Shown here piece by piece: positions 1-64,000 of a stretch of DNA of 64,000 bases. The notes beneath the pieces were generated by a model. It made no database searches. It saw only the letters and a list, made by a program, of their open reading frames with translations, and was not told the DNA's origin. Within the stretch, counting starts at the first letter, position 1. Each line of letters starts with the position of its first letter. Source of the stretch: an uncultured bacterium (GTDB lineage: Bacteria; Cyanobacteriota; Vampirovibrionia; Gastranaerophilales; JAILCC01); the NCBI GenBank assembly GCA_949283935.1, contig CASDUJ010000011.1, positions 1 through 64,000 of the forward strand, read 5' to 3'. Both the position numbers and the translations under genes were made by a program.

Positions 1-22
1 ACTACACTAAAAAGAGGAAATT

Positions 23-754
23 ATGAAAAATATTTATTCTCAAGGTTTTACTGTAGGAGAAGTATTGATAACTTTGCTAGTATTAGGAATACTTTTTTCT
101 TTAACTGTTCCTACAATTATGCGTAATCACCAAAGAAATACGACACAAGCAGGTTTTACCGATTTTTTTAAAGAATTTAACAAAGTAATTTTTAATTATA
201 GTGTAAAAAAACAATGTCAAGGTAAATTGTCTTGTACAGGATTATTTTCTAATATTCAAAATATTGAAAATGAATTAGCTCCGGTGTTTAGAGCGACAAA
301 AGTTGGAACAAATTGCTGGCAAGGGAAAAAAATTGTTAACAATATTGATGGATCTGGAAGTACAACAGATTTAAATTCCAAAAATTGTTTTGTCGATGCC
401 AAAAACAGAATTTACGTAATCGAAAAAATCTCTGCTGATTGCACTACAGATTTTTATAACAGTACAAATGACACAAGGACTACTAAAAAGCATAAATTAC
501 AAAAATCTTGTGGATATTTAATTGTGGATATAAATGGGGTAAAGGCTCCAAATACTTTTGGCATAGATGTTTTCCCTTTTGTTGTTACAGATGCTGTAGC
601 AGCTTATTTATATCCTGTTGGAGGAAGTCTTTCTAAAGCAAGTTATGCAGGATTATCTTCTTGGAAAGGTACTTGTGGAGATGGAAGTTTAGAAGGAAGA
701 ACTTGTGGAGGAAGAATTATTGAAGAAGGTTGGAAAGTTAAATACTTAAAATAG
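23..754 (+). CDS. Type IV pilin-like / pseudopilin protein
   Basis: The 243-residue protein starts with a short basic leader and a class III prepilin signal: prepilin peptidase would cut at G8|F9, Glu sits at mature position 5 (E13), and a hydrophobic helix follows to about residue 33. The remaining domain is presumably extracellular and would form part of a type IV pilus or type II secretion-like fibre. A DINGVK...PN loop (D169, N171) and C-terminal Cys pairs match the second pilin gene at 1102. An AGAGGAAA ribosome site lies just before ATG 23. It is the first gene of a tight group with queD (10 nt away). The exact pilin subtype cannot be told from sequence alone. Confidence 0.85.
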   Translation: MKNIYSQGFTVGEVLITLLVLGILFSLTVPTIMRNHQRNTTQAGFTDFFKEFNKVIFNYSVKKQCQGKLSCTGLFSNIQNIENELAPVFRATKVGTNCWQGKKIVNNIDGSGSTTDLNSKNCFVDAKNRIYVIEKISADCTTDFYNSTNDTRTTKKHKLQKSCGYLIVDINGVKAPNTFGIDVFPFVVTDAVAAYLYPVGGSLSKASYAGLSSWKGTCGDGSLEGRTCGGRIIEEGWKVKYLK

Positions 755-764
755 GAGAATAAAA

Positions 765-1124
765 ATGTACGAAGTTATGATAGAAAGTCATTTTTCCGCT
801 GCTCACCATTTGTTAAATTACGAAGGAGAATGTGAACATCAACATGGTCATAATTGGAAAGTTGAAGTTTATGCTCAAGGAGAAAATTTGGATAAATCTG
901 GTATTTTAATTGATTTTAAAATTTTAAAAAAGGTTGTTTCGGAAGTATTAGATTTGCTAGATCATCAAGATTTAAATGAACTCGAATATTTTCAAGGTTT
1001 AAGTCCTAGTAGTGAAATTATTGCAAAATTTATTTACAAAAAGTTAAAAGAAAAATTTTATACAATAACCAAAGTCTCCGTTTGGGAAACAGAAAGGGCT
1101 TGTGCTACATATTTTGAAGATTGA
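765..1124 (+). CDS. queD: 6-carboxy-5,6,7,8-tetrahydropterin synthase (QueD)
   Basis: A 119-residue protein of the 6-pyruvoyl-tetrahydropterin synthase/QueD family, which makes the carboxytetrahydropterin precursor of preQ0 and queuosine from dihydroneopterin triphosphate. The zinc ligands are visible as H14 or H15 followed by the HGH pair (H27, H29); C23 occupies the catalytic Cys position, and LDHQDLNEL supplies the Asp/His pair. Length is normal for bacterial QueD. A GGAG ribosome site precedes ATG 765. It is wedged between two pilin-like genes, 10 nt after the first and overlapping the second by 23 nt, with no other queuosine gene nearby. Functional use in pterin rather than queuosine metabolism cannot be excluded. 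Confidence 0.88.
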   Translation: MYEVMIESHFSAAHHLLNYEGECEHQHGHNWKVEVYAQGENLDKSGILIDFKILKKVVSEVLDLLDHQDLNELEYFQGLSPSSEIIAKFIYKKLKEKFYTITKVSVWETERACATYFED

Positions 1125-1821
1125 CAAAAAAGGATTTACGTTAGCTGAGACACTTATAACGCTAATAACTATAGGTGTAATCGCTGTATTGACCATACCT
1201 TTGCTAATGCAAAATTACACAGAAACTGAAAATGTTGTAAGATTAAAAAAAATTTATTCAACTTTGCAGCGAGCATATTTTCGCGCCAATGCAGAATATG
1301 GTTCTGCTGAGAACTGGGCTTCAAAGCCTCCAGCAAATTTAGAACGATGGGTTCATAATGGTGAAATTTTAAAAAATCTTCTTCCGTTTTTGGATGTTGC
1401 CAAAGATTGTAAATACAATTTATCTGGATGTGCTCCAGTAGAACCTTATTTATATTTAAAAGGAAATGAGATATGGACGGTAGAAAATAATGCTACTTTT
1501 TATAGAATTTTGCTAAATGATGGAACTACACTGTACTTAGTAAGTGCAACAAGACCCAAAACTAATCCTTACAAGTTTGCCAATGAATTTTATGTTGATA
1601 TTAACGGAATAAAACCACCTAATGTTTTAGGAAAGGATTTATTTGGATTTTCTTATACTGATAGAGGTTTCATTCCTTGGGGAGGAGCAAATTTGCAAGA
1701 AGGAGTTTTTTATCCTCATGATGGTGATTGCGCAAATACTAAACAAACAGGTTGGGGTTGTGCACGTTGGGTTATAGAACGTGGAAACCAAGAATATTTA
1801 CACAAACAAACAAAATGGTGA
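1102..1821 (+). CDS. Type IV pilin-like / pseudopilin protein
   Basis: The 239-residue protein has a prepilin signal KKGFTLAETLITL: cleavage at G11|F12, Glu at mature position 5 (E16), then a hydrophobic helix. The C-terminal half carries DINGIKPPNVLGKD (D166, N168) and Cys-containing loops like those of the gene at 23, so the two are paralogues. The reading frame opens with GTG 1102, inside queD, with AAAGGG four bases upstream; TTG 1114 is an alternative that gives a leader beginning MKIDKKGF. Either start makes it translationally coupled to queD. Likely a minor or major subunit of the same pilus or secretion fibre; subtype uncertain. Confidence 0.83.
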   Translation: MLHILKIDKKGFTLAETLITLITIGVIAVLTIPLLMQNYTETENVVRLKKIYSTLQRAYFRANAEYGSAENWASKPPANLERWVHNGEILKNLLPFLDVAKDCKYNLSGCAPVEPYLYLKGNEIWTVENNATFYRILLNDGTTLYLVSATRPKTNPYKFANEFYVDINGIKPPNVLGKDLFGFSYTDRGFIPWGGANLQEGVFYPHDGDCANTKQTGWGCARWVIERGNQEYLHKQTKW

Positions 1822-1898
1822 GAAAATTTTTCAAATAATACTTGATTATTAAAATATTTTTGTGTTTAAATAAGAATCGAGAAAAGTTAGCACCATAA

Positions 1899-1972
<74 letters not shown>

Positions 1973-2046
1973 TTTTTTGTTATTTGTAGTAATATTGTTT
2001 TGTAACTTTGTATTTTATTGTCAATATTGTATAAACAGGAATTTTC

Positions 2047-2904
2047 ATGGAAATATTTTCAAAATTTTTTAACCCAGAAACTTTTTTTAGTAATACATTT
2101 GTAATGATTTTTATCAGACTTATTATTTTAATAATAGTATTAAATCTAATTCATTTGGCAATTTCTTTTTTAACTAAAGGTATTACTTCAAAAATAAATT
2201 CAAAAGAACAAGCAAAACAAGTAAATACAATTATAATGACAGCAAAATCGTTGATAAATATTGTAGTTTCTGCAATTTTTGTCATGGAGTTGTTAACAAA
2301 ATTAGGTATAGATATAAGGCCAATACTTACTGCAGCTGGAGTAGTAGGTGTGGCGGTAGGTTTTGGAGCCAAAAGATTTGTAGAAGATATTATAAGTGGA
2401 ACTATGTTAATTTTAGAAGGTCAAATTAGAGTTGGCGACGTAATAGAAATAGGTGGAAGATTTGGTACAGTTGAGAAATTAAATTTAAAAATGGTTATGC
2501 TGCGAGATGTTGATGGCAAAATTCATTATATTAGAAATGGTATGATAGATATAGTAACTAATTACACAAGAGATTATGCTTATGCTATCGCTGATATTGG
2601 GGTTGCATACAAAGAAAATATAGATAATGTATTGAAAGTTGTTGAAAATATTGCTGAAAATGAACTAAAAAGTGGTTTTTACGGACAATATATTATAGGT
2701 AATATTGAAGTTTTAGGTTTAAACAGTTTTGGAGATTCTGCAATAAATTTGAAATTTAGAATAAAAACGAAACCTCAACATCAATGGGAAGTTTCAAGAG
2801 AATTTAATAGATTAATAAAAAATAAATTTGATGAATTAAATATTGAAATCCCATTTCCGCAGAGGACAGTTCATATAGAAACGGATAAAATACAACAAAA
2901 TTAA
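2047..2904 (+). CDS. Small-conductance mechanosensitive channel, MscS family
   Basis: The 285-residue inner-membrane protein has three predicted membrane helices (about 17-40, 65-88 and 90-115). The third contains the Gly/Ala-rich pore helix AAGVVGVAVGFGAKRFVEDIISG typical of MscS. The beta domain (GQIRVGDVIEIGGRFGTVEKLNLKMVMLRD...) and an alpha/beta C-terminal domain follow. It would release solutes under hypo-osmotic shock. Length equals classic MscS. It stands after tRNA-Arg and 43 nt before the uracil-DNA glycosylase, possibly co-transcribed with it. Which MscS subfamily (MscS, YbdG, YnaI) it belongs to is not clear. Confidence 0.9.
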   Translation: MEIFSKFFNPETFFSNTFVMIFIRLIILIIVLNLIHLAISFLTKGITSKINSKEQAKQVNTIIMTAKSLINIVVSAIFVMELLTKLGIDIRPILTAAGVVGVAVGFGAKRFVEDIISGTMLILEGQIRVGDVIEIGGRFGTVEKLNLKMVMLRDVDGKIHYIRNGMIDIVTNYTRDYAYAIADIGVAYKENIDNVLKVVENIAENELKSGFYGQYIIGNIEVLGLNSFGDSAINLKFRIKTKPQHQWEVSREFNRLIKNKFDELNIEIPFPQRTVHIETDKIQQN

Positions 2905-2947
2905 TAGCAACAAATGTTTATGCAATAAAATTAAAAAAGGTTTAATT

Positions 2948-3526
2948 ATGGAAAAACAATTAGCAGAAATTAGAAAAAAATGCGAGAATTGTAATAAATG
3001 TGAGTTGAGTAAAACGAGGACAAAACTAGTTTTTTCTGATGGTATAGCTAATTCCAAGTTAATGTTAATAGGAGAAGCTCCAGGATATTGGGAAGATCAA
3101 AAAGGTCAACCTTTTGTTGGTAAAGCTGGGCAACTTTTAGACAAAATTTTTCAATCTGTAGGTTTATCTCGAAAAGAAAATGTTTATATTTGTAATATCT
3201 TAAAATGCAGACCTCCCAACAACAGGGATCCTTTACCTGAAGAAAAAGCAGCTTGCAGGGAATATTTAGATGCCCAAATAGATATAATAAAACCGAGGAT
3301 TATTTTGTTGTGTGGAAAAGTTGCATTAAGTTCTTTTGTAGAAACATCATGTGGAATTACAAAAATGAGGGGAAAATGGTTTGATGGGCCTTATGGTGCT
3401 AAGATGATGCCTATTTTTCATCCATCTTATCTTTTGAGAAATGACTCTAGGGAAAAAGGAAGTCCGAAGTGGCTTATGTGGCAAGATATTCAAGAAATTA
3501 AACGTGCATATGATTTGTTAACTTAA
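2948..3526 (+). CDS. Uracil-DNA glycosylase, family 4 (4Fe-4S)
   Basis: The 192-residue enzyme removes uracil from DNA to start base excision repair. Family 4 hallmarks are present: four Cys for the 4Fe-4S cluster at C15, C18, C87 and C103 (the same spacing as the Thermus enzyme), the active-site motif GEAPG (residues 42-46), QPFVGKAGQLLD, NILKCRPPNNRDP, and the HPSYLLR loop that grips DNA. It is a single-domain protein of normal length. AAAAAAGG precedes ATG 2948. Some relatives are fused to or act near DNA polymerases; here there is no such fusion. Confidence 0.93.
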   Translation: MEKQLAEIRKKCENCNKCELSKTRTKLVFSDGIANSKLMLIGEAPGYWEDQKGQPFVGKAGQLLDKIFQSVGLSRKENVYICNILKCRPPNNRDPLPEEKAACREYLDAQIDIIKPRIILLCGKVALSSFVETSCGITKMRGKWFDGPYGAKMMPIFHPSYLLRNDSREKGSPKWLMWQDIQEIKRAYDLLT

Positions 3527-3632
3527 AACAATTTTGAGCTTTTTTGGTTGTTGATTAAATACCTCTCTAGTAAAAGAATATATTGCTTGAACAATAGTTG
3601 TCTAAACCCAAAAAGAGTTTTATAATCAAAAT

Positions 3633-4754
3633 ATGAAAGACAGACTAAAAATTTTTAAAATAAATCTTGATAAAGAATATTTTATGCTCAAAGAAATATT
3701 AGAGCAAAAGGAAGTTTTTCGTACATTATGTCTTAAATTTTTTGATAAAGATGGCAATATTTTTACTCAAAATTTACCTTTAAAAAAATGGAATAGGGTA
3801 GTAATTTGCGCAAGTGGTTCTTCCAAAAATGCAGGAGAAATTGCAAAATATGTAATTGAAGGTTTAGCCAAAATACCCTGCACAGTTGAATATGCAAGTG
3901 AATTTGCACATAAAGACGTGGTTTTAACGAAAAATGATTTGTTTATAGCAATTTCACAGTCAGGTAATACTGCTGATACTTTTGAAGCATTGATAAAAGC
4001 CAAAAATATGGGGACAAAAACTTTGGCATTGACAAATAACCAAAACTCAAAGATTCATAACAATGCAGATTATAAGATTTTAGCTGATGCAGGTATTGAA
4101 AAAAGTATTGCGGCAACAAAATCTTTTACGGCACAATTGTTTATACTTTATGTATTTGCAATTGCTTTGGCAGAGAAAATTTGTCATAAGAAATTAAATG
4201 AATTAAAAGAAGAATTTTGTTGCATATGTGAAAAATATGATGATATATTTAATCAGCGTCCAAAGATTAAAAAAATTGCCGAAAAAATAAAAAATGCAAA
4301 AAGTCTTGTTATACTTGCAAGAAATATTAATTCTGCATTAGCAAAAGAAGGTGGACTAAAAATTAAAGAAACTTGTTACATTAATGCAATTAGTGCTCCA
4401 GCAGGAGAATTTTTGCATGGACATTTTGCTTTTTTGGACAAAAATGTTCCTATTTTAGGTATTTTAAACAAATCGCAAAATGATGAAAAAAATTATAATT
4501 TAACTTTGAATAATCTTTATGAAATAAAAACAAAGCGTAAAGCAAATGTTATTTTAATTAAAACAAAAGATGACTATGTAATTGAAGATAAAATTCACAA
4601 CAAATATTCAATAGAAATTCCCGAAATAAATAAATGGTTTACTCCTTTTTTAAATTTAATAGCGCTTCAGCTTATTGCATATGAAACAGCAAAATTAATT
4701 CACAATAATATAGATAAACCAAGAGATTTAACAAAATGTGTGGAAAATGAATAA
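3633..4754 (+). CDS. SIS-domain sugar isomerase/deaminase, GlmS C-terminal-like
   Basis: The 373-residue protein has two sugar isomerase (SIS) domains. The first (about 45-190) contains ASGSSKNAGEIAKYVIEG and the phosphosugar-binding SQSGNTADTFEAL; the second (about 215-345) has KIKETCYINAISAPAGEFLHG, strongly like the isomerase half of glucosamine-6-phosphate synthase. The N-terminal glutaminase domain of GlmS is absent, so it is more likely a GlmS-like deaminase (NagB-II type) or an AgaS/FrlB-type enzyme acting on amino sugar phosphates in the cytoplasm. The substrate cannot be deduced. It ends one base before a convergent unknown gene. Confidence 0.8.
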   Translation: MKDRLKIFKINLDKEYFMLKEILEQKEVFRTLCLKFFDKDGNIFTQNLPLKKWNRVVICASGSSKNAGEIAKYVIEGLAKIPCTVEYASEFAHKDVVLTKNDLFIAISQSGNTADTFEALIKAKNMGTKTLALTNNQNSKIHNNADYKILADAGIEKSIAATKSFTAQLFILYVFAIALAEKICHKKLNELKEEFCCICEKYDDIFNQRPKIKKIAEKIKNAKSLVILARNINSALAKEGGLKIKETCYINAISAPAGEFLHGHFAFLDKNVPILGILNKSQNDEKNYNLTLNNLYEIKTKRKANVILIKTKDDYVIEDKIHNKYSIEIPEINKWFTPFLNLIALQLIAYETAKLIHNNIDKPRDLTKCVENE

Positions 4755-4755
4755 A

Positions 4756-4790
4756 CTAAAGCTTCTGCTTTAATAAAGCAGTAGTTTTAG
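4756..4790. terminator. Hairpin at the junction of two convergent genes
   Basis: A CTGCTTT-AAT-AAAGCAG stem, extended by further pairs with one T-T mismatch and one G-T pair, spans the 3' end of the minus-strand unknown gene and begins just past the stop of the SIS gene. Short T-runs on both strands make a shared bidirectional terminator plausible, although it lies inside coding sequence of the minus-strand gene. Confidence 0.45.
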
Positions 4791-5478
4791 GAAACAAATT
4801 TCTTGTAAAAAATGGATTATACAAATCATACAAGCCACTTCCATACTTTCCTGCTCCCAAATTCCAAGCAATAAGATCAGGTATTAATATTTGAAGTTTT
4901 ATAGTTCCATTAGAAGCAATGAGTTCGTCTTCTAGGATATTTTTTTCATTTGGGGAAAGGTCATTAATTTTTTTCAAAGAATTTATGTCATCAATATCTT
5001 CAGCAACGGCCAAAAGCAATTCATTTTTGGAGTATAAATCCAATGATTCTGCCAAAGCACTACTTAGAGCAAAATTTACTATGTTTTTTGCAAATTTTTC
5101 AGAATAAGGCAATTTATCGCAAAATATGATATATTTTTGATTTTCTTCTCCCAAAGCAATGGTTGAAAGAGTATCTTTAGGATAAATAGTTTCATATTCT
5201 TGCATAGCTGGAGCCAAAAGTCCATGTTGAAATAAAAATTCGCACATAGAAGGTGCAATGGCTATTTTATAACCGTTAGATTGCAAAATATCTTGGTATT
5301 CGTTAGGAAATGAAGTAATATTATTTCTAATTATGTTAGCGAATTTAATTCTTGTATTAGGTAAAGTTTCTGACTCATAAGCCATTGCAACTCTAATTCC
5401 AAAAGCTGGATTAGAGTTATGATTGGCAGTTTTATTAAATTGTTTACAATAATAGGGATTTAGTGGAGAAATTTTCAT
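4756..5478 (-). CDS. Unknown protein with N-terminal NPAFG motif
   Basis: I do not recognise a family in this 240-residue protein. It lacks a classical signal peptide or membrane helix. The N-terminus is polar and Asn-rich and ends in NPAFG (F26, G27), the same position as HFG (F26, G27) in the unrelated-looking protein at 40395. The rest looks soluble and mixed alpha/beta, with FCDKLPYSEKFAKNIVNFALSSALAESLDLY and a Tyr/Gly-rich tail. The upstream region holds GCAA-N16-CTTTTAAATAAG, related to elements before four other genes. The ribosome site is weak. Codon use matches neighbours, so the frame is probably real. Confidence 0.65.
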   Translation of the reverse strand: MKISPLNPYYCKQFNKTANHNSNPAFGIRVAMAYESETLPNTRIKFANIIRNNITSFPNEYQDILQSNGYKIAIAPSMCEFLFQHGLLAPAMQEYETIYPKDTLSTIALGEENQKYIIFCDKLPYSEKFAKNIVNFALSSALAESLDLYSKNELLLAVAEDIDDINSLKKINDLSPNEKNILEDELIASNGTIKLQILIPDLIAWNLGAGKYGSGLYDLYNPFFTRNLFPKTTALLKQKL

Positions 5479-5501
5479 AATAGTTCTTAAAATTCTTTGC
5501 T

Positions 5502-5533
5502 CTTATTTAAAAGCAAAAAATAAAAAAAATTGC
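5502..5533 (-). promoter_or_regulatory. GCAA-N16-CTTTT element upstream of unknown gene
   Basis: Read on the minus strand, TTAGCAATT is followed with exact 16-base spacing by CTTTTAAATAAG, about 24-55 bases before the start codon at 5478. The same spacing occurs upstream of the genes at 33101, 53205 and 29403. A promoter role is inferred only from position and recurrence. Confidence 0.4.
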
Positions 5534-5580
5534 TAATATCATTGACAGAAAAGACTCTAAAAAACCTTAGAAAATTTCAC

Positions 5581-5609
5581 TTGACAGGCTAACATGTCCT
5601 TAATATCAT
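5581..5609 (+). promoter_or_regulatory. Sigma-70 promoter for the tRNA-tuf cluster
   Basis: A consensus -35 (TTGACA, 5581-5586) is separated by exactly 17 bases from TATCAT (5604-5609), five of six matches to the -10. Transcription would begin close to 5616, immediately before tRNA-Thr at 5619. This is the best housekeeping promoter in the window, fitting strong tRNA and EF-Tu expression. Confidence 0.8.
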
Positions 5610-5618
5610 AGAATGTGT

Positions 5619-5690
5619 GCCGGTGTAGCTCAATGGTAGAGCAACGGTTTTGTAAACCGTAGGTTGCGGGTTCGAGTCCCATCACCGGCT
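5619..5690 (+). tRNA. tRNA-Thr (anticodon UGU)
   Basis: The acceptor stem pairs GCCGGTG with CACCGGC, the anticodon stem is ACGGT/ACCGT around TTTGTAA (anticodon TGT), and the T arm holds GGGTTCGAGTCCC with one C-A mismatch. It reads ACA. It is the first RNA of a three-tRNA cluster ahead of tuf. CCA is not encoded. Confidence 0.94.
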
Positions 5691-5723
5691 AGCTTTTCAG
5701 AGCTAACTTTGACAATTAAATAA

Positions 5724-5806
5724 GGGTAGGTGGCCGAGTGGTTAAAGGCGGCAGACTGTAAATCTGCTCACGTGAGTGTACGCTGGTTCGAACCCAGCCC
5801 TGCCCA
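5724..5806 (+). tRNA. tRNA-Tyr (anticodon GUA)
   Basis: The acceptor stem pairs GGGTAGG with CCTGCCC. The anticodon stem GCAGA/TCTGC encloses CTGTAAA (anticodon GTA). A long variable arm (CTCACGTGAGTGTAC region) is typical of bacterial class II tRNA-Tyr, and the T stem is GCTGG/CCAGC. It lies 33 bases after tRNA-Thr(UGU). Confidence 0.95.
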
Positions 5807-5823
5807 AGTTCTAAGAAACCCAT

Positions 5824-5895
5824 GCCTATGTGGCGCAGGGGTAGCGCATTCCCTTGGTAAGGGAAAGGTCACGGGTTCAAATCCCGTCATGGGCT
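5824..5895 (+). tRNA. tRNA-Thr (anticodon GGU)
   Basis: The acceptor stem pairs GCCTATG with CATGGGC, the anticodon stem TTCCC/GGGAA encloses TTGGTAA (anticodon GGT), and the T arm is ACGGG-TTCAAAT-CCCGT. It reads ACC and ACU. It is the last tRNA before tuf, 62 bases upstream of its start codon. Confidence 0.95.
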
Positions 5896-5957
5896 AGAAA
5901 AAATTAGAACAAAGAATACAAAATAAAGTAGAATACTTTGTAAAAAGGAGAAACAAA

Positions 5958-7166
5958 ATGGCACGTGCAAAATTTGAACGTACAAAGCCACACGTAAACG
6001 TAGGTACCGTAGGACACGTTGACCACGGTAAGACAACGTTAACAGCGGCAATTACAGGAACAATGGCTGCAGCAGGAAAAGCAGAAGCAAAAAAATTCGA
6101 CGAAATTGATGCTGCTCCTGAAGAAAAAGCTAGAGGTATTACTATTTCTACAGCTCACGTTGAGTACGAAACAGATGCAAGACATTACGCTCACGTAGAC
6201 TGTCCTGGTCACGCTGACTATGTAAAGAACATGATTACAGGTGCAGCTCAAATGGATGGTGCTATCCTTGTTGTAGCAGCTACAGACGGTTCAATGCCTC
6301 AAACTAAAGAACACATTCTTTTGGCAAGACAAGTAGGTGTTCCAAGACTAGTTGTATTTATGAATAAATGCGACATGGTTGACGATGAAGAACTTTTAGA
6401 GCTTGTTGAAATGGAACTTAGAGAAGATTTGTCTAAGTATGAATTTGATGGCGATAATATTCCTTTTATTCGTGGTTCAGCTTTAAAAGCTTTAGAAGCT
6501 GTTCAAGCTAATCCGTCTATTAAAAGAGGTGAAGACAAATGGGTTGATAAAATTTGGGAATTAATGGATGCTATTGATTCTTACATTCCAACTCCAGAAA
6601 GACAAGTTGATCAACCATTTTTGATGCCTGTTGAAGACGTATTTTCAATTACAGGTCGTGGTACAGTTGCGACTGGTAGAGTTGAAAGAGGTAAAGTTAA
6701 AGTTGGTGATGAAGTAGAAATTGTTGGCTTTGGCGAAACTAAAAAATGTGTAGTTACCGGAGTTGAAATGTTTAGAAAACAGTTAGACGAAGGTATTGCT
6801 GGTGATAACATAGGTGCTTTGCTTCGTGGTGTAAACAAAGAAGATATTGAAAGAGGTCAAGTTCTTGCAAAACCTGGTTCAATTCATCCTCACACTAAAT
6901 TTACAGCAAACGTTTATGTTTTAACCAAAGAAGAAGGTGGACGTCATACTCCTTTCTTCCCAGGTTACAGACCTCAATTCTACATCAGAACAACAGATGT
7001 AACTGGTTCAATTAAATTTGATGGCGAAATGGTTATGCCTGGCGATAACGTAGTTATGGAAGTTGAACTAATTGCTCCGGTAGCTATTGAAGAAGGTATG
7101 AGATTCGCTATTCGTGAAGGTGGACGTACTGTTGGTGCAGGTGTTGTAGATAAAATTCTTGCATAA
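5958..7166 (+). CDS. tuf: Elongation factor Tu
   Basis: The 402-residue GTPase carries aminoacyl-tRNA to the ribosome. Domain I shows the P-loop GHVDHGKT (19-26), the switch region [19 protein letters not shown] and NKCD; domains II ([20 protein letters not shown]) and III ([21 protein letters not shown]) follow. AAAAAGGAG stands just before ATG 5958. Codon use is noticeably more biased and slightly richer in GC than neighbours, as expected for a highly expressed gene. It is preceded by three tRNA genes that probably share its transcript, and followed by a terminator and rpsJ. The usual rpsL-rpsG-fusA genes are not adjacent. Confidence 0.99.
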
Positions 7167-7174
7167 TATTAATT

Positions 7175-7204
7175 ACAAGCGGGGTTTTCCCCCGCTTGTT
7201 TTAG
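7175..7204 (+). terminator. Intrinsic terminator after tuf
   Basis: A ten-base GC-rich stem ACAAGCGGGG/CCCCGCTTGT with loop TTTTC, followed by TTTTA. It lies between tuf and rpsJ and so may end most tuf transcripts or attenuate rpsJ. Confidence 0.85.
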
Positions 7205-7254
7205 CGAAAAACAAAACATGGTAAGTTAATAACAAAAAAGGATAACGTGAAATC

Positions 7255-7566
7255 ATGAGCACGACACAACAAAGAATCAGAGTTTGCTTAAAGGCATATG
7301 ATCACAGATTAATTGATGCATCTGCTGAAAAAATTATTGAAACAGCAAAGAGAATAGATGCAAAAGTTTCTGGTCCTGTACCTTTACCAACTCGCAGACG
7401 TGTTTATTGCGTTTTGAGAAGTCCTCATGTTGATAAAAAATCAAGAGAACATTTTGAAATGCGTACTCACAAAAGAATTATCGACATTTATCCTACAAAT
7501 CAAAATTCTGAAGAACTTTTCAGATTAGATTTGCCGGCAGGTGTTGATATTGAAGTAAAATTATAA
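7255..7566 (+). CDS. rpsJ: Small ribosomal subunit protein uS10
   Basis: The 103-residue protein has the full S10 signature: [69 protein letters not shown] and [10 protein letters not shown]. It is part of the 30S head and also acts as NusE in antitermination. Length is normal. It follows tuf, as in the cyanobacterial str operon, rather than leading an S10 operon; the next gene is an unrelated phosphoesterase. AAAAAGGA lies rather far (about 13 nt) from ATG 7255. Confidence 0.98.
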
Positions 7567-7590
7567 TTTGAAAATTAAATAGAAAACAAT

Positions 7591-7627
7591 ACAAATTACG
7601 CTATACATTTTAGTGTGCGTAATTTGT
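7591..7627 (+). terminator. Hairpin after rpsJ
   Basis: ACAAATTACGC pairs perfectly with GCGTAATTTGT across a 15-base loop, 25 bases after the rpsJ stop. The following T-run is short, so this may protect the mRNA end rather than terminate. Confidence 0.5.
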
Positions 7628-7642
7628 TTGCTTATAAATTTA

Positions 7643-7674
7643 CTAAAAACCACTTCTTTTGAAGTGGTTTTTAG
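7643..7674. terminator. Bidirectional terminator before the phosphoesterase gene
   Basis: A perfect 14-base stem (CTAAAAACCACTTC with its complement) closes a TTTT loop, with A-run and T-run flanks on both strands. It separates rpsJ from the gene at 7709. TATAAT at 7676-7681 directly after it may be that gene's -10 box. Confidence 0.85.
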
Positions 7675-7708
7675 GTATAATGTCCATTGGTTAAGAGGGA
7701 GTTTTTAA

Positions 7709-8731
7709 ATGAAAAAATTTTTGTTTGTGTTGATATTATTACTTTTTAGTTGTAATCAAATTAAAGCAGAAGAAATTAAAATAGTACATTTTTCTGATTT
7801 ACATATTGACACAAAAGCATCAGACAAATCAGTACGTAAATTTGGCAAATCTCTCTCTATGTTTGAAAAAGCGATTGGTAAAACAAACTTGTTATATCCG
7901 GATGTAGTTATTTTTTCTGGTGACATGATTAACAAGCCTATTGAAAGTGAATTAGATATATTTTTAAATATGGCTAAAAAAATTAAGGCTCCTTTTTATT
8001 TTGCACTAGGTAATCATGATGTTGGAGTTGGTGGAGGTTTATCTAAAGGAAAAATTATTGATAAAATAAATTCAAATTGTAATTGGTTAAAAATTGAAAA
8101 ACCTTATTATTATATGATGAAAGGCGATTATATTTTTATTTTTATGGATGGAACGAGTGATAGAATTATTACTGCAAATGGTATTTTTTCTGAGGATAAT
8201 TTAGAATTTCTGGATACAATTTTGCAAAATAATGCTTCCAAAAAGGCAATAATTATACAACATTTTCCATTAATGCCTCCATACAAAAGTTTGTCGCATG
8301 AGGTTTTAAATAAAGATAAATATTTTAGCATTTTAGACAAATATGATAATGTTGTTATGGTTTTAGCTGGGCATTATCATGCATCTAAGGCTATTTTGCG
8401 GAATAATGTATTACATATAACTACTCCTTCAATGATTGAATATCCGCATGCTTTTCGTTATTTAAAAATTAATACTGAAGGAGACAAAATAACAATAGAA
8501 TCTAAAATATATACAGACGAAGAACAAAATGATCTTGAAGATATTGATGAAACAAAAATGAGGTTAAAAACTGGCGCAGCAAGTGATAATTTTTTCCATG
8601 TAACTATTCAAAAACCTTTTTTACTTCAACAAGAATCATTAGAAAAAGATAAAAAAAGTTTCATTAATTTTTTTAAAAAAATAATAATGAAAATAAAATT
8701 ATTATGTTGTAAAACTTTTTTGCAATGTTAA
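7709..8731 (+). CDS. Exported calcineurin-like metallophosphoesterase
   Basis: The 340-residue protein begins with a signal peptide (MKKFLFVLILLLFSC...KAEE) for export; a lipoprotein cut at C15 is possible but LFSC is a poor lipobox. The metallophosphoesterase core is complete: HFSDLHID, FSGDMIN, ALGNHDVG, IIQHFP and LAGHYHA supply the metal ligands. It would hydrolyse a phosphodiester or phosphomonoester in the periplasm or at the outer surface; the substrate is unknown. The C-terminal 60 residues form a basic, hydrophobic tail (about 300-340) that could touch the membrane. It is flanked by terminator and promoter signals, so probably a single-gene unit. Confidence 0.85.
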   Translation: MKKFLFVLILLLFSCNQIKAEEIKIVHFSDLHIDTKASDKSVRKFGKSLSMFEKAIGKTNLLYPDVVIFSGDMINKPIESELDIFLNMAKKIKAPFYFALGNHDVGVGGGLSKGKIIDKINSNCNWLKIEKPYYYMMKGDYIFIFMDGTSDRIITANGIFSEDNLEFLDTILQNNASKKAIIIQHFPLMPPYKSLSHEVLNKDKYFSILDKYDNVVMVLAGHYHASKAILRNNVLHITTPSMIEYPHAFRYLKINTEGDKITIESKIYTDEEQNDLEDIDETKMRLKTGAASDNFFHVTIQKPFLLQQESLEKDKKSFINFFKKIIMKIKLLCCKTFLQC

Positions 8732-8906
8732 TAAAATAAAAAAGAATTGATATTAGTATTTTTGGTATAGTGTGACTTAAATTTTATAAACCTTTGTAAC
8801 AAAATAGTCAAACCCTTTAAAATGGGCTAAAATTTTATTGTGATGTCAGTTTTTTAACCGATGAAAAGCCAAAAAACTTGTTAAATAATAATATAAGGGG
8901 TGGAAT

Positions 8907-9692
8907 ATGTTTTGGAATAAAATACAAATAAGGTCTAAACTTGTTTTTGGACTTTTTGGAGCTTTAATTGTAAGTTTTTTGTTTTGTTTACCTTCTTTAG
9001 CAGAAATAGCTTTGCCGACGTTAAATGTTGGAATGCAGCCGGTTAATTCTCCGCGAGAATTTTCTCAGGGTGTGCAAATTCTTATACTATTGACTATTTT
9101 AACTTTAGCCCCAAGTATTTTGATAATGACTACTTCTTTTACTAGAATTGTAATTGTACTTGCTTTGACAAGACAAGCAATAGGAACTAATTCATTGCCT
9201 CCATCACAAGTTATTGCAAGTTTGGCTTTGATTTTAACTTTTTTTGTTATGGCTCCTACTTTTAATAAAATTAACGAAACAGCTTTTCAACCATATATGA
9301 ATAACAAAATTACTCAAGAAGAAGCAATTTCCAGAAGCATAACTCCTTTGAGAGATTTTATGTTTAGATATACAGAAGAAAAAGAGCTCGCCCTTTTTGT
9401 AAAAATGGCTAAAATCGAAAAATCGCAAATTAAAGTAAAAGAAGATGTTCCTACTTATATTTTATTGCCAGCTTTTATTATTAGTGAATTAAAAACTGCT
9501 TTTAAAATAGGTTTTATGATTTTTATTCCATTTCTTGTAATTGATATTGTGGTTTCCAGTATTTTAGTGGCAATGGGGATGATGTTTTTGCCACCTTCAA
9601 TTATAGCTACACCTTTTAAGATAATTCTTTTCGTTATGATTGATGGTTGGTATTTAATAACGAAATCGCTCTTGGAAGGCTTTATAGTATAG
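8907..9692 (+). CDS. fliP: Flagellar export gate protein FliP
   Basis: A 261-residue membrane subunit of the flagellar type III export gate, which assembles with FliR and FliQ into the helical pore. The N-terminal signal-like helix (residues 10-33) is characteristic of FliP, followed by ILIMTTSFTRIVIVLALTRQAIGTNSLPPSQVIASLALILTFFVMAP and the C-terminal PFLVIDIVVSSILVAMGMMFLPPSIIATPFKIILFVMIDGW block. An AAGGGGTGG site precedes ATG 8907. It opens the plus-strand export operon fliP-fliQ-fliR-flhB-flhA; fliQ starts 10 bases later. A 175-base leader lies upstream. Confidence 0.97.
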   Translation: MFWNKIQIRSKLVFGLFGALIVSFLFCLPSLAEIALPTLNVGMQPVNSPREFSQGVQILILLTILTLAPSILIMTTSFTRIVIVLALTRQAIGTNSLPPSQVIASLALILTFFVMAPTFNKINETAFQPYMNNKITQEEAISRSITPLRDFMFRYTEEKELALFVKMAKIEKSQIKVKEDVPTYILLPAFIISELKTAFKIGFMIFIPFLVIDIVVSSILVAMGMMFLPPSIIATPFKIILFVMIDGWYLITKSLLEGFIV

Positions 9693-9702
9693 GAGGAGCG
9701 AC

Positions 9703-9969
9703 ATGTCACAAATAGAATTTATTACTATAATACAAAAAATGCTAATGCTTGTTTTAGAATTAATTGCTCCAGTTTTGTTAGTTAGCGTCGTTGTGGGATT
9801 GGCAATAAGTATTTTTCAATCTGTTACACAAATTCAAGAATCAACTTTAACTTTTGTTCCCAAAATTTTTGCTGCATTATTAACTTTAATGCTTTTAATG
9901 CCTTGGATGCTTGAAGTTTACATTACTAGTGTCCAAGATTTGTTTTCTCATTTAAGTAATGTAATATAG
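9703..9969 (+). CDS. fliQ: Flagellar export gate protein FliQ
   Basis: An 88-residue protein with two membrane helices (about 15-38 and 50-75), the standard FliQ length. Family residues visible include ELIAPVLLVSVVVGLAISIFQSVTQIQESTLTFVPKI. Four to five copies surround the FliP/FliR pore in the inner membrane. The AGGAGCG ribosome site lies within the short gap after fliP, and fliR follows after 15 bases, as in most flagellar operons. Confidence 0.97.
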   Translation: MSQIEFITIIQKMLMLVLELIAPVLLVSVVVGLAISIFQSVTQIQESTLTFVPKIFAALLTLMLLMPWMLEVYITSVQDLFSHLSNVI

Positions 9970-9984
9970 AAGGAACATTAAATT

Positions 9985-10779
9985 ATGATGACAGATTTAA
10001 TGCTTATGCTTAGTCCAATTAATTTGATAATTTTTGTTCTGGTTATGGCAAGATTATCAGGAATGATTGCTGCAGCTCCTTTTTTTTCATCTATTCCAAT
10101 GCCAATGCAAGCTAAAGCTATAATTGTTTTTTTGGCAGGATTTATAATGTATCCTGTTGTAGCTGCTACTACTGCAACACCTGTTTTGGGAAATGTTCTT
10201 GATTTGCCTGCTTTGTTAGTTTTAATTACTAAAGAAGTACTGATAGGTGCTCTTATAGGATTTTGTGCAAATTTGATTTTTGTTGGAATACAAATGGCAG
10301 GACAAATTTTGGCAATGCAAATGGGATTGGCTATAAGTGACGTGTTGGATCCAGTTACACAGCAAAATGTACCTGTGTTAGGACAATTTTATATGTTTAT
10401 TGCAAGTTTAACCTTTATTTTCATAAATGGACATGTTTGGTTGTTTTCCAGTATTTATGATAGTTATAAAATTATTCCTTTAAATTACGATTTTGTGTTT
10501 ACAGGTCCCTTAATTGAAAAAATAGTATTTTTTAGTAGCCAAATTTTTAATATAGCATTTGAACTTATAGTTCCAATTTATGCAGTTTTGATTATTACTG
10601 CCATGATTTTAGGCTTGATGTCAAAATCTTTACCTCATATGAATGTTTTTATGGTGGCTTTGCCAATAAAAATATTTATTGGATTGGCTTTAATGTGTAT
10701 GTTTACTATGCAAACTTCTACTTATCTTGCAGGATTGATGGAAACTTTGCTAAAAAATATTGATAATATGTTCTTGTAG
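9985..10779 (+). CDS. fliR: Flagellar export gate protein FliR
   Basis: A 264-residue inner-membrane protein with six predicted helices, the usual FliR size. Recognisable segments are MARLSGMIAAAPFFSSIPMPMQAKAIIVF, LITKEVLIGALIGFCANLIFVGIQMAGQILAMQMGLAISDVLDPVT, and LPHMNVFMVALPIKIFIGLALM near the end. It completes the export pore with FliP and FliQ. GAAGGAA precedes the start; two Met codons stand side by side at 9985 and 9988, and the first was kept. flhB starts eight bases after its stop. Confidence 0.97.
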   Translation: MMTDLMLMLSPINLIIFVLVMARLSGMIAAAPFFSSIPMPMQAKAIIVFLAGFIMYPVVAATTATPVLGNVLDLPALLVLITKEVLIGALIGFCANLIFVGIQMAGQILAMQMGLAISDVLDPVTQQNVPVLGQFYMFIASLTFIFINGHVWLFSSIYDSYKIIPLNYDFVFTGPLIEKIVFFSSQIFNIAFELIVPIYAVLIITAMILGLMSKSLPHMNVFMVALPIKIFIGLALMCMFTMQTSTYLAGLMETLLKNIDNMFL

Positions 10780-10787
10780 GTGAAAAT

Positions 10788-11861
10788 ATGTCAGAAGAAC
10801 GGACAGAAAAAGCGACGCCGAAACGCCAAAAAAAAGCAAGAGATGAAGGTAATGTTGCTAAAAGTCAAGATTTAAATCATGCTCTTGTTCTTTCTATTGC
10901 TTTTGCATTGTTCTATGTTTTTTCAGAACCAATTTTAAATAAGTTACAATTTGCTTTATATCAAACTTTTACGCATTTGCATCCTGAAGAGCTCCCTTCT
11001 TCTGATGTTAGTGGAGTTTTGGCTTTTTATCAAAATATACTTTTTAAAATATTAGTTCCATTTTTTAGTCTTCTTTTTATTTCAGTGGTTTTTGTTATTG
11101 GAATCCAAATGAAAGGGCTTTTCACTTTGTATCCTTTAAAACCAAAACTTGAAAAATTTTCACCAATGAAAATGATGAAAAATCTTATTGATACTTTTAA
11201 TATTTTTAAACCTAAAAAAATGGTGGAATTACTTAAAGCCTTTGTTAAAATAGGTGTTATTAGTATATTTTCTTGGGCTGTTATTGAAAACAGAAAAATT
11301 GAAATTCTTGCTTTATTTGGAGCAGATGTAGAAACGTTTTTTGTAAAATTAGGAGTTATTTTAGCAGAAATAGTTATAAATATTTGTATTGCTCTTTTAA
11401 TTTTGGGTATTTTAGATTGGATTTATCAAAAATATGAATTTGATAAATCACTTAAAATGACAAAACAACAAGTAAAAGATGAAAGAAAAAATGCTGAAGG
11501 TGATCCTAAAATTAAATCTAAAATTCGTTCTATTCAAATGCAAATGGCGGCGTCAAGAATGATGGCGAAAATTCCTGAAGCTGATGTTGTTGTGGCTAAT
11601 CCAACTCATTATGCAGTTGCACTTAAATATGATACATCTAAAGCTCCTGCTCCAATTGTGGTAGCTAAAGGGGTCGATTTAATTGCTTTTAAAATTCGTG
11701 AAGTAGCAGAAAATAATGGAGTTACAGTTGTTGAAAATCCTCCGCTTGCACGAACTTTGTATAAATTAGTTCCGTTAGATGCTATAATACCAGCAGAACT
11801 CTTTGCGGCTGTTGCTGAAGTTTTAGCATTTGTTTATAAGAAAAAAACAGGTAGAATATAA
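10788..11861 (+). CDS. flhB: Flagellar export switch protein FlhB
   Basis: The 357-residue protein is the substrate-specificity switch of the flagellar export gate. The basic N-terminus (EERTEKATPKRQKKARDEGNVAKSQDL), four membrane helices and the cytoplasmic autocleavage site NPTH (N271-P272) are all present; cleavage between Asn and Pro switches export from rod/hook to filament proteins. AGGTGA precedes ATG 10788. Its stop codon overlaps the flhA start by one base, so the two are translationally coupled. Confidence 0.97.
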   Translation: MSEERTEKATPKRQKKARDEGNVAKSQDLNHALVLSIAFALFYVFSEPILNKLQFALYQTFTHLHPEELPSSDVSGVLAFYQNILFKILVPFFSLLFISVVFVIGIQMKGLFTLYPLKPKLEKFSPMKMMKNLIDTFNIFKPKKMVELLKAFVKIGVISIFSWAVIENRKIEILALFGADVETFFVKLGVILAEIVINICIALLILGILDWIYQKYEFDKSLKMTKQQVKDERKNAEGDPKIKSKIRSIQMQMAASRMMAKIPEADVVVANPTHYAVALKYDTSKAPAPIVVAKGVDLIAFKIREVAENNGVTVVENPPLARTLYKLVPLDAIIPAELFAAVAEVLAFVYKKKTGRI

Positions 11862-13975
11862 TGGATTTACGTAAATTATCAAATATGCTAAAAAATAATG
11901 ACATAGTTCTTGCTATAGGCCTAGTTACTATTGTTGCAATGATGATTTTGCCTTTGCCTCCTACTGTTTTAGATTTGTTGTTGACGGTAAATATTTCGCT
12001 TTCTGTTATTATTTTGCTTGTTTGTTTATATACAAAAGAACCACTGGATTATTCTTCTTTCCCCACAATTTTATTGGTTTCTACTCTTTTTAGATTGGGA
12101 TTAAATGTTAGTTCTACAAGATTAATTTTGCTCCATGGACAAGCTGGAGAAGTAATTAATGCTTTTGGCCAATTTGTTGTTGGGGGTAATTATGTTGTAG
12201 GAGTTATAATTTTTGTTATTTTGGTAATTATAAATTTTATGGTAATTACAGGCGGAGCTGGTAGAGTAGCTGAAGTTGCGGCACGTTTTACTTTGGATAG
12301 TATGCCTGGAAAACAATTAAGTATTGACGCTGATTTAAATTCAGGTTTGATTACAGAAGATGAAGCTAAGGCAAGACGGCGCAAAATCGAAAGAGAATCT
12401 GATTTTTACGGAACTATGGATGGTGCAAGCAAATTTGTAAAAGGCGATGCAATGGCAGGTATCATTATTACAGTTATTAATATAGTAGGCGGATTTATTA
12501 TTGGTGTTTGGCAAATGAAAATGGATTTTCTTACAGCTGCTTCAACGTTTACTATTTTAACTGTTGGAGATGGTTTGGTTTCGCAGTTGCCTGCCCTCTT
12601 AATTTCAACTGCTACAGGTCTAATTGTAAGTCGTGCAGGTGGACAAGATAGATCTTTGAGCGCTGACATTGAAAAAGAAATGTTTTCTGATCCCAAAATT
12701 TTATATCTTGTAGCTGGACTTCTTGCAGTTCTTTCCATAGTTCCGGGATTACCTACTATTCCATTTTTGGTTATTGGAGCATTGCTTGGAGGTTTAGCAT
12801 TTTTGATGCAAAAGGAAAATAAAAATCGAATTCTCGAAGAAGAAAATGCTAAAAAGAAACAAGCCCAAGAAGAAAAAGGTTTGAAAAAACGTAAAAAAGC
12901 TTCTAGAGAAGAAGTAATGGAACTTCTTGCTGTTGAACCTATGGAAATAGAAATAGGATATAGATTAGTCCCACTTTTAGATATGGAACAAGGTGGAGAT
13001 CTTTTGGAAAGAATCGCTCAAATTAGAAAGCAAACTGCTTTGGATTATGGAATAGTTCTACCTTCTATAAGAGTTCGTGATAATTTGCAATTATCCCCAA
13101 ATTCTTATCAAATAAAATTAAAAGGTATTCCTGTTGAAACAGGAACTGTTTTTCCTGAGAAATTTCTTGCAATGAATGCAAATAATGATGCCCATAAATT
13201 TGGAATAAAAGGAGTAAGTGCAAAAGAACCAGCTTTTGGTTTGCCAGCTTTGTGGATAGCAGATAAAGATAAGGAATATGCAGAAAGTGTGGGATTTACT
13301 GTAGTAAGCCCTTCGGCTGTTGTTACTACTCATTTATGCGAAATCATTAAAAAGAATATTTCAGATATTCTTACACGAGAAGATACTAAGCAACTTGTTG
13401 AAAATGTTCAAAAAATGTCACCTAGTTTAGTTGAAGATTTATTGAAAGACATGAATTATGCAGAAATTCAAATTATTTTGCAAAATTTGTTAAAAGAACG
13501 TGTAAGCATTAGAGATTTACATACAATTTTAGAAACACTTAGTACTTATGCAAGAATTAACAAAAATTCTGATTTTCTTACAGAACAATGTAGACTTGCA
13601 CTTTCAAGAAATATATGCAAACAAAATTTAGCTGATACTGGCGAATTATTAGCTGTAACACTTTCTCCTGATGTGGAAGGAGCTATTATATCAGGAATAA
13701 GTTCTGATGGACAAAATTTAACATTAGATCCTGCTTTTACTACAGGACTTATTGATGGCTTAAATAATGAAATTGAAAAAGTTATTAAAAACACAGGAAA
13801 TCAACCTGTTATATTATGCAGTGCTCCCATAAGACTTGCTTTTAGAAGACTTATTGAAAGAACTTTTCCGCAAATTGCGGTTATGTCTTACAATGAAATT
13901 TCAACTACTACTAATGCAAAATCTGTTGGAGTAGTAAGAGTTGATGTTCCCAAAATTTCTACTCAAAATAATTAA
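11861..13975 (+). CDS. flhA: Flagellar export gate protein FlhA
   Basis: The 704-residue protein has an N-terminal half with about eight membrane helices and a large cytoplasmic domain that docks chaperone-substrate complexes. True flagellar residues are present: IINFMVITGGAGRVAEVAARF (I124, N125, F126; G134) and TMDGASKF with S190. The FHIPEP-type region (PGKQLSIDADLNSGLITEDEAKARRRK) is intact. It is the last gene of the fliP-flhA operon and ends only two bases from the convergent second gate gene at 13978; no terminator is visible between them. K131 of most family members is Gly here. Confidence 0.96.
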   Translation: MDLRKLSNMLKNNDIVLAIGLVTIVAMMILPLPPTVLDLLLTVNISLSVIILLVCLYTKEPLDYSSFPTILLVSTLFRLGLNVSSTRLILLHGQAGEVINAFGQFVVGGNYVVGVIIFVILVIINFMVITGGAGRVAEVAARFTLDSMPGKQLSIDADLNSGLITEDEAKARRRKIERESDFYGTMDGASKFVKGDAMAGIIITVINIVGGFIIGVWQMKMDFLTAASTFTILTVGDGLVSQLPALLISTATGLIVSRAGGQDRSLSADIEKEMFSDPKILYLVAGLLAVLSIVPGLPTIPFLVIGALLGGLAFLMQKENKNRILEEENAKKKQAQEEKGLKKRKKASREEVMELLAVEPMEIEIGYRLVPLLDMEQGGDLLERIAQIRKQTALDYGIVLPSIRVRDNLQLSPNSYQIKLKGIPVETGTVFPEKFLAMNANNDAHKFGIKGVSAKEPAFGLPALWIADKDKEYAESVGFTVVSPSAVVTTHLCEIIKKNISDILTREDTKQLVENVQKMSPSLVEDLLKDMNYAEIQIILQNLLKERVSIRDLHTILETLSTYARINKNSDFLTEQCRLALSRNICKQNLADTGELLAVTLSPDVEGAIISGISSDGQNLTLDPAFTTGLIDGLNNEIEKVIKNTGNQPVILCSAPIRLAFRRLIERTFPQIAVMSYNEISTTTNAKSVGVVRVDVPKISTQNN

Positions 13976-13977
13976 TT

Positions 13978-16086
13978 TTACATTGAATAATCATAACCTG
14001 ATTCAGATTCTCCTACTGTGTCAACTGCTTCTACCCTAATATCAGTTATTAATTCACTGTAAGAAATAACTACAATAGTTGGAATATGTCTTTCAAGTAA
14101 TTGAAATAAAGGTAATCTAATTCGCGGAGAACAAAGAATTACCGGTTGTTCTCCTACATGTTGATGAGCTCTTATAAGTGTAGATGCAGTAGATTCTATA
14201 AGTTCTTGAACCTGCATAGGATTTAAAAGAAACATTGTTCCAAGTTCAGTTCTTTGGCATGAATCATCAAGAAGTTTTTCCCATTCTTGAGAAAGTGTAA
14301 TAGCATACAAAACGCTATGTTCATTTGCATAATTTAAACAAATTTGACGAGCAAGTGCTGTTCTTAATCTTTCAGAAAGAATATCAGGTTCTTTGGAAAA
14401 TCTTGCATAATCACAAAGTCTTTCAAATACAAAAATAATATCTTTTATTGAAACATTTTCTCTAATAAGATTTACAAAGATTTTTCTTAAATCACTAGTA
14501 GAAATAATTGCAGGTACTAAATCATTTACTAATGTTGGATCTTGAGCTTTAACTAATTCCATTAATTTTAATACATCAGTTTTTGTCATAATTTCGTCAA
14601 CATATTTTTTGACGCAATCTTGTAAATGTGTAACTATTGCATCAGTTGGATCAACCATTGTTAAACCTGCATCTTGAGGAATATCTTGGGGCATTAGCCA
14701 ATATGCTTGAGTTTGATATGTAGGATCTGTTGATGTTATGACATTTTCTGGAGGTGGAAGACCGGCTGCATCCCATTGTTCAGCTATTACCATAAATCTT
14801 CCTGGATAAACTTCTCCTGTAGCTACAGTATTTCCTCTAATTTGAATTAAATATTCATATTGTCCTAAAGCACTACTGTCCATAATACGTATGTTTGGAA
14901 TTATAAAACCTAATTCATCGGTCATCCTTTGCCTTAATGCAGCAATTTTTGCCAAAAGTTGTCCTTCTTGTTCAGGGTCAGCAATAACAATAAGATTAGT
15001 TCCAACTTGTAAACTTAAAATATCAACCCCAAGACGTTCATACATTCTGTTTGGATTAACAAGATTTTGCATATCTTGTTTAACATTTTCGAGTTGTCCT
15101 ATTTGCATTTGTACATCTTGAGAAACAAGCATAGATAAACCTCCTATTGCAATGGCTATACCAAAAATTAAAAATGGAAGCCAAGGTAATCCTGTTATAC
15201 CAGCTGTAAGTGCAATAAAAAGTAAAAAGGCTGAAGCGTAAAATAAACCATAAGGTTTGTTTAAAATTTGAACAAGTAAATCTCGTCCTAAACTTGAACT
15301 GGCTGCAGTTGAGCGTGTCATAACAATACCACTTGAAATAGCCATTAACAAAGAAGGTAATTGAGATGCAAGTCCATCACCTATTGTCAAAATAGTATAT
15401 TTACTTAAAGCATCTGCTAAAGGCATTCCTTGCATTCCCATGCCAACTGCCAAACCTCCAATAATATTAATTGCCACAATAATTATTCCGGCAATTGTAT
15501 CTCCTTTTACAAATTTCATTGCACCATCCATAGAACCAAATAAATTTGATTCTCTTTGTAAATCTTCTCGTTTTGAAACAGCTTCTTCAGGAGAAATTAA
15601 ACCTGCATTAAAATCTGCATCAATAGTCATTTGTTTACCTGGCATAGCATCTAAAGCAAATCTTGCAGCAACTTCTGCAATACGTTCAGCTCCTTTTGTT
15701 ATTACAAGAAATTGCACAATTGTAATAATAAGAAAAATTACTCCCCCTACAACCATATTCCCTGCCGTAACAAATGTTCCAAATGCATGAATAGCTGCAC
15801 CTGCTTCACCTTTTGCAAGAATTAATCTGGTAGATGCAATACTTAATACTAATCTAAACATTGTTCCAATAAGTATAATAGAAGGAAAAGAAGCAAGTTC
15901 AAGAGGTTTTTGAACAAACAAAGAAATCATAAGTAAAACAATACCAAGAGTAATATTAAGAGCTATAGAAAAATCAACCATCCAAGCAGGAAGTTCTACA
16001 AGTAAAATTAAAACAAGTGACAATACAAAAATAGCAAGTATAAACTCACTCATAGGTAATGTAGATAATGTCCCTTGTTTTGCCAT
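13978..16086 (-). CDS. SctV-like (type III secretion) FlhA-family export gate protein
   Basis: The 702-residue protein is full length and aligns residue for residue with FlhA at 11861 over the first 200 positions, yet carries type III secretion SctV signatures: TIVQFLVITKGAERIAEV (V124-Q125-F126; E134) instead of INF and G134, and GSMDGAMKFVKGD (M190) instead of MDGASKF. Multiple membrane helices precede a cytoplasmic domain with YEYLIQIRGNTVATGEVYPGRF. It ends the minus-strand operon that encodes rod, MS-ring and FliH proteins, four bases after fliH. It would form a second nonameric export gate. Calling it SctV-like rests on these positions only; a divergent flagellar FlhA copy remains possible. 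Confidence 0.88.
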   Translation of the reverse strand: MAKQGTLSTLPMSEFILAIFVLSLVLILLVELPAWMVDFSIALNITLGIVLLMISLFVQKPLELASFPSIILIGTMFRLVLSIASTRLILAKGEAGAAIHAFGTFVTAGNMVVGGVIFLIITIVQFLVITKGAERIAEVAARFALDAMPGKQMTIDADFNAGLISPEEAVSKREDLQRESNLFGSMDGAMKFVKGDTIAGIIIVAINIIGGLAVGMGMQGMPLADALSKYTILTIGDGLASQLPSLLMAISSGIVMTRSTAASSSLGRDLLVQILNKPYGLFYASAFLLFIALTAGITGLPWLPFLIFGIAIAIGGLSMLVSQDVQMQIGQLENVKQDMQNLVNPNRMYERLGVDILSLQVGTNLIVIADPEQEGQLLAKIAALRQRMTDELGFIIPNIRIMDSSALGQYEYLIQIRGNTVATGEVYPGRFMVIAEQWDAAGLPPPENVITSTDPTYQTQAYWLMPQDIPQDAGLTMVDPTDAIVTHLQDCVKKYVDEIMTKTDVLKLMELVKAQDPTLVNDLVPAIISTSDLRKIFVNLIRENVSIKDIIFVFERLCDYARFSKEPDILSERLRTALARQICLNYANEHSVLYAITLSQEWEKLLDDSCQRTELGTMFLLNPMQVQELIESTASTLIRAHQHVGEQPVILCSPRIRLPLFQLLERHIPTIVVISYSELITDIRVEAVDTVGESESGYDYSM

Positions 16087-16089
16087 TTA

Positions 16090-16773
16090 TTATAATCCTT
16101 CTTCAAATGCTTTTTTAATTATTTCTAATTGTGACGAAAAAGTTGCATCTATTTGTCCGCTAGTTGTTATAACTTTACAACTTCCTTTTTCTATATTTTC
16201 ATCTGTTTGTATTAACATTTTAGCCTTTTTGTTTTTAAATGCTGCATTTTTTTCCAAATTTTCACTTAAAATTAGTTCATCTGTAGGATTAATTAAAAAA
16301 GTAATTCTATTTTCATCTTCAGATATTTCTTTAATGACATTTGTTGCAATTTCAATTATAGTTTCAGGTTCAAGTTTTACTTGAGCATTTAAAATTTTCT
16401 TGGCTATTTCAATTGCAATTCCAGCAATATCTTTTTTGTAATATTCATAAGCTGCTTCTTTAACTCCAATTATGGAAGTAATAGCTTCTTGTAAATTGGA
16501 TATTTCTTTATTAGCTTTGGCTAGTCCATTTTGAAAACCATCTTTGGCAGCTTGTTCTTTTATAATTTTAGCTTCTTCATGTGCTCTTGAAACTAAACTT
16601 CTATCTTCAATTCTCCTATATCCTCTTCTTCTGTCTCCTCTTCTTCTTTCTTGCCTTTCTGTTACTTCAGAAAGTACATCAAAAATTCCGCTGGTTTGTT
16701 TTTTGGGTTCAGCGTTTTGATGTTTTTGATTTTCATCATTGTTATCGTTGTTCTTTTTCTTTTTTATTATCAT
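16090..16773 (-). CDS. fliH: FliH/SctL-like export ATPase regulator
   Basis: The 227-residue protein matches FliH/SctL stators, which hold the export ATPase at the base of the machine. A charged N-terminus includes a striking Arg-rich stretch (RQERRRGDRRRGYRR, about 41-55), then a helical coiled region (HEEAKIIKEQAAKDGFQNGLAKANKEI), and the C-terminal FliH domain (AIEIAKKILNAQVKLEPETIIEIATNVI ... DENIEKGSCKVITTSGQIDATFSSQLEIIKKAF). It overlaps the upstream gene by four bases and is followed after three bases by the SctV-like gene. No ATPase gene (fliI/sctN) is present here. Confidence 0.82.
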   Translation of the reverse strand: MIIKKKKNNDNNDENQKHQNAEPKKQTSGIFDVLSEVTERQERRRGDRRRGYRRIEDRSLVSRAHEEAKIIKEQAAKDGFQNGLAKANKEISNLQEAITSIIGVKEAAYEYYKKDIAGIAIEIAKKILNAQVKLEPETIIEIATNVIKEISEDENRITFLINPTDELILSENLEKNAAFKNKKAKMLIQTDENIEKGSCKVITTSGQIDATFSSQLEIIKKAFEEGL

Positions 16774-17714
16774 TTGTTGTTAACTTTTTGAGCTGCATAA
16801 TCTACAATGGTATTTGTTAAATCAAGAGAAAATAAATCCTCCTCGTACATTTTACCATCATATATTCGTAACAAAAAGTTCTTAACATTTTTTCTTTCAA
16901 ATTTAATTATTTCTTCAAAATCATTTCTATCTATTTTTTTAATTGCAGTTGTGATTTTAGCAAAAATAGATTCTTTACGTTTTTTTATTTGAACTTGTGG
17001 CATAAAATTATGAAATTTTTCCAAATATTGATTGTATATTACAGGATCTACTAATCTGTCAAGATCGGGTATGTCCATGTATGTTAAAATTTGTCTTTTG
17101 TCATTTTCTCCCAATAATTTTACCATTTTAGTAATTTCATCAGAAGGAAGAGATTTGAAAAATAATGCCATTGTCATAAGTTTTAAATCTTTTTCTTCTT
17201 GTCCTGGAGGAATATCATCCTGGTAATTTTGTTCAACATAATCATGTAAATTAGATTGATTTAATATGTCTTCAACAGATTTGGACAATTTATTTTCATT
17301 GGCTAATTGTTCTATTAAGCTTTTGTATGTGTTATTTACAGCATTTTCGGCTAGCGTTATTATATTATCTTGATTTTGTCCTTGTATTACTCCATTTTTT
17401 GCAGCTTCAAAAATAGCAAAAGCTATTTGTTGTAAAATTGGTTTCCAATATTCTTGGGGTATTTGGTTTTTGTAATTGTCTATTCCTTTATGAAACATCC
17501 ATTCACCTACAAGTTGGCATATCAAAATAGTTTCGTTTTGGTTGTATGAATGTTCTTCATTTCCCAATGCATTTCCTGCAATTTTTATAAATTCATAAAC
17601 TACTTGAGTTACTGTTTTCTTTACTTCTTCAGGTAATTCTGGAGGAAATGCTTCGGCTGCTTGACCTGCAAGAGTTTGTGCAAATTCCTCAATGTTTAAA
17701 TCTTGTGGTATCAT
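16770..17714 (-). CDS. Unrecognised protein at the fliG position
   Basis: The 314-residue protein lies exactly where fliG normally sits, two bases after fliF and overlapping fliH by four. It is acidic and wholly helical, without membrane segments. I cannot see the FliG middle-domain EHPQ motif or the charged C-terminal motor ridge. The C-terminal part (LMTMALFFKSLPSDEITKMVKLLGENDKRQILTYMDIPDLDRL...) has an armadillo-like look compatible with a very divergent FliG. FliF still ends in a FliG-binding-like tail, which supports that role. It could instead be a lineage-specific switch or sorting-platform protein. Confidence 0.7.
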   Translation of the reverse strand: MIPQDLNIEEFAQTLAGQAAEAFPPELPEEVKKTVTQVVYEFIKIAGNALGNEEHSYNQNETILICQLVGEWMFHKGIDNYKNQIPQEYWKPILQQIAFAIFEAAKNGVIQGQNQDNIITLAENAVNNTYKSLIEQLANENKLSKSVEDILNQSNLHDYVEQNYQDDIPPGQEEKDLKLMTMALFFKSLPSDEITKMVKLLGENDKRQILTYMDIPDLDRLVDPVIYNQYLEKFHNFMPQVQIKKRKESIFAKITTAIKKIDRNDFEEIIKFERKNVKNFLLRIYDGKMYEEDLFSLDLTNTIVDYAAQKVNNK

Positions 17715-17716
17715 AA

Positions 17717-19351
17717 TTAATCACTACTTTCTATCCAATTTTTAAGTTGAATAGCAACTTCATCTTCGTTTTCTGCTATAGTTTCTTTTACTTCTTGAGC
17801 TATTTCGTTGTTAACTGAAATTGCAGGAGCTTGTGGAGTTTGTCTGATAGTATTTAATGATTGTTGTAATTGATCTTGTTGAGCTAAAAGTACTTGAGCT
17901 CTTTGATTTACTTCTTTTAATTTATTTTCTTGTTGATTTGTTAGTTTTTTTAATGTTTGAATATCTGATTCTTGTTCGGCTTTTGCGGCTGCTAATTTTC
18001 TACTAAGAATTATCCAACCTATAATTACCATTGCTACTAAAATTACTCCCATTGTCCACCAAGGATTTCCGCTTCCTTCAGGAGCAGGAAGCTTTACTGG
18101 TTTATCACTTGCAAGTGTTGGACGAGTTGAATCTGCAAAAATAATTTCAACATTTGCAGGATCAACTTTAGGACTAGCTGCGGTTGCTATAAGATTTTTT
18201 AGTTCTTCTTGTGTTATCATTTCCGGAATAGCATTATTTTCTATTGTTACTGCAATTGATATATCTTCTACCATTCCAGGTTTTAAATATTCTGATACTT
18301 GTGTTTTTGTTGTTCCATATTGTTTTTCTTGAGCTGTTCTTGAATAACTTCTGTTTTGACTTGTAGTTGCTGCTTGTGGCAATCCACTTGGTAAATATAA
18401 ACTTACGGCATTTGTTATTTGTCCATTTTCATTGTTTTTGTCTCCTAAATTTTCGTTAAATTCTTGTTCGCTTAAAACAACATTCCTATTAGGATCGTAA
18501 ATAACACTGTTGCGTTCCATTGGAACTTGTCTTAAATAAGTACTTACTGTTACTACGTAATTACCTTTGCCTAAAAGTTTATCTAATTGAGTTTGAACTT
18601 TGGCTTTCATGTATTCATCATTTTCTTCAATTTTGGCTAAAGTATCATCATCGGCACTTGCCATACTTGAGTATACATTTCCATTAGTGTCGGTTATTGA
18701 TATATTGTCAGGCTCAAGTCCAGAGACGCTTCCTAAAAGTAAATTTGTAATTGCTCTTATTTTGTCTTTTGATAATTTTTCTCCTACAGGTAAAACTAAT
18801 TGAACAGTTGCTGTGGTTGGTTTTTGTAAAGAAGAAAAGATTGTTGGTTCTGCTATAGAAATAAATACAGATGCATTTTCTATTGGTTTAATTTTTCTTA
18901 TAAGACGAGAAAGTTCTCCATTTATTGCTCTAGCAAGTCGTATTCTTTTGTCATCTTTTGTTGATGTAAAATCACCTTTATCAAAGACTTCAAGCCCTAT
19001 GTTTGCATCTGCAAGACCGCTTTGAACTATTAACAACAAAGCTTGGTCTCTTTGTTTTAGAGTGCTTTTTTCTTTTAATGAAAGAGTTACTTTCGAACCT
19101 GACGTAAGTCTTTGAGTTTGAATTTTATGACGAGCTAAAAGAGCTTCAATTTCAATTATTTTACCAAGATTATCAGATGTAACCAGTTCTACAGTTCCTT
19201 CTATCCTTTTACTGTCGTCTGGATCAACGTTTGTTCCTGCATTTTGAGGATTTGCTATGCTAATTGCAATTATTATAACGACAACAACCGCTATTGCGGC
19301 TCCTATCCCTATCAAAAGATTTTTGTTTTGCAATAATTTTTGAAAATCCAT
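17717..19351 (-). CDS. fliF: Flagellar MS-ring protein FliF
   Basis: The 544-residue protein has an N-terminal membrane helix (about 12-33), ring-building motifs (VTSDNLGKIIEIEALLARHKIQTQ; RLARAINGELSRLIRKIKPIENASVFISIAEP; NISITDTNGNVYSS), a second helix (about 434-456) and a cytoplasmic coiled coil ending in VAIQLKNWIESSD, like the FliG-binding tail of known FliF. It forms the inner-membrane MS ring that houses the export gate. Length is typical. The start at 19351 has an AGGATGAG site about ten bases upstream. It follows fliE by 54 bases. Confidence 0.94.
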   Translation of the reverse strand: MDFQKLLQNKNLLIGIGAAIAVVVVIIIAISIANPQNAGTNVDPDDSKRIEGTVELVTSDNLGKIIEIEALLARHKIQTQRLTSGSKVTLSLKEKSTLKQRDQALLLIVQSGLADANIGLEVFDKGDFTSTKDDKRIRLARAINGELSRLIRKIKPIENASVFISIAEPTIFSSLQKPTTATVQLVLPVGEKLSKDKIRAITNLLLGSVSGLEPDNISITDTNGNVYSSMASADDDTLAKIEENDEYMKAKVQTQLDKLLGKGNYVVTVSTYLRQVPMERNSVIYDPNRNVVLSEQEFNENLGDKNNENGQITNAVSLYLPSGLPQAATTSQNRSYSRTAQEKQYGTTKTQVSEYLKPGMVEDISIAVTIENNAIPEMITQEELKNLIATAASPKVDPANVEIIFADSTRPTLASDKPVKLPAPEGSGNPWWTMGVILVAMVIIGWIILSRKLAAAKAEQESDIQTLKKLTNQQENKLKEVNQRAQVLLAQQDQLQQSLNTIRQTPQAPAISVNNEIAQEVKETIAENEDEVAIQLKNWIESSD

Positions 19352-19405
19352 TTTCTTTTTTTCTCATCCTTTTCGTTTTCAAACTTTCTTTTTATATTAT
19401 ATATT

Positions 19406-19735
19406 CTACACCTGAATATTCATAATCTTTTCATACGCTTGGACGACTTTTGTTGTGATTTGTGTTGCTATTGTTACGCTCATTTCAGCTTTGTTTATTG
19501 CTGTAATTACATCATGTATGTCTGCTCCGTTACCTGTAAGCATATCTTGCATTGCTGTGTCTGGAGCATTTGCTATTTCATTTAAGTTTTTTGTCATATC
19601 TAGCATTGTTTGAGAAAAAGTTGCAATTTTGTTGTCTGAGTTTAAATTGTCTAATCTCATTGATGGCATATTTGAATTAAGTTTTGAATCACTTATTGAA
19701 CTTATTAAATTTAATTTTGGTACGTGGTTATTCAT
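19406..19735 (-). CDS. fliE: Flagellar hook-basal body protein FliE
   Basis: The 109-residue protein matches FliE, which links the MS ring to the rod and is an early export substrate. The C-terminal block NGADIHDVITAINKAEMSVTIATQITTKVVQAYEKIMNIQV is characteristic; the N-terminal 30 residues are variable and polar. Size is typical. It lies between the lytic transglycosylase (9 bases) and fliF, in the rod-assembly operon. Confidence 0.94.
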   Translation of the reverse strand: MNNHVPKLNLISSISDSKLNSNMPSMRLDNLNSDNKIATFSQTMLDMTKNLNEIANAPDTAMQDMLTGNGADIHDVITAINKAEMSVTIATQITTKVVQAYEKIMNIQV

Positions 19736-19744
19736 AAAACCTCC

Positions 19745-20323
19745 TTACAAATAATTTTTTAAAATGTTTCTAACGTAATTTTGTGTTTCTTTATATGGTG
19801 GAATTCCATTGTGTTTTTTTACCGCATTTGGGCCAGCATTATAAGCAGCAAGTGCTAAAATTTTGTTGCCGTTAAATCTGTCTAGTAAACTTTTTAAATA
19901 TTTTACGCCGCCTTCTATGTTTTGTTCTGGGTTAAATGCATTTGTGACTCCTAATGATTTGGCAGTTGCAGGCATTAATTGCATTAAACCTTGGGCTCCT
20001 GCTTTTGAAATTGCATTTTGATTAAATCCTGATTCTTGCTGAATTAATGCCATAACTAGTTTTGGGTCAATTTTATATTTTTCACAAGCACTTGATACCA
20101 TTCTTTGTATTTGTACTTTTGATAAATTCATTGGTTCTTGTACTTGATATTTAAAATCTGTTGGGGGAATTACTTTTAAAGTTTCTGCAAAAGATTTTTG
20201 GGGTTTGTCTATTTCCAAAGATTTTGTTTTTTGGTCAATCATTATTTCAAGTTCTGATGCTCTTTTTACAGCTGATGCTTGAGAACTTGAATTTATTAAT
20301 CTTTGAATACTTGGACTAAACAT
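19745..20323 (-). CDS. Lytic transglycosylase (SLT domain) of the rod operon
   Basis: The 192-residue protein contains an SLT/family 23 lytic transglycosylase domain from about residue 75: YKIDPKLVMALIQQESGFNQNAISKAGAQGLMQLMPATAKSLG with the catalytic Glu in QQESGF, followed by AYNAGPNAVKKHNGIPPYKETQNYVRNI. It would cut peptidoglycan so the rod can cross the wall. The first 70 residues are polar, and no signal peptide is evident, so export through the flagellar system itself is plausible. It sits between flgC and fliE, taking the place that FlgJ-type muramidases fill elsewhere. Confidence 0.9.
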   Translation of the reverse strand: MFSPSIQRLINSSSQASAVKRASELEIMIDQKTKSLEIDKPQKSFAETLKVIPPTDFKYQVQEPMNLSKVQIQRMVSSACEKYKIDPKLVMALIQQESGFNQNAISKAGAQGLMQLMPATAKSLGVTNAFNPEQNIEGGVKYLKSLLDRFNGNKILALAAYNAGPNAVKKHNGIPPYKETQNYVRNILKNYL

Positions 20324-20361
20324 TTATTATCCTTACCTTCCATTTTCTAAAAATTTAATTA

Positions 20362-20808
20362 TTAGCTTTTACCCATATCTACTGCTCTTAGGGCCATTGT
20401 TTTTGTTATATTTACAATTGCCATACTAGCTTCATAAGCTCTTGCTGTCATTTGTGCATCTGCCATATCGACAAGAGGGTCAACATTTGATGCCCTTATG
20501 TATCCATTTTGGTCTGCGTCAGGATGTCCCGGCTTATAAATTAAATCTCCGGGGGTTGTATCTTCTACAACTCCATTAAAAACGACGCCTCCACCTGTAA
20601 AAGGTACTGTACCACTTTGAAAAACGCTGTCTTTCATATAACTCATTAAGCCGGAAAATGAAATATCATCTTGAGAAATTAATACAGGAATTTTTCTCAC
20701 GTAATTAGGTGTGTCTAGGTTTGCAATATTTTTTGCGTGAATGTCCATTCTTTTTGCGTGAGCATCCATTCCTTGTGCGCCTATGTTGTATGATCCTAAT
20801 AAACCCAT
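20362..20808 (-). CDS. flgC: Flagellar basal-body rod protein FlgC
   Basis: The 148-residue protein has the N-terminal rod motif (AKRMDIHAKNIANLDTPNYVRKIP) and the conserved FlgC C-terminus SNVDPLVDMADAQMTARAYEASMAIVNITKTMALRAVDMGK. It forms part of the proximal rod with FlgB. Length is normal. It starts two bases after flgB, and the transglycosylase gene follows after 38 bases. Confidence 0.96.
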   Translation of the reverse strand: MGLLGSYNIGAQGMDAHAKRMDIHAKNIANLDTPNYVRKIPVLISQDDISFSGLMSYMKDSVFQSGTVPFTGGGVVFNGVVEDTTPGDLIYKPGHPDADQNGYIRASNVDPLVDMADAQMTARAYEASMAIVNITKTMALRAVDMGKS

Positions 20809-20810
20809 AA

Positions 20811-21158
20811 TTATTTACCTACATTTGTAACTGTTCTTATTTGTGTTATAACACTTGACATTCTTCTTGTTGCAACAGCATAAAACATTGAATTTTTTTG
20901 CATTTCAATTAGTTCTTTCTTTAAATCAACAGGTTCTCCTTCTTGTAAAAAAAACGGATTTGGTCCTATTTTTTCACTTAATTCTGTTTCAAGGGGGCTG
21001 TTTGCTGTTGCTAAAATTTGATTGAAACTTACATCTCTTCTAACATAGCCCGGAGTATTAGCATTAGTAACATTTGCTGCCATTACTTCTTGTTTTTTAG
21101 ATATGGCATCTAATATTACTTGAGATTTGTCTATTGGGCTAAGTTTATCAAAATTCAT
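20811..21158 (-). CDS. flgB: Flagellar basal-body rod protein FlgB
   Basis: The 115-residue protein shows the rod signature QEVMAANVTNANTPGYVRRDVSFNQIL and the C-terminal helix EMQKNSMFYAVATRRMSSVITQIRTVTNVGK. FlgB, FlgC and FlgF/G polymerise into the rod after export. It lies 13 bases after the upstream rod gene and is followed by flgC. A GGAGGG site precedes the start at 21158. Confidence 0.95.
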   Translation of the reverse strand: MNFDKLSPIDKSQVILDAISKKQEVMAANVTNANTPGYVRRDVSFNQILATANSPLETELSEKIGPNPFFLQEGEPVDLKKELIEMQKNSMFYAVATRRMSSVITQIRTVTNVGK

Positions 21159-21171
21159 TTAACCCTCCTTT

Positions 21172-21885
21172 CTATTGTTCTAAGCTTATTGCTTGTTGAT
21201 AAATTTCGTTTGTTAGCTTTATTATACTAGTGCTTGCTGTAAGACTAGCGTTAAGTCTTAATGTTTCGTTTACAGCGTCGTACCAATTAAAATTTGACCG
21301 CTCAAGTCCATATTGCGTAAAAGCTGTGTGATTTGATACTAAAATTGGCTTGCCCGATTCTTCAGTTTCATAAACTTTATTGAAATCACCTTGTTCTAAA
21401 CCTTCGTAATTGTTAAATTTTACCAGAGGAAGTTTTCCTATTTCTATTCCTTCAAGATGCTTAGGGTCATAGCTAATAATTTTACCTTCTGGAGTAATTC
21501 TAATTTTGGTTGATTCTGTCGGAACTTTTATTCCTGAACCAATTACTGAGCCATCTCCCATTACTAAAAGTCCTTCGTTTGTAGTTTTCATCGAAAGATT
21601 TCTTGTGTAAGCTATTTTACCTTCTCTTGTTGTAACCGGAACAAAACCTTGGCCTTCTATTGCAACGTCTAATTCTCTGTTTGTTTTGTAAAAACTACCT
21701 TGAGAGTAATCATATCTTTCTGTCCCCGCTATTCTTCCGTCAGCTAATACATAAGTGTCGAAACGTGGAGTTTTGTAAGCATCAGTTGTGTAATTGGCTG
21801 CACTTCCAGTTATTACACCAAGCTTTTCCATTTGTACTTTGGCATTATTTACAGATTTTGAAATTATTCCTTGCAAGTTATTCAT
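21172..21885 (-). CDS. FlgF/FlgG-family rod protein
   Basis: The 237-residue protein belongs to the flagellar basal body rod FlgFG family: ELDVAIEGQGFVPVTTREGKIAYTRNLSMKTTNEGLLVMGDG is the diagnostic core. The N-terminus (ITGSAANYTTDAYKTPRF) is a degenerate form of the usual N-A-x-N-x-x-T-x-G-Y/F motif, and the C-terminus NASLTASTSIIKLTNEIYQQAISLEQ replaces the ordinary ending, so it is a diverged rod protein. Which of FlgF or FlgG it equals is unclear. It is 15 bases after the first gene of the operon. Confidence 0.85.
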   Translation of the reverse strand: MNNLQGIISKSVNNAKVQMEKLGVITGSAANYTTDAYKTPRFDTYVLADGRIAGTERYDYSQGSFYKTNRELDVAIEGQGFVPVTTREGKIAYTRNLSMKTTNEGLLVMGDGSVIGSGIKVPTESTKIRITPEGKIISYDPKHLEGIEIGKLPLVKFNNYEGLEQGDFNKVYETEESGKPILVSNHTAFTQYGLERSNFNWYDAVNETLRLNASLTASTSIIKLTNEIYQQAISLEQ

Positions 21886-21900
21886 ATATTTACCTCATGT

Positions 21901-22599
21901 TTAAGAAGTTTGGCTTAGGGATTGAATAGTTTTGTTTAGCATATTGTTTTGTGTTATAAACATTTGACGATTTGCTTGAAAATTTCTTTTCATTGGAACT
22001 AATTCAAAAATTTCAGTTTCTGAACGAACATTAGAACTTTCTATATATCCTTGTCTAACATCTGTTTCATCTGATATTTGTCCTTCTTTGTCAACAATTC
22101 CCAGACTTGCTATGTATTCCATTTTTCCATTTTTTTTGTTAAATACTTCAATATCTCCAGAAGTGTTTATTTTCACATTTTTTATGTCATCAGGTATATT
22201 GCTAAATCTAATAGGGGAACCATCTTTTGATAAAACTTTGTAGTTTTCGTTTGTTAATAAATATCCCTCTTTATCCATTCTAAAACGACCGTCTCGTGTT
22301 AGTTTTATTCCGTTCGGAGTTTCGTATTGAAAATATCCTTTCTTGGCTAATGCTAAATCTAAAGTGTGTCCTGTTGAATAAATTCTGCCAACAGAATCAT
22401 CTACAACGGTTGAAAGTCCGTGCACTCCAATGTATTCTGAAAAACTTGAAACAACATTTTCTATACGTTGATATCCAGGTTTATCAAATCCTGTAATGTT
22501 TTGAGCTATGTTATTAATTTGAGAGGTTTGCATATGCATGCCTCTAATCGAAGTGCTTAAACCTCTTTGATCAAAATAAATTCCGCCAAAAAACTTCAT
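21901..22599 (-). CDS. FlgF/FlgG-family rod protein, first gene of the rod operon
   Basis: A flagellar rod protein of about 232 residues: GMHMQTSQINNIAQNITGFDKPGYQRIE is the rod N-terminal motif; TLDLALAKKGYFQYETPNGIKLTRDGRFRMDKEGYLLT is the FlgFG core; and the C-terminus (VRQGYIESSNVRSETEIFELVPMKRNFQANRQMF) is the standard rod/hook ending. I place the start at ATG 22599, which has GGAG eight bases upstream; a TTG at 22620 would add seven residues but lacks a ribosome site. A sigma-28-like promoter lies at 22639-22665. Confidence 0.9.
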   Translation of the reverse strand: MKFFGGIYFDQRGLSTSIRGMHMQTSQINNIAQNITGFDKPGYQRIENVVSSFSEYIGVHGLSTVVDDSVGRIYSTGHTLDLALAKKGYFQYETPNGIKLTRDGRFRMDKEGYLLTNENYKVLSKDGSPIRFSNIPDDIKNVKINTSGDIEVFNKKNGKMEYIASLGIVDKEGQISDETDVRQGYIESSNVRSETEIFELVPMKRNFQANRQMFITQNNMLNKTIQSLSQTS

Positions 22600-22638
22600 A
22601 TCTTCTTCTCCGTTTTGCAAAACTTCTTTGTATTTGTG

Positions 22639-22665
22639 TTGTCGAAAATTTTAATGAAAACTTTA
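22639..22665 (-). promoter_or_regulatory. Sigma-28-like flagellar promoter
   Basis: On the minus strand TAAAGTTT (22658-22665) matches the FliA -35 consensus perfectly. After exactly 11 bases TTCGACAA (22639-22646) matches five of eight positions of GCCGATAA. It sits 40 bases before the rod-operon start codon. Confidence 0.65.
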
Positions 22666-22712
22666 ATAAAGTCCACAAAAAATCATTCGTTTATATTAGA
22701 AAATTAAATTTG

Positions 22713-24008
22713 TTATTTTAAAGAAATATTCTTAACCAAATTAGCAATATGATTTCCTAAATTTTCTCCCATAGAAAGACAATTAGGTATTATCCTTAAA
22801 GAAGCTTGTGCAAGGAAAGTTGAACTAATTATTTTCCCTGCTACAAAAAAATTTTCAAAATTTTTAACTTTCATACATTCTAAAGGAATTTCGAAATAAT
22901 CATCTTCGGAAAGTTTATCTAAAATACTTTCGTTTTTTTTATAAGAATGAACGTCTATAGGGTAGTTAGATTTTGCTACAGAATTATTGAATTTTTTTGC
23001 AGATAAAATATCATTTTCATTTAATTGATATTCTCCTTCAATTCTTCTACTATCTCGTATGCCTAGCATTGGGGCAATTTGAGATATGTATGCACTTTCA
23101 AAACCTGGCAAATATTTTTGGCAAAATTTGAGCAATCTCCTTATTTGTTTGCGCCCTTGGCGTAATGCAAAGCTAGTATCTTTTGGATCAAGAGAATTTA
23201 GGGGGTGAGGGCTAAAGATTCTTGGGGCATTAAATCCAATTGATGAAGGTTGATTGGGAATAGTAAAAATTTGAAAATATGCACAATCTTCTATGGTCAA
23301 AAGTCCTTCCTTTACAGCTTTGTCAAAATATGGTTTAAGTTTCCATTTTTCATTATCCCAAGTGCAAGCAGTTGAAAGATGAATTTCATTGTTAGTATCA
23401 TAAATTGGTGAAATGTTTTCATCTTTATCAATTTCTCTCAAAAATTTTGCAAATTTTTTAATGTTAACATTAGAAACAATAAATCTTAAAGTCATTGCTT
23501 GATTTGTTCCGTTTTTGTCTCCATTTTCCCATTTAGCTCCGCAAATGTTGGCTAAATCACCATTGCCGGTTGCATCAATGTAATATTTGCCTTGGAGTTT
23601 AAATTTGCTTCCTTTGTTATATATTTCACAAGAAATTATGTTTTTATTTTTAATTTCGGAATCTATTACTATACTGTCAAACAAAACTTCAATTTTATAT
23701 TTTTCACATAAATCATCTAAAATACATTTTAAATTTTCGGGATTAAACCAACCATAATTGCCATCTGAAAAAATTAAAGAATCATTTGTATTTCGTAATT
23801 TTTGCATTAATTCTTCACAAAAATTGCTGGATAAATTAGTACCATTTTTAAGGGTATTTTTCATCATAGGAAATACCAAAGCTCCTGTCATGGAACCACC
23901 CAGAAAGGAATTTTTTTCAATTATCAAAACTTTTAGCCCTTGTTTAGCTGCACTTATAGCTGTTGCACATCCTGCTGTTCCACCACCGGCAATTATTAAA
24001 TCGTACAT
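22713..24008 (-). CDS. FAD-dependent oxidoreductase
   Basis: The 431-residue flavoprotein opens with the FAD/NAD Rossmann motif DLIIAGGGTAGCATAISAAKQGLKVLIIEK, followed by SFLGGSMTGAL and YYIDATGNGDLANICGA, all seen in the FAD_oxidored family (PF12831). The C-terminus has FFVAGKIISSTFLAQASLRIIPNCLSMGENLGNHIANL, the second FAD-binding region. No partner subunit or signal peptide is visible. It follows the TPR gene at 24065 by 56 bases and may share its transcript. Its substrate cannot be predicted; relatives are often annotated only as FAD-dependent oxidoreductases. Confidence 0.85.
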   Translation of the reverse strand: MYDLIIAGGGTAGCATAISAAKQGLKVLIIEKNSFLGGSMTGALVFPMMKNTLKNGTNLSSNFCEELMQKLRNTNDSLIFSDGNYGWFNPENLKCILDDLCEKYKIEVLFDSIVIDSEIKNKNIISCEIYNKGSKFKLQGKYYIDATGNGDLANICGAKWENGDKNGTNQAMTLRFIVSNVNIKKFAKFLREIDKDENISPIYDTNNEIHLSTACTWDNEKWKLKPYFDKAVKEGLLTIEDCAYFQIFTIPNQPSSIGFNAPRIFSPHPLNSLDPKDTSFALRQGRKQIRRLLKFCQKYLPGFESAYISQIAPMLGIRDSRRIEGEYQLNENDILSAKKFNNSVAKSNYPIDVHSYKKNESILDKLSEDDYFEIPLECMKVKNFENFFVAGKIISSTFLAQASLRIIPNCLSMGENLGNHIANLVKNISLK

Positions 24009-24064
24009 GCTTTCCCTTTACAAGTATTTTCTTTATATTACCTTTTTGTTTAAGCTTTTGCAAT

Positions 24065-25174
24065 TTACAAATTTTCAGCAATTTTCATATATTCCTTTGC
24101 CGATGAATAATCTCGAATTTCTGTGCTTATTCTTGCAAGTTCAATATATATATCTTTGTTATTTTCATCATATCTTAATGCTGGCATTAAAGCATCTATT
24201 GCTTCGGTAAATTTTTTTTCTGTTCGTAATTTTTGCGAATATAATATTGATGCTTTAATAATTAATTGTTCAATTTCTTTTTCTGTTTTTTCATCAATTG
24301 GATCACAATAAAATTCTCGAAGAAATTCTATTGCTTTTGAATATTCTTGCTTTTCTAATAATGCTTTTGCTTGCAAAAATTTTGCTTCTGTTGAATATTC
24401 ATTCTCTTCTATTACGTTTTGAGTAATTTCAATAACTTTGTCGGGATCTTTTTCAAGTAAAAGAATTTTGGCAATTTCTTCATTGTATTTTGTACGATTT
24501 TCAGGATGAGATTCTATTAAAAGTTCGTATACTCCTTTTGCTTCTTCAAAGCGTTTTTCTTTGACATAAAGCTCTGCAAGTATTTGTGCGTGTTCAATTT
24601 TAAAATCATTTGTAAGCATGAGTTTTTCCAAAACTTCTGAAGCTTTTTGAAATTTCCCAAGAGTTTTGTATATTTCTGAAAGTTTTATTAAATACCAAGA
24701 TTTTTCTTCAATATCGCTTAGCTTTTCAAAAATTCCAGCACTTTTGGAAAATTGTCCGCTTTGCAAATAACAATTTCCAAGTTGTTCTTTAAATTCTATT
24801 TTTTCCTCAAATTCTAATAAACCTTTTAAAATTTCAATTTTAGCTTCTATGTCACAATCACAATTAGCAAGAGAAAAAAGCATTGTTTTGGTATGAAAAT
24901 CATTTGGTACTATATTGTATAAAAACTTTAATGTTCGAAATGCTTTTAAATATTGTTTTTTTTGTATGTAGCATTTAGCCAAAGTTTCTAATGCAGGAAG
25001 ATAATTTTCATCTATATTTAATATTTTTTCAAAAATTTTTATTGCTTCATTGAAAAAATTACCTTCAAAATATAATTTGCCTAAAATTTGAAGTTTTAAA
25101 ATATTGTTGGGATTATTTTTTATAGCTTCCTTGGCTGTATCAATTGCTTTGTTTTTTAAAAAATTTTTAAACAT
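24065..25174 (-). CDS. TPR-repeat protein
   Basis: The 369-residue protein is built of tetratricopeptide-like repeats from residue 20 to the end, such as NILKLQILGKLYFEGNFFNEAIKIFEKIL and PALETLAKCYIQKKQYLKAFRTLKFLY. No signal peptide or enzymatic domain is visible, although the first 15 residues are hydrophobic-basic. It is likely a cytoplasmic or membrane-associated scaffold. A TATAAT on the minus strand lies close to its start. One of four TPR genes in the window; the partner is unknown. Confidence 0.8.
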   Translation of the reverse strand: MFKNFLKNKAIDTAKEAIKNNPNNILKLQILGKLYFEGNFFNEAIKIFEKILNIDENYLPALETLAKCYIQKKQYLKAFRTLKFLYNIVPNDFHTKTMLFSLANCDCDIEAKIEILKGLLEFEEKIEFKEQLGNCYLQSGQFSKSAGIFEKLSDIEEKSWYLIKLSEIYKTLGKFQKASEVLEKLMLTNDFKIEHAQILAELYVKEKRFEEAKGVYELLIESHPENRTKYNEEIAKILLLEKDPDKVIEITQNVIEENEYSTEAKFLQAKALLEKQEYSKAIEFLREFYCDPIDEKTEKEIEQLIIKASILYSQKLRTEKKFTEAIDALMPALRYDENNKDIYIELARISTEIRDYSSAKEYMKIAENL

Positions 25175-25402
25175 AAAGATATTATATAATAATTTGAAAA
25201 AAATGTTAGAAAATAATTTTCAATATTTCAAGTATAATCATGGGAAATCGTTCCTTTTTATTGTAAAATTAAAAGCTGAAAAATCAGTAGAAAGGGTGTT
25301 TTTGCAATATTTTGTTAAAAAACAGTTGTAAAAAAAATATTTTCAGGTATTATTTAATCATAAGGTCAGTTACAACACACAAAAATTAATGGAGGACAGA
25401 AA

Positions 25403-25624
25403 ATGTTAGCTACTCAAGTTTCTTTAGAGATCAATGAAATTGGCGAAGATGCAGGTCGTATTTATGATTACCTTCGTCAAAATGGTGAAAGTACTTTAGC
25501 TGCTTTGAAAAAAAGCTTGAAAATGTCAAATGATAGTGCTGCTTATGCTCTAGGTTGGTTAGCAAGAGAAGGCAGAATTGATATGAGAAGAAAAGGTACT
25601 TCTGTAAGAATTTTCACTGTGTAA
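25403..25624 (+). CDS. Small winged helix-turn-helix protein (DUF2582-like)
   Basis: The 73-residue protein is one winged-helix domain: IGEDAGRIYDYLRQNGESTLAALKKSLKMSNDSAAYALGWLAREGRIDMRRKGTSVRIFTV. Helix 2-turn-helix 3 and a beta wing can be followed. Such proteins (DUF2582 type) are common in Bacteroidetes and related gut bacteria, with unknown DNA targets. A strong GGAGG site precedes ATG 25403 and a terminator follows, so it is a single-gene unit with a 228-base leader region. Confidence 0.8.
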   Translation: MLATQVSLEINEIGEDAGRIYDYLRQNGESTLAALKKSLKMSNDSAAYALGWLAREGRIDMRRKGTSVRIFTV

Positions 25625-25646
25625 TTTATTTTGGAGTTAAAGTTTT

Positions 25647-25681
25647 AAAAAGGATAAGATTATTATAATCTTATCCTTTTT
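25647..25681. terminator. Terminator after the winged-helix gene
   Basis: A 15-base stem (AAAAAGGATAAGATT and its complement) with a five-base loop and a T-run. It is symmetrical, so it could work on either strand; it ends the gene at 25403. Confidence 0.85.
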
Positions 25682-25729
25682 AATTTTATTTTTTATGTTA
25701 AAATAAAATTTGTATCGAAAGGAAAAGTT

Positions 25730-26413
25730 ATGCGACTCAATAAAAATCATAATTTACCTGGAACTTTAATTTGTGTTGAAGGGATAGATGGTTCTGGCAA
25801 ATCTACACAATTAGCAATATTACGTGATTGGCTTTGCGAAACTGTTAGTGATGTGATTTTTACTGAGTGGAATTCTTCAAGATTAATTTCGCAAACAACT
25901 AAATTAGCTAAGAAAAAATCTCAACTTAGTCCAAGAACTTTTAGTCTTTTGCATGCAGTAGATTTTGCAGATAGATTAGAACAAATAATTATTCCTGCTA
26001 TGAAAGCTGGCTTTATAGTTCTTGCTGATAGATATGTTTATACTGCTTTTGCCAGAGATGTTGCAAGAGGCGTAAATTCAGATTGGGTGAGAAATATGTA
26101 TGGATTTGCCATAAAACCAGATTTGACAATGTATTTTAAAGTTCCTGTCGATGTTTCACTTAAAAGAATTTGTTCAAATCGTCAGCCCAAATTTTACGAA
26201 GCTGGCATGGATTTAAAACTTAGCAATGATCCTTATGAAAGTTATAGAATTTTTCAAGGACGTGTAATTTACGAATATGATAGAATGATAGATGAATATG
26301 GCTTAGTAAAAATGGATGCTACTGCTTCTATTCATGAACAACAACTTAAATTTAGAAAATGTGTGAAATCAGTTTTAAAGGAAAAAGGAATAGAAATTGC
26401 CGAAATTAAATAA
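25730..26413 (+). CDS. Thymidylate kinase-like P-loop kinase (first copy)
   Basis: The 227-residue protein has the Walker A motif VEGIDGSGKSTQ (about 15-26), a DRY motif in LADRYVYTAFARDVARGV, and a lid-type Arg region (LKRICSNRQPKFYEAG), all typical of dTMP kinases. Canonical Tmk phosphorylates dTMP; this copy is slightly longer than usual. A second homologue follows immediately, overlapping by 17 bases, and neither is obviously the housekeeping tmk. Activity on another nucleotide or on a different phosphate acceptor is possible. Confidence 0.8.
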   Translation: MRLNKNHNLPGTLICVEGIDGSGKSTQLAILRDWLCETVSDVIFTEWNSSRLISQTTKLAKKKSQLSPRTFSLLHAVDFADRLEQIIIPAMKAGFIVLADRYVYTAFARDVARGVNSDWVRNMYGFAIKPDLTMYFKVPVDVSLKRICSNRQPKFYEAGMDLKLSNDPYESYRIFQGRVIYEYDRMIDEYGLVKMDATASIHEQQLKFRKCVKSVLKEKGIEIAEIK

Positions 26414-27068
26414 AACAAAACATGGATATAAAGGTATTTTGGTAGTTATTGAAGGCACTGATGCATCAGGTAAATCTACTCAAATTGAATTGTTAAAAAA
26501 ATATCTTGAATGTCAAGCTTATGGAGTTGTAGTAAGTGAATGGAAATCTTCAGAGCTTATAGCCAGCGTAATAGATGATGCAAAAGAACGAAATTTGTTT
26601 AATGCTAATACTTTTAGTCTTATGTATGCTGCAGATTTTGCTTTTAGGCTTGAAAATCAAGTTATTCCAGCATTAGAAGCAGGCTTTGTCGTTCTTATGG
26701 ACAGGTATACTTATACTGCATATGCAAGAGATGTTGTTAGAGGAGTTAAACCTGCTTGGGTAAGAAAATTGTACGATTACGCACCTGCACCAGATATGAC
26801 TTTTTACATTGATATTCCTGTTAAATCCTTGTTAAAACGTATAATTGCCTCTAAAGGATTTGATTATTATGAATCAGGTAGAGATATAGGTTTAAGTACA
26901 GATTTTTATGAATCATTTAAAATCTACCAAAACAAAATTTTAGAAGAATACTCCAAAATGATAGACGAATATGGATTTATTAAAGTTAATGGAAATGATA
27001 GTGTGGAAAAAATACATGATGTAATTAAAGAAAATACTATCAAACTTTTGCATACAAATATTGATTAA
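26397..27068 (+). CDS. Thymidylate kinase-like P-loop kinase (second copy)
   Basis: The 223-residue paralogue of the preceding gene keeps VIEGTDASGKSTQ, LMDRYTYTAYARDVVRGV and the conserved SxMxEYGxxK ending. It starts with TTG 26397, inside the upstream gene, with AAAAAGGA spaced seven bases before it; no ATG is available earlier than the core domain. The two proteins look about half identical, so this is an old tandem duplication. The lid sequence (LKRIIASKGFDYYESG) differs, hinting at a changed substrate. The next gene, a TPR protein, begins 10 bases later. Confidence 0.8.
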   Translation: MPKLNKTKHGYKGILVVIEGTDASGKSTQIELLKKYLECQAYGVVVSEWKSSELIASVIDDAKERNLFNANTFSLMYAADFAFRLENQVIPALEAGFVVLMDRYTYTAYARDVVRGVKPAWVRKLYDYAPAPDMTFYIDIPVKSLLKRIIASKGFDYYESGRDIGLSTDFYESFKIYQNKILEEYSKMIDEYGFIKVNGNDSVEKIHDVIKENTIKLLHTNID

Positions 27069-27078
27069 GGCATTAAAA

Positions 27079-27843
27079 ATGGACAAAAATACAAAAAAAG
27101 CTTTAGAGTTTTTCAACAAAAAAGATTACAAGCAAGCAATAAATTATTTTCAAAAATCTATAGAATTAACAGGGGGAGATTTTTGGACATACAATAACAT
27201 TGCAACTGCTTATTATAATCTTGCTGATTATTCTAATGCAATTGAATTTTATCTTAAAGCATTAAATTTAAATCCTAAAGCTGCAGATGTATACATGAAT
27301 CTTGCTAATGCTTATAAATCAAACAATGAATTACCTATAGCAATTGATGTACTTTCTACAGGTATTGCTAAGAATCCTGATAACAATGATATAAGGCATT
27401 TAAAAGCATTATTTTTGTATGCAGATATGCAATATGATATGGCATTGGATGAACTTGAATGGATTTTAGACAAAGACGAATTTGATTTAAATGCAAATTA
27501 TGATATTGCCAAGATATATTTTGATATGGGATTATACGACAATGCCATTTCACATTATATAAAAATACTTGACTCTATGGATAATTCCGCTGATATTCAT
27601 TACAATATTGCAATGGCATATGCAGCCGGTAACAATATAGACAAAGCTATATTTCATTTGTTTAATGTGATAAGTATTAACGAAGCATATTATCCTGCTT
27701 ACAAAAAATTAGGGGTAATGCTCTTGGCAAAAGGTGAAAGAGAAGAAGCTAAAGAATATTTGGAAAAATATATAAAATTTGATCTTCCAGAAGATGAAAT
27801 TAATGAAATTAAGAAAATATTAGAACCTAAAGAAAATAAATAG
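27079..27843 (+). CDS. TPR-repeat protein
   Basis: A 254-residue protein made of about six tetratricopeptide repeats (for example WTYNNIATAYYNLADYSNAIEFYLKALNLNPKAADVYMNLANAYK). I place the start at ATG 27079, which follows AAGG by eight bases and lies after the upstream stop; the longer frame would begin at TTG 27061. It is probably translated with the two kinase-like genes. No signal peptide. Role unknown. Confidence 0.8.
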   Translation: MDKNTKKALEFFNKKDYKQAINYFQKSIELTGGDFWTYNNIATAYYNLADYSNAIEFYLKALNLNPKAADVYMNLANAYKSNNELPIAIDVLSTGIAKNPDNNDIRHLKALFLYADMQYDMALDELEWILDKDEFDLNANYDIAKIYFDMGLYDNAISHYIKILDSMDNSADIHYNIAMAYAAGNNIDKAIFHLFNVISINEAYYPAYKKLGVMLLAKGEREEAKEYLEKYIKFDLPEDEINEIKKILEPKENK

Positions 27844-27911
27844 TGAAAAAATTTTTTTAGCATGTATAATCTCTTTTAGCAAGTTTGTATATATTTGAAA
27901 AGGAGTTAATC

Positions 27912-28187
27912 ATGGCAATTACTATAGAAGCACAAAAAAGAGATGAAGCAAAAAATCCTCGTCAATTAAGATGCGAAGGTTATTTACCTGCTACAATTTA
28001 TGGTAAAGGTAAAGATTCTGTATCAATTCAAATTGATAGAAGAAATTTTGTTAATACATACAAAAATAATAAAGATGCAATTTATGAAATTGTTGTAGGT
28101 AAAGACAAATATAATGCTTCAGTTCAGAATTTTCAAATTGAAGCAGGTACACAAACTCCAATGAATATAGAATTTAAATTGGTATAA
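27912..28187 (+). CDS. rplY: Large ribosomal subunit protein bL25 (short form)
   Basis: The 91-residue protein matches the bL25 N-terminal domain: IEAQKRDEAKNPRQLRCEGYLPATIYGKGKDSVSIQIDRRNFVNTYKN ... QNFQIEAGTQTPMNIEFKLV. It binds 5S rRNA. It is the short Escherichia-type form without the CTC extension found in many bacteria. ATG 27912 is preceded by AAAAGGAG, so the earlier in-frame Met at 27885 is rejected. It is followed by a terminator-like hairpin. Confidence 0.88.
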   Translation: MAITIEAQKRDEAKNPRQLRCEGYLPATIYGKGKDSVSIQIDRRNFVNTYKNNKDAIYEIVVGKDKYNASVQNFQIEAGTQTPMNIEFKLV

Positions 28188-28214
28188 TACCTGACAGAGT
28201 GATTAAATTTTAGC

Positions 28215-28260
28215 AAAAAAACCTTAATATTTTTTTGAGAGAAAATGTTGAGGTTTTTTT
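28215..28260 (+). terminator. Terminator-like hairpin overlapping the next ribosome site
   Basis: AAAAAAACCTTAATATT pairs, with two G-U pairs, with AATGTTGAGGTTTTTTT across a 12-base loop, then the T-run ends right at ATG 28261. It looks like the rplY terminator, but its 3' arm contains TGAGG, the likely ribosome site of the next gene, so it may also act as a regulated leader. Confidence 0.6.
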
Positions 28261-28887
28261 ATGAAAAAAGTTTTTACATTAATACTTATTTTGTTTTTTG
28301 CTATGCCTGCAAATGCTGATATTTTTTCATTGAATCACAATAATGAAAATTTTTACTCAAATAAATTTTCTAAAAATCTTTTAGATGATTTAATTTTTGC
28401 TGAAAAACAAATTTTTAATAAAACATATAGAAATGACGATACGATTGAAAGATTGGAAAGGTTAGAATTAGCTTTGTACGGTGCTATTCAAAGTGGAGCT
28501 GAAGCTAAAAGAATCAAAAATATAAGAAAAGCTGTTACTAACGTGGCATCAGGGGGCAATGGGCTTCAATATGTGACAAAAGGTTTTAATTTAGGTGGGA
28601 GTTCAACTGGAGGAGGCACATGGAGTTTTGGAACATATAATCCTTATGGATATAGGAATTACCTTGGCTATAGTAACTATAATAATTGCAGATATAATAA
28701 TTGGAGCAAAAGATATAGTAATTTTAATCGTTATCACAGGCATTCGCATAGATTACCTCCGCCGGCATGCCGTGGTTGTCGTTCACACAGATTGCCTCCG
28801 CCAAGTTACTATAATAATCCCATTGTTAATGGAGATTTCATGAAAGATTATTCTATTGGAACAAGTGTTAAGATTTTAGATGACTAA
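28261..28887 (+). CDS. Exported Tyr/His-rich protein of unknown function
   Basis: The 208-residue protein has a clear signal peptide (MKKVFTLILILFFAMPANA|D). A helical domain follows (about 38-88: LDDLIFAEKQIFNKTYRNDDTIERLERLELALYGAIQSG), a pattern I associate with exported proteins of this lineage. The C-terminal half is Gly/Tyr/Asn/His-rich, with a repeated RLPPP element and two Cys. It may be a surface or cell-wall protein. Its ribosome site lies inside the preceding hairpin. Function unknown. Confidence 0.7.
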   Translation: MKKVFTLILILFFAMPANADIFSLNHNNENFYSNKFSKNLLDDLIFAEKQIFNKTYRNDDTIERLERLELALYGAIQSGAEAKRIKNIRKAVTNVASGGNGLQYVTKGFNLGGSSTGGGTWSFGTYNPYGYRNYLGYSNYNNCRYNNWSKRYSNFNRYHRHSHRLPPPACRGCRSHRLPPPSYYNNPIVNGDFMKDYSIGTSVKILDD

Positions 28888-28945
28888 CAAATTTTTGTGA
28901 TTTGTAACTTAATATATAAGTAAGAGAAAGAATATTTGAGAATTT

Positions 28946-29212
28946 ATGTATGTACAATCTATTAATATGCCACTAATACCAAGTAGCATTGTAAATAATC
29001 CACCTAATATTTCTAATAACCCAATGTTAGAAAAGATTGAATTAATAAAACAAAATTATAATCCTAATGCGCAATCTTATGTGAAACAATTTGTTCAAAA
29101 AGAATCAAATATTGATAAATTTATGACATGCCTTTTGGTAAGTACTATTAGTTCAGTTTTAGTTGTTTTTTTCTTATTGATTAAAAAACTAGCTAATTTT
29201 TCCAAGAGGTAA
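28946..29212 (+). CDS. Small membrane-anchored unknown protein
   Basis: The 88-residue protein has a polar, Asn/Pro-rich N-terminus (to about residue 55) and a single C-terminal membrane helix (CLLVSTISSVLVVFFLLIKKLANF) with a basic tail, giving a tail-anchored or type II-like topology. The ribosome site is weak, GAGAA. No family is recognised. Codon use resembles neighbours, and it occupies the gap between two other small genes. Moderately likely to be real. Confidence 0.5.
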   Translation: MYVQSINMPLIPSSIVNNPPNISNNPMLEKIELIKQNYNPNAQSYVKQFVQKESNIDKFMTCLLVSTISSVLVVFFLLIKKLANFSKR

Positions 29213-29323
29213 TTGTTTTTAATATTTTTTGTTTACAAATTTATTGTAAACCTGAAAATTAGCATCTGGTCTTCTCTTAAGCTCAAATGTTAAGATTAAT
29301 ATAAAAATCCAATAAAAAATATA

Positions 29324-29362
29324 GCAATTTTATATACTTTTATGTTTTTATTAAAGTATAAG
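29324..29362 (+). promoter_or_regulatory. GCAA-N16-GTTTTTAT element before the RHH gene
   Basis: TAGCAATTTT is followed at 16-base spacing by GTTTTTATTAAAG and then TATAAG, about 40-79 bases before ATG 29403. It matches in spacing and core the elements upstream of the genes at 33101 and 53205. A palindrome GTTTACAA-N5-TTGTAAAC lies nearby at 29231-29251. Confidence 0.5.
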
Positions 29363-29402
29363 AGACAAACAGTTAAATACCACGAAGAGGAGACCTTTTA
29401 TT

Positions 29403-29591
29403 ATGGCTAGAGTACTTATTTCAATGCCCGACGAATTTTTAACAAAAATTGACGAAGTAGCAGGAACTGAATCCAGAACACGTAGTGAACTTATCAGAGA
29501 AGCCCTTCGCAGTTACATCCACAAGTCAAGAGTTAAAGAAAGTGCAATTGCTAACAAAAATGCAGCAATTTTAGAAGCGCTATTAGACTAG
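29403..29591 (+). CDS. Ribbon-helix-helix (CopG/Arc-type) DNA-binding protein
   Basis: The 62-residue protein has the RHH fold pattern: a beta strand RVLISMPDEFLTKIDEVA followed by two helices (SRTRSELIREALRSYIHKSR), as in CopG, NikR N-termini and many antitoxins. No toxin gene is adjacent, so it is more likely an independent regulator. A GAGGAG site precedes ATG 29403 and a terminator follows within 21 bases. Its targets are unknown. Confidence 0.85.
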   Translation: MARVLISMPDEFLTKIDEVAGTESRTRSELIREALRSYIHKSRVKESAIANKNAAILEALLD

Positions 29592-29611
29592 GAGTAACAA
29601 TTGAGGATTGG

Positions 29612-29642
29612 GAAAAAGCCTGACTAATTTAGTCAGGCTTTT
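29612..29642 (+). terminator. Terminator after the RHH gene
   Basis: AAAAGCCTGACT pairs with AGTCAGGCTTTT around AATTT, and the 3' arm ends in a five-base T-run. It separates the RHH gene from a convergent small gene. Confidence 0.9.
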
Positions 29643-29661
29643 GTCGTAGAAATTTCTAAAT

Positions 29662-29883
29662 TTACATTTTGTTTGCTGTTGATGATTTGTATTCATCTGC
29701 AGCAAGCATGCGACATGCCGTTCTAAGTGAATGTCTTAATGTCAAAATCTCTTTTACAAGTTCTTCGTTAGAGCGCATACTTACGTTATCTCTTCTATTT
29801 GGAGCGCAACTTCTTTCCTCATAATTTCTTGCACGTAAACGTCCTGCGTAAGAAAGACCATTTTGAATTTCTGTTATCTTCAT
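29662..29883 (-). CDS. Small unknown basic protein
   Basis: A 73-residue, Arg-rich protein (MKITEIQNGLSYAGRLRARNYEERSCAPNRRDN...) with a helical middle (NEELVKEILTLRHSLRTACRMLAADEY). No known domain. TAGGGG stands six bases before ATG 29883. It lies convergent to the RHH gene. It might be a nucleic-acid-binding peptide, but nothing in the sequence proves it. Confidence 0.45.
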   Translation of the reverse strand: MKITEIQNGLSYAGRLRARNYEERSCAPNRRDNVSMRSNEELVKEILTLRHSLRTACRMLAADEYKSSTANKM

Positions 29884-30017
29884 AGAAAACCCCTAAGACA
29901 TAATATATAAAGACACGAAAATTTGTTAACTCTAAACTAGCATAATAATAGTTTTTTTTCAAGTACCAAATTGGGCTTTTTAGTTTTTGAAAATCTAATA
30001 TTTGTTAACGTTAATGA

Positions 30018-30923
30018 TTAGTTTGCACCTATAATTCCAATGTTTAATATTTTTGTAGTTTCTTTGTTGTATGTTACTACAAAATTTTGATAATCAAGAA
30101 AATTTATATTAGTTTTTTGAGTTTCTTGAATGTTACCTTCACCATATATTTTTTTTACTTCATCAATATTAAGATTTTTGGGTTTTAAACTAACAAATAA
30201 TAAAATACCATTAGAAAATACTAAATCAACTTCTGAATAATAATTGTTATGTTTTAAATATTTTGCTGGAATGCTATAAGTGTTTTTTTCACTTTGTGTA
30301 TTCTTGTTTGAAGCATTAAAATTTGGATATTGTAAATTAAAATCTGTTTCTAAAAGTTTTCCGGGAATAAAATTGTTTATGAAATTAAAATTTTTATAAT
30401 CAGGTAATTTGTTGACAATTTTAGCTATTGAAGGGTTAAAATCAGATTCGCCGTACAAAGTAATTCCAAAGACACTAACATTATTTTTGTCTGTAACAAT
30501 ATTGAAAAATCCATAATCATGATAATTAAATTTTTTACTGTAATTAGTATTTACGTAATTAGGTTTGCCATAATTTTTTTGAAATTTGTTCCAAGATTGA
30601 GGAACCGCAAATTCCAATTCAATCCAATCTAAAAAGTTATTTTTGAAACCAGCTCGCAAAGATTTATATGTGTTATTAAGATCAAATTCACTGTATATAG
30701 TATAAATACCTTCCGTTTCAGGTTTTGAATAAGCAGGTGCTAAATATGCAAATTCATTTATACTAGTTTGCGCAAATTTTATTTTTTCAAAAGTATAAGT
30801 GTCAAAATCTAAAGGCGCAGGAAGTTTTTCCGGAAATTTATATGCACTTAGCAAAAAACTTAAACTTACACAAGATAATATAATTGAAAAAATTTTTGTT
30901 AATTTATTATTCGTTTTCTTCAT
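30018..30923 (-). CDS. Exported protein of unknown function
   Basis: About 301 residues with a signal peptide (MKKTNNKLTKIFSIILSCVSLSFLLSAYKF) and no further membrane helices, so probably periplasmic or outer-membrane attached. The mature part is Asn/Tyr/Phe-rich with beta-strand character. I recognise no domain. I chose ATG 30923, after GAAGAAG; ATG 30941 is also possible and adds six residues. Either start overlaps the upstream gene (stop at 30907), so it is coupled to the fixCX operon. Confidence 0.65.
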   Translation of the reverse strand: MKKTNNKLTKIFSIILSCVSLSFLLSAYKFPEKLPAPLDFDTYTFEKIKFAQTSINEFAYLAPAYSKPETEGIYTIYSEFDLNNTYKSLRAGFKNNFLDWIELEFAVPQSWNKFQKNYGKPNYVNTNYSKKFNYHDYGFFNIVTDKNNVSVFGITLYGESDFNPSIAKIVNKLPDYKNFNFINNFIPGKLLETDFNLQYPNFNASNKNTQSEKNTYSIPAKYLKHNNYYSEVDLVFSNGILLFVSLKPKNLNIDEVKKIYGEGNIQETQKTNINFLDYQNFVVTYNKETTKILNIGIIGAN

Positions 30924-31326
30924 TATCTTCTTCAATTTCATCTAAATTATCGTCTGGCATTTCATCATTTTCTTGATTTTTGGTGTCAATTTGATCAAAT
31001 TCAGCTATAATTTTATCTGCAATAACTTTTGTTATACTTTCTTGCATTTCTACAGGACAATTTTCAAGCATCTGAATGGCAGTACTTAATGTGTTGTCCG
31101 CATCATACCAACGAGCATTACCTTTATCTATGTGACCATCTTTCACTGCCATCATTATATCATTTATAGATTGAAATTGATCTGTGTCTATGTGATGTTC
31201 AATAATAACTTTAATCAAATTTATTGCCATTTTTATTTGAAAATCATCATTAGAATCTTTTAAGATACGCATCATTTTGGATAAAAGTGGGTCTCTGTCA
31301 TACCATCGTCTTACTTCATAAACCAT
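30907..31326 (-). CDS. Unknown protein with two RWYDxDxxLS repeats
   Basis: The 139-residue protein has two copies of a unit beginning RWYDRDPLLS (R7-S16) and RWYDADNTLS (R72-S81), 65 residues apart and each followed by an amphipathic helical stretch. It ends in an extremely acidic tail (DDNLDEIEEDNEENE). It has an AGGAG ribosome site and lies 14 bases after fixX. Not recognised as any known family; probably a soluble, helical protein. Confidence 0.75.
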   Translation of the reverse strand: MVYEVRRWYDRDPLLSKMMRILKDSNDDFQIKMAINLIKVIIEHHIDTDQFQSINDIMMAVKDGHIDKGNARWYDADNTLSTAIQMLENCPVEMQESITKVIADKIIAEFDQIDTKNQENDEMPDDNLDEIEEDNEENE

Positions 31327-31340
31327 ATCAACTCTCCTAT

Positions 31341-31616
31341 TTAACTGTTTTTAAATGTAATTCCTTTAGTAGCTTTTGGATAGCTCCAATTTATAGCTTT
31401 GTATGGGCAAGAAATTCTGCAAGCTCCACATTCAAGACAATTTTCGAAAATAACTTGTAATTTTTCTTTTTCTTTATCCCATTCATAAACTTTTGCCGGA
31501 CAAATGTATTCGCAAACTCTATTTTTACAGTTTTTGCATATATCTTCATTAGGTATTAAATGTGATACATTGTCAGGTTTATATTTGACCTTGGCTAATA
31601 AATCATCAGGGTTCAT
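31341..31616 (-). CDS. fixX: FixX-like ferredoxin
   Basis: The 91-residue protein has two Cys clusters, CKNCKNRVCEYICP and CLECGACRISCPYK, typical of FixX ferredoxin-like proteins that pair with FixC. The second cluster carries the classical 4Fe-4S spacing; the first is altered. It overlaps fixC by four bases. In FixABCX and ETF-quinone oxidoreductases it passes electrons from the flavin to quinone. FixA and FixB are not in the window. Confidence 0.88.
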   Translation of the reverse strand: MNPDDLLAKVKYKPDNVSHLIPNEDICKNCKNRVCEYICPAKVYEWDKEKEKLQVIFENCLECGACRISCPYKAINWSYPKATKGITFKNS

Positions 31617-32926
31617 AATATTGCATCTCCAGCTAATTTAGCTATTTTTAATCCATCAGAGGCAAATTGAACAAAACCTCTTTCTTTTATAGTTTTGGAA
31701 ATAAATTCTCTATATTTTTCTCGCTTTGGAATGTTGTCAGTTTCTGTAAATGTTTCCATAAATTCATTGATTTTTTGTGGGTAATAACCTAAAAATGTTT
31801 CAGAATTGTTTTCTATTGTTTCTATAACATTTCTGTATGAATGTAAATCTTTTAAAATGAAACTTCCTTCCAACATTTTGTTATATAATTCAAGAGAATT
31901 TGCAGAAAAATCATTTTGATTTATTGCTTCTAAAGCTGTTAATGCCGCATATTTTCCGCTAATCATTGCTAAATTAGTCCCTTCCCAATGAATGTTATTT
32001 ACTAACATAGCCGCATCTCCAGCTATCATTAGCCCATCATAATAAAGTTTTGGGATTTTTTTGTATCCACCTTCAGGAATTAAATGAGCACTGTATTCTT
32101 TAATTTCAGTATCTTTTAAAAGAGGTTTTATTATTGAATGATTTTTTAATTTCTCCAAAAATTCGTATGGAGGTGTTTTTTGTAAATTTAAATCTTGTAA
32201 ACTTATTCCTAAACCTATCGAAATACTTTCCTTGTTTGTGTATATAAAACCTAAACCAGTTATTCCCAACATAGGTCCACCCACAATTGTGTGAACTGCA
32301 CCATTATTTTCATCTAAATTAAATCTATCTTCAATTTTTTCTTTGGAAAGGCTTAAAGTTTGTTTTACTGAAAGGGCAACATCTTTAGGTTTTATTTCTT
32401 TCCTTAACCCTCTTTTTTTTGCAATAAGAGAATTTACTCCATCTGCTAAAATAATAATTTTTCCTCGAAATTCTTCATTTGCAGTTTTAATTCCACAAAA
32501 TTTTCCTTCTTCTTTAATTAAATCTTCTACTAAAATTTGCGGAACAATATATGCACCAGCTTCTTCTGCTTTTTGAGCGCACCATCTGTCCCATTTTGGT
32601 CTAAGGACGCTATAAGCATTGAAAAATTCGTTCTTAGGCTTTTTTTCATAAGAAATAATTGTTCCGTCATTTTCCCCAAGTAATGAATATGTATGACGGG
32701 AAATGCCTCTTTCTAATGGAGCTTCTTTTAAAAAATCAGGGTAAACTTCTAATGTTGGAATTGTATAAATTGCTCCTCCAAACATATTTTTGCTGCCGCA
32801 AAAATCCCCTCTTTCTAACAAAACGGTTTGAGCACCTCCTTTTGCTGCTGTAATTGCTGCAGCAAGTCCAGCCGGCCCTCCCCCTACTATAATTATGTCT
32901 GCATCAGTTGTTTTCAAATTTTTCAC
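31613..32926 (-). CDS. fixC: FixC-like flavoprotein (ETF-quinone oxidoreductase family)
   Basis: A flavoprotein of about 437 residues: DADIIIVGGGPAGLAAAITAAKGGAQTVLLERGDFCGSKNMFGGAIY, an IILADGVNSLIAKKRGL substrate-side motif, and GLMIAGDAAMLVNNIHWEGTNLAMISGKYAALTALEAI. It belongs to the FixC/ETF-QO group that passes electrons toward quinone with FixX. The open frame begins at TTG 32977, but that codon coincides with a -35 box (see 32949-32977). GTG 32926 or TTG 32917 (preceded by GGTGA) are better starts; 32926 is used here. Confidence 0.85.
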   Translation of the reverse strand: MKNLKTTDADIIIVGGGPAGLAAAITAAKGGAQTVLLERGDFCGSKNMFGGAIYTIPTLEVYPDFLKEAPLERGISRHTYSLLGENDGTIISYEKKPKNEFFNAYSVLRPKWDRWCAQKAEEAGAYIVPQILVEDLIKEEGKFCGIKTANEEFRGKIIILADGVNSLIAKKRGLRKEIKPKDVALSVKQTLSLSKEKIEDRFNLDENNGAVHTIVGGPMLGITGLGFIYTNKESISIGLGISLQDLNLQKTPPYEFLEKLKNHSIIKPLLKDTEIKEYSAHLIPEGGYKKIPKLYYDGLMIAGDAAMLVNNIHWEGTNLAMISGKYAALTALEAINQNDFSANSLELYNKMLEGSFILKDLHSYRNVIETIENNSETFLGYYPQKINEFMETFTETDNIPKREKYREFISKTIKERGFVQFASDGLKIAKLAGDAIL

Positions 32927-32948
32927 CGGTAAAACTTTCACAAAGCTT

Positions 32949-32977
32949 ATTATACTATATTGCACAAATTCAAGCAA
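32949..32977 (-). promoter_or_regulatory. Promoter of the fixC-fixX operon
   Basis: On the minus strand TTGCTT (32972-32977), then 17 bases, then a perfect TATAAT (32949-32954). It lies inside the longest reading frame of fixC and therefore argues for a start near 32917-32941. Confidence 0.65.
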
Positions 32978-33013
32978 ACACCGAAAGACTAATAATTTGT
33001 AATTAATGACTAC

Positions 33014-33039
33014 AAAAAAAAGAGGTCATTTAGACCTCA
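33014..33039 (-). terminator. Terminator downstream of the gene at 33101
   Basis: Reading on the minus strand, GAGGTC-N5-GACCTC is followed by TTTTTTT. It lies about 60 bases past the stop of the 79-residue gene and upstream of the fixC promoter. Confidence 0.85.
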
Positions 33040-33100
33040 GTTTTGAAACCCCTATATATTTAAACCCGTGGAATTAATTAAAGAGAGTTGGTTTAATTTT

Positions 33101-33340
33101 TTATCTAATCGGTATATATCTGTAATTTTTATATGCCGATTTTGCTAATAAAGTTTTACCAAGTTCATTTAATTTTCCTTGGTATTTCATCATAGTAATT
33201 TTATCTTGAGCAACTTTTTCCATTCTGTTTAACATTTCTTGCTCGTCAATTTGATTAATATTATTGTGATTATCAACTTGAAGTGTTTGGTATTTCTGTA
33301 CTAATAATTTATCAATGTGATCTCTTGCTCCAACTGCCAT
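33101..33340 (-). CDS. Small helical unknown protein
   Basis: A 79-residue, mostly helical protein (ARDHIDKLLVQKYQTLQVDN ... EQEMLNRMEKVAQDKITMMKYQGKLNELGKTLLAKSAYKNYRY). No membrane segment. AAGGA precedes the start at 33340. Its promoter region shares a 23-nt identical core with that of the 535-residue gene at 53205. The size and helical character would suit a chaperone or regulator, but this is a guess. Confidence 0.6.
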   Translation of the reverse strand: MAVGARDHIDKLLVQKYQTLQVDNHNNINQIDEQEMLNRMEKVAQDKITMMKYQGKLNELGKTLLAKSAYKNYRYIPIR

Positions 33341-33384
33341 AGCTAAATTCCTTCCGTTTCTAATTTGGGTTTCTTTACTTTCCT

Positions 33385-33419
33385 TATTTATATAAAAACA
33401 AATATTAAAAAAAAATTGC
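33385..33419 (-). promoter_or_regulatory. GCAA-N16-GTTTTTAT element (strong copy)
   Basis: Minus-strand reading: GGCAATT, spacing 16, then GTTTTTATATAAATAAGG. Bases 33385-33407 are identical over 23 positions to 54864-54886, with the same distance to GCAA. It stands 45-79 bases before the start codon. Confidence 0.65.
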
Positions 33420-33477
33420 CTGCAAGGATTTCTTTACTTGAAAATATTTTAAATATTCGTTTAGTCTTGTTTTTAGC

Positions 33478-34149
33478 TTATAAAGTTTCAAATAATTTCT
33501 CATTTCGCTTAGATTCAAGCTGAAATTTTAAACATTCTTTTACTATTAAATTTATATCTTCTTGTTTTATGTCCGTAAAAGCTAGTCCGTTTATATACAA
33601 ACAACTATCATTTAATATAAGTTCTTTTGAATAAACTTTCCTACATAATGCCTGAATATCTGTCGCATTAAGGTGAATCGTAACTTCTCCACTTTCAAAA
33701 TCACTTAAAGGTTCTGCAGTAATACATGCTAAACCTTTACCTGATATATTTTTAGATTTTAAAGCATACATTTCTATTATATTTTCACCATCTGAAATGT
33801 TTAATTCAAAATCTACATGCATGGGAATTCTTGTATCTTCTCTTCTTTGGCAAAATTGGTTATTATAAGGAAAACTTATAAAAACATCTTTGGCTTCTCC
33901 GTGTTCTTTTTTGAGAACGTTTGCATTACTGGATAAAACGCCATCTTCTGTGTATATGATTACGTTTAATCTTGCAAAAGTTTCTACTTTGTCAAAATTA
34001 ATTGTTTTACTTTTGGGATAAGCAACTAAAATTTTGTCGTCAAATATTTCTTTAATTTCGCTTTCAAAAGAAGATTGCACACCTGATATATCAGTGTATA
34101 CAAGTTCTAATCTTACAGATTTTTTCAAAAAATTAAATACATCTATCAT
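33478..34149 (-). CDS. PilZ-domain c-di-GMP-binding protein (YcgR-like)
   Basis: The 223-residue protein has an N-terminal beta domain of the YcgR/PilZN sort (residues 10-95) and a C-terminal PilZ domain with both ligand motifs: RREDTR (RxxxR at R103-R107) and NISGKG ([D/N]xSxxG at N134-G139). Such proteins bind cyclic di-GMP and slow the flagellar motor or control surface traits. It follows prs by three bases and so is expressed with glmU and prs rather than with flagellar genes. It is the only c-di-GMP receptor seen in the window. Confidence 0.88.
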   Translation of the reverse strand: MIDVFNFLKKSVRLELVYTDISGVQSSFESEIKEIFDDKILVAYPKSKTINFDKVETFARLNVIIYTEDGVLSSNANVLKKEHGEAKDVFISFPYNNQFCQRREDTRIPMHVDFELNISDGENIIEMYALKSKNISGKGLACITAEPLSDFESGEVTIHLNATDIQALCRKVYSKELILNDSCLYINGLAFTDIKQEDINLIVKECLKFQLESKRNEKLFETL

Positions 34150-34152
34150 ATT

Positions 34153-35142
34153 TTACTCAAACAAAGAACTAACTGATTCATCATCATGAATTCGAGTTAT
34201 AGCTTTTCCTAAAAGTGGAGCTACGTTTAATTGTACAATTTTTTTAGGTAAATTGGCAATATCTAAAGGAATTGTGTTGGTTACTATAACTTCTTTTGCT
34301 TCAGAATTTATTAGTCTTTCTATTGCTGGTCCGCTAAAAACAGGATGAGAAGCACATATATATACTTCTTTGGCACCATATTTCTTTAAAAGTTTTGCTC
34401 CTTCAGTTATTGTTCCTGCTGTATCAATCATGTCGTCAAACATTACACAAATTTTGTCTTTTACTTCACCTATTACATATTCTACTTTCGCAATATTATG
34501 AGCTTCTCTTCTTTTATCAATAATTGCAATTGGAGCATCAAGGTGATTTGCAAAATGTCTTGTGCGTTCTACTCCTCCTGCATCAGGGCTTACTACAACT
34601 AATTGATTGTGTGGAATATTTTTGTTTTTTATATAATCTACAAAAATAGGCATAGATTGTAAATGATCCACAAGAATGTTGAAATAACCTTGAATTTGTC
34701 CTGTGTGTAAATCCATTGCTAAAACTCTTGTAGTACCTGCTGTTGTCAAAAGATCTGCAACAAGTTTTGCGCTAATAGCTTCTCGTCCGGATGCTTTTCT
34801 ATCTTGTCTTGCATATCCATAATATGGAATTACTGCTGTAATTGATTTTGCACTTGCTCGTTTAAAAGCATCTATTATAATTAAAAGTTCCATTAAATGT
34901 TCGTTAACAGGTTTGCATAAAGGTTGAACAATAAAAACATCGTCTCCTCTTACACTTTCTTGAACTTTTACATAAATTTCTCCGTCCGCAAAATTTTTTA
35001 CAATCATTGGACCTACTTCTGTTCCTAAATATTCAGCTATATCAGCTGCTAATTGAGGATTAGAACGTCCGGTAAATATTTTTATGTCATGAGTTGGTTT
35101 AATAATATTTTCTACTTCAATTTTAGGCATACACTCTGTCAC
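34153..35142 (-). CDS. prs: Ribose-phosphate pyrophosphokinase (PRPP synthetase)
   Basis: The 329-residue enzyme makes PRPP for nucleotide, His and Trp synthesis. Clear motifs: ADGEIYVKVQESVRGDDVFIVQ, PYYGYARQDRKASGREAISAKLVADLL, AMDLHTGQIQGYF, the PRPP loop VMFDDMIDTAGTI. Length is normal. The start is GTG 35142, seven bases after AGGAG. It lies nine bases after glmU, as in many bacteria, and is followed by the PilZ gene. Confidence 0.97.
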   Translation of the reverse strand: MTECMPKIEVENIIKPTHDIKIFTGRSNPQLAADIAEYLGTEVGPMIVKNFADGEIYVKVQESVRGDDVFIVQPLCKPVNEHLMELLIIIDAFKRASAKSITAVIPYYGYARQDRKASGREAISAKLVADLLTTAGTTRVLAMDLHTGQIQGYFNILVDHLQSMPIFVDYIKNKNIPHNQLVVVSPDAGGVERTRHFANHLDAPIAIIDKRREAHNIAKVEYVIGEVKDKICVMFDDMIDTAGTITEGAKLLKKYGAKEVYICASHPVFSGPAIERLINSEAKEVIVTNTIPLDIANLPKKIVQLNVAPLLGKAITRIHDDESVSSLFE

Positions 35143-35151
35143 TTTTGTCTC

Positions 35152-36561
35152 CTAGTTTTCTCTTTTTGTCATTTTTAAAACCCAGTCTTTTATTATTCTC
35201 ATGGGGCTTCTTGTTACTGCAAGAGAATTTTCTGGCACATCATTATTAATTACGCTTAAAGCTCCTACGTTAGCATTTTTTTCAATTTTTACAGGTGCTA
35301 TAAGTACGGAGTTTGAACCAATTTTAGCATTATCACAAATTATTGTTTTGCATTTTTCTTTTGTCAAAGCATTGTAGTTTGCAGTTATTGTTCCTGCTCC
35401 AATATTTACATTTTTTCCCAAATGTGCATCTCCAATGTAGCTTAAATGTGCTGCATTTGTATTATCTTCTATAACTGATTTTTTGATTTCTACAAAATTT
35501 CCTATTCTAACATTTTCTTTTATGTCTACTCCATCTCTTATATGGGCAAAAGGCCCTATTTTTACATTTTCTGCAATAGTTACATTTGATAAAACAGATG
35601 CAATAATTTTTACATTATCTGCAGTTTCAACATTACCTTTTATAAATGTGTTTGGACCTATTGTGTTATTTTCTCCCAAAAAATTTTCGCCTTCTATATA
35701 GCAATTTGGATAAATCATTGATTGACTACCTATCTCTGTTTCAGGCGAAACCCAAGTCATCATGGGATCAACAATAGTTACTCCATCATTCATTAATTCT
35801 TCAAGTTTTCTGTTTTTTAAAATAATAGCTGCTCTTGCTAACTGCTTTTGTGAGTTGATTCCAAAAACTTCTTGGTTATCTTCTAAAACATACGCATTAG
35901 TTTTGAACCCATTTCTTACAGACCAATCTATAATGTCTGTTAAATAAAGTTCTCCTTGAACATTATCAGTCGTAATTTCTTTGAATGCTGGAGCAATTTG
36001 TTGCCAATCAAAACAATATATTCCGGCGTTAATTTCCTTTATAGCTTTTTGCGACAAAGTTGCATCTTTTTCTTCTACTATTTTCATAATAGCATCATTG
36101 TCGTCTCTAACAATTCTTCCGTAGTTTAAAGGATTTGCCATTATAGCTGTCATTACTGTCAAAACTGCTCCAGAAGTTCTATGTGAATTTATAAATTTTT
36201 CCAATGTTTCAGTTCTTATTAAAGGGGTATCTCCACATAAAACTAACACACTTCCTTTGAAGTCTTTTAGTTTGTCCCAACATTTATAAACAGCATCTCC
36301 CGTCCCTAATTGTGGTTCTTGAAGTATTGTTTCTACATTTTTTGCCGGATATTTTTTGGCAACAAGTTCTGATACCATATCAGCTCTATGGCCTACTATT
36401 ACGTAATTTAGACTTATATCTTCTACTTTTACAACAGAATTTACAACTCTTTCAAGAAGAGTTTTACCCATAATTGAATGTAAAACCTTTGGTATTTCCG
36501 ATTTCATTCTTGTTCCTTTGCCTGCTGCAAGGATTATTGAACGAATTTCAGATGTTGGCAT
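35152..36561 (-). CDS. glmU: Bifunctional GlmU, UDP-GlcNAc synthesis
   Basis: The 469-residue enzyme acetylates glucosamine-1-phosphate and then uridylylates it to UDP-GlcNAc. The N-terminal pyrophosphorylase shows IILAAGKGTRM, LCGDTPLI and KIVEEKDA; the C-terminal left-handed beta helix has hexapeptide repeats and GAGTITANYNA, with a final acetyltransferase region. Length is typical. AAAGGAAA precedes ATG 36561. It starts the glmU-prs-PilZ operon and is divergent from the acetyltransferase gene at 36670. Confidence 0.97.
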   Translation of the reverse strand: MPTSEIRSIILAAGKGTRMKSEIPKVLHSIMGKTLLERVVNSVVKVEDISLNYVIVGHRADMVSELVAKKYPAKNVETILQEPQLGTGDAVYKCWDKLKDFKGSVLVLCGDTPLIRTETLEKFINSHRTSGAVLTVMTAIMANPLNYGRIVRDDNDAIMKIVEEKDATLSQKAIKEINAGIYCFDWQQIAPAFKEITTDNVQGELYLTDIIDWSVRNGFKTNAYVLEDNQEVFGINSQKQLARAAIILKNRKLEELMNDGVTIVDPMMTWVSPETEIGSQSMIYPNCYIEGENFLGENNTIGPNTFIKGNVETADNVKIIASVLSNVTIAENVKIGPFAHIRDGVDIKENVRIGNFVEIKKSVIEDNTNAAHLSYIGDAHLGKNVNIGAGTITANYNALTKEKCKTIICDNAKIGSNSVLIAPVKIEKNANVGALSVINNDVPENSLAVTRSPMRIIKDWVLKMTKREN

Positions 36562-36669
36562 TTTTTATTTCCTTTAAATTAAACAACAACTTTATTTTGA
36601 CATAAATTTGCAAAAATGAACAGTACTTTTTATAGGCTTAATGTTATAATTTTTTAAAAGGAGTTTAAT

Positions 36670-37224
36670 ATGACTGAATACGAAAAAATGATAAGAGGTG
36701 AATTATACGATGCTACAGATAAAAAATTGGAAAAAATGCGTTTTGATTGCAGAGAAATTCTTGATCTATACAATAATAAATTAGCTGGAAATATTAAAGA
36801 GAAAAATTTACTTCTTAATAAATTAACTCAAAAAAAACTAAAAAATGTATTTATTCAAGCACCATTTTATTGTGATTATGGAATTAATCTTGAATTTGGA
36901 GAAAATGTGTTTTTGAATTTTAATTGTGTAATTTTAGATTGTGCAAGAGTAAAAATAGGAGAAAATACATTTTTGGGGCCAAGTGTTCAAATTTATACAC
37001 CTGTTCATCCGTTAAATGCTAAAAAAAGAGCAACTTGGGTAGAATATGCTAAACCTGTTGTAATAGGACAAAATTGCTGGCTTGGTGGCGGAGTAATAGT
37101 TTTACCAGGAGTTTCTATTGGAAATAATACGGTCATTGGGGCAGGTTCGGTTGTTGTTAAAGATATTCCTGATAATTCAGTAGCTGTTGGTAATCCTTGT
37201 AAAGTTGTAAAAAATTTAATTTAA
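36670..37224 (+). CDS. Maltose O-acetyltransferase-like hexapeptide acetyltransferase
   Basis: The 184-residue protein matches the Maa/NodL/LacA type: an N-terminal KMIRGELYDATDKKLEKMRFDCREIL helix pair, APFYCDYGINLEFGENVFLNFNCVILDC, the catalytic-His region YTPVHPLN, and a beta-helix ending in GNNTVIGAGSVVVKDIPDNSVAVGNPCKVVK. It would acetylate a sugar using acetyl-CoA in the cytoplasm. AAAAGGAG precedes ATG 36670. Its stop overlaps the convergent gene at 37221. Confidence 0.92.
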   Translation: MTEYEKMIRGELYDATDKKLEKMRFDCREILDLYNNKLAGNIKEKNLLLNKLTQKKLKNVFIQAPFYCDYGINLEFGENVFLNFNCVILDCARVKIGENTFLGPSVQIYTPVHPLNAKKRATWVEYAKPVVIGQNCWLGGGVIVLPGVSIGNNTVIGAGSVVVKDIPDNSVAVGNPCKVVKNLI

Positions 37225-37442
37225 GATAATTTATTATGAGCGTATTTAACTACCCAAAAATTGAATAATGCTGATAAAATAAATATTATTTGGAAAATAT
37301 GTAAAATTGTTTCTGGAAGTTTTACAGAAAAAAATGCAAAAATTTGTTCCAAAAAAAGGCCTGTAAATAAAAGAGAAGTTCCGCAAAGACCTAAAGCGAA
37401 GTAAAGTATTACAAAATGGTTATTCTTTTTGTTGTCGTTCAT
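37221..37442 (-). CDS. Small two-helix membrane protein
   Basis: A 73-residue protein with two predicted membrane helices (about 9-32 and 40-65). No family recognised. Its stop codon overlaps the stop of the plus-strand acetyltransferase gene (shared TTAA), a compact convergent arrangement that supports the frame being real. Role unknown. Confidence 0.55.
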   Translation of the reverse strand: MNDNKKNNHFVILYFALGLCGTSLLFTGLFLEQIFAFFSVKLPETILHIFQIIFILSALFNFWVVKYAHNKLS

Positions 37443-37516
37443 ATTATGTAAATCCCTTGTATATGTAAATTAAAACAGTATAATATAATACTAGTAAGGT
37501 TAATTATAAGTTAAAT

Positions 37517-38785
37517 ATGGATTTAATAAATACTTTTTCAAAAATACCGGAAGTTTTGAATTTAAATTTGACACCAGAAAGTGCTATTAACTGGGTCAAA
37601 AAAGAATTTGAAACAAAATTAAATTTTGATTTTGTTCTTGTAGGTTATTTAAATACAGACGGAATTGATATAAAAACAATGACTTCTCCTAATGGAATGG
37701 TTCAATTTTCTTCTAATTATAACATTGGATTAAATTTTAAAGATTTCTTGCAAAACAAAAAAGGAATTTCATTAAAAATTGCATCTAACAAACAATCTTT
37801 GCTTGATGAAATTGGATTAAAAGTAATTTCGAATTGTAATTTGGTTTTGCTGCCTTTAACTATTAGAGAGGCAGTATTTGGAATCATTGTTTGTCTTAAA
37901 TTTGGCAATGACAATAATATTTCACAAGAAGATTTTGCTATCGCGCAAGCTTATGCCGGATTATGTTCTTACATTATTAAAGATGCAGAATTAAGCAATG
38001 TATTTAAGCTTCAATTGAAAATTCTTAATGAAAATATTGTCGAAAAAACATATACAATTGAAGATATGAAAGAACAAAATGAAAAAATTAAAGAAGCGGA
38101 AAAAATTAAAACTGAATTTTTGATGAATATGTCTCACGCTCTTCGAACTCCATTAAATGCAATCATAGGATTTTCGGAAGCACTTCAAATGAAAATGTTT
38201 GGAGAATTAAATGCAAAACAAGAAGAATATATATTAGACATTCAAAATAGTGGTAAAGAAATGTTAGGCTTGGTAAATGACATATTAGATATGTCAAAAA
38301 TAGAAGCAGGAGCCATGAAAATTTTAAAAATAGAATTAGATATATGTCTTATTATTAAAGAAGTTGTAAATATAGTCAAAAGTCTTGCAGCTAAAAAAAA
38401 TATCCAAATAAAATGTAATTTACCCAAAAAACCTGTTTATATTATGGCTGATTCGCAAAAGTTTAATCAAATTATGTACAATCTTCTAAGTAATGCAATT
38501 AAATTTACTAATCAAAATGGTAATATTGAAGTAGGAGTTAAAGAATTAAAAAAATTTGTGCAAATATACGTTAAAGATGATGGGATAGGTATAGACAAAA
38601 AATATCACGGAAAAATTTTTGGAAAATTTGAACAAGTAGAAAACAATTATAGTGGGAAATATTCTTCAACAGGATTAGGCTTAACAATTACGAAAGAACT
38701 TATAGAAATGCACGGCGGTAGAATTTGGTTGGAAAGCAAGTTAAATAATGGAACTACTTTTACTTTTGAATTACCAACCAGTTAA
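37517..38785 (+). CDS. Sensor histidine kinase, GAF-like sensor
   Basis: The 422-residue protein has an N-terminal GAF-like region (about 20-165, no membrane helix, so cytoplasmic), a coiled linker, a HisKA domain with H207 in MSHALRTPLNAIIGFSE, and a HATPase domain with NLLSNAIKFT (N box), DDGIGID and STGLGLTITKELIEMHGG. It should autophosphorylate and signal to a response regulator, but none is adjacent. The residue after the phospho-His is Ala where most HisKA proteins have Glu or Asp. The sensor ligand is unknown. Confidence 0.92.
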   Translation: MDLINTFSKIPEVLNLNLTPESAINWVKKEFETKLNFDFVLVGYLNTDGIDIKTMTSPNGMVQFSSNYNIGLNFKDFLQNKKGISLKIASNKQSLLDEIGLKVISNCNLVLLPLTIREAVFGIIVCLKFGNDNNISQEDFAIAQAYAGLCSYIIKDAELSNVFKLQLKILNENIVEKTYTIEDMKEQNEKIKEAEKIKTEFLMNMSHALRTPLNAIIGFSEALQMKMFGELNAKQEEYILDIQNSGKEMLGLVNDILDMSKIEAGAMKILKIELDICLIIKEVVNIVKSLAAKKNIQIKCNLPKKPVYIMADSQKFNQIMYNLLSNAIKFTNQNGNIEVGVKELKKFVQIYVKDDGIGIDKKYHGKIFGKFEQVENNYSGKYSSTGLGLTITKELIEMHGGRIWLESKLNNGTTFTFELPTS

Positions 38786-38850
38786 AAGTTTGTTTTTAAT
38801 TAAGTAATTTGATAATATATCTTGTATTAGCAAATATTTAAGGTAAAAAA

Positions 38851-39783
38851 TTGGATACTACTGAAAAAATAAATAATTTAAAAGAAGTAATTAAGCAAAA
38901 TCCTGGAAATTATTTGGTCAAAAAGGAATTAGCTTTTTTGTATTTGGATGAAGGCTCTTTGAATTTGGCTTTGGATATTTTTGAAAATTTATCCGAAATT
39001 TTTCCAAATGATGGGGAATTATTTTTTAATATAGGAATCATTTATGAAAAATTAAAAAAACCTCAAGAAGCTTTATCTGTATACAAAAAAGCTGTTCAAC
39101 TTGTACCTGATGATGCTGATTTTAACTATAATCTTGCTTTCTTATATGATCAAATGGGAGAAATAGAAAAAGCTATTGCATTATACAAAAAGGTTTTAAA
39201 TATTGATAAAGAAGATGCAAATACTCATTTTAATCTCGGTTGTCTTTTATCTAAAATTAATAATTCGCAAGATGCTATCAAACATTTAGAACGTGCAGTA
39301 GAATTAAATTCACAAGATGCCTATGCTTATTTTTATTTAGCTTATGAATACAAAAAAAATGGACAAAAGAAAAAAGCTGTTGAATATTATAAAAAAGTAA
39401 TAGCAATCAATCCTGAATATAGTTGGGCTTATTATAATCTTGCTTGTATTTATTTGGAAGCTAAAAATTATGCTTTGGCTTTACAATTTATTGAGCAAAC
39501 TTTAAGTATTAATCCAAACGATTTAGATGCGTACAAAACACTTGCAACTATTTTGGTAACTACAAGAAAAACAAATGTTGCAATTGAACAAATTTCTCAA
39601 GCTGTAAATGATAACCCTGATTTAGCTGATTTACATTATATTTTGGCTAAATTACATGCAAAAATAAATCAAAAAGAAGAAGCCATTTCTTGTTACAAAA
39701 AAGCTTTGTTAAATGTTCAAAATTTAAAAACTCCTGTTGAAAAAATCAAACAGGAGTTAAATAAATTGACTATAAATGTGTAA
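38851..39783 (+). CDS. TPR-repeat protein
   Basis: A 310-residue protein of about eight canonical tetratricopeptide repeats, such as AYAYFYLAYEYKKNGQKKKAVEYYKKVIAINPEYSWAYYNLACIYLEAKNYALALQFIEQTLSINPN. It starts at TTG 38851, seven bases after AAGG, because no earlier ATG fits. No signal peptide. It follows the histidine kinase by 65 bases and converges on rplI. A scaffold role is likely, partner unknown. Confidence 0.82.
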   Translation: MDTTEKINNLKEVIKQNPGNYLVKKELAFLYLDEGSLNLALDIFENLSEIFPNDGELFFNIGIIYEKLKKPQEALSVYKKAVQLVPDDADFNYNLAFLYDQMGEIEKAIALYKKVLNIDKEDANTHFNLGCLLSKINNSQDAIKHLERAVELNSQDAYAYFYLAYEYKKNGQKKKAVEYYKKVIAINPEYSWAYYNLACIYLEAKNYALALQFIEQTLSINPNDLDAYKTLATILVTTRKTNVAIEQISQAVNDNPDLADLHYILAKLHAKINQKEEAISCYKKALLNVQNLKTPVEKIKQELNKLTINV

Positions 39784-39786
39784 ATT

Positions 39787-40293
39787 TTATTCAGCTTGAG
39801 CTTCTTGTTCATCCATTTCTTCAATAATTGATTCTTTTATAACTTCTGAAGCTTTTACTTCAATAGCAAGTTTTGTGGAAACTTTTGAAGAAAGTTTAAT
39901 TAACATTTCATAATTACCAACTTGATTTATTGGTTTATTAAGAGAAATATTTTTTCTATCAACTTCAAAATTAACTTTTTCTGACAACAAATCTGCCAAT
40001 TTTTTAGTAGTAACAGCCCCAAAAAGTTTACCGCTTTCACCTGCTTTTGCTTCAATGGATATAATTTCTATAGCTGAAATTTTTTCTGCTTTATCTAAAG
40101 CTTCTTGGTGTAATTTTTCAGCTTTAGCTTTAATTCTTTCAATATTACGTTCTCTATTTTCAAGAGCACCTTTTGTAGCAATTTCTACCATGCTATTGGG
40201 TAGAAGATAATTTCTTGCATACCCGTCTTTTACTTCTACAACATCACCAGCTTCGCCTAATGATTGTACGTCTTTTTTCAATATAACTTTCAT
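39787..40293 (-). CDS. rplI: Large ribosomal subunit protein bL9
   Basis: The 168-residue protein has the L9 N-terminal domain (MKVILKKDVQSLGEAGDVVEVKDGYARNYLLPNSMVEIAT), the long connecting helix, and the C-terminal domain with LFGAVTTKKLADLL. An extra acidic tail (SIIEEMDEQEAQAE) extends past the usual end. AGGAGG precedes ATG 40293. It stands alone; rpsF and rpsR are not adjacent. Confidence 0.97.
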   Translation of the reverse strand: MKVILKKDVQSLGEAGDVVEVKDGYARNYLLPNSMVEIATKGALENRERNIERIKAKAEKLHQEALDKAEKISAIEIISIEAKAGESGKLFGAVTTKKLADLLSEKVNFEVDRKNISLNKPINQVGNYEMLIKLSSKVSTKLAIEVKASEVIKESIIEEMDEQEAQAE

Positions 40294-40394
40294 GATGCCT
40301 CCTAGTCATTTTTTATTTTGCTTAAAGGCTATCACAAACAAAATAATATAACAAGGTGGATAATTGTATTGAAGTAAATCAATCTTTTTGGTTT

Positions 40395-40787
40395 CTATTT
40401 ATTTTGTGGTATGAAAAAATTTTTTATAGTATTAGCAAATTTATCTGCGTATTCTAATACTGTGTTTTTACCTTTTTTAGTATATTGTAATATTGTATTT
40501 GCTATTTTATGTTTTGAGCAAAAATCATTTATTGCTTTGGAGATTGTCTTATATTTTTTTCCTATATATATTGCTGCGTCTGGGAAAAGATTTTTAAATA
40601 GTCCTGCAATATTTTTTCTGAATATAATCGCACCTGCAGTTGCTCCTGCGATAAGTAACAAACTTTTTCCATTAAAACTATCATTAGGGTATTTTTGAGG
40701 TTTGCAACCAAAATGAACATTTGGATTATTGTAACCAACTTTACCTATTGTGTTTAATATGTCCGTTTGCTCAATTCCTTTTAGCAT
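40395..40787 (-). CDS. Unknown protein with N-terminal NPxVHFG motif and one hydrophobic segment
   Basis: The 130-residue protein has NNPNVHFG at residues 20-27, then a hydrophobic Ala/Gly-rich stretch (SLLLIAGATAGAIIFRKNIAGLF, about 46-68) that may cross the membrane, and a Lys-rich helical C-terminus. F26-G27 sits at the same position as FG in the protein at 4756. AGGAG precedes ATG 40787, and a T-rich GCAA element lies upstream. Family unknown. Confidence 0.6.
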   Translation of the reverse strand: MLKGIEQTDILNTIGKVGYNNPNVHFGCKPQKYPNDSFNGKSLLLIAGATAGAIIFRKNIAGLFKNLFPDAAIYIGKKYKTISKAINDFCSKHKIANTILQYTKKGKNTVLEYADKFANTIKNFFIPQNK

Positions 40788-40810
40788 GATTTATCTCCTA
40801 ACTTACCTTG

Positions 40811-40846
40811 TTACATAAATAAAAAAAAATTAGCTAAAAAAATTGC
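40811..40846 (-). promoter_or_regulatory. Weak copy of the GCAA-N16-TTTT element
   Basis: On the minus strand AAGCAATT is followed after 16 bases by a T-run and ATTTATGTAA, 24-59 bases before the start at 40787. Similarity is mostly T-richness, so this copy is uncertain. Confidence 0.3.
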
Positions 40847-40938
40847 TTTTGAAAACGTGGAAATTCTTCTCCTCCTAATATTGTAAATATAATATTTATA
40901 TATTGTAAACATTTAACATTAATGTTAATATAAAAATA

Positions 40939-41071
40939 TTATCCGACATTAAAATATTAGCAGGTCGGGTAATTGCGTAAGGTATGAGAAAATGGTTATA
41001 TATAAGTAATCTTTTTCATACTTCCAGCTATTCTTAATTCCAAACTATTTCGGGCGAAAGCCCGTTTTTTT
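40939..41071 (+). ncRNA. Candidate small RNA with its own terminator
   Basis: No gene of useful length lies here on the plus strand, yet a perfect intrinsic terminator CGGGC-GAAA-GCCCG-TTTTTTT ends at 41071 and points away from murE's direction of transcription. A possible promoter lies upstream (TTGTAA, 17 bases, TAATAT at 40927-40932). Within the span, bases 40980-40991 pair with 41022-41033 in a 12-base stem, and TAGCAGG nearly pairs with CCAGCTA, forming one long hairpin. It is about 130 nt. A 6S-like shape is possible but I see no proof. Confidence 0.5.
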
Positions 41072-41080
41072 GTATTTCAT

Positions 41081-42568
41081 TTATACTTTAGAAGAACAAA
41101 AATATTTTCTAACTTCTTCTCTGTCATCAAAATGAATAGTGTTATCTTTTAAAATTTGATAATCTTCATGTCCTTTGCCGGCAATGACTACTATATCATT
41201 TGGTCTTGCTATTTGGGAAGCTAATTTTATTGCTAAATGTCTATCTGCTTCTACCATAATTTTGTCTTGGCTTAAAGATTTTATCCCGCTTAAAATATCG
41301 GTAATAATTTGTTGAGGATCTTCGCTTCTTGGATTATCTGAAGTAATAATTGAAATATCGGCTAATTTTTCGGAAATTGCTCCCATTTTAGGTCTCTTGG
41401 TTGCATCTCTATCCCCTCCACATCCAAATACACATATAAGTTTGCCGCCTGTGGGAAGAATTTTTTTTGCTGCGTTTAATACATTTTCTAAACCATCTGG
41501 AGTGTGAGCGTAGTCTACTATTGTTAAAGGAGATTTCGTTATAGCTTCAAATCTTCCGGCTACTCCTTGTGTTTCTTCCAAAGCTTTTAGGGTAAGATTT
41601 ATATCAAGATTTTGTGATATTGCTGTAGTTAATGCAGCAAGGGCATTGTATATACTAAACATTCCTGTCATTTGAAGATTAACTTTGTAAATTCCTAAAG
41701 GAGTATTGCATTCAAAAGTTGAACCATAAGTACTAAATTTTATATTAGACGCTTTTACATCAGCATTTTTGTTTATTCCGTAAGTTAAAACTTTTACTCC
41801 TTCTGGAATTATTTGTGTAAATTTTTCTGCTCTTTCGTCGTCTTGATTTATTATTGCAATGGAACCTTTTTCTAAATTTTTAAATAATATTGCTTTTGCT
41901 TCAAAATAATTTTGCATGGTTATGTGATAATCTAAATGATCTTGGGTTAAATTTGTTAAAACTGCACAATTAAAATTACAAGAACCAACTCTGTGTTGAG
42001 CTAGGGCGTGAGAACTAACTTCCATTACTACGTTTTCAATTTTGTTTTCTAACATTAATTTGAGTGTTTTTTGTAATTCAGGAGCTTGAGGTGTCGTATG
42101 TTTTGCATCTTTGTACGTATCATTGTAATTTAATTTGTATCCAAGTGTGCCAATTAATCCACAATTTTGTTTATTGTATTCAAATATTCTTTCAATTAAA
42201 TGAGTTACTGTTGTTTTTCCGTTTGTACCTGTAATACCTATTAAATTCAATTTTTTAGAAGGATAATCAAATATAATTCCTGCTAAGTCAGAAATTATTC
42301 TTTGAGTATCTTTTACAATCAAAACAGGTATAGAAATATTTTCAGGAAGTTTTTGGGCTAAAATTGCTGAAGCCCCAGCTTTTTCAGCTTGTTGAGCAAA
42401 TTTGTGCCCATCTGTTTTTTCTCCTGCTAAACAAACAAAAATATCCCCTTTTTTTGTTGTTTGGGAATTGTATGAAATGTCTTGTATTTCAATTTCAGAA
42501 AAATCTTTGTTTTTAGAATCTATAATGTTTTCAGGTTTTAGTAATTCTATTAATTTATCAAGTTTCAT
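41081..42568 (-). CDS. murE: UDP-MurNAc-tripeptide synthetase (meso-DAP adding)
   Basis: The 495-residue Mur ligase adds the third residue to the peptidoglycan stem peptide. The ATP loop GITGTNGKTTVTHLIERI, the HTTPQAPEL and VMEVSSHALAQHRV motifs and the carbamylated-Lys region are visible. DNPRSEDP (D411-P418) matches the meso-diaminopimelate specificity motif (DNPR), not the Lys-type DDNP. So the cell wall should be Gram-negative-type DAP peptidoglycan. It follows ftsI by ten bases in the dcw block. Confidence 0.96.
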   Translation of the reverse strand: MKLDKLIELLKPENIIDSKNKDFSEIEIQDISYNSQTTKKGDIFVCLAGEKTDGHKFAQQAEKAGASAILAQKLPENISIPVLIVKDTQRIISDLAGIIFDYPSKKLNLIGITGTNGKTTVTHLIERIFEYNKQNCGLIGTLGYKLNYNDTYKDAKHTTPQAPELQKTLKLMLENKIENVVMEVSSHALAQHRVGSCNFNCAVLTNLTQDHLDYHITMQNYFEAKAILFKNLEKGSIAIINQDDERAEKFTQIIPEGVKVLTYGINKNADVKASNIKFSTYGSTFECNTPLGIYKVNLQMTGMFSIYNALAALTTAISQNLDINLTLKALEETQGVAGRFEAITKSPLTIVDYAHTPDGLENVLNAAKKILPTGGKLICVFGCGGDRDATKRPKMGAISEKLADISIITSDNPRSEDPQQIITDILSGIKSLSQDKIMVEADRHLAIKLASQIARPNDIVVIAGKGHEDYQILKDNTIHFDDREEVRKYFCSSKV

Positions 42569-42578
42569 TGTTTTACTC

Positions 42579-44306
42579 CTATTTTTTTACATTTAATCCT
42601 GGCGCATCAGGCTTCATGTTTAAATGTCGAGTTACAAAAGTTGCAACCTCATTAAATACAGGGCCTGCTACTGTAGAACCCCAAACTTCTGCGCCTTTTG
42701 GGCTGTCTACTACTACCATAATTAGTATTTGCGGGTCAGTTGCAGGAAAAAAAGCTGCAAAAGATGTGTAAACGACTCCTGTTAAATATCCAGAACCTTT
42801 TGGATTAGGTTTTCTGGCTGTTCCTGTTTTTCCTGCTACAGTAAAATTAGGAATTTTTCCTGCTGTGGATTTAGAACTGCGTACGCTTCCTTCAAGAAGT
42901 TTAACCATTGCGTGTGCAGTTTCAGGTGTAACAACTTGTCTTTTTGTTAGTTTTTCTTCTGCTGTTTCTTCTGGATATTTTATAACATGCGGTGTTACCC
43001 AAACTCCATCGTTAGCAATTGATGCAACGGCTGCAGCCATTTGTATAGGAGTTGCAGCTAAAGAGTAACCAAAACTTATTGTTGCTTGCGTAATTGTATC
43101 CCAAGAAGATGCAGGATGTAAAATACCTGAAGATTCTCCAGGTAAATCTATTCCTGTCTTTGAACCTATTCCAAATTTAGCTATTTGGTTATGAAATTCA
43201 CTTGGAGTCATTTTTAAAGCAACTTTTACACTTCCTACATTTGAACTGTGTTCCAACAAATATGGTAAATCAATATTTCCAGGGCAAGGATGAATTCTTA
43301 CATCATAATTGTCAATTTTCCATCCTTGAATTGTTATTGAACCACTATCATAAACTGTATCGTAAGGAGTCATTTTCCCTGTGTTTAAAGCAGAAGCAAC
43401 TGTTAGGATTTTAAATGTTGAACCTGGAGGATAAACATCAGTTAATACCCAATTTTTTACCGTAGAATAATCATATTTGTTGTATTCATTTGGGTTATAT
43501 GAAGGAGAAACTGCCATGGCTAATATTTCTCCGTTTTTAGGATTCATTACAATTACAGTTCCTTTTTCTGCATCAGTTGCTTCAATCATTTTATTTAGTT
43601 CTTTTTCTGCTACATGTTGTATAGCCGCATCAATTGTTAGTGTTAATTTTTCGCCTTTTATTGGTTTAGATATTTCTTCAGGATTTGTTCCAAAATCAAA
43701 AATAACTCTTCCGTGCCCATCTTTTTGTAACAATTTTGATTTTACATTTTCAACAAATCCTGAACCTGTTTTTTCTACTCCGGCAGCTAATTTTGCATCT
43801 GGATTTACGTAACCTAAAATATGTGATGCCAAATCTCCTTGGGGATAAACTCTAATGCTTCTTTCGGGAGTGCTTATGGATGATATTTGTAATTTTCGTA
43901 TTTGTAAAACTGTGTCTCTGTCAATTCCTTTTGCTATCGAAATAGTTGAATAATTTTGAGACAGTTTGTCTTTAAGTTTTTTTATATCTGTTTTTAAAAT
44001 AGGAGCTAAAAGTCTTGCAATAACTTCAGGTCCATCTTCTTCTTTGTAATATTGCGGATGTGCGTATACATCATATACGGTCCCATCGGTTGCAAGTTTT
44101 AGTCCGTTTCTGTCAAATATTTCTCCTCTAAAGACTTGCGCTTTTTTGGTACGCATTTGAAATGCTTTGTCTTTTAATTGACCAAAATCAAATAACTGTA
44201 ATCTTGCCATTTGAAGCAATAAAAGTCCTGCAATAACTATAAATGCTAATTGAACAAGTTTAACCATTCTGTTGAATTTTTTAGGATTAATTTTGAAAAG
44301 TTTCAT
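42579..44306 (-). CDS. ftsI: Peptidoglycan transpeptidase FtsI/PBP3
   Basis: The 575-residue cell-division transpeptidase has one N-terminal membrane helix (about 16-36), a PBP dimerisation domain, and the penicillin-binding motifs: PPGSTFK (active-site Ser), SSNVGSVK (SxN) and AGKTGTARK (KTG). It cross-links septal peptidoglycan. The end of ftsL lies six bases upstream and murE follows. The C-terminus is Lys-rich. Normal length for FtsI. Confidence 0.95.
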   Translation of the reverse strand: MKLFKINPKKFNRMVKLVQLAFIVIAGLLLLQMARLQLFDFGQLKDKAFQMRTKKAQVFRGEIFDRNGLKLATDGTVYDVYAHPQYYKEEDGPEVIARLLAPILKTDIKKLKDKLSQNYSTISIAKGIDRDTVLQIRKLQISSISTPERSIRVYPQGDLASHILGYVNPDAKLAAGVEKTGSGFVENVKSKLLQKDGHGRVIFDFGTNPEEISKPIKGEKLTLTIDAAIQHVAEKELNKMIEATDAEKGTVIVMNPKNGEILAMAVSPSYNPNEYNKYDYSTVKNWVLTDVYPPGSTFKILTVASALNTGKMTPYDTVYDSGSITIQGWKIDNYDVRIHPCPGNIDLPYLLEHSSNVGSVKVALKMTPSEFHNQIAKFGIGSKTGIDLPGESSGILHPASSWDTITQATISFGYSLAATPIQMAAAVASIANDGVWVTPHVIKYPEETAEEKLTKRQVVTPETAHAMVKLLEGSVRSSKSTAGKIPNFTVAGKTGTARKPNPKGSGYLTGVVYTSFAAFFPATDPQILIMVVVDSPKGAEVWGSTVAGPVFNEVATFVTRHLNMKPDAPGLNVKK

Positions 44307-44311
44307 TTTAG

Positions 44312-44770
44312 TTAAAATCCAGTTACAGTGTTTAAATGATTGGTTTTTGGTTCAATATGAGGAGTAGTTTTTGCATCTACCCTGTTAACTTCTAAGACAT
44401 TTTTTGCTTTGTCAAAATCAGTTGTTGCTGCAACTTTGTTGTCTACAGAATAATAAGATTTAACATTTTCTAATTTGTTTTCAAGTTCAATATTTTCGTA
44501 ATTAAGTTCACTAATTTTTGCGTGTAAATTTGCTAGTTTTGTTTCACTTAAAGCAACAACAGAATATATAGCAATAAAAAATAAAGTTAAAATTCCACCA
44601 AAAGTTAAAAGAGCAAAATTAATAGCTGTGTTTATTTGTTTAGCACTTTTTTTGTTGTGGGTATATTTTTTTTCTGAATCTTTTTTTATTGGAAATGATG
44701 TGTATTCGCTCTTTTTGTGCTGAGGTTGAGATTGTTGTTCATAATTATGTGAATATTTGACTGCTGGCAT
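44312..44770 (-). CDS. ftsL: FtsL-like cell division protein
   Basis: The 152-residue protein has a polar Lys/Gln/Ser-rich cytoplasmic start, one membrane helix (about 47-72, INFALLTFGGILTLFFIAIYSVVAL), and a coiled coil (LANLHAKISELNYENIELENKLENVK), the layout of FtsL. It lies between rsmH and ftsI, the invariable place of ftsL. Sequence similarity itself is low, as usual for this protein, and the call depends heavily on context. Confidence 0.8.
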   Translation of the reverse strand: MPAVKYSHNYEQQSQPQHKKSEYTSFPIKKDSEKKYTHNKKSAKQINTAINFALLTFGGILTLFFIAIYSVVALSETKLANLHAKISELNYENIELENKLENVKSYYSVDNKVAATTDFDKAKNVLEVNRVDAKTTPHIEPKTNHLNTVTGF

Positions 44771-44799
44771 ATATTCTCCCTTTTTCCCCTAAAATTTCC

Positions 44800-45720
44800 C
44801 TAAATCTTTTTAGCTATTCTTAGTTTTGCGCTGCGAGATGGTGGATTTTCTTTTATTTCTTCATCTGTAGGATATATTGGTTTTTTGTTTACTAATTCCA
44901 AAGTTTTTTCCACATAGCCACCTGTTTCCAAATTTTTAGTTGTAGAAAATTCTTTGAATATTTTCTTCACAATTCTATCTTCCAAAGAATGAAATGTTAT
45001 TACAACTATTCTAGCATCTTTTTCTAAAAATGGAACAACTTTTTTCAAAGTATTTTCTATGTTTTTTAGTTCTCCGTTAACTTCAATTCTTATAGATTGA
45101 AATATTCTTGTTGCAGGATTTGTACGTGAATTTTTGTAAGGAAGTGATTTTTGGATAATATCACATAATTCTTTTGTTGTTTTAATTTGCTTGATTTTTC
45201 TTTGTTTTATTATATTTCCGGCAAGTTTTCTTGAATAACGTTCTTCTCCGTAATAATAAAATATGTTGGCAAGTTCTTGTTCTGTGTATGAGTTTATCAA
45301 ATCGTATGCTGAAAATTTTTGTGATGTATCAAATCTCATATCGAGAATACTATCTTTTGCAAAACTAAATCCTCTATTTTGTGAAGTTAATTGATGGTAA
45401 GAAGCTCCAAGGTCTAAAAGCATTCCTCCTGTAATTTTTTTTATGTCTAATTTGCTTAAAACTTCTTCAAAATTTTGATAACCATTCTTTACAATTGTAA
45501 CATTATTAAAGTTGGCAAGTCTTTTTTGAGCTGAATTAATAGCTTCGTTATCAATATCAAATGAAATTAATTTTCCTGTGGGAAGTATTCTTGATGCAAT
45601 AAGTTCACTATGACCTCCCCCGCCTAATGTGCCATCAATATAAACTAAGCCGTCTTGAGGATTTAGTCCTTCGACGGCTTCATTTCTTAATACTGTGTAA
45701 TGTTTAAATTCATTTTCCAT
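44800..45720 (-). CDS. rsmH: 16S rRNA (cytosine-1402-N4)-methyltransferase RsmH
   Basis: The 306-residue enzyme methylates C1402 of 16S rRNA. Visible motifs: HYTVLRNEAVEGL, YIDGTLGGGGHSELI (SAM site), LLDLGASYHQL, RGFSFAKDSILDMRFD, NPATRIFQSIRIEVNGEL, VITFHSLEDRIVKKIF and NPPSRSAKLRIAKK. It heads the dcw block rsmH-ftsL-ftsI-murE; mraZ, which often precedes it, is missing and a DUF1858 gene lies there instead, four bases away. Confidence 0.97.
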   Translation of the reverse strand: MENEFKHYTVLRNEAVEGLNPQDGLVYIDGTLGGGGHSELIASRILPTGKLISFDIDNEAINSAQKRLANFNNVTIVKNGYQNFEEVLSKLDIKKITGGMLLDLGASYHQLTSQNRGFSFAKDSILDMRFDTSQKFSAYDLINSYTEQELANIFYYYGEERYSRKLAGNIIKQRKIKQIKTTKELCDIIQKSLPYKNSRTNPATRIFQSIRIEVNGELKNIENTLKKVVPFLEKDARIVVITFHSLEDRIVKKIFKEFSTTKNLETGGYVEKTLELVNKKPIYPTDEEIKENPPSRSAKLRIAKKI

Positions 45721-45724
45721 TTAA

Positions 45725-45928
45725 TTATTTATTTTCAATAACTGCATTTAATTGTGCAACTAATTCATCAGGGTCAATTCCATGAACTTTTGCTCCAGCT
45801 TCAAGATTTTCAAATCTTGCTGCCGCACAACCTATACAACCCAATCCCATTTGTGCAAAAATTTCTAGTGTTTCTGGATATTGTTGAACAACTTCTAAAA
45901 TGCCCATATCTTTTGTAATAGCGCCCAT
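45725..45928 (-). CDS. DUF1858 redox-disulfide domain protein
   Basis: The 67-residue protein is one DUF1858 domain: TKDMGILEVVQQYPETLEIFAQMGLGCIGCAAARFENLEAGAKVHGID with the CIGC pair in the usual place. Such domains accompany hybrid-cluster proteins and may form a redox disulfide or bind a metal. It is the first gene before rsmH, four bases away. GGAG precedes ATG 45928. Role uncertain. Confidence 0.88.
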   Translation of the reverse strand: MGAITKDMGILEVVQQYPETLEIFAQMGLGCIGCAAARFENLEAGAKVHGIDPDELVAQLNAVIENK

Positions 45929-45974
45929 ATTAATTCTCCTTTTTTAGTTTCTTATTTATTATTGCACAAGGTGA

Positions 45975-45990
45975 AACATTGCGCAATGTT
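45975..45990. promoter_or_regulatory. Perfect palindrome overlapping a promoter
   Basis: AACATTGCGCAATGTT is a 16-base perfect palindrome. On the minus strand TTGCGC inside it, followed by 17 bases and AATAAT, would form a promoter for the DUF1858-rsmH operon, so this may be an operator over the -35. Confidence 0.4.
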
Positions 45991-46204
45991 ATCTAAATGC
46001 CTATCTATTTCTATATTGTACTGTTTTACTCATAATACTTAAAAACTAAATTTTTCAATTTTTGCGTGCAAAAAACTTTGATTTAGCAACAGAAAATAAT
46101 ATTTTTTAGATTTGAAATTTATAAATATTACTTACATATTTGTATAAATTTCCTGATTGTGTTACAACTAAAGTAGATATATACCTTTTTGGAGAAAAAA
46201 TTTA

Positions 46205-48790
46205 ATGGCAGCAGATAAAATAAGAGTTTACGATATAGCTAAGGAACTTAAAATGACTACAAAAGAAGTCATTGATTTGCTGCAAAAGAATGTAGGTGTT
46301 GTAGTAAAATCTCATTCAAGTTCTGTTACTGTAGAAGATGCAGAGATGTTGAAAAAAAGTTTAAAACCTAAAAATGAGGTAAATATTGAAACATCTACTG
46401 ACAAAAAAGATACAAATTCAGAAAGGATAATAGTATCAACTCCTCTCAAAAAGAGAGTTATAGAAAAACCATTTGAAAATCAAGAAAATCAGTATTCTTC
46501 AAGATATCCCAAATCCATTGATAAAAAAGAAACAAAACCAATACAAAGTAATTACTCAAACTCTCAAAAATCTGCATACTCAAACGATAAAGCAAGATAT
46601 TTAAATGAAAGAACAAGATATCAAGGTGACAAACCCAGATATCAAGGAACCCAAAGGCCTCCATATCAAAACGATAAACCAAGATATCAAGGAGATAGAA
46701 CTAATTATCAAGGTGGTTCAAAGCCTCAGTTTGAAAAAAAATCATTTGGTGATAGAAAATCTTTTGGCAATTCGACAGTTTCAGACGGACAAAAACCAAC
46801 TCTTCCTTCAAAACAACCAATAAAAAGACAATTTATAGCCCAAGATATTCCTCTTAATTCAAGAAAACCTGGCATGGCTGCACAAAGGATTGACAAGAAG
46901 AAAGATGCAAAACAATTTGGTAAATCTAAAGAAGAGCGAGAAGAACAAGCTCGTCTTATGCAGCAGCAGCATCATAAAGTAAAGAAAAAACCCCAAATAG
47001 AACAAGAAATTGAAAAAGTTACGGAAGTGATTATTGATAAGCCGCTGACAGTTGCTGAATTTGCTGAGAAAACTCATTTATCTGTTTCTGAAATAGTAAA
47101 AAGTTTGATGATGCATGGTATTCTTGCAACAGTTAATCAAACAATTAATGTGGATACGGCTACAAAACTTGCCGAAAGTTTTGATATACTTGTTTTAGAT
47201 TCTTCTTACATACAAAAAGAAGAAAGTGATGCTGGTAAGAATATAATTAATCCAAATTCCAAACATTTAAAACCCAGAGCACCTGTTGTAACAATTATGG
47301 GGCACGTAGATCATGGAAAAACCACTCTATTAGACGCAATAAGAGCATCAAAGCATAAAATTGTGGCAGGAGAAGTAGGTGGCATAACACAATCTATAGG
47401 TGCATATACAGCATATGCAGGAGATAAAAAGATTGTTTTTATAGATACTCCAGGTCACGAAGCATTTACTGCAATGCGAGCCAGAGGTGCTCAATCTACT
47501 GATATAGCGGTTTTAGTAGTAGCTGCTGACGATGGAATTATGCCTCAGACAATTGAAGCGATTAACCATGCGAAAGCTGCTAATGTACCAATAATAATTG
47601 CAGTTAATAAAATTGATAAAGCAGGAGCTGACCCTGATAGAGTTCTAACCCAATTAACAGAACATGGACTTGTGCCGGAAGCTTGGGGCGGGGATACTAT
47701 ATGTTGCAAAGTAAGTGCTATTCAAGGCAAAGGTTTAGATGAACTTCTTGAATATATTCTTTTGGTGGCTGAAATGCAAGAATTAAAGGCTGATCCTACC
47801 GTAAGTGCAACAGGAGTAGTTATTGAAGCAAAATTAGATAAAGGAAAAGGACCTGTAGCAACTGTTTTGGTTCAAAATGGTACATTAAGAAAAGGCAATT
47901 GCATTGCAGTTGGTAGTGTTGGAGGAAAGATAAGAGCTCTTTTAAGTGATGATGGAACTCAAATAGACAAAGCTGGTCCATCTACTCCCGTTGAAATTTT
48001 AGGATTATCTGAAGTTCCTCAATCTGGAGATAGATTTGAAATATTAAATAATGAAAAAGAAATGAAAGCATTGGTCTCCAAGCGAAAAGAACAAGAACGT
48101 GAATCTAAACTTGATGCAATTACTCCATCACAAGTAAAAAAAGATTTAATAAAAGCTCAACAAGAAGAAACGCATGAATTGAATATTATTATAAAAGCAA
48201 ATACTCATGGTTCTGCAGAAGCAGTAAGTGCATCTATTCAGCAACTTCATTCTAAGCAAATTTTTACTAAAATAGTTCATGTAGCAATAGGTGATATTTC
48301 AGAAGCAGACGTAATGTTAGCATCTGCAAGCAATGCAATTATTATTGGATTTAGTGTAAAAGAAGATGCAAATGCTTCTAAATTGGCTGCTCAAGAAGGT
48401 GTAGACATCAGAAATTATGAAATTATATATGAAATTCTTGATGATATTGAAAAAACTATGTTAGGTTTATTGCAGCCAGAAGTTCAAGAAATAGAAACGG
48501 GCAGAGCTGAAGTAAGGCAAATTTTTACAATAGGTAAAACTAACAGAATTGCAGGTTGTTATGTACTTGAAGGTAAAATCGTAAGAAATAAAACAGCTGT
48601 TGTAGAAAGAGAAGGGAAAGAAATATTTAAAGGTAATCTTGATATGCTCAAGAGATTTAAAGAAGATGCTAAAGAAGTTCTTGCAGGATATGAATGTGGT
48701 ATATCATTTAATAAGTTTAACGATCTTGCTGAAGGTGATATAATTATTTCGTACACAACAAAAGAAGTAGAGAGAAAAGTTTTGGTGTAA
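46205..48790 (+). CDS. infB: Translation initiation factor IF-2
   Basis: The 861-residue GTPase delivers initiator tRNA to the 30S subunit. N-terminal IF2_N domains ([23 protein letters not shown] and [23 protein letters not shown]) flank a disordered region rich in RYQ-type repeats (about 125-178). The G domain begins with GHVDHGKT (366-373), then [16 protein letters not shown] and NKIDKA; domains II-IV complete the C-terminus (GRAEVRQIF...). GGAGAAAAAATTT lies before ATG 46205. It starts an infB-rbfA-truB set; nusA and rimP are not upstream here. Confidence 0.98.
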
Positions 48791-48806
48791 TAAAGGAAAT
48801 GTAATA

Positions 48807-49505
48807 GTGTTCAAGTCTGTATATGAATTTACGAAAGTTTTTTCAATTTTATTTTTTCTAAGTGGAGTCTTTTTTCTGTTTAGAGAGATGTATTTTCTTG
48901 CTTTTATTACAATGTTTAGTTTTTTTGTTATAAGATTTATAGATTCAGATTGGGCTTTTGACAACTTTAAATTTAGCAATCATAATTTAGTAGTTATTTT
49001 GATAACTTTTGGTTTAATTTTTGTAAATTTCTTTGCTATTTATCAAGAATTACGTTTTTCTCCTATATTTACAAGAGTTACTCCGGAAGATAAAGAAAGT
49101 TATTTAGTATATGAAAATGCTTTATATTCAGCTATAGATCCTTGCATCAAGTCTCACAACAAGCTTATAGATAGACTTAATAATAATTTTCCGATATATG
49201 ATTCTGACATAAGAGCTGCTAATGCTAATTGTTATAGAGTTATAGATAGCATTGATAAGCAAGTAATCCCTGATAATTTTTCTTCTGAAATTAAAACTTT
49301 ATGTTTAAAAACTAAAGATGATTTTAAAAAAATTGCGGTTAATTTAGCCACATACAATTATTCTACCAAAACTTCTCAACAAGGTTTAATATTAAGAGTG
49401 AAAGAAAATCTTGATTCTTCTATAAAAAATATGGTTAAAGTAAGAGAAATAATGCATATGACTGAAGAATTAAATGAATCTAAAAGGACTTTCATCAAAT
49501 TGTAG
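48807..49505 (+). CDS. Unknown membrane protein between infB and rbfA
   Basis: The 232-residue protein has three hydrophobic helices near the N-terminus (about 7-27, 28-46 and 59-80) and a soluble helical C-terminal domain with several Cys and Asn-rich loops. It starts with GTG 48807 after AAAGGA, 16 bases behind infB, and rbfA begins eight bases after it. It is not a recognised family; the placement inside a translation operon may be incidental. Confidence 0.7.
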   Translation: MFKSVYEFTKVFSILFFLSGVFFLFREMYFLAFITMFSFFVIRFIDSDWAFDNFKFSNHNLVVILITFGLIFVNFFAIYQELRFSPIFTRVTPEDKESYLVYENALYSAIDPCIKSHNKLIDRLNNNFPIYDSDIRAANANCYRVIDSIDKQVIPDNFSSEIKTLCLKTKDDFKKIAVNLATYNYSTKTSQQGLILRVKENLDSSIKNMVKVREIMHMTEELNESKRTFIKL

Positions 49506-49513
49506 GAGAAATT

Positions 49514-49864
49514 ATGAACAATAGAGCGGAAAGAATCAGAAAAACAATGATGAAAGAAATAGGGGATATTTTGTTAAAAGATATAAGAGATTCCAGAATA
49601 AAAGGAATTGTATCCGTAACAGATATAGAACTTGCATCGGATTATTCATTTGCTAAAGTTTACATAAGTGTTTTTGGAAATACTGAAGAAAAAATATTAG
49701 CTCTTGAAGCATTAAAAGAAAAAGAACCACACGTAAGGTATGAAATAGGCAAAAGAATTAGGTTAAGACTTACTCCAAAAATAGAATTTCATTTAGACAA
49801 TTCTTTAGAAAGAGGTAGTAGAATATCTGCTTTGATTGATAAAATTTCAAAAGGTGAATTATAA
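49514..49864 (+). CDS. rbfA: Ribosome-binding factor RbfA
   Basis: The 116-residue protein matches RbfA (NRAERIRKTMMKEIGDILLKDIRDSRIKGIVSVTDIELASDYSFAKVYISVFG ... RLTPKIEFHLDNSLERGSRI), a KH-fold factor for 16S maturation and cold adaptation. AGGAG precedes ATG 49514. It lies between the membrane protein and truB, four bases from the latter, the standard neighbour. Confidence 0.96.
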   Translation: MNNRAERIRKTMMKEIGDILLKDIRDSRIKGIVSVTDIELASDYSFAKVYISVFGNTEEKILALEALKEKEPHVRYEIGKRIRLRLTPKIEFHLDNSLERGSRISALIDKISKGEL

Positions 49865-49867
49865 AAC

Positions 49868-50731
49868 ATGAGAGGTATTCTCAACATTAATAAACCAAAA
49901 GGAATAACATCTTTTGATGTAATCGCAAGGTTACGAAAAATTTTAAATGTAAAGAAAATAGGACACGCAGGTACATTAGATCCATTAGCGCAAGGAGTTT
50001 TACCAATTTTCATATCAAAAGATACGAGATTAATACAATTTGCAGCTAAGACGAAATCATATAGAGCATACGCGAGGCTTGGAATAGAGACTAATACGTA
50101 CGATACAGAAGGAGAAGTTGTAGCAAAAAAAGTAGTTTCATATGATGAAGAAGAGATAAAGAATATTTTAAAAAAATTTGTAGGTAAAATTACGCAAACT
50201 CCTCCTATTTATAGTGCAATAAATGTAAATGGAAAAAGATTATATGAATATGCTCGAAAAAATCAAGAAGTAGAAATTCCCAAAAGAGAAGTAGAAATTT
50301 TTAGAATTCAAATTACAGATTTTATTAAAGAAAAAGATTTTCCACTTTTAATTTTCGACATTGATTGTTCAAGCGGGGTATATGTTCGTTCAATTATTCA
50401 TGATATTGGTTTAGAGCTTAAAAGCGGGGCAATGATGGAAAATTTGACAAGAACTATGAGTGCAAATTTAAAAATAGAAGATAGTATTAAACTGGAAGAA
50501 TTAAATTGCGAAAATGTAAAAAAATATTTAATTAATTCGAAAGATGTTATAGAATTAGAAGAAATTAATTTAAATGCCGAAGATTTTGCTAAGATAACAA
50601 AAGGTCAATTTATAAATAATAGTCGCAAAAGTATTAGGCAAAATTTTGTGAAATTAATTTACAATAATAATTTAATAGGAATAGGGGAAGCAGAAAAAGG
50701 AACAATAAAGCCCAAAACTATTATTGTATAG
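49868..50731 (+). CDS. truB: tRNA pseudouridine-55 synthase TruB
   Basis: The 287-residue enzyme makes the universal Psi55 of tRNA. The catalytic-Asp motif GHAGTLDPLAQGVLPI, YRAYARLGIETNTYDTEGEV, QTPPIYSAINVNGKRLYEYAR and CSSGVYVRSIIHDIG are present. Length is typical; the C-terminal PUA-like part seems shorter or degraded. It follows rbfA closely and is coupled to it. An exported LmeA-like protein follows after 12 bases. Confidence 0.97.
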   Translation: MRGILNINKPKGITSFDVIARLRKILNVKKIGHAGTLDPLAQGVLPIFISKDTRLIQFAAKTKSYRAYARLGIETNTYDTEGEVVAKKVVSYDEEEIKNILKKFVGKITQTPPIYSAINVNGKRLYEYARKNQEVEIPKREVEIFRIQITDFIKEKDFPLLIFDIDCSSGVYVRSIIHDIGLELKSGAMMENLTRTMSANLKIEDSIKLEELNCENVKKYLINSKDVIELEEINLNAEDFAKITKGQFINNSRKSIRQNFVKLIYNNNLIGIGEAEKGTIKPKTIIV

Positions 50732-50743
50732 GAAGGAAAATTT

Positions 50744-51613
50744 ATGAAATTGTGGAAGTACATAATAATTTTTATATTTTTGATATTAAGTGCGAGAGCC
50801 AAAGCTGCTGATTATCCCTCAGAATATGCATTGTATACAGTATTTTGTCCTGCAGAACCATACGAGATAGCAAGTCCATTTTCCAGAGGAGTACAAAGCT
50901 TATCAGGTTTAAATTTGATTGCATCTAAAATAGCAGCGAAAGAAATAAAAAAGAATCTTTCATCTTTTGCAGAGGGAAATATAAAAGTTAAAGTTCACTC
51001 TTTTAGTGCAACAGATGCAAAGGCAGGAAAATTTAAAAGTTTTGAAGTAAAAGGTAAAGATATTTGTATATATTCAATTTTTATTTCTGAAATAATGGCG
51101 AAGACTCGATGTAAATATATACATTTAAACATGGAAACAGAACCGATAGAATTAAAAGAGCCTATGGCTATTGATTTTACGGCGCAATTTAGTGAAAATG
51201 ATTTGAATAACATTTTGCGAACTACTACTTACAAAAAATATTTTCTGTCTTTAAAATTTAATTCTAAAAAATTAAATCTTATAGAAGTAAGTCATCCAAG
51301 AGTTTCTTTAAAGAATAATAAATTTCATTTCAAAGCAAACGTAAAAGCGCCATTTATAAAAACTTTTATTTTTAATATTCAGTCTGATTTAAAAATAATA
51401 GATAACAAAATAAAAATAGCAAATATGTTAATTGGTTCAAATAGTAAAAAAATTGATATTTCAAGCACGAAATATTTTGTTGGAATATTTAATCCTTTAT
51501 GGTTTGCCCAATTAGTTTTGGAAGAACACGATTGCAAAACTCTCTTGAAAAGTGTTAAAATTCGTAATGAGAAAGTAATAATTGACGGCTCAATATTTTT
51601 GCGTAAAAGTTAA
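50744..51613 (+). CDS. DUF2993/LmeA-like exported protein
   Basis: The 289-residue protein has a signal peptide (MKLWKYIIIFIFLILSARAKAAD). The body resembles DUF2993/LmeA lipid-binding proteins of cyanobacteria and actinobacteria: LIASKIAAKEIKKNLSSF, SFEVKGKDICIYSIFISEIMAKT, MAIDFTAQFSENDLNNILRTT and VSLKNNKFHFKANV. These periplasmic proteins may bind or move lipids. AGGAAGG precedes ATG 50744. It lies in the truB transcript, followed by the GerMN gene. Similarity is partial, so the family is tentative. Confidence 0.65.
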   Translation: MKLWKYIIIFIFLILSARAKAADYPSEYALYTVFCPAEPYEIASPFSRGVQSLSGLNLIASKIAAKEIKKNLSSFAEGNIKVKVHSFSATDAKAGKFKSFEVKGKDICIYSIFISEIMAKTRCKYIHLNMETEPIELKEPMAIDFTAQFSENDLNNILRTTTYKKYFLSLKFNSKKLNLIEVSHPRVSLKNNKFHFKANVKAPFIKTFIFNIQSDLKIIDNKIKIANMLIGSNSKKIDISSTKYFVGIFNPLWFAQLVLEEHDCKTLLKSVKIRNEKVIIDGSIFLRKS

Positions 51614-51622
51614 GGAGCATAA

Positions 51623-52246
51623 ATGATAAAAGGAATTTTTTTATTTTTAATAATTTGTATAATTACTCTTGGAGCAGCATTTTTTGTAAAAGATAAATTG
51701 GGATTTGATGCTCTTGAAAATTTTGATATAGATAAATTTACAGGTGCATTAACTCATGAAAATTTTAGAAATAACGGAAAAGATATTGTAAAAAAACTTG
51801 AAAAAGAAAAACAATTATCCGAAGAAGATGAAAATCAAGCACAAGTATATTTTTTAAAATTGGCAGATGGAGATAATGTAAAATTTTCGACAGCAAAAAA
51901 GGAAGTAAAATCTGAAAGTGATAAGTTTCGAGCTGCTATGGAAGCACTTTTTTCGGGTCCATCAGGAATAGAAAAAATTGCTGGAGTTTATTCAGAAATT
52001 CCTCCTGAAACTAAACTTTTGGGAATTAAAGAAGATGCAAATTCTTACACGATAAATATTTCAGATGATTTTGAAATGGGTGGCGGAGCAGATAGTATGA
52101 AAGTAAGAGTTAATCAATTAATTACAACTGCAACTCAAGCTGCAAATGGGAAAGATGTTTATTTGGAAATAAACGGAAAAAGAGCTGAATATATTGGTGG
52201 AGAAGGTATCATGATTTTGCAGCCCTTACAAAGGAATTTAAAATAG
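51623..52246 (+). CDS. GerMN-domain protein, membrane anchored
   Basis: The 207-residue protein begins with an N-terminal membrane helix (about 3-22), then a polar linker and a GerMN domain (about 90-200): VYFLKLADGDNVKFSTAKKEV, FRAAMEALFSGPSGIE and GVYSEIPPETKLLGIKEDANSYTINISDDFEMGGGADSMKVRVNQLITTATQ. GerMN domains occur on envelope proteins in many bacteria, including those that do not sporulate. AAGGAG precedes ATG 51623. It follows the LmeA-like gene by nine bases. Confidence 0.82.
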   Translation: MIKGIFLFLIICIITLGAAFFVKDKLGFDALENFDIDKFTGALTHENFRNNGKDIVKKLEKEKQLSEEDENQAQVYFLKLADGDNVKFSTAKKEVKSESDKFRAAMEALFSGPSGIEKIAGVYSEIPPETKLLGIKEDANSYTINISDDFEMGGGADSMKVRVNQLITTATQAANGKDVYLEINGKRAEYIGGEGIMILQPLQRNLK

Positions 52247-52261
52247 TTTTGAGGAAAATTA

Positions 52262-52531
52262 ATGAGAAAAGAAGATATAACAGATGAAAAATTGGATTAT
52301 TATGTTAATCTTGAATGGACTCTTGAATTTGGGGAAGATTTAGATTTTGAAGGAAAAAATTATCATTATATAAAATTAAAAGAATTTGAAGAATTTGTGT
52401 ATTGTGGCAAAACAAAAGAAATTTGTTTGCAAAACTATAAAAAACAATTACGCTGGTTGATTAAAGTTATGTTAGAATTTGATGATCCTATTCCAGTCCC
52501 TGGCGAATACGAAGAAGATAGTTTTGATTAA
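52262..52531 (+). CDS. Orphan HicB-like small protein
   Basis: The 89-residue acidic protein has a HicB-type tail: FVYCGKTKEICLQNYKKQLRWLIKVMLEFDDPIPVPGEYEED, resembling the helix plus PIPxP ending of HicB antitoxins. No HicA toxin (a short basic dsRNA-binding-like protein) lies beside it and no extra DNA-binding domain is attached. It could be a domesticated HicB-fold protein. GAGG precedes ATG 52262, and it follows the GerMN gene by 15 bases. Confidence 0.55.
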   Translation: MRKEDITDEKLDYYVNLEWTLEFGEDLDFEGKNYHYIKLKEFEEFVYCGKTKEICLQNYKKQLRWLIKVMLEFDDPIPVPGEYEEDSFD

Positions 52532-52642
52532 ATAGTTTGGTATTGTTTGTGCTATATTTCTATTTGTTGCTTGCATAGCAGCTTGAAATTTATTTTTCTT
52601 TTGGTTAATATGTAAAAATAAAATAGAAACGAGGTTCACATC

Positions 52643-52831
52643 ATGTCAAGAGAATGCGCAGTATGCGGCAAAACAGCTAATAAAGCAAACAAAATTTCTT
52701 TTTCACATAAAGCAAATGTTCATCGTCAGGTTCCTAACTTGCAAACTGTTACTGCTGTTATTAATGGAAAAGTTCAAAAGATTAAAGTTTGTACTTCTTG
52801 TATTAAAGCAAACAAAGTTCAAAAAGTTTAG
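52643..52831 (+). CDS. rpmB: Large ribosomal subunit protein bL28, zinc form
   Basis: The 62-residue protein matches bL28: SRECAVCGKTANKANKISFSHKANVHRQVPNLQTV, ending in KVCTSCIKANKVQKV. The two CxxC pairs (C5-C8 and the pair near the end) make the zinc-binding (C+) form. GAGG precedes ATG 52643. It is a single gene with its own promoter region between the HicB-like gene and glutaredoxin. Confidence 0.96.
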   Translation: MSRECAVCGKTANKANKISFSHKANVHRQVPNLQTVTAVINGKVQKIKVCTSCIKANKVQKV

Positions 52832-52898
52832 ATATTGTCCAAATGTGTGTTGAATATTTTTTATATAAAACTTATTCTTAATAAATTAGGAGGTTTGA

Positions 52899-53153
52899 AT
52901 GAAAAATGTTCAGATTTATACAACAACTCAATGTCCTTTTTGTGTTAATGCAAAAAGATTGCTCAAGGCAAAAGGAATAGAATTTGAGGAAATAAATATA
53001 TCAGACAATGAAGCTTATATGATAAATGAATTGGCTAAAAGGACTGGTATTTATACGGTTCCACAAATATTTGTAAATGAAGAATTTATAGGTGGTTGTG
53101 ATGATTTATATAAGCTTGAAAGGCAAAATAAACTGGACGAAATTTTGAAATAG
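52899..53153 (+). CDS. Glutaredoxin (CPFC type)
   Basis: The 84-residue protein is a classic Grx3-like dithiol glutaredoxin: active site TTQCPFCVNAKRLLKAKGIEFEEINI, cis-Pro TVPQIFVN and the GGCDDLY glutathione-binding motif. It reduces disulfides or glutathione mixed disulfides in the cytoplasm. AGGAGG precedes ATG 52899. A terminator follows at once. Confidence 0.95.
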   Translation: MKNVQIYTTTQCPFCVNAKRLLKAKGIEFEEINISDNEAYMINELAKRTGIYTVPQIFVNEEFIGGCDDLYKLERQNKLDEILK

Positions 53154-53185
53154 AAAAAATGACGCTTATAAGCGTCATTTTTTTT
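53154..53185. terminator. Terminator between glutaredoxin and the 535-residue gene
   Basis: TGACGCT-TATA-AGCGTCA is flanked by an A-run and a T-run of eight, so it can work for the plus-strand glutaredoxin gene and the minus-strand gene ending at 53205. Confidence 0.9.
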
Positions 53186-53204
53186 ATAATTGTGGCAAAA
53201 TCTC

Positions 53205-54812
53205 TTAATACCAAGTAAATTGTTGCCTTGCTTCGTTCGCTTTTTCAATTAAATCATCTCTTTCAGGCATGGTCACAGCTGCACCTGCTATTCTTGAGCG
53301 ACCTGATAAGAATGTCATGTCTGGGTTAACAAGAGCTTTATTTTTATAGTCTGTCATTAGTTTAAGGTAGAGATCTTCGCATTTACCTAGCTCTTTAAAA
53401 TCAGGATTTTTCCTTGCTGCTTGTAAGTTAGTTAAGAATTCTCTTAATTGTCTTCTCGAAAGTTTAGTATAACCATTTGCTATATTTTGGGCTATATCGT
53501 TACCAAAAGCAATCAAATCATCTTTTGTTTTGTACTTAATGTTACCTATAGCAGCTTGCAAATAGCTTTTTGCGTTTCCACTATCTATCTTGGCGCCTGT
53601 AGTTTTGATTTTGCCCGTTGCAGCTATACCTTTTTTACTTTCTTTTATTGCAATTCCAATCCCTTTTGCTGTATCGGTTGTTATTTTAACAGGTTTTTCA
53701 ACAATTTTAATTGCTGGTTTTGCGGTTTTTTTAGCAATTTCTAATCCATCCTGAGCCTTTCCTATTAAGCCTCCTTTGCTTACTTTATCGCTTGAAACTT
53801 TTATTAAACCTAATTTTTTGCCTGCTACGATAGCATCTTGTCTTAATGCAAGAGTATCTTTGATGGCTTTTTCCCTAGCTGCACTTAGCGCAGCATCATT
53901 TTTCATTGCTGGATTTTGTTTTATGGCTTCTGCGATTGATTTCTTTCGTTCTAATAATGCAGAGCGAGATTCTCTGTATGTAGTTACTTTTTGTTTTAAA
54001 CTACTTTTGGACATGCCTTTAGCAGTTAAGCCTGCAGTAACAACCATGCCTGTACCAGTTCCGATACCTCTATATGCTGCTCTAGCCTCTGCATCTGTTT
54101 TGAAATTTCCTTTAAGGGCCTTGAATCCATTCCAAGCAAGTATTCCAAGACCAACAATAGCTACTCCAGCAGCGAGAATTGCACCTAAAGGAGGGCAAGC
54201 AATACCGGCTGCTGCACAACCTGCTGCTATTCCTTTTATTGCTAATCCTGTACCTACTGCTACTACAGCTGTTTTAACAGGATTTTTTACCATTGCTTTT
54301 GTTGGATCTACTACGGCTCCTTTTACGACATATGCTAATTTTTCACTTCCTGAAATTTTTCCATCGTCGGCTTCGTCTACATGTGTAGCTTTTTCGTCAA
54401 TACCCATCATACTATCCAAGCCATCTGATAGGTTATCTATACCTTCATCCCACTTTTTAGATGTTTCATCTAAAAGACCAAAACAATTCCATAAATTATA
54501 CCAAGCTCTACCATTATCTTTTTTCTCTTTTGGTGCAACTTTATGGCCTCCATCAAAGAGAATATATACGTATTCTGACTTGCCGTTTCTAGTTATCTTT
54601 TGTTTGGTATAAGTTTTGCCTTCATGCGTAATTTCTAAAGGAGAATTTTCATTGGGTTTAATTGATAAAACATTAAAAGATTTTTCTCCGCCTTGAAATA
54701 TAATGCTTTCTATTTTAATATTTCTGTTATCGGTAGATTTAGTTTCTAGAGTTGTTTGCTGTGCATTTTGCCTTTTGGGTTCAAGTGTTACTGCACCTAG
54801 TCCATTTGCCAT
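53205..54812 (-). CDS. Large unknown protein with EF-hand-like loop and hydrophobic core
   Basis: The 535-residue protein has no classical signal peptide. It shows an EF-hand-like loop DEADDGKISGSE (D146-E157; Asp1, Asp5, Gly6, Ile8 and Glu12 match, third position is Ala), then a long Ala/Gly-rich hydrophobic stretch (about 181-229) and a Lys-rich, helical, Thr/Lys-repeat region, ending in a helical C-terminus. This layout recalls exported or membrane-inserting proteins and translocators, but no family is recognised. GGAGG precedes ATG 54812. It lies after the flagellin gene on the same strand, separated by a terminator, with its own promoter-like element. Confidence 0.7.
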   Translation of the reverse strand: MANGLGAVTLEPKRQNAQQTTLETKSTDNRNIKIESIIFQGGEKSFNVLSIKPNENSPLEITHEGKTYTKQKITRNGKSEYVYILFDGGHKVAPKEKKDNGRAWYNLWNCFGLLDETSKKWDEGIDNLSDGLDSMMGIDEKATHVDEADDGKISGSEKLAYVVKGAVVDPTKAMVKNPVKTAVVAVGTGLAIKGIAAGCAAAGIACPPLGAILAAGVAIVGLGILAWNGFKALKGNFKTDAEARAAYRGIGTGTGMVVTAGLTAKGMSKSSLKQKVTTYRESRSALLERKKSIAEAIKQNPAMKNDAALSAAREKAIKDTLALRQDAIVAGKKLGLIKVSSDKVSKGGLIGKAQDGLEIAKKTAKPAIKIVEKPVKITTDTAKGIGIAIKESKKGIAATGKIKTTGAKIDSGNAKSYLQAAIGNIKYKTKDDLIAFGNDIAQNIANGYTKLSRRQLREFLTNLQAARKNPDFKELGKCEDLYLKLMTDYKNKALVNPDMTFLSGRSRIAGAAVTMPERDDLIEKANEARQQFTWY

Positions 54813-54863
54813 AATTGTATATCCTCCAATTTCTTCCCGTTCATGCCAATATTTAATTTCCTA

Positions 54864-54898
54864 TATTTATATAAAAACAAATATTATTGTATAATTGC
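54864..54898 (-). promoter_or_regulatory. GCAA-N16-GTTTTTAT element (strong copy)
   Basis: Minus-strand reading: TAGCAATT, spacing 16, then GTTTTTATATAAATATAGG. Bases 54864-54886 are identical to 33385-33407. It lies 52-86 bases before ATG 54812, after the flagellin terminator, so it should drive the 535-residue gene. Confidence 0.65.
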
Positions 54899-54902
54899 TA
54901 AT

Positions 54903-54936
54903 TAAAAAAGACCGAACATTCGTTCGGTCTTAAAAG
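54903..54936 (-). terminator. Terminator after flagellin
   Basis: On the minus strand AAGACCGAAC pairs with GTTCGGTCTT around GAAT; A-rich and T-rich flanks follow. It lies 18 bases beyond the flagellin stop and keeps the next gene under its own control. Confidence 0.9.
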
Positions 54937-54953
54937 TTCAAGCAAATTATTTA

Positions 54954-55805
54954 TTAGCCCAACAAAGATAATGCAATTGATGGATTTGAATTTGCTTGAG
55001 CAAGTAATGTAGCTGAGCTTTGTTGTAATATTTGTTGTTTTGTTAACTCAGCAGCCTCCTTAGCAATATCTGCATCCCTGAGTTCTGATAATGATGCGGA
55101 TAGGTTTTCGCTCTTTATTAATAAACTGTCCATTGTTGATTCAAGTCTGTTTTGGTATGCGCCAATTTTTGATCTGGCTGAGGATACCTTATCTATTGCT
55201 TCATCAATTGTTGAAATAAAGTCAGAAGATAGTTGAGCTGAAGAAAATGCTGCATCAATACCAGTTTTGCTAAATTGATCACTAAGTGCAGTTGCAGTCA
55301 TTTTAATTAAAGCATCGCTAATGTCTAGTCTATTATCAACACCAGAATTAGCTCCTATTTGAAGAACAAGGCCAGTGTTGTTGTCGGAACTTAATAAAGG
55401 TATATCACTAAATTGAGATACATTAGCTAATCTTGTAATTTCTTCAAAGCGAGCTTGTACTTCGTTTTCAATCATTGCACGTTCTGCAGTGGAATAAGTT
55501 CCATTTGCTGCTTGAACTGCTAAGTCTCTAATTCTTTGAAGATGATCTTGAATAACTGACATATCTCCTTCTGCAGTTTGAAGAAGATTGATACCATGTT
55601 GAGTGTTTTCTTGAGCTACTTCGGTTCCATTGACTTGAGACAACATATTTTCGGCAATGGAAAGTCCTGCAGCATCATCTGCGGCTCTGTTGATTTTGAA
55701 ACCTGTTGACAGACGTTCGATGGCTTTGCTTACACCTGCATTGGCAGTGTTTAAATTTCTTTGTACCATCAATGAAGTAACGTTAGTGTTTACTACAATG
55801 CTCAT
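54954..55805 (-). CDS. fliC: Flagellin
   Basis: The 283-residue filament protein has the conserved D0/D1 ends only: MSIVVNTNVTSLMVQRNLNTANAGVSKAIERLSTGFKINRAADDAAGLSIAENM and IGAYQNRLESTMDSLLIKSENLSASLSELRDADIAKEAAELTKQQILQQSSATLLAQANSNPSIALSLLG. The variable D2/D3 region is nearly absent, so the filament would be thin and plain. AAGGAG precedes ATG 55805. A sigma-28-like promoter and an 8-base UTR hairpin lie upstream. It is the only flagellin in the window and it stands apart from the basal-body locus by about 32 kb. Confidence 0.97.
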   Translation of the reverse strand: MSIVVNTNVTSLMVQRNLNTANAGVSKAIERLSTGFKINRAADDAAGLSIAENMLSQVNGTEVAQENTQHGINLLQTAEGDMSVIQDHLQRIRDLAVQAANGTYSTAERAMIENEVQARFEEITRLANVSQFSDIPLLSSDNNTGLVLQIGANSGVDNRLDISDALIKMTATALSDQFSKTGIDAAFSSAQLSSDFISTIDEAIDKVSSARSKIGAYQNRLESTMDSLLIKSENLSASLSELRDADIAKEAAELTKQQILQQSSATLLAQANSNPSIALSLLG

Positions 55806-55833
55806 TTTGATTCTCCTTAATCATTCAAGTAAC

Positions 55834-55855
55834 GTATGTGGTTCCTTCCACATAC
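55834..55855 (-). other. 5' UTR hairpin of the flagellin mRNA
   Basis: GTATGTGG-N6-CCACATAC is a perfect 8-base stem, about 28 bases before the flagellin start codon and just downstream of its promoter. It probably stabilises or regulates the message. Confidence 0.6.
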
Positions 55856-55859
55856 TATT

Positions 55860-55886
55860 ATTTCGGCGCTTTTAAAGGTTTCTATA
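55860..55886 (-). promoter_or_regulatory. Sigma-28-like promoter of flagellin
   Basis: On the minus strand TATAGAAA (55879-55886) is four of eight and GCCGAAAT (55860-55867) six of eight against the FliA consensus, with the expected 11-base spacing. It lies 55 bases before the start codon. Confidence 0.6.
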
Positions 55887-55996
55887 TATGAACAAAGTTT
55901 GATATTTCTTATACTTAAGTATGATTTTTACTAATATACTTGTAATCTTCCATTAAGATTTTAGGCATGCTATTATGATAAAAAGAGATAAAGTAA

Positions 55997-57559
55997 ATGA
56001 AGAAATTTTTAAAAGAAATATTTGCCAAAATAAAAAATCTTGATAAAAATATAAACTCATACAAAATCAAGACACAAAGTGTATTTATGCCATCTAAAGC
56101 ATATTTAAATTGGGGAATAAATCTTGCTTTAGAAGGTAAAATTAATGATGCAATTGAAAAGTTTGAAATGTCTTCTAATATGTCTGTAACAGATCCTGAA
56201 AGTTTTCTGAATTGGGGAATTGCTTTAGCTAAATTACATCGTTTTGAAGAAGCTGTTCAAAAATTTGACGAGGCTTTGAAAGTTGACAAAACTTATTCTT
56301 CTGCTTATTCATTAAAAGGAGCAGCATTAGTTGAATTAAATAAACATGAGGAAGCTTTAGATTGCTATAAAATGGCAGTAAAATATGCTCCATTTGATCC
56401 CGAAATTTATGTAAATTGGGGCGTAGCTTTAGCTAGATTAAATCAAAAATCTAAAGCTGAAGTACAATTTAAAAAGGCTTTAGGACTTTCTTTACATAAT
56501 GTTAATGCCTCGTTTTTGCTTGGAGTAGTATTGTATGAGCAAAATAAATTGGATGAAGCTTCTGAAGCTTTTAAATATACTGTTAGTATTGATAATACTC
56601 ATGCAATGGCATTTTATTATTTGTCTTTAACTTATACGAAACTTGAAAAATATAACGAAGCTTTACAATGTGCTAAAATTACTGTTCAACTTGTTCCTTT
56701 CAGAATTGATTTTATGGTTAATTTAGCTGAATGTTATTATGATGAAGGAAAGATAAAAAATGCGATAAGGACTTATCATTCTATAAAACTTATATCTCCA
56801 GAAGCTTATCCTTTATTAATTTCTGCAGGTATTTTTTGGCAAAAAGTAAAGAAATTTCAAAAATCTATTAAATATTTGGAGAAAGCTATAAAAAAACCAC
56901 AAGCAGATATTTTGACTAAATATTATTTAGCAATTTCTTATGCAGGTGATAACAGATTAATAGATTCGAAAAATCTTTTTTTAGATATTTTAAAAGAAAA
57001 TCCCGACTTTCACGATGCTTCAATAAAACTTGCTATTTTGTACAAGAGTAACGAAGATTATGACTTTGCAATAAATTTATTTGAAAATGTTTTTTCTAAA
57101 ACAAAACAATACACTCAATATTATAAATTTTTGGCAGATTGCTATCGTTTAAAAGGTTCCATAGATAAGGCTATGGAATATTACCATAAAATGTTAGAAT
57201 ATTACCCGCATGACATAGATGTTCAAATTGAGCTTGCTCAAATATATTTTACACACTTAAAAGATTACAAAAATGCTACCAGAATGATTAGAACAGCTTA
57301 CAAGCAAAAAAAAGATGATGTGAAAATTAATATTCTTTTTGCTTTAATTTTAGCAGAAGATGGGTACATAGATAATGCAATTGAAAAAATAAACGCAGCA
57401 ATTGTTTTAGACGAAAATAATATAGATACTTATCTTAGAAAAGCGTATATTTTGAAAAAATCTAAGCATAATTCCCAATATCATGAGTTTATTGATTTTC
57501 TAAAAACAAAATTTCCTGAACACATACAATATATTCAATCTGTACTAACTTCTTATTAA
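55997..57559 (+). CDS. Large TPR-repeat protein
   Basis: The 520-residue protein has about a dozen tetratricopeptide repeats from residue 30 to the end (for example AYLNWGINLALEGKINDAIEKFEMSSNMS and LKVDKTYSSAYSLKGAALVELNKHEEALDCYKMAV). It lacks a signal peptide; the first 25 residues are basic and helical. It is divergent from flagellin, with an ATACTTAAGTAT palindrome in the shared intergenic region. The partner is unknown; a role in motility is possible only from position. Confidence 0.83.
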   Translation: MKKFLKEIFAKIKNLDKNINSYKIKTQSVFMPSKAYLNWGINLALEGKINDAIEKFEMSSNMSVTDPESFLNWGIALAKLHRFEEAVQKFDEALKVDKTYSSAYSLKGAALVELNKHEEALDCYKMAVKYAPFDPEIYVNWGVALARLNQKSKAEVQFKKALGLSLHNVNASFLLGVVLYEQNKLDEASEAFKYTVSIDNTHAMAFYYLSLTYTKLEKYNEALQCAKITVQLVPFRIDFMVNLAECYYDEGKIKNAIRTYHSIKLISPEAYPLLISAGIFWQKVKKFQKSIKYLEKAIKKPQADILTKYYLAISYAGDNRLIDSKNLFLDILKENPDFHDASIKLAILYKSNEDYDFAINLFENVFSKTKQYTQYYKFLADCYRLKGSIDKAMEYYHKMLEYYPHDIDVQIELAQIYFTHLKDYKNATRMIRTAYKQKKDDVKINILFALILAEDGYIDNAIEKINAAIVLDENNIDTYLRKAYILKKSKHNSQYHEFIDFLKTKFPEHIQYIQSVLTSY

Positions 57560-57640
57560 TTGTTATTCTGCAAGTATTCCTTTACAAATTGGCAAAAACA
57601 TTAAGTTGTATTAAAATCAAATCATTGAGGATGAGGTTTG

Positions 57641-59404
57641 ATGATTAAAAAGTTTTTTTATACATTGTTAATTTTATTTTTTATTGTGATTTCTCCTGTT
57701 TTTTCTGCAGATTTCAAAATATTAAATGTAAAACTTGATAATAGCGAAAATATTATATTATTAAATGGAAATACAACTAGTATAAATGTAGATTATAATG
57801 CTGGTTTTTCTGAAAAACCACTTAGAGCATATATAGACCTTAATGATGCAATATTTTTGGAAAATAAAAAAACAATTGAATTAAAAAATAGTCCAATACA
57901 AAAAGTTGTAATTGCGCAATTTTCCACAAATCCTAATAAGGTTAGATTGGTTTTTTATTCAGATTCTATAAATGCTTTAAAAAATATTAAATTAGTAAGA
58001 AATGGTCAAGCACTCACATTTAAGTTAAAAAATTTTGATTACATGGATGCAAATATTCCAATAATTTTTTCTGATATTCTGCCAAAAGAATACAAAGATA
58101 TTCAAGGAAAAACAATCAAAGAAATTCAATATTCTGGGTATATTCTTACAAATATTTGCAAAACTAATTCAGGACTTTTGTTAAGTGGAATAGGAAATGT
58201 AAAATTATCCAGACCTTTTATCCTTACTGATCCTATAAGAATTGTATTTGATATGCAAAATGCAATTGTTCAAAAGAAAGAATTTTATGGAGAATATACT
58301 TTGTCTAATGGAGACAAAATAAAAATAGGTCAATTTTCTTCAGGAACTTTAAGATTTGTAGTTACTACAAATACACCTGTTTTGTACAAAGCTTTTATTT
58401 CTCCTGATCTACAATCTATTTTTCTTACTAATACAGAAACAATGGACAAAGGGGCTTTGCCTAATACAAATTTGCCTGCCAGTTTAAAAAAGATAGAAGT
58501 AAAACAAAATAATACAAACGAAACTTTTATTACAATGCAATTTAATGCACCTGTAATACATGCCTTAAGAAAAACTTATAACAAATTTTTAATAGATCTT
58601 TTAAATGTTAATTTTGAAGCTAACAAAGAATTATTTAAAACATCAAAAACAAAGCAATTTGAAGGATTTACTGTACAAAAAATGAACGAAAAATTAAATT
58701 CTTTGTCATTACTTTTCCCCGTTAGTGATACTTTAAAAGTAGAAACAGGTATGACTCAAGATGGAAAGACAATTGCAATCAAACTTTCTGGCACATTAGA
58801 AGAAAAACAAACAGAAATTAAAAACAATAAAATCCAAACTACAAAAGAAATTGTAGCACTTCCTTTAAAAAACAAAGTTATTGTTGTTGATGCAGGACAT
58901 GGAGGAAAAGATTCAGGAGCGATATCAGGTAAAATGTATGAAAAAGTTCCTGCTTTAAAAATGGCTCTTTTACTTCAAAAAAATTTGGAAGCAAAAGGAG
59001 CAAAAGTTATTATGACAAGAGATGATGATACTTTTGTAAGTTTACAAGATAGAGTAAGCATTTCTAATTTTGAAAATGCTGATTTGTTTGTAAGTATTCA
59101 CCTTAATTCGTCTGAAAAAAGTCACATTAATGGAATAGAAACTCATTGGTACAAAGCAAATAGTCAAGATTTAGCTCAAGATGTACATAATGAATTAATA
59201 AAAAATATCAAAGCAAATGACAGGGGGTTATTTAAATCTATGTTTTATGTTATAAATCATACTAGTGCACCTGCAATTTTAGTTGAAACAGGTTTTATAT
59301 CAAATTCGCAAGAACGTAATGAACTTTTTGCAGATGACAGACAAAAAGCTACAGCAAAAGCAATAGCTGATGGTATTGTTGAGTATTTTTCGAAAAAAAG
59401 ATAA
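57641..59404 (+). CDS. N-acetylmuramoyl-L-alanine amidase with AMIN domains
   Basis: The 587-residue exported protein has a signal peptide (MIKKFFYTLLILFFIVISPVFSA), three AMIN-like beta repeats (about 25-385) for peptidoglycan/septum targeting, and a C-terminal Amidase_3 domain: VVDAGHGGKDSGA, FVSLQDRVSISN, LFVSIHLNSSE, and AILVETGFISN with the catalytic Glu. The zinc His residues are visible. It splits peptide side chains from glycan during cell separation. ATG 57641 is preferred over TTG 57638, with GAGG upstream. It is followed by murI. Confidence 0.94.
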   Translation: MIKKFFYTLLILFFIVISPVFSADFKILNVKLDNSENIILLNGNTTSINVDYNAGFSEKPLRAYIDLNDAIFLENKKTIELKNSPIQKVVIAQFSTNPNKVRLVFYSDSINALKNIKLVRNGQALTFKLKNFDYMDANIPIIFSDILPKEYKDIQGKTIKEIQYSGYILTNICKTNSGLLLSGIGNVKLSRPFILTDPIRIVFDMQNAIVQKKEFYGEYTLSNGDKIKIGQFSSGTLRFVVTTNTPVLYKAFISPDLQSIFLTNTETMDKGALPNTNLPASLKKIEVKQNNTNETFITMQFNAPVIHALRKTYNKFLIDLLNVNFEANKELFKTSKTKQFEGFTVQKMNEKLNSLSLLFPVSDTLKVETGMTQDGKTIAIKLSGTLEEKQTEIKNNKIQTTKEIVALPLKNKVIVVDAGHGGKDSGAISGKMYEKVPALKMALLLQKNLEAKGAKVIMTRDDDTFVSLQDRVSISNFENADLFVSIHLNSSEKSHINGIETHWYKANSQDLAQDVHNELIKNIKANDRGLFKSMFYVINHTSAPAILVETGFISNSQERNELFADDRQKATAKAIADGIVEYFSKKR

Positions 59405-59411
59405 GGGAAAG

Positions 59412-60194
59412 ATGAAAAATAATAATCCAATAGGGGTGTTTGATTCAGGTGTAGGCGGTTTAAGTGTTCTAAAAGAAGTTTTAAAAGTATTGCCGAATGA
59501 AAATTATATATATTTTGGCGATACTTTGAGGGTCCCTTACGGAGACAAATCTATAGAGGAATTAACTGAGTGTACAATAAGAATTTTAGATTTTTTCAAA
59601 ACACAAAATGTAAAAATGGTTCTGGTTGCTTGTAATACCTGTAGTGCAAATACAATAAATCTTGTGAAAGATCAATATGATTTTGAAATTTTGGGACTAA
59701 TAAAACCAACATCTGATTATGTAAAAACTCTTAATATCAAAAAAATAGGACTTATTGCAACTACTGCTACAGTAAATTCTCAAGCATATTCATTAGCAAT
59801 AGAACCATATGGCATAACAGTTTTTCAAAAAAGTTGTCCAGAATTGGTAAAATTAGTAGAAAATGGCGAAACAAACACACCACATGTTAAAAATATTTTA
59901 TGCGAATATTTAAATCCTTTAAAAGAGAGAGGTATTGAAAAATTAATTTTAGGTTGTACTCATTATCCATTTTTGATTCCAGCTATTAAATCTTTAGGTT
60001 TTGACAACAATTTTTTTGTAAATCCTGCAATTTGTTCGGCATACGCAACAAAAAATTTTCTTATCGAAAAAAATCTTTTAAATATGCAAAAAAAAGGGAA
60101 ATGCGAATTTTTCGTTAGTTCTTCTCAAGAAGATTTTATTAAAAATGCAAAATCATTCTTCGGGCAAATTAATAATGTAAAACTATACAAATAA
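59412..60194 (+). CDS. murI: Glutamate racemase
   Basis: The 260-residue enzyme makes D-glutamate for peptidoglycan. It shows IGVFDSGVGGLSVLKEVLKVLPNENYIYFGDTLRVPYG, the catalytic Cys in LVACNTCSANT, and the second in LILGCTHYPFL. I start at ATG 59412, preceded by AAGGGA, because the longer frame overlaps the amidase gene and adds an unrelated basic leader. It lies seven bases behind the amidase stop, so a cell-wall operon is likely. Confidence 0.96.
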   Translation: MKNNNPIGVFDSGVGGLSVLKEVLKVLPNENYIYFGDTLRVPYGDKSIEELTECTIRILDFFKTQNVKMVLVACNTCSANTINLVKDQYDFEILGLIKPTSDYVKTLNIKKIGLIATTATVNSQAYSLAIEPYGITVFQKSCPELVKLVENGETNTPHVKNILCEYLNPLKERGIEKLILGCTHYPFLIPAIKSLGFDNNFFVNPAICSAYATKNFLIEKNLLNMQKKGKCEFFVSSSQEDFIKNAKSFFGQINNVKLYK

Positions 60195-60249
60195 AAATTT
60201 GTTGAAAAAAGAAATAAATGAGAATTTACCTTTTGGGCATAATTTTTTA

Positions 60250-60765
60250 TTATATGCCGGCCCCTGACGAATAACCTTCTAAAGGACCATAAAACATTGT
60301 TACTAAAGGATAAGCAATTTCTAGCAAAAAGATAATAAAGAAAATTAATATCATACTAATTGCAACACCTTTTTGCATATCTGAAAATATAACAACTTTG
60401 TTTTGTTTTTTGTATTGAGAAAAACTTTTCATTTCAATTAAATGTGCAGCCATAGGTAGTTGTTTTTCCATTTCATCTATAACATGTTTCAATTTTACTT
60501 TAATCATAATGTTGTAAGCATCTGCATTTGACCACCAGAAAAAAGAAACTGCCATACCTAAAATTGCCATAATTAGATTTGCCGAAATATTGTAATCAAA
60601 AGTAATATTTCTAGTAAAAAACATAATAACAAAAATTAGAATAACAATACAAAGATAAAATTTGTTTGTCATAAAGTTTCTATCAACAAATCCTTCTTTC
60701 ATTTGACAGTATAACTTGTATTGTTTAAATAATAAATCCTTATCAATATTGTTATTTTGTTCCAT
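60250..60765 (-). CDS. RipA-like small membrane protein
   Basis: A 171-residue inner-membrane protein with three predicted helices (about 37-56, 64-80 and 135-158). The core QYKLYCQMKEGFVDR...NKFYLCIV and FFWWSNADAYNIMIKVKLKHVIDEMEKQLPMAAHLIE resembles the RipA-family octameric membrane proteins known from Francisella and others. Their function is unclear. GAGGG precedes ATG 60765. It lies 55 bases from murI, convergent, and behind dnaE. Confidence 0.6.
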   Translation of the reverse strand: MEQNNNIDKDLLFKQYKLYCQMKEGFVDRNFMTNKFYLCIVILIFVIMFFTRNITFDYNISANLIMAILGMAVSFFWWSNADAYNIMIKVKLKHVIDEMEKQLPMAAHLIEMKSFSQYKKQNKVVIFSDMQKGVAISMILIFFIIFLLEIAYPLVTMFYGPLEGYSSGAGI

Positions 60766-60833
60766 ATAAAAACCCTCTTAGTTCTTTTGAAATAATTATG
60801 ACATTTTTTGCAAAAAAATACAAGAATTTGTTA

Positions 60834-63800
60834 TTAAATGGCTTCACTATCAAGAGAATGAGCTTTTATTTCCATTACATCTCCCCAATTGTTTTTGAGT
60901 TCATTTAGCAAATCATTTGATAAATTTACCCATAAAGATGGATTTACAAGGATTCTCTTTCCATCTATGTTGAAAATTACAGGATCTGTCCCTTTGTATT
61001 TCACAAAAGTTTCTCTTATATCAATTATATTTTCGTATTTTATTTTTTTTGTAATCGTTAAATTAATTATATTTGTATTTTCTACAGGTTTTACACTATC
61101 TACAAAAATTTTAATTGAGGAATTTTCTTCATCTTCTGTTTTGTTTAATTTCCCAGCCAAAATTACTTTGGATTCAGGCTGCAAAAATTCCGAATATAAT
61201 GCCATATTTTTGGAAAAAAGAATGAAATCAATACTCCCTGTTAAATCTTCGATTGTGCCTACTTTGTAAGGGCTTCCAGGTTTTGTATTACCTTTTTTGT
61301 CTGTTTTTTCTTTTGTGATTAGTGATTTTACTCCTGTTAAAAGTCCGCAAATAGTTATTGAATCTCCATCTTTTAAATCTTGTAGCTCACTAATGTTATG
61401 TGTTGTCAAAAAGGGTAAATGCTTTTCTATACTTGATAAAGGATGCGATGTAACGTAAAATCCTAAAAGATCTTTTTCGAAAATTTGTATTTCGTTATCT
61501 GTAAATTCTTCTTCATTTCCTACCAATTTAACCTGAATGGGGGTGCTAAAAGAACCAAAAATATCCATTTGACCAGATTCTTCACGTTTTATCTGTTCAT
61601 CTGCTCTTGCCATTATGTAATCTATATTTTCAAACAATTGTTTTCTGCTGGCTCCTGTAAATGAAAAAGCTCCAACTTTTATAAGACTTTCTAGCGTTCT
61701 TTTGTTGCAACTTTTAACTCTTTTGCAAAAATCATACATATCTTTAAAAGGTGCAATGGCTCTTTCTTTTGCAACTTCTTCCATAAAAGCTATTCCTACA
61801 TTTTTTACAGAAGCTAAACCAAAACGAATGTTATCTTTATCAGGCGAAAAATCAGCTTTTGAAAAATTAATATCAGGGGGCAAAACTTTTATGCCTAATT
61901 TTTGACATTCTGCTATGTATGCTTGAGTTTTTTCTTGGTCATTTTTTACACTTGATAATAAAGCTGAAAAATATTCTATAGGATAATGAACTTTTAAATA
62001 AGCTGTTTCATAAGCTACATAAGCATAACAAACTGTGTGTGCCCTATTGAAACAATATTGAGCAAATTTAGTCATATTATCATAAAGTCCATTGGCTTTT
62101 TTTTCGTCAACTCCGTTTTTAACTGCTCTTTCTATGAAAATAGGACGATTTTTTTCCATAATTTCCATATTCTTTTTTCCCATAGCTTTACGTAAACTAT
62201 CTGCTTCTCCCATAGTGTAATTTGCTAGTACTTGTACAATTTTCATAATTTGTTCTTGATAAACCATAGTTCCGTATGTATCCTTTAAAATAGGTTCAAG
62301 TAAAGGATGCTCGTATGTTATTTCTTCTCGACCAAGTTTTCTGTTCACAAATGTATCTGTGTATTTAGCTTCTATAGGTCCTGGTCTGTACAAAGCTACT
62401 AGTGCGCTTATATCTTCAAATACCGAAGGATGCATAGCTTTTACTAATTGTTTCATTCCAACCGATTCTAATTGAAATACTCCGTTAGTTTCTCCTCTGG
62501 CAAGTAATTCGTAGACTTTTTCATCATTAAGTTCCAAATGATTCATATCAAGTTGTTCGCCAGTTCGTTCTTTTATCATATCTACGGCATTTTGAATAAT
62601 AGTTAAGTTCCTTAAACCTAAAAAGTCCATTTTTAATAAACCTACATCATCAATATTAGACATAGGATAAGTTACAACTACATTTCCCTCTTTGCCTTTT
62701 TGCAAAGGAACAGATTCCATTAATGGATCTTTTGCTATAATAACTCCCGCTGCGTGTGTGCCTGTATTAAAAGTTAATCCTTCAATAGATTTTGCTATGT
62801 CTATTATTTCTCGTATTTTAGAATCTGAATCATATATTTCTCTTAAAGGCATTCCTTCTTTTAAAGAATCATCTATTACGGCTTTAGGACCTGTAACCAT
62901 CATTTTTGTTAAATTATTTGAAGTAGTAAAATCTAATTTTAAAACTCTTGCAACTCCTTTTATTGCAGCTTTTGCTGCAAAGGTGCCAAATGTAATTATT
63001 TGGCAAACTTTATCTTCACCGTATTTCCTCATAACATAATCTATAACTTGTGAGCGTTTTTCTATACAAAAATCAATATCAACATCAGGCATACTTATAC
63101 GATCTGGATTCAAAAATCTTTCAAACATTAAACCATGTTTTATTGGATCAATTTCCGTTATTCCTAATGCATAAGCTATTAAGCTTCCTGCAGCTGAACC
63201 TCTTCCTGGACCTACAGGGATGTTATGAGTTTTAGAATAATTTACAAAATCCCAAACAATTAAAAAATATGCGGCAAATCCCATTTTTTCTATTACACTA
63301 AGTTCGTATCTGTATCTTTCATCCAGTTCTGGGGTAATTTCGCCGTAACGTTTAATTAAACCGTCTTTTACAAGTTTTGTTAAATAAGTTTCTATTGTAT
63401 AACCTTGGGGAACTTCATAGTTGGGAAGTAGTGTTTTGCCTAATTCCAATATTAAGTTGCATTTGTCTGCAATTTTTATTGTGTTATTTATACATTCTTC
63501 AAATAATTCATCTTCCATCCAACTAAAAATTTTACGTAATTCTTCTTTTGTTTTTACGTAAAATTCATTGTTTGGAAATCTCATTCTGTTTGGATCATCG
63601 TAATCTTTGCCTGTTTGGAGGCATAATAATATATCTTGTGCTTTTGAATTTTCAGGTTTTAAATAATGGCTATCATTTGTTATGACCATTTGTATGTTAA
63701 ATTCTTTTGCTATGTTAATTAAAATAGGATTAGCTTGCTTTTGTTCTTTTAAATCATGGTCTTGAAGTTCAATGTAATAATCATCTTCAAAAACTTCTTT

Positions 63801-64000
63801 GTACCATTTAGCAGTTTCTTTAGCTTTATCTATTTTTCCTTGAAGTACATAAGAATTTATTTCTCCTCCAAGGCAAGCACTCAAACATATTAAACCTTCC
63901 GAATATTTTTTTATAAGTTCATGATTAATTCTTGGTTTGTAATAAAATCCTTCTAAATGTGCAATACTTACTAATTTTATTAAATTTTTGTACCCAATTT
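60834..64000 (-). CDS. dnaE: DNA polymerase III alpha subunit, DnaE (partial, N-terminus outside window)
   Basis: The minus-strand frame runs open from 60834 to the window edge and continues upstream of 63884 with IGYKNLIKLVSIAHLEGFYYKPRINHELI...GLICLSACLGGEINSY, so the start is outside. It holds the end of the PHP domain, the catalytic palm PDVDIDFC, RKAMGKKNMEIMEKNR, HhH region and a C-terminal OB fold (ITICGLLTGVKSLIT...GSIDFILFSKN). It is the main replicative polymerase. Across FAQY|CFN, at about 62054, where most cyanobacteria have a split DnaE intein, the gene is continuous. Over 1,050 residues are visible. Confidence 0.97.
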   Translation of the reverse strand, partial: IGYKNLIKLVSIAHLEGFYYKPRINHELIKKYSEGLICLSACLGGEINSYVLQGKIDKAKETAKWYKEVFEDDYYIELQDHDLKEQKQANPILINIAKEFNIQMVITNDSHYLKPENSKAQDILLCLQTGKDYDDPNRMRFPNNEFYVKTKEELRKIFSWMEDELFEECINNTIKIADKCNLILELGKTLLPNYEVPQGYTIETYLTKLVKDGLIKRYGEITPELDERYRYELSVIEKMGFAAYFLIVWDFVNYSKTHNIPVGPGRGSAAGSLIAYALGITEIDPIKHGLMFERFLNPDRISMPDVDIDFCIEKRSQVIDYVMRKYGEDKVCQIITFGTFAAKAAIKGVARVLKLDFTTSNNLTKMMVTGPKAVIDDSLKEGMPLREIYDSDSKIREIIDIAKSIEGLTFNTGTHAAGVIIAKDPLMESVPLQKGKEGNVVVTYPMSNIDDVGLLKMDFLGLRNLTIIQNAVDMIKERTGEQLDMNHLELNDEKVYELLARGETNGVFQLESVGMKQLVKAMHPSVFEDISALVALYRPGPIEAKYTDTFVNRKLGREEITYEHPLLEPILKDTYGTMVYQEQIMKIVQVLANYTMGEADSLRKAMGKKNMEIMEKNRPIFIERAVKNGVDEKKANGLYDNMTKFAQYCFNRAHTVCYAYVAYETAYLKVHYPIEYFSALLSSVKNDQEKTQAYIAECQKLGIKVLPPDINFSKADFSPDKDNIRFGLASVKNVGIAFMEEVAKERAIAPFKDMYDFCKRVKSCNKRTLESLIKVGAFSFTGASRKQLFENIDYIMARADEQIKREESGQMDIFGSFSTPIQVKLVGNEEEFTDNEIQIFEKDLLGFYVTSHPLSSIEKHLPFLTTHNISELQDLKDGDSITICGLLTGVKSLITKEKTDKKGNTKPGSPYKVGTIEDLTGSIDFILFSKNMALYSEFLQPESKVILAGKLNKTEDEENSSIKIFVDSVKPVENTNIINLTITKKIKYENIIDIRETFVKYKGTDPVIFNIDGKRILVNPSLWVNLSNDLLNELKNNWGDVMEIKAHSLDSEAI

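Follow-up and report, generated by a model that had tools for sequence, protein, structure and literature searches.

A second, flagellin-free gene set with its own FlhA gate in Gastranaerophilales, probably a flagellum-derived type III export machine

The bacterial flagellum (FlhA/FlhB) is, by sequence, the described system nearest to the gene set reported here, and shares with it the operon order fliE-fliF-[X]-fliH; unlike it, the present set has no filament, junction, rings or FliM, and its gate falls below the cut-off of the flagellar FlhA model. The injectisome (NF-T3SS; SctV/SctU) resembles the set by homology of its gate, pore, ATPase and SctQ-like platform and shares residue M190 of the gate; unlike it, the present set branches separately in trees, includes flagellar rod proteins and has the full FliF architecture. 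The non-flagellar T3SS of Myxococcales, devoid of secretin and needle (Abby and Rocha 2012, PMC3459982), is likewise flagellum-derived, without flagellin, FliG or FlgH, and is like the present set in having no known outer-membrane channel. It lacks FlgB, FlgC and FliE and belongs to the injectisome lineage, whereas the present set keeps rod and FliE and has a gate outside SctV. The basal bodies of Buchnera, without filament or motor (PMC8109811), have also lost flagellin and are a suspected exporter; however, Buchnera retains flgH, and often flgD/E/K, in a reduced form of its only flagellum, whereas the genes described here are separate paralogues without FlgH/FlgI, which many relatives carry in addition to a full flagellum. 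Thirteen flagellum-related genes were found common to the first Melainabacteria genomes: flgG, flgG, flgC, fliF, fliH, flhA, fliI, flgE, a second flhA, fliP, fliQ, fliR and flhB (Di Rienzi 2013, PMC3787301). Genome MEL.A1, without filament, junction and rings, was read there as a case of genome reduction. Going solely by gene names and order, two flhA included, these 13 genes would be the second set described below. A search of open-licence papers found none describing a separate type III system in Gastranaerophilales.

The window is a stretch of 64,000 nucleotides, positions 1 to 64,000 of contig CASDUJ010000011.1 (C11), in a Gastranaerophilales genome of 1.73 Mb and 42 contigs. Its assignment to Candidatus Gastranaerophilales (class Vampirovibrionia/Melainabacteria, Cyanobacteriota) comes from named FlhA2 relatives. 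A sequence-only reading had described two complete FlhA-family genes in it, tail to tail and two bases apart, aligning without gaps over their first 200 residues. Profile search identifies both as complete FHIPEP proteins, and the alignment is gap-free through residue 200 and well beyond; identity is only 38% over 693 columns, and neither is therefore a recent duplicate of the other. The plus-strand gene, flhA1 (11861-13975, +; 704 aa), is the ordinary flagellar gate and lies outside the second set; it ends the fliP-fliR-flhB-flhA run of the ordinary flagellum, after fliP1, fliR1 and flhB1 (8907-11861, +). The minus-strand gene, flhA2 (13978-16086, -; 702 aa), is the candidate gate of a second machine and ends a run whose operon context, with fliF, fliE and rod genes, had been recognised correctly. 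All on the minus strand, this run begins with flgF/G-like rod genes b (21901-22620) and a (21172-21885), both above the TIGR03506 cut-off. The proximal rod genes follow: flgB2 (20811-21158; TIGR01396, 63.1 bits, above cut-off) and flgC2 (20362-20808; TIGR01395, 99.9 bits, slightly below cut-off). Next is an SLT lytic transglycosylase (19745-20323; PF01464, 125 bits), which adjoins fliE2 in some relatives also and probably opens peptidoglycan for the rod. The MS ring-rod junction gene fliE2 (19406-19735; TIGR00205, 57.7 bits, above cut-off) precedes fliF2 (17717-19351), encoding a divergent MS-ring protein (PF01514 and PF08345; TIGR00206, 114 bits, below the cut-off of 129.75). Between fliF2 and fliH2, at the position of FliG, lies X314 (16770-17714), an all-helical protein with no family match. 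The ATPase stator/regulator gene fliH2 (16090-16773; PF02108, 67 bits) stands beside flhA2, as in relatives. FliE, FlgB and FlgC, the absence of which is a criterion for the injectisome, are thus all encoded in the flhA2 operon. Secretin (SctC), SctD, needle (SctF) and translocon were not identified among the annotated genes of the second-set loci read.

FlhA2 belongs to the FlhA/SctV superfamily (PF00771 above gathering score, full length, 718 bits, residues 2-656/657). It scores 585.8 bits against the SctV model TIGR01399 (cut-off 692.25) and 690.5 bits against the flagellar FlhA model TIGR01398 (cut-off 772.1), the latter being exceeded by FlhA1 with 872.6 bits. In a tree of 56 FlhA and SctV rows (LG+C20, careful mode), the FlhA2 sequences of Gastranaerophilales and of further families in the class group together as one clade (100/100), which joins flagellar FlhA at its base (95/91); SctV is apart (100/100). 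FlhA1 groups with flagellar FlhA, and a constraint placing FlhA1 and FlhA2 in one clade is not rejected (p-AU 0.106). Tree position and HMM scores rule out taking the second gate for an SctV. The residues behind the earlier SctV-like reading are all as quoted (INF/VQF, G134/E134, S190/M190), of which only M190 is truly SctV-like: it occurs in 14/14 Gastranaerophilales-type FlhA2 rows and 6/6 SctV rows, serine being present in nearly all flagellar rows and, within the FlhA2 clade, in the f10-f12 branch. Q125 is found in 13 of 18 ordinary flagellar FlhAs and E134 in 4 of 18. At the seven columns separating flagellar FlhA from SctV, FlhA2 agrees with SctV at three, with flagellar FlhA at two and with neither at two; diagnostic residues are therefore undecisive.

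Genome-wide profile searches gave two fliP (C11, C40), two flhB (C11, C23), two fliF (C27, C11) and three FHIPEP loci. The earlier statement that a second fliPQR/flhB is missing is true of the window only. On contig C40 are fliN/SctQ-like, fliO, fliP and fliQ genes, followed by one for a small protein and by fliR; the second flhB, on C23, adjoins a sigma factor. A short hook-like gene accompanies fliJ and a FliK-like gene on C38, and the second fliI occupies C11:68006-69352. The second set, scattered over about five small loci, consists of FliE, FliF, X314, FliHIJ, FlhAB, FliOPQR, FliN/SctQ-like, FlgB, FlgC, two FlgF/G-like, short hook-like, FliK-like and PF13629-like proteins and, in this genome, the lytic transglycosylase. 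It has its own FlhA, FlhB, FliPQR, FliF, FliHI and rod, as looked for in a flagellum-derived export machine. FlhA2 is probably, from comparison of sequences, the gate of such a machine, one no longer building a flagellum.

The same genome has an ordinary flagellum, complete for the parts sought (FlgD/E/F/G/H/I/K/L, FliG, FliK, FliL, FliM, FliN and flagellins), with a canonical flgB-flgC-fliE-fliF-fliG-fliH-fliI run on contig C27. Six flagellin-family matches are present, one of them probably FlgL; a flagellin gene (PF00669, 124.7 bits) stands 39 kb away from the two FlhA genes, within the window at 54954-55805 (-). The sigma-70-like factor beside flhB2, in which only region 4 is recognised, occurs here (L014:11795-12460) and in flagellin-less relatives (L288:6830-7492), and is a possible dedicated regulator. 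The small protein between fliQ2 and fliR2 is apparently exported (L006:7915-8280; L276:8492-8860; L282:2990-3370). It matches PF13629 (T2SS-T3SS pilus/secretin N-terminal region) above cut-off in one orthologue and weakly in two, a sequence hint of an outer-membrane partner. The third FHIPEP match is a soluble protein with the FlhA cytoplasmic domain at its end (L003:1114-2571; G000 C28:9101-10141; PF00771, 158 bits), with no membrane part and apparently near-universal in the order. It may serve the second machine as a free domain for docking or chaperone binding. In genome G171 a 289-aa FlhA_C-like ORF directly adjoins flhA2 (L252:6998-7867).

Distribution of FHIPEP proteins and flagellin was surveyed over 146 Gastranaerophilales genomes. 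By FHIPEP score the full-length proteins separate into two classes, at about 860-890 and about 715-736 bits, beside the soluble third near 158 bits. The high-scoring class, FlhA1, is present in 51 genomes, every one of which has flagellin (Fisher p 3e-36); flagellin is present in 54 genomes altogether. By best E-values, a full-length FlhA2-type gene is present in 90 of the 92 flagellin-less genomes, the exceptions being G044 and G121. Nine flagellin-less genomes were read directly: FlhA2 is 76-79% identical to that of the window and stands in the order fliE-fliF-X314-fliH-flhA, a run found also in contigs of named relatives, with fliI next in two. The second set is flagellin-free and, as gene content indicates, kept in Gastranaerophilales with or without a flagellum. 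That the second gate serves something besides the ordinary flagellum, as had been supposed, is borne out by retention of its operon without flagellin, P/L rings, hook-filament junction and FliM. Genomes G096 and G127 have nine and five FHIPEP matches, above most relatives. Record L035 (ONVC01000010.1), titled 'uncultured Acinetobacter sp.', holds a Gastranaerophilales FlhA2 operon (78% identity), and its title looks wrong. A conserved protein of about 1,480-1,500 aa is encoded near flhA2, usually convergently, in several flagellin-less genomes (L155:11282-15739, similar in L157-L161), with no Pfam match in the one copy tested.

Among the alternatives, that of a second flagellum comparable to lateral flagella, or of an alternative flagellar gate, agrees with the flagellar kind of every recognised part and with the presence of hook-like and FliK-like proteins. 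The flagellin-less carriers speak against it. A concatenated query of FlgI, FlgH, FlgK, FliM, FlgL, FlgD, FliN, FlgE and FliL matched strongly in two flagellated controls; in 18 flagellin-less genomes FlgH/I/K/L/D, FliM and FliL are absent, any weak matches being explained by the FlgF/G-like and FliN-like proteins. Flagellin, FlgK/L, FlgH/I and FliM, the marks of a flagellum, are thus lacking in the flagellin-less carriers tested, and canonical FliG, among the matches listed, occurs only in two flagellated genomes. A second flagellum is accordingly improbable, and loss of rotation would follow from the missing FliG and FliM.

The end of FliF at its C-terminus normally binds FliG. In all Gastranaerophilales copies compared, FliF2 ends in [KR][SN]WIE, and X314 orthologues occupy the same position in all Gastranaerophilales loci holding that stretch. 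The AF2 model of X314 is all-helical (pLDDT 82.6). It matched no PDB fold with E <= 0.001; its sequence gave no meaningful match among PDB chains and a weak match to the FliG N-domain profile (probability 23%). Our guess is that X314 may replace FliG as adaptor on FliF2.

Assembly and working steps of the preferred export machine can be outlined by analogy with homologous machines. FlhA2 and FlhB2 would sit with FliPQR2 inside the FliF2 ring, with X314 as FliG stand-in on FliF2. FliH2/I2/J2 and the FliN-like platform would deliver substrates, and export would be driven by ATPase and proton. The transglycosylase would open peptidoglycan, letting the machine export its own rod and a short hook-like tube across it; FliK2 and FlhB2 would then switch it to late, non-flagellin substrates. 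Export function is deduced from homology, since the analysis identified neither a substrate nor a needle, translocon or outer-membrane channel; protein export past the inner membrane without motility is the most likely function. A non-secretory scaffold or conduit derived from the flagellar core complex, of the kind of membrane nanotubes or the hat-shaped inner-membrane structure (PMC9380563), would accord with the absence of known substrates here and with the ability of core export genes to serve non-flagellar structures (PMC9380563). The ATPase, together with rod, hook-like and FliK-like genes that are conserved, exceeds a bare core complex, and such a scaffold is unlikely.

The published reading of these genes, as remnants of a flagellum under loss (Soo 2014, PMC4040986; Di Rienzi 2013, PMC3787301, for MEL.A1), takes account of the absence of flagellin, ring and hook-filament genes in most of the order and of the resemblance of the retained genes to basal-body genes. 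It is very unlikely, in that the retained genes are not the flagellar set itself but its paralogues, occur together with it in flagellated genomes and form a complete set, conserved in order, in 11/11 flagellin-less genomes. A concatenated query found FlhB2, FliP2, FliR2, FliN-like, FliI2, hook-like, FlgC2 and both FlgF/G-like proteins in every one of the 11. Identities are 63-69% for FlhB2, 64-69% for FliP2, 44-49% for FliR2, 53-64% for FlgC2 and 54-59% for the hook-like protein; FliI2, where read, is 75-80% identical to the copy of the window genome. Gene orders kept in the loci fetched are flgF/G-flgF/G-flgB-flgC, fliN-fliO-P-Q(-X)-R and fliJ-fliK-like-hook. Pairwise dN/dS of FlhA2, also at variance with remnants, is 0.01-0.08 among close relatives, flagellin-less included; for the window against one flagellin-less genome it is 0.16, at a dS near 1. 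Purifying selection on FlhA2 is strong.

An SctV-like or switchable hybrid gate alternating with FlhA1 on one common FliPQR pore, as first proposed, has in its favour M190 and a few other SctV-type residues, the adjacency of the two genes here and the failure of FlhA2 to reach either NCBIfam cut-off. It is extremely improbable: pore sharing is unnecessary, a second fliOPQR and flhB being present here and in every flagellin-less relative tested; FlhA2 is retained where FlhA1 is absent and lies outside the SctV clade; and the tail-to-tail neighbourhood, not found in relatives whose loci were compared, is peculiar to this genome.

In its tree FlhB2 is sister to the flagellar FlhB of the class (94/81), far from SctU; FliI2 groups with FliI of family f12 (100/99). 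The second set of export genes probably arose, to judge from these trees, from flagellar export genes of the class itself, by an ancient duplication with rapid change thereafter; many lineages then probably lost the flagellum proper. The FlhA and FlhB trees disagree in detail: FlhA2 stands at the base of flagellar FlhA, whereas FlhB2 is nested with the flagellar FlhB of the class. The FlhA tree alone is no proof of duplication, and a deeper origin is possible because the second-set clades have long stems. In the wider class, families f9, f14 and f15 have FlhA2-clade genes alongside flagellar markers, FlhA1 itself being read in f9. In 15 genomes of f11 and f12 an FlhA2-clade gate is present, and FlgI, FliG, flagellin, FliM and FlgK are all lacking. 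Family f10 (Caenarcanales; L206-L213, L249) is flagellated, with an FlhA2-clade gate and a second FHIPEP match.

More tentatively, with slightly less than even confidence, the export machine would represent a further, independent conversion of flagellum to protein secretion, apart from the injectisome lineage: a machine with rod and short hook-like tube retained, near-universal in this gut order and exporting proteins toward neighbours or the animal host. Gut Melainabacteria have been called flagellated, or flagellum-losing, on the strength of these genes. If they encode a separate export machine, motility predictions for Gastranaerophilales need revision, and another natural case of a flagellum turned secretion machine is at hand, with close relatives carrying both. 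Genes long taken for leftovers of a broken flagellum look, as far as sequence can tell, like a separate working machine.
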